A stretch of DNA of 8,870 nucleotides from Caldisericota bacterium (GTDB lineage: Bacteria > Caldisericota > JANLFM01): NCBI GenBank assembly GCA_024655865.1, contig JANLFM010000038.1, positions 1 to 8,870 on the forward strand, in the 5' to 3' direction. The notes beneath the pieces were generated by a model that ran no database searches, was not told the origin of the DNA, and saw only the letters and a program-made list of their open reading frames with translations. Made by a program: the position numbers and the translations under genes. Position 1 is the stretch's first letter; every line of letters begins with the position of its first letter. Positions 1 to 8,870 of the stretch are shown piece by piece.

Positions 1-312
1 CAACCATAAAAAGCCAAGGGATGTTCGGAACGCCTTCTAGCCGAGCCCTGTTTTATTGAAGCTGCGTTTTCAATTGTGGGGCGAAATTTACCTGGAAAGG
101 CTACTTTCACGAGATTTTTCATGGGAATAGGAGGGAGGATTTTTTGGGTAATTTTTGACAACTTTAAGAGCGGTCTTTTTCCCCAAATTTAGCGGACCGG
201 TTTCGATTCCTGACCTCTTTTCAAGCTTTACAAAATTAATGGAAGGACTTAAAGTTAATCATCTTTCAAGTTTTTGGAAGAGAGTTTGCGAAAGGTTTTG
301 GAGGAAGGTTTG
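1..312. other. Region without a supported gene, upstream of the cold-shock gene
   Basis: I see no convincing gene here. One plus frame is open from base 3 to a TGA at 57-59 and could be the last 18 codons of a gene entering from the left, but it is too short to identify. A TTGACA at 155-160 looks like a -35 box, yet no acceptable -10 lies 16-18 bases downstream, so I do not call a promoter. The stretch just before the cold-shock gene is AT-rich and may contain its promoter and a 5' leader. Confidence 0.4.
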
Positions 313-519
313 ATGGCCAGAATGAAGGGCAAAGTAAAGTGGTTCAGCGCCCAGAAGGGCTACGGCTTCATCGAGATGGAGGATGGAAAGGACATTTTCG
401 TCCATCACACAGCGATCAAGATGGAAGGATTCAGGGCACTGGAACCCGGCGACTCAGTAGAATTTGACATTATGGAAGGACCAAAAGGCCCCCAAGCAGC
501 TAATGTGAAAAAAGTTTAG
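313..519 (+). CDS. Cold-shock protein (CspA/CspD family, single cold-shock domain)
   Basis: A 68-residue single-domain nucleic-acid-binding protein of the OB-fold cold-shock family, which binds single-stranded RNA or DNA and acts as an RNA chaperone in the cytoplasm. RNP1 is seen as KGYGFI (residues 15-20) and RNP2 as DIFVHH (27-32), with the usual opening GKVKWF and closing GPQAANV (59-65). The length matches the family. The ATG at 313 is chosen because GGAGGAAGG (300-308) sits just upstream. An in-frame TTG at 274 would add 13 residues but has no ribosome binding site. ATG at 322 is possible but too far from the site. The residue after WF is Ser where many homologues have Asn. The gene stands alone, convergent with the DMT permease. 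Whether it is cold-induced or constitutive cannot be read from the sequence. Confidence 0.95.
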
Positions 520-674
520 TCCAACGGCGGGTTTCTTATAGGATTAGCTTTACAGGACAGCTTAGTATTCCTGATAACTTTTCTGATCCTTAGATTTTAT
601 TTAGTCTCGGTTCTCAGTTTGCCAAATTTAGCGAGGACGATCTGAACTTGATTACAAGATCATCTAAGTTTTCT

Positions 675-1595
675 TCAGCTTTCTAATTTGTCCAATAGAA
701 CCCTACTCCTGATCCGCATAGCCATGTTCGTAAGGGCTATTCCAGAAATCACGAGCGCAGCTCCCACCAAAACGAGCCAGTTTATTCCTTCTTTTAGGAT
801 GAGCCAGCTAAAGAAAAGTGCCAGTACCGGGACGAGATAGCTGTAGGTGGAAGTAGCAGTAGCACCAAGAATCGGTAGGGCTCTATTGTAAAAAATATAG
901 CCAAGAAAAGTGCAAAAAAAGGCCAGGAAGAGGACTGCAATCCATGTCTGAGCCCCCAAAGTAGGCAGTTTTATGTAAAAAGAGCCGTTGGTAAAAACGA
1001 GGAGAAAGGGCAGAGCTAAAAAATGGGTGTACGCGCTCACAAAAAGAGGACCCCTGGCAGATACGATCTTTTTTGCCAGGATGGGATAAGAAGACCAGCT
1101 TAGGGAGGCTCCCAAAACTGCCAGGAGGCCCTGCCAGGCCCCCATTCCCAGACCGTTGGGGTTTCCATTCCAGGAAACCAGAAAGAGCCCTGCGAAAGAA
1201 ATAATGATTCCAAAAATCCCCAGGCTCCCGAGTTTTTCCTTCAAGAAAATCGAAGCCAGGATAGCAGTGAAAATTGGGCTTGCGCCAATGATCAGGCTTG
1301 CTGTCCCTGCGGGAACGAATTGCTCCCCGTAATTGAGAAGGATGTGATAAGAAGCACCTCCCAGCAATGCCAGAATGAGGAGGCGGGGAAGCTCTTTTAA
1401 AGAGGGGGTCCTGTTTTGAGAAAAGGAAAAGAGGGCGATTAAGAAAAAGGTGGAAGCTAAAAGAAAGCGCAGGGCCGTGAGACCCAAAGGAGAAAGTTCC
1501 CTGAGGCCGAACTTGATGGCGATGAAGGCATTGGACCACATCAGAATGGTCAGAATCATCAGCAGGTGGCTTGAAGCCCGGGAATTATTCTTCAC
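675..1595 (-). CDS. EamA/DMT-superfamily permease
   Basis: A 306-residue inner-membrane permease of the drug/metabolite transporter superfamily, with two EamA repeats of about five helices each. Repeat one covers roughly residues 10-142 and shows the typical MWSNAFIAIKFG, LRF and GTASLIIGASPIFTA segments ending in FLKEKLG. Repeat two covers about 150-295, with YNRALPILGATATSTYSYL and ILKEGI. Members export amino acids, nucleosides or other small metabolites; the substrate here cannot be told. I start at GTG 1595 because a GAGGCGG site lies 7 bases upstream and it gives the family's usual length. The frame is open further to 1691, but those extra 32 residues are not typical of the family. It is convergent with the cold-shock gene and appears to be a single-gene unit. 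A TGC-TAAAAT extended -10 lies about 60 bases upstream. Confidence 0.92.
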   Translation of the reverse strand: MKNNSRASSHLLMILTILMWSNAFIAIKFGLRELSPLGLTALRFLLASTFFLIALFSFSQNRTPSLKELPRLLILALLGGASYHILLNYGEQFVPAGTASLIIGASPIFTAILASIFLKEKLGSLGIFGIIISFAGLFLVSWNGNPNGLGMGAWQGLLAVLGASLSWSSYPILAKKIVSARGPLFVSAYTHFLALPFLLVFTNGSFYIKLPTLGAQTWIAVLFLAFFCTFLGYIFYNRALPILGATATSTYSYLVPVLALFFSWLILKEGINWLVLVGAALVISGIALTNMAMRIRSRVLLDKLES

Positions 1596-1656
1596 CCTGA
1601 TTCCGCCTCTCTTTCGGGATGCAAACTGCAAAGCAATACAGATATCATAACCCCAA

Positions 1657-1665
1657 ATTTTAGCA
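1657..1665 (-). promoter_or_regulatory. Candidate extended -10 promoter for the DMT permease
   Basis: Read on the minus strand, the nine bases are TGCTAAAAT, an extended -10 (TGn followed by a TATAAT-like hexamer). There is no good -35 at 17 bases, but extended -10 promoters can work without one. Transcription would begin near 1650, giving a leader of about 55 bases before the GTG at 1595. The same nine bases occur on the plus strand upstream of the zinc-ribbon gene (7307-7315). Confidence 0.4.
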
Positions 1666-1698
1666 CAGAGAGAAGAGAAAAAGGGAGACAAAGCACCC

Positions 1699-1710
1699 TT
1701 ATTCGAATAA
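1699..1710. repeat. 12-bp perfect palindrome TTATTCGAATAA
   Basis: TTATTCGAATAA reads the same on both strands. Its first ten bases recur in direct orientation at 1860-1869. The two copies bracket about 150 bases that contain the larger palindrome at 1813-1843. This could mark the borders of a small decayed element, or an operator, or be chance in a short sequence. Confidence 0.35.
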
Positions 1711-1812
1711 ACCCGTCTTTCTTTTCCTCTTCCAGGAAAGCGGGATTATCCTCCGCCCGGAATGCTCTTTCCTGACCCTGTAATCAACATCTCTTCTTCT
1801 TTCTGGCCCCCT

Positions 1813-1843
1813 GCAAAAAATAGGGACTGTCCCCCATTTTTGC
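1813..1843. repeat. 31-bp interrupted palindrome built on GGGACTGTCCC
   Basis: The outer arms are GCAAAAA (1813-1819) and TTTTTGC (1837-1843). The inner arms are GGGAC (1823-1827) and GTCCC (1829-1833) around a single T, with three unpaired bases on each side. The whole can fold as a hairpin in DNA or RNA. It looks like the REP/BIME-type extragenic palindromes spread by REP-associated tyrosine transposases, but no transposase is in the window and the assignment is an inference. Seventeen bases of it (1814-1830) recur inverted at 2620-2636. Confidence 0.6.
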
Positions 1844-1881
1844 ACTCGTCTTAGGGCGGTTATTCGAATCTGCCGCTTATC

Positions 1882-1900
1882 GCTTCGAAGGGCCCGAAGC
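1882..1900. repeat. Short hairpin (GCTTCG / CGAAGC)
   Basis: Six-base arms GCTTCG (1882-1887) and CGAAGC (1895-1900) enclose a seven-base loop. No T-tract follows on either strand, so it is not a standard terminator. It is one of several palindromes clustered between the DMT permease and the methyltransferase pseudogene. Confidence 0.4.
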
Positions 1901-1932
1901 TTCCTGCTTCTGGCGCCTGTCATTTTTTAAGC

Positions 1933-2569
1933 TCAAAGCGCGTCCTTCGATGTTAGCTCTTTCTCCTTCTTTTTTCTTTTCCAAAACACGGGAATGAACC
2001 TTCCCGTCCTCTGCATATAAAACAGGTACTCCTCTTTGAATTTTTCAATTAGAAGTTTTTCCTCCCGATTGATCCGCAGGAAAATTATGACCATCAAGAA
2101 AACAGTCCAGCTTGCCCCCCAGAAACCAGTTGCTCGTCAGGAAGAACACCGCCAGGTGCAAAAGATAAAAAGCTGCGTACATCGGGTGGCGGAGAAAACA
2201 ATAGGGCCCTGAGGTAATGAGCCTCTGTTCCTCCGCGATTCTTATTTTTCGGGAGAAGTTGGCGCCCAGGCTCTTGTGCACTCAGACGAACAAAGCCAGT
2301 GAACAAAAGCCGAAGAAAGATCCTGCCCAGCGTAGCCAGGATGGCAGGCTCAGTTCGCCCCAGGGAGGATCTGTGGAAAGAGAAGACAGAGGAAAAGTGT
2401 GAATACCTCATAGCAGATGAAAATCGAAAGCAAGATGGAATATAACTTGCTCTCCTCGATGACGGTTCTATAACCAGCCCGCCTTGCTTTCAAGTTATAG
2501 TTAATGCGAATTAGGGAAATGCGGTAAAGAACGCGATCAGGATAAGCTCGAAATAGGCTCCTGGTTCAC
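1933..2569 (-). pseudogene. Degraded isoprenylcysteine carboxyl methyltransferase-like (ICMT/PEMT family) gene
   Basis: No single frame is open, but joined minus-strand frames give an almost complete integral-membrane methyltransferase of about 210 residues. In order: a start region (probable GTG at 2569, preceded by AGAGGGG) leading into YFELILIAFFTAF; then SLIRINYNLKARRAGYR and a hydrophobic segment; then LSLPSWLRWAG; then VHKSLGANFS and the family hallmark SGPYCFLRHPMYAAFYLL; then EEKLLIEKFKEEYLFYMQR and a Lys-rich end with TGA at 1933-1935. The lesions are frame changes near 2556, 2514-2519, 2352-2365 and in a six-base C run (G run on the coding strand) at 2115-2120, plus TGA at 2282-2284 exactly where homologues usually have Trp. 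Intact members methylate isoprenylcysteine or lipids using S-adenosylmethionine; most bacterial members are uncharacterised. One homopolymer indel could be a sequencing error, but five lesions point to real decay. Confidence 0.85.
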
Positions 2570-2619
2570 GTTTCCCCTCTTTAGCTCTTTTTTACATAGA
2601 GTTCTCGTTGAGAAGATGC

Positions 2620-2636
2620 ACAGTCCCTATTTTTTG
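2620..2636. repeat. 17-bp inverted repeat copy, right of the pseudogene
   Basis: ACAGTCCCTATTTTTTG here is the exact reverse complement of 1814-1830. The two copies face each other across about 790 bases that hold the methyltransferase pseudogene. The last ten bases overlap the end of the DUF364 gene, whose final AAA AAA TAG codons are part of the repeat. Unlike the left copy, this one is only a half-site and is not itself palindromic. Confidence 0.65.
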
Positions 2637-3352
2637 AGGAGGCTCACCTTCCTGATCCCGCAGGGAACTATCTGGTGCAGATTTCCTCCCTGGGAGAGGC
2701 AATCCAGGACTCGGGGGGGGTCGAGCACCATGCTTGAGGAGACCACATGCACTCCATAATCGAACCACACCCGGGAAAGAGGCGCAGAAGGCCCCATGAC
2801 CACGACCAAACTATGGGGGGAGACTAGGCCCAAAAGCTGATCAATGGTCCCGTTAATGAGGGCAGATCCTGTAATGGCCACAATATCCGACTGAGGGATA
2901 ATCTCCGGAGCAGCGGAAGCAGGAAGATCTTCAGGGCGGGGATTCAGCTCCAGAACCCAGAGCTTTTCCGCCACCTTCCTGAGCTCAGGGACAAAAGGGA
3001 AATGCCCCACTAAAGCTATTTTCTTTCCCGCACCCTGGTGGAGGAGGAAATCCCCGGCATCCAGTTCCTGCAGGCTATCTTCCTCAGGGTCAATTAGCGA
3101 GTTCATTGCGGCTATAGCCAGTGAGCGCTCGGTCATAAGAGGAGAGGTCCACAGTTTTGCCAGCTCTAAGGCAGGTTTACCTTTTAGCCCCCCAGCCTCC
3201 CTAACTGCGGGTTCGTGCTCTGGTCCAGGCCAGAGGGTCAAAGCGATGCCGCACCTTTTGCTCCAGACCCCTGTCCAGAAGATCCCGATTCTCGCCTCCT
3301 GGATCTCAGCGTCCTCTTTGATTGACTCTAATATACTCTGCGCTACCTGCAT
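2627..3352 (-). CDS. DUF4213/DUF364 putative heavy-metal-chelation protein
   Basis: A 241-residue soluble protein of the DUF364 family (Pfam 'putative heavy-metal chelation'), with the DUF4213 domain in front. The family's known structure combines an enolase-N-like domain with a Rossmann-like domain. Residues 1 to about 105 are the first domain (note GxxWxxxxxKRCGIALTL, 28-40, and PLMTERSLAIAAMNSLI, 71-87). The second carries VGHFPF (115-120), VLELNPRPED (133-142), TGSALINGTI (161-170) and GPSAPL (187-192), all typical of the family. Length is normal. ATG at 3352 has GAGGTG five bases upstream. It is transcribed away from a FecCD-type ABC importer from a shared 105-bp gap, a common setting for this family. 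The biochemical role is unproven; a part in metal or metal-cofactor handling is inferred from the family name and the neighbours. Confidence 0.9.
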   Translation of the reverse strand: MQVAQSILESIKEDAEIQEARIGIFWTGVWSKRCGIALTLWPGPEHEPAVREAGGLKGKPALELAKLWTSPLMTERSLAIAAMNSLIDPEEDSLQELDAGDFLLHQGAGKKIALVGHFPFVPELRKVAEKLWVLELNPRPEDLPASAAPEIIPQSDIVAITGSALINGTIDQLLGLVSPHSLVVVMGPSAPLSRVWFDYGVHVVSSSMVLDPPRVLDCLSQGGNLHQIVPCGIRKVSLLKK

Positions 3353-3381
3353 AAAAGCACCTCAAGCCTGAAATTGCATTG

Positions 3382-3410
3382 AGGATACACCCTGCGATTG
3401 TCTTTTGCAA
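3382..3410 (-). promoter_or_regulatory. Promoter for the DUF364 gene
   Basis: On the minus strand, TTGCAA (3410-3405) and TATCCT (3387-3382) are separated by exactly 17 bases, a reasonable sigma-70-type promoter. The start would fall near 3375, giving a leader of about 22 bases with the GAGGTG ribosome binding site. Its -35 box lies inside the spacer of the opposing promoter, so the two cannot be occupied freely at the same time. Confidence 0.5.
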
Positions 3411-3425
3411 TAAAATGGTTATAAT
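3398..3425 (+). promoter_or_regulatory. Promoter for the ABC importer operon
   Basis: TTGTCT (3398-3403), a 16-base spacer and a perfect TATAAT (3420-3425) form a good sigma-70-type promoter. The start near 3432 gives a leader of about 26 bases with AAAGGAGA (3443-3450) before the GTG. A short dyad, TGGTT (3416-3420) and AACCA (3429-3433), straddles the -10 and could be an operator for a metal-responsive repressor, but its arms are only five bases. Confidence 0.6.
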
Positions 3426-3457
3426 TTGAACCACAATTTTGTAAAGGAGATGCGATA

Positions 3458-4549
3458 GTGAAGGACAAAATTTCGAAGACCACTATTTTTATTGCCTTGT
3501 TCATAATTTTACTCACATCTTGCCAGAGCAATACCCCGACTTCAAGCCAGACCCATGGGACCATCCAGGTTACGGATGCCCTCCAGAGAACAATCTTGCT
3601 CGATCACCCTCCAGAGCGGATTATTGTGGTAGGGAAGGCTTCCTTCATGATCCTTGACTCCTTCTATCTTTTCCCCGGAGCTGGAGATAAGCTAATCGCC
3701 TATTCCGGTGGTGGGGTAAACGACCCCAAATCCTTCCTCTCCCTAATTGATACCCAGCTGGAAAGCAAACAAGTTCTGGAATACGAAGTAGGACCCGAAC
3801 AGGTCGCCGCTTTGAAGCCCGACCTGGTCCTGATGAAGAGTTACCTCGCAAGCAAAAGCGGAGCGGCATTGGAAAAATTAGGGATCAAAGTCTGTTATCT
3901 GGATTTAGAGACTCCGGAGACCTTTTTACGGGACATCGGAATCTTAGGCACGATTTTGAACATGCCCGAACGAGCGAAGCAGATCCAGAATTTCTACCAA
4001 ACAAGACTGAATTTTGTACAGAAAAAAACCCAGAACCTTTCCTTTAAGCCCAAAGTGCTCCTTGCTCAGTACAGTGAAAAAGGAGGATCAGGGTCACTCA
4101 GCGTGCCGCCGGCTTCCTGGATTCAGACAGCGATGGTCTCCCTCTCGGGAGGAGAGCCAGTCTGGGCCTCCAGCTCTCAGGGTGGCGGCTATACTGTAGT
4201 CAATTTCGAGCAAGTGCTTTTCTGGAACCCGGATATCCTGATCCTCGTAGCTTACGGGCAGGATTCCTCCTCCATAGCCAAGAAATTGAAAGAAGACCCT
4301 AAGTGGAGAGAGCTCAAGGCGGTGAAAGAAAATGCTCTTTACGGTTTTCCCGCGGACTTTTTCTCCTGGGATCAACCTGATCCCCGCTGGATTTTAGGGT
4401 TAGAGTGGGTTGCCGGGCGCCTGCATCCTGAGCTTTTTACCTTAAAGATGAGGGAAGAAGTGAGGAAATTTTATGAGGAGCTTTATGGCCTTAGCCCGGA
4501 GAAAATAAATGATCTGATATTCCCCGCGCTTAAAGGGGATCTCGATTGA
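3458..4549 (+). CDS. Lipoprotein solute-binding protein of a FecCD-type ABC importer (class III, BtuF/FepB fold)
   Basis: A 363-residue membrane-anchored binding protein (periplasmic-binding-protein family PF01497) that would capture substrate outside the membrane and deliver it to the permease encoded next. The N-terminus is a lipoprotein signal: basic start, hydrophobic stretch and lipobox LTSC, with Cys22 the lipidated residue. The mature part begins with IQVTDALQRTILLDHPPERII, as in the family, and continues with EQVAALKPDLVLM (first lobe), a connecting helix, and VNFEQVLFWNPDILI (second lobe). Near the end WDQPDPRW (304-311) and LHPELF resemble binding proteins of iron-chelate and MolA-like molybdate systems more than BtuF, but substrate cannot be fixed. 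GTG at 3458 has AAAGGAGA seven bases before it. Its stop codon overlaps the permease start (TTGA). First gene of the operon. Confidence 0.92.
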   Translation: MKDKISKTTIFIALFIILLTSCQSNTPTSSQTHGTIQVTDALQRTILLDHPPERIIVVGKASFMILDSFYLFPGAGDKLIAYSGGGVNDPKSFLSLIDTQLESKQVLEYEVGPEQVAALKPDLVLMKSYLASKSGAALEKLGIKVCYLDLETPETFLRDIGILGTILNMPERAKQIQNFYQTRLNFVQKKTQNLSFKPKVLLAQYSEKGGSGSLSVPPASWIQTAMVSLSGGEPVWASSSQGGGYTVVNFEQVLFWNPDILILVAYGQDSSSIAKKLKEDPKWRELKAVKENALYGFPADFFSWDQPDPRWILGLEWVAGRLHPELFTLKMREEVRKFYEELYGLSPEKINDLIFPALKGDLD

Positions 4550-5580
4550 AGGATCTGGCTTCCACACAATCGAAGCGCATTGAGGTAAGAAGCAGGGTGC
4601 TTCTTGGAAAAGTTGCCCTTTTTGCCCTTTTCGTCCTCCTGTGCACGCTCCTTTCCCTTCTTGTGGGACGATATCCAGCTCCTTACGTTCAATCCCCTCA
4701 GGCTATTTTCTCTGACCCCATGGCCCTGAACCTGGTAGTCAATTATCGCCTTCCAAGAATTCTGCTTTCCTTACTGTTAGGAGCTACTCTCTCCGCTTCA
4801 GGAGTGGTATTGCAGATGATCTTCCGCAATCCCCTTGTGGAACCAGGATTTTTGGGTGTCTCTCAGGGCGCTGCCTTCGGGGCTTCCCTGGCGATTATTT
4901 TCCTGGGGGGATCCCTTTTGACTACCGAAATAGTGGCTGCCCTTTTTGGTATTCTCGGACTCTTCCTATCCGTTTTTCTGGCCCGGAGATTACGTTACGG
5001 AGGTTGGGTTCTGCGGTTGATCCTTGCGGGTATTGCTGTTTCCGCGCTCTTCTCTGCGGGGGTGGGAGTGCTAAAATACCTGGCTGATCCCTTAAAGCAG
5101 CTTCCAGAAATCACTTTCTGGCTTTTAGGGGGACTCTGGGGAAGCGATTGGCATCAGGTTATCTATGTTGTGCCTTTTGTGCTTCCTGCCCTCTTCATCC
5201 TCTATTTAATCAGGTGGCGCTTGAACATCCTCACCCTGGACGAGAGCACCGCTTTTTCCTTGGGAGTAAGGCCGGGAAAGGAGAAGATGTTAGTGCTCGC
5301 CCTTTCGGTTATTCCCGTAGCGGTAATGGTTTCCGTTGCTGGTATCGTGGGTTGGGTTGGTCTGATCATTCCCCACATCTCGCGCAAGTTAGTAGGGGCC
5401 AATTCCCAGTTTTCTTTTCCTGCCTCTTTATTCTTAGGAGCGCTTTTCTGTCTCTTCTGCGACACCATTGCCCGGACTTTGCTCTGGGGGGAAATACCCC
5501 TGGGCATACTCACCTCCTTAATCGGGGCTTTCATTTTCCTCCTTATCCTCACCAGGCCCTCAAGCCGGGGGTTCGTATGA
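4546..5580 (+). CDS. FecCD-family ABC importer permease
   Basis: A 344-residue inner-membrane permease of the BtuC/FecCD/FhuB family, expected to form a homodimer with about ten helices per subunit. Diagnostic stretches are RNPLVEPGFLGVSQGAA (94-110) and the cytoplasmic coupling region VGLIIPHISRKLVG (271-284), followed by CDTIAR and GEIPLGILTSLIGAFIF. The length is usual for the family. The TTG at 4546 is the start: it overlaps the stop of the binding protein by four bases, and AAAGGGG (4532-4538) lies seven bases upstream. The stop overlaps the ATPase ATG in an ATGA arrangement. Family members carry iron-siderophores, heme, cobalamin or molybdate; the sequence does not decide which. The first about 20 residues are a polar cytoplasmic tail. 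Confidence 0.95.
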   Translation: MKDLASTQSKRIEVRSRVLLGKVALFALFVLLCTLLSLLVGRYPAPYVQSPQAIFSDPMALNLVVNYRLPRILLSLLLGATLSASGVVLQMIFRNPLVEPGFLGVSQGAAFGASLAIIFLGGSLLTTEIVAALFGILGLFLSVFLARRLRYGGWVLRLILAGIAVSALFSAGVGVLKYLADPLKQLPEITFWLLGGLWGSDWHQVIYVVPFVLPALFILYLIRWRLNILTLDESTAFSLGVRPGKEKMLVLALSVIPVAVMVSVAGIVGWVGLIIPHISRKLVGANSQFSFPASLFLGALFCLFCDTIARTLLWGEIPLGILTSLIGAFIFLLILTRPSSRGFV

Positions 5581-6371
5581 GCGCACTTTCCCTTTCTGAA
5601 GTGAGCTTCTCCTATATTCCCGGGGAACCGGTGATCAAGGACGTTTCCTTTTCCTTGGAATCCGGACGCATCCTCGCTCTCCTCGGTCCTAACGGTTCCG
5701 GAAAGACTACCCTTTTACACCTGATTTTAGGGCAGCTTTCCCCGGAGAAAGGAAAAATTGAGATTTTTGGCCGTGAAATAAGGTCTTATTCCAGATCAGA
5801 GCTGAGCAAAATTATTGGCCTTGCCCGCCAGGAGGAAAGGGTCGCTTTTGAGTTCACCGTTTTAGAATACGTGCTTTTGGGTCGCGCGCCCTATCTGGGC
5901 CCTCTGGAAGCCCCGGGGAGCGAGGATTACAAGATGGCGGTTCAAGCACTGGAACGGACAGGAACACTCCATCTTCAGGACCGCTTTCTCACTTCCTTAA
6001 GCGGGGGTGAGAAACAACTTGTGATCATTGCCCGGGCCCTGGCTCAGATGCCCGGAATCCTGCTTTTAGACGAACCCTTAGCGCACCTGGATTTAAAGAA
6101 CCAATCCATGCTCCTTGAAGTGCTGGAGAACTTGAGGGAACAGGGGGTCACGATTATCTTCTCCACACACGACCCAAATTCCACAAGCATCGTTGCTGAT
6201 CAGGTTTTGCTTCTCCGGAAGGGCTCCTCCCTTCAATTCGGCCCTCCTGGGGATGTTCTGGAAAAGGAAAAGCTGCAGTCCACCTACGGAGTGCCCATCA
6301 GAGTTTTGGAAACGGAGGGAGAGCGTTACGTTTTTCCCGAAAACGGGAGGAGGCGTAAAAGGGTTGTCTGA
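5577..6371 (+). CDS. ABC importer ATP-binding protein (FepC/BtuD-like)
   Basis: A 264-residue ABC ATPase that powers the FecCD permease. All motifs are intact: A-loop Tyr13, Walker A GPNGSGKTT (37-45), Q-loop Gln85, signature LSGGEKQ (141-147), Walker B ILLLDEP (161-167), D-loop HLD and H-loop His198 in STHD. The ATG at 5577 overlaps the permease stop by four bases; an upstream open stretch in the same frame lies wholly within the permease gene and is not coding. The protein ends in a basic tail (RRRKR), and its last codons contain the GGGAGGAGG ribosome binding site of the following NTPase gene, which it overlaps by eight bases. FepC/BtuD-class size and layout; the substrate is unresolved. 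Confidence 0.95.
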   Translation: MSALSLSEVSFSYIPGEPVIKDVSFSLESGRILALLGPNGSGKTTLLHLILGQLSPEKGKIEIFGREIRSYSRSELSKIIGLARQEERVAFEFTVLEYVLLGRAPYLGPLEAPGSEDYKMAVQALERTGTLHLQDRFLTSLSGGEKQLVIIARALAQMPGILLLDEPLAHLDLKNQSMLLEVLENLREQGVTIIFSTHDPNSTSIVADQVLLLRKGSSLQFGPPGDVLEKEKLQSTYGVPIRVLETEGERYVFPENGRRRKRVV

Positions 6372-6879
6372 GATCACCCTTCTTACCGGGCCCTTTCTTT
6401 CCGGAAAGACCTCTTTCTGCCTGGAATTTTCCCTTGAGCTGAAAGACAGGGGAAAGGACGTCAGGGGGATAATTTCCCTTGCGGAATTTGAAGGAGGAAG
6501 AAAGGCTCGCATCTGGGCCCGGGATCTGAAATCAGGTGAAAGGAAGCTCTTTGCCCGAAAGGAGGGCGAGGGGCTCGCAATTCCTCAGCTTTCACCCTGG
6601 GTTTTCGATCGGAAAGCGATTAGCTGGGTAAATTCCAGGCTTGAGGAAGCTATCCCTTGTGATGTTCTAATCGTGGATGAGCTCGGTCCCCTGGAGTTCC
6701 AGTTTCACGATGGCTTCCAGGCAGCCTTCAAAGCAATTGGCTCCCAAAGTTTCAAACTGGCTCTGGTAGTAGTACGCCCGGAGCTGTTAAATTTAGCCCT
6801 TAAGTGCTGGACTCCAGCCTCAATCCTGAAAATTGAGGAAGTGCACCGATGGGGACTGGAAATTCTTCAAACCCTATGA
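6364..6879 (+). CDS. THEP1-like P-loop nucleoside-triphosphatase, last gene of the importer operon
   Basis: A 171-residue P-loop NTPase resembling the THEP1 family (COG1618-type; activity on NTPs shown for some members, cellular role unclear). Walker A is GPFLSGKT (9-16) right at the N-terminus, followed by a helix and RGIISLAEFEGGRKARIWARD (34-54), which corresponds to the 'G-x-x-T-x-E-x-R-x-G-x-R-x-G-F' region of THEP1. Walker B with the family-type acidic motif is DVLIVDELGPLEF (100-112). The start is TTG at 6364: GGGAGGAGG (6345-6353) lies ten bases upstream, the protein then begins just before the P-loop as in the family, and the frame overlaps the ATPase gene by eight bases. Tight coupling to an ABC importer suggests it acts on the imported cargo or regulates the importer, but this is inference. 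Confidence 0.8.
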   Translation: MSEITLLTGPFLSGKTSFCLEFSLELKDRGKDVRGIISLAEFEGGRKARIWARDLKSGERKLFARKEGEGLAIPQLSPWVFDRKAISWVNSRLEEAIPCDVLIVDELGPLEFQFHDGFQAAFKAIGSQSFKLALVVVRPELLNLALKCWTPASILKIEEVHRWGLEILQTL

Positions 6880-6993
6880 CCGCCCTTTATTTTTCTTCCG
6901 GAGGCGGCGGCCAATAGCATAAGCCCTGAGAACAACCAGGAGAAAGATTAGCCCCACGATAATCCAGGGCCATGGTCCTGACCAGAAATTCAT
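6874..6993 (-). CDS. Small 39-residue single-span membrane protein
   Basis: Translation from ATG at 6993 gives 39 residues: MNFWSGPWPW, a hydrophobic span (about 11-22, IIVGLIFLLVVL), and a strongly basic tail with GRRLRKKNKG. The positive charge predicts the C-terminus is in the cytoplasm. An AAGGAG site lies seven bases upstream, and the gene starts 13 bases after the stop of the 82-residue membrane protein on the same strand, so the two probably form an operon. Its stop codon overlaps the last six bases of the NTPase gene from the other strand. I recognise no family. The ribosome binding site, position and membrane-like composition support a real gene, but its size calls for caution. Confidence 0.6.
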   Translation of the reverse strand: MNFWSGPWPWIIVGLIFLLVVLRAYAIGRRLRKKNKGRS

Positions 6994-7006
6994 CCTCGCT
7001 CTCCTT

Positions 7007-7255
7007 CTATTCTTTACTCTGCGTTTCTTTTTCCGCCTGTTCCGTCTCTTCCGGGCTACGGGTTTTTCCCTCCTCTCCTTCGCCCCTTTCTAACGATGGA
7101 GGAGAGCCTCTCTTTACAGGGGTAAGGGCGAAGATCAGGATCCCAAAAGGCCCCAGAAGCGCGTACAGGAAAATCCCCCAGACCGAACGCTGCTTTCTCA
7201 GGGCCGCGGACCACAGGCCCACAAGGAGCCACAAAATTATCCAGATGTAATTCAT
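7007..7255 (-). CDS. Small 82-residue membrane protein with acidic tail
   Basis: An 82-residue protein with two hydrophobic spans (about 3-18, YIWIILWLLVGLW, and 26-45, WGIFLYALLGPFGILIFAL) joined by a short basic loop (LRKQR). It ends in a polar tail rich in Glu, Lys, Ser and Thr (47-82) that looks disordered. ATG at 7255 is chosen because AGGAGG (7267-7262) is six bases upstream; the frame is open to 7327, but that extension has no ribosome binding site. The layout resembles small PLDc_N-like or hypothetical membrane proteins, but I do not recognise a family. It is followed by the 39-residue membrane protein and is divergent from the zinc-ribbon gene. Confidence 0.7.
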   Translation of the reverse strand: MNYIWIILWLLVGLWSAALRKQRSVWGIFLYALLGPFGILIFALTPVKRGSPPSLERGEGEEGKTRSPEETEQAEKETQSKE

Positions 7256-7306
7256 TCTCAGCCTCCTGAAAATTATAACCCTATTGAGACTCCAGGGCAC
7301 TTCTTC

Positions 7307-7315
7307 TGCTAAAAT
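7307..7315 (+). promoter_or_regulatory. Extended -10 promoter for the zinc-ribbon gene
   Basis: TGCTAAAAT is an extended -10 element. A TTGAGA at 7284-7289 is 20 bases from the TAAAAT hexamer, too far for a normal -35, so recognition would rest on the TGn extension. Transcription would start near 7322, giving a leader of about 20 bases that contains GGAGGTG (7329-7335) before the GTG at 7342. Confidence 0.45.
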
Positions 7316-7341
7316 GGTAATAAGCAAAGGAGGTGTTTCAA

Positions 7342-7734
7342 GTGAAATTTGGTCTTTATCGGTTTGTGTCAGGAGTTCTACAGGTATTTGCCTGGATTAT
7401 CTTGGTTGTCTGCGTGATCATGGCTATCGTGGTGGTTGCCTCTCCTGGCTATAGTTGGGTCTATTACTACAATATGCCTATGGGTGCCGCGGACATGATG
7501 GGGATGCGCTGGGTAGGGTTCCTTGCTCTCCTTCTTGGCGGAATTTCTGGCTGGGCTTTTCTCCTGGCAGTAGCCGGAATACTTATGGTCCTGATCTCTA
7601 TTGATCAAAACCTCTCTCCTCGCTATCAGCCATCTCAACCGACAACTGCTTCCGGAGCTGTTTGCCCGAACTGTGGCGCCAGAGTGAAGCCTGGCGACCG
7701 TTTCTGCCAAGCTTGCGGGGCAAAACTGGAGTGA
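7342..7734 (+). CDS. Membrane protein with C-terminal zinc ribbon
   Basis: A 130-residue protein with a hydrophobic span at about 14-33, a second hydrophobic region at about 57-87 that may be one long or two spans, a polar linker (88-107) and a C-terminal zinc ribbon. The ribbon has Cys108, Cys111, Cys122 and Cys125 (CPNCG then CQACG, spacing CX2C-X10-CX2C), the common zinc_ribbon_2 type, here probably cytoplasmic. The loop between the spans is rich in Tyr and Met (YYYNMPMGAADMMGM). GTG at 7342 is chosen over GTG at 7333 because the latter lies inside the ribosome binding site GGAGGTG. The DUF2007 gene follows after 12 bases, so the pair is likely an operon. Function unknown. Confidence 0.85.
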   Translation: MKFGLYRFVSGVLQVFAWIILVVCVIMAIVVVASPGYSWVYYYNMPMGAADMMGMRWVGFLALLLGGISGWAFLLAVAGILMVLISIDQNLSPRYQPSQPTTASGAVCPNCGARVKPGDRFCQACGAKLE

Positions 7735-7746
7735 GAAAGGAGAAAG

Positions 7747-7971
7747 GTGAAAAGCGAATGGGCGGTGGTTTTCCGCACAGATAACCCCATCGAAGCCTCC
7801 ATGGTGAAGAGCAAGCTGGAGGATGCGGGATTTCCCGTATTCGAAAAGGGAGAGACCTTAGGGAGGATTTATGGCCTCACGATAGGCTCTTTGGGAACAA
7901 TTGAAATTCTGGTTCCCTCTCACCTTTTAGAGGAAGCCTGGGAGGTAATCTCAAGGGAGGATGAGCTCTAA
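7747..7971 (+). CDS. DUF2007-family protein
   Basis: A 74-residue soluble protein of the DUF2007 family (annotated in Pfam as putative prokaryotic signal-transducing protein). The hallmark pattern is complete: VVFRTDNPIEASMVKSKLEDAGF (7-29, two-stranded start and helix as in ferredoxin-like folds), then IEILVPSHLLEEAWEVI (52-68). The start is GTG at 7747, with AAAGGAG (7736-7742) four bases before it. It lies 12 bases after the zinc-ribbon gene. Many DUF2007 proteins carry a zinc ribbon in the same chain; here the ribbon is in the gene next door, which hints that the two products act together. It converges with the ATP-grasp gene, with seven bases between stops and no terminator visible in the gap. 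Confidence 0.85.
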   Translation: MKSEWAVVFRTDNPIEASMVKSKLEDAGFPVFEKGETLGRIYGLTIGSLGTIEILVPSHLLEEAWEVISREDEL

Positions 7972-7978
7972 CTCTCCT

Positions 7979-8870
7979 TCAGACAAGAGCTGATATTCCC
8001 AGCGGGTATTCCACCTTTTCTGATTTGCTCCTTTCGAGCCTCTGGGGATAAAGTCTGGATATTCCCGCTTCGATGATTTTTCCTATCATCTGATCGTAGC
8101 TTAATCCTATTGATGCTGCCAGGCGGGAAAACATCCGTCCTTCTGCTAGCGCAGGATACTGGTTCACATCAATGGCGTAGAGTTCACCGGCCAAGACCTT
8201 AAAATCCACCCTTGCCATGTCCTTGAGATGTAGGGTCCGAAATATTCTCTTGGTTAGTTCAATGGCCCGCGAGGCGAGCTCTTTTTCTGGATAACAGGCT
8301 TCACCCCGACCATTGCTGAAAGAACCCTCCATGGTTATGTTCCAGGGGTTATGGTACTCTAAAGCCAATACTCCCAACTCCAACCAGTCCGGGTAATTTC
8401 CGATTAAACCGGCGTTGATTTCCCTTCCCAGGATAAACCTTTGAATAAGGATTGGTTCCGGCAATTTTTGATAAAGCCTGTTAGCCTGATCGAGGACTTC
8501 CTCCCGGCTCTGGCAGACTGAAAGCGGCCCGATTCCCATACTTGAGCCCTCGTTGTTATATTTAACGATGGCTGGAAGGGGGAACTCAATCCTCTCCAGG
8601 CCTGAAGGGTCTTCTACGACGATCCAATCGGGAACAGGGATCCCATGAGCTTTCAAAACAGCATTGGTCATCCCTTTGTCCAGACAGATAGCAGAGCCCA
8701 GGACACCTGTTCCCAGAAACTTCACCCCCTGAGAGATGCATAGAGCCGGAAGGATAGCTTCCCTATCCTCCATCCCAATTGTTCCCTCGGCAATGTTAAA
8801 GATCAGGTCTATTCCGCTTTCCTTTAAAATCCAGGGTTTGCTGAAAATTTCCAGATCAGTAAAGATCTGA
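7979..8870 (-). CDS. D-alanine-D-alanine ligase-like ATP-grasp protein (5' end outside window)
   Basis: The frame is open to the right edge, so only the last 296 residues are seen; the ATG at 8773 is internal, because the residues before it (GIDLIFNIAEG) belong to the conserved N-terminal part. Visible family features: NIAEG and the REAILPA segment, FLGTGVLGSAICLDKGMTN (preATP-grasp to ATP-grasp link), VKYNNEGSSMGI (ATP-binding loop), LIQRFILGREINAGLIG, and the metal-binding end MARVDFKV and IDVNQYPAL. The family joins D-alanine or related amino acids using ATP for peptidoglycan or other peptides. The final motif differs from the canonical E-[IV]-N-T-x-P-G of true Ddl: Asp replaces Glu and Gln-Tyr replace Thr-x, so another substrate is plausible. 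Neighbours give no pathway clue. Confidence 0.85.
   Translation of the reverse strand, partial: QIFTDLEIFSKPWILKESGIDLIFNIAEGTIGMEDREAILPALCISQGVKFLGTGVLGSAICLDKGMTNAVLKAHGIPVPDWIVVEDPSGLERIEFPLPAIVKYNNEGSSMGIGPLSVCQSREEVLDQANRLYQKLPEPILIQRFILGREINAGLIGNYPDWLELGVLALEYHNPWNITMEGSFSNGRGEACYPEKELASRAIELTKRIFRTLHLKDMARVDFKVLAGELYAIDVNQYPALAEGRMFSRLAASIGLSYDQMIGKIIEAGISRLYPQRLERSKSEKVEYPLGISALV

Follow-up and report, generated by a model that had tools for sequence, protein, structure and literature searches.

Why should the last gene of an ABC importer operon encode a small P-loop NTPase of the THEP1/NTPCR family, and why should a gene for a DUF364 protein lie opposite that operon? THEP1/NTPCR proteins span archaea to humans, and their cellular role is not settled (PMC1079890, PMC2700126). 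The genes concerned lie in a window (that is, the whole stretch of DNA analysed) of 8,870 nucleotides, which is contig C31 of a 1.82 Mb genome bin of a Caldisericota bacterium, here called the host. Our analysis shows that the association of MolABC-like FecCD importers with a THEP1-family NTPase and DUF364 is real and recurrent. In the literature searched, which covered DUF364 and THEP1 in connection with ABC transporters, we found no description of an NTPase-importer-DUF364 pairing, nor of a stable pairing of DUF364 with a PF03266 NTPase.

Layout of the locus

The whole unit occupies positions 2627-6879 and contains the following features.

2627..3352, minus strand: DUF364/DUF4213 protein, 241 aa (PF04016 and PF13938), divergent to the importer operon
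3353..3457: divergent intergenic region of 105 bp, from the DUF364 gene to the start of the substrate-binding protein gene
3398-3425, plus strand: sigma-70-like match TTGTCT-16-TATAAT, a single match in the 105-bp region
3458..4549, plus strand: substrate-binding lipoprotein (SBP), 363 aa, with a lipobox-like LLTSC (Peripla_BP_2, PF01497, 83 bits)
4546..5580, plus strand: FecCD-type permease, 344 aa (PF01032 FecCD, 267.7 bits)
5577..6371, plus strand: ABC importer ATPase, 264 aa (PF00005 ABC_tran, 118 bits)
6364..6879, plus strand: THEP1-like P-loop NTPase, 171 aa (PF03266 NTPase_1, 52.1 bits)

Since a FecCD permease, an ABC ATPase and a Peripla_BP_2 SBP are encoded in one operon, the transporter is a FecCD-type (type II) ABC importer. 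A first-pass annotation of this DNA had described four plus-strand genes overlapping by 4, 4 and 8 bases. Reading the open reading frames from the sequence reproduced these values for the SBP/permease, permease/ATPase and ATPase/NTPase gene pairs, respectively, and each gene has Pfam support. The NTPase gene starts with TTG within the ABC ATPase gene, and GGAGGAGG precedes the TTG. The DUF364 gene is divergent from the importer genes, as had been stated, and lies 105 bases from the SBP start. The interval 5577-6879 that had been given for the module does contain the ATPase and NTPase genes, but the rest of the unit lies outside it. In a scan for promoters and terminators, the number of promoter-like sites in the region covered was no higher than in shuffles.

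The NTPase and its family

The NTPase belongs to family PF03266, its score of 52.1 bits being above the Pfam cut-off of 23.9. Its Walker A motif is GPFLSGKT and its Walker B motif is VLIVDELGPLE; the DELGPLE noticed earlier in Walker B is found there, in the stretch IVDELGPLE. G14-K15 and D105-E106 are invariant. The AlphaFold model is a confident single domain (pLDDT 94.5). Its fold matches that of THEP1 (1ye8) with Z 17.7 and an rmsd of 2.3 across 156 residues, and that of human NTPCR (2i3b) with Z 14.3; the next folds below these are CobA corrinoid adenosyltransferases (Z about 10). Judged from this model, the protein has a THEP1 fold, namely a RecA-variant with Walker A, Walker B and a catalytic Glu, and Walker A/B with the ASCE glutamate and the RecA-variant fold are what it has in common with the THEP1/NTPCR family (PF03266, COG1618).

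It differs from this family in its weaker profile score, 52 bits versus 103-113 bits for the NTPases of a second operon form described below, and the importer-linked clade differs in its transporter operon setting, in an invariant Trp79 (57/57, compared with 9% outside the clade) and in a near-invariant Cys19 (98% of the clade). The score of the window NTPase against the NCBIfam equivalog NF010248 (PRK13695 NTPase) is 43.2 bits, below the cut-off of 156. MobB, the P-loop partner of MoeA in molybdenum or tungsten (Mo/W) cofactor assembly, is likewise a small P-loop NTPase in a Mo/W setting; however, the window NTPase is importer-linked, it matches neither the MobB profile PF03205 nor the CobU profile PF02283 up to E 0.1, and some genomes have both MobB and the NTPase. 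The earlier suggestion of an imported metal or cofactor served by a MobB-like NTPase is compatible with the Mo/W evidence given below, but it is not borne out as a match to the MobB or CobU profile.

Recurrence of the arrangement

The module is found in each of the five host-family genomes, although in three of them its pieces are partly split by contig ends. The full arrangement, including the divergent DUF364 gene, is present in the same-genus genome G001 (locus L009), where the identities to the window proteins are 57% for the NTPase, 75% for DUF364, 65% for the SBP, 73% for the permease and 79% for the ATPase. The remaining loci of the family are L013 (G002), L012 and L149 (G003), and L010 and L146 (G004). 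In all five genomes the DUF364 gene either adjoins that of the SBP or is separated by one gene from that of the permease; its placement is divergent in L009 and L149 as well, and L013 and L146 have it close to the permease.

Outside the family, we scanned reference genomes and obtained 20 loci. The order SBP-permease-ATPase-NTPase occurs in five phyla, and was seen in Chloroflexota, Ca. Fraserbacteria, Thiobacillus, another betaproteobacterium and Trueperaceae. A relative of the NTPase was present in 135 of 396 genomes drawn from the Anaerolinea-type class, and among the best 30 NTPase loci of that class 23 are beside FecCD genes, 2 are in an ECF operon and 5 are elsewhere or at contig ends. 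Locus L011 (G040) was considered as evidence from a second Caldisericota family and rejected: its NTPase falls among those of Anaerolinea in the tree, which makes misbinning or transfer of the contig probable. An XdhC-like fragment in L011 seems to be frame-shifted and is a weak hint only.

A wide-flank sample of Anaerolineae consisted of 30 NTPase loci with at least 134 bits and 17 lower-scoring ones. A FecCD permease lies within 5 kb at 16 of the 30 high-scoring loci and 7 are ECF-linked, whereas the corresponding numbers for the lower-scoring loci are 0 and 1. The Fisher p-values are 1e-4 for FecCD and 2e-6 for either transporter, although they are rough because the genomes are related to one another. 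Sixteen module-bearing genomes have one to four FecCD permeases each, so that chance would place about 1% of loci close to a permease. In the NTPase tree, a supported clade (98/91) of 58 members includes all 37 FecCD-linked NTPases, and the FecCD label undergoes 12 changes on the tree versus 26.7 in shuffles. Members of this clade also occur with ECF transporters or without any transporter.

The coupling of gene order is thus far beyond chance and is not an accident of one genome. The five-part module that had been proposed proves to be real and recurrent, with 37/58 of one NTPase clade linked to FecCD genes and DUF364 nearby in 5/5 host-family genomes, and neither of the outcomes named in advance as speaking against it (NTPase homologues mostly elsewhere, or a single genome only) was found. 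One might still take the NTPase for a passenger, that is, a housekeeping THEP1 enzyme lying behind the importer by chance, given that other loci of the phylum with a canonical THEP1 gene (L014 and L015) show unrelated neighbours around it. The recurrence across phyla, together with the two independent architectures and the gene fusions described in the next section, contradicts this explanation, to which we give almost no credence.

Gene fusions and a second operon form

In loci L023, L028, L086 and L087, the ABC ATPase and then the NTPase are encoded in one uninterrupted open reading frame of 444-458 codons, and L020 has the same fusion at a contig end. The NTPase is fused at the C-terminus of a FecCD-type ABC ATPase, and the fusions are found in Anaerolineaceae and Trueperaceae. 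Such fusions constitute Rosetta-stone evidence for the NTPase working at the ATPase of the importer. We do not claim particular domain contacts, because the model of the fused protein has low confidence (pLDDT 77.8, pTM 0.63, four sequences).

A survey of DUF364 in the phylum revealed that the operon has a second form. Its genes follow the order NTPase-DUF364-SBP-ATPase-permease, and nine more Caldisericota genomes contain it (G007, G008, G010, G012, G016, G018, G022, G051 and G052); a tenth operon, in G032, is cut by a contig end. The two NTPases of this form that were tested are PF03266 members, with 113 and 103 bits, but a search with the window NTPase did not retrieve the second-form NTPases, which represent another, distant subfamily. 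The module therefore recurs in nine more genomes through a second NTPase subfamily coupled to DUF364 and a FecCD importer. Since two NTPase subfamilies and two gene orders involve the same three kinds of partner, a functional link is much likelier than a frozen accident. A variant in G005 has the order SBP-permease-ATPase-DUF364 with a MobA/MocA-like NTP transferase upstream.

With the same importer and substrate, the NTPase could be a gate, which would dock on the nucleotide-binding domain and switch transport according to the nucleotide or metal level, leaving the cargo untouched. The fusions, in which it directly follows the C-terminal end of the ABC ATPase, and the translational overlap of the two genes would suit such a role, and ABC ATPases of other importers are known with fused regulatory domains. 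However, the same NTPase clade also occurs with ECF transporters or without a transporter, and for this reason a cargo-specific role fits better than docking on a given ATPase. We consider a pure gate quite unlikely.

Kinship of the transporter

The best match of the window permease in the PDB is HI1471 (MolB; E 1.3e-63), ahead of HmuU (1.1e-49) and BtuC (1.1e-33), and the best importer match of the window ATPase is HI1470 (MolC; E 3.9e-44), ahead of HmuV (1.8e-38). HI1470-HI1472 constitute MolBC-A, a molybdate importer with an SBP that binds both molybdate and tungstate (PMC4031551). The host's other FecCD permease served as a control: its matches to FhuB, HmuU and another hemin permease come before that to HI1471, which is fourth. 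The one second-form permease tested, by contrast, prefers HI1471, as the window permease does. For the SBP, the best functionally assigned relative is HI1472 (MolA; E 5.6e-23), followed by IsdE (3.5e-13) and BtuF (1.1e-8), although MolA is fourth in the PDB ranking, after 4ovk, 4hn9 and 4pag, which have no assigned molybdate role.

The module resembles MolBC-A of Haemophilus influenzae, a type II ABC importer for molybdate/tungstate, in its FecCD-fold permease, ABC ATPase and Peripla_BP_2-type SBP, and differs in that its SBP matches MolA less well than those three structures. We know of no THEP1-like NTPase or DUF364 partner of MolBC-A.

An importer of a corrinoid (cobamide or cobinamide), with the NTPase acting on the incoming corrinoid like CobU- or CobA-type P-loop enzymes, should also be considered here, as BtuCD is among the type II importers, CobA corrinoid adenosyltransferases are the nearest folds after the THEP1 structures (Z about 10), and one relative of the NTPase (L104) lies in a CobS-CbiR-CobU cobamide operon. 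Nevertheless, the matches to BtuC and BtuF are much poorer than those to HI1471 and HI1472, the L104 operon is the single cobamide locus noticed and has its own CobU, and the Mo-specific fusions described below point elsewhere. A corrinoid substrate is, in our judgement, improbable.

Molybdenum and tungsten genes near the module

Several relatives of the module are associated with Mo/W genes. The SBP is fused to ModA in L085 and L071 (TIGR01256, 163 and 142 bits; cut-off 62.5) and to a ModA-type domain in L089. L085 further contains XdhC, Mop and a ModB-like permease; in L077, XdhC and ModA flank the module; in L071, the order is ModB, ModA-SBP fusion and DUF364, with YqeC and a MoaA-like frame nearby; and in L068, it is XdhC, MoeA, SBP and DUF364. 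L027 is a contiguous run on one strand, ModABC-TonB receptor-SBP-permease-ATPase-NTPase. Outside the host family, the window SBP is nearest to the ModA-fused SBPs of L085 and L089 (49% and 48% identity), and it shares one fully supported clade with the SBPs of L085, L089, L071 and L068. Against the Mo/W reading, a different SBP subfamily accompanies some FecCD-linked NTPases, namely those of Betaproteobacteria and Trueperaceae and the fusions.

Within the host family, G004 has the permease and DUF364 on a contig with an AOR gene and the gene of a radical-SAM maturase for the tungsten cofactor, which scores 419 bits against TIGR04317 (cut-off 380). The host genome has two AORs, and on two contigs it has TupA-like-MoeA-MoaA-MoaC-MogA clusters, the TupA-like SBP of which scores 214 bits, below the equivalog cut-off of 400. 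Relatives from the same NTPase clade are also found in ECF transporter operons with MoeA, MobB, FmdE or TorD.

The density of Mo/W genes at FecCD-linked loci is about 10 times that at NTPase loci without a transporter. In the fetched flanks, a Mo/W marker is convincing at 5 of 32 FecCD-linked loci (L011, L027, L077, L085 and L089), and L019 adds a weak TorD-like match. Both figures are biased, as several of the markers were taken from these very loci, and three of the five loci are closely related. The flanks in the window itself contain no Mo/W gene that we could find, and the host already has a TupABC-like tungstate importer, which counts against the Mo/W reading. In addition, MoeA and AOR are absent from f5 Caldisericota that carry the five-gene operon (for example G016 and G018, 100% complete), which means that the cargo of the second form is a different one, or else that Mo/W is not the shared substrate.

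MobB gave no match over the cut-off in the five host-family genomes and the Chloroflexota genomes tested. The idea that the NTPase replaces MobB does not hold generally, as MobB coexists with it elsewhere (L024, L096, two betaproteobacterial genomes).

These f5 genomes, which have the operon without MoeA and AOR, would be accommodated by an importer of iron or another metal chelate (siderophore-like), in which DUF364 makes or opens the chelator, the NTPase frees the metal or recycles the ligand, and the Mo/W links are lineage-specific. The TonB receptors upstream of the module in Betaproteobacteria and the ties that others have drawn between DUF364 and transport genes for iron, tungstate, vanadium and molybdate (PMC2954201) are in line with such an importer. 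On the other hand, the permease and ATPase are nearer to MolB/MolC than to FhuB or hemin importers, and an SBP of the window type is fused to ModA in relatives; a chelate importer of this kind seems to us unlikely. Because of the evidence that does not fit (sparse markers, the f5 genomes and L104), we regard Mo/W as no more than fairly probable for the module type of the window, and as less probable for the module in general.

The DUF364 protein

The window DUF364 protein scores 133.9 bits with PF04016 and 59.2 bits with PF13938 (DUF4213), both over the cut-off, and so has the two-domain architecture of the family, its PDB relatives being 3l5o and 3npg. DUF364 also adjoins the module in one Chloroflexota locus. 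Some of the other DUF364 genes of the Caldisericota phylum are in different, housekeeping contexts, which counts against the scheme proposed below. A ligand-making or ligand-modifying role for DUF364 is the proposal of the structural paper (PMC2954201).

Proposed mechanism

The sequences themselves show how the module is built and conserved, that the NTPase can be fused to the ATPase, that the transporter is akin to MolABC, and that a subset of relatives has Mo/W genes nearby. For the substrate in the host organism and the biochemical steps of the NTPase and DUF364, we infer the following scheme. The lipoprotein SBP would capture a molybdate or tungstate species, which the permease/ATPase pair would import. 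The THEP1-like NTPase would act at the ABC ATPase, where the substrate leaves the importer on the cytoplasmic side; there, NTP turnover may serve to receive the incoming metal species, keep it soluble or release it. The metal species would then reach the pterin-cofactor machinery (MoeA, XdhC, AOR maturation) in a hand-off analogous to MobB assisting MoeA; a MoeA1-MobB platform for tungstate insertion is described in Methylorubrum (PMC13197769). Should a chelating ligand or cofactor be needed, DUF364 may supply or modify it.

To an importer of the type II MolBC-A kind for molybdate/tungstate, free or chelated, with the NTPase and DUF364 as two dedicated cytoplasmic partners, we give about an even chance. 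As for the mechanism, NTP-driven metal hand-off at the ABC ATPase appears the likeliest, with gating as the main mechanistic rival. More specifically, the THEP1-family NTPase may be a dedicated importer-coupled Mo/W-handling ATPase, seated on the ABC ATPase and in places fused to it, which together with DUF364 makes up a cargo-receiving station that feeds cofactor assembly, a proposal that we put forward only tentatively.

Significance

A branch of the THEP1 family that is repeatedly locked to an importer, and in places fused to it, brings with it a concrete partner and a candidate substrate, and makes simple assays possible. If the proposal is true, a branch of this family would for the first time have a cellular role. 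DUF364, so far known chiefly through its structures, would be assigned to a pathway, and molybdate/tungstate uptake of the MolABC type would gain a component for hand-off in the cytoplasm.

Neighbourhood of the module

Gene order downstream of the module is kept between the window and L009, the corresponding locus in a genome of the same genus, which makes this region syntenic at genus level. Identical in both is the order of three genes:

Window, 7333-8869: zinc-ribbon membrane protein, small protein and D-Ala-D-Ala ligase-like ATP-grasp gene

Elsewhere, a TsaA/TrmO-like gene, identified by eye, adjoins the DUF364 gene in two genomes (L066:10351-11536 and L067:8438-9811); another genome has it close to the NTPase module (L085:9449-9922).

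Molybdate-related genes

At three of the loci compared, a ModA-type (molybdate) SBP and a FecCD-type SBP are naturally fused in a single polypeptide:

L085:4154-6049, ModA-type/FecCD-type SBP fusion
L089:114-2354, ModA-type/FecCD-type SBP fusion
L071:2197-4020, ModA-type/FecCD-type SBP fusion

The host genome itself carries two near-parallel TupABC-MoeA-MoaA-MoaC-MOSC-MogA clusters, one each on contigs C62 (L140) and C29 (L141), both adjoined by branched-chain amino-acid transporter genes; the pair may represent a recent duplication or a strain mixture.

Other settings of the NTPase

At two loci of the wider NTPase group (L100:3587-5784 and L101:7930-10143), the NTPase gene directly adjoins those for a PiT-like transporter and the DUF47 protein that partners it, with an Oxidored_molyb protein nearby at L101. 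Another relative (L104:5693-8562) apparently belongs to a single operon that also encodes CobS, CobU and CbiR, the last for cobamide remodelling.

Members of the window's own NTPase clade are also housed in ECF-type transporter operons (L024, L029, L033, L076 and L096), for example:

L024, 1102-4956: ECF-type operon with NTPase

These operons contain a double ABC ATPase, an S component-like membrane protein, CbiQ and a small lipoprotein that matches Oxidored_molyb weakly, and further contain MobB/MoeA or FmdE/TorD. They may encode an ECF transporter whose substrate is related to Mo/W or to a pterin.
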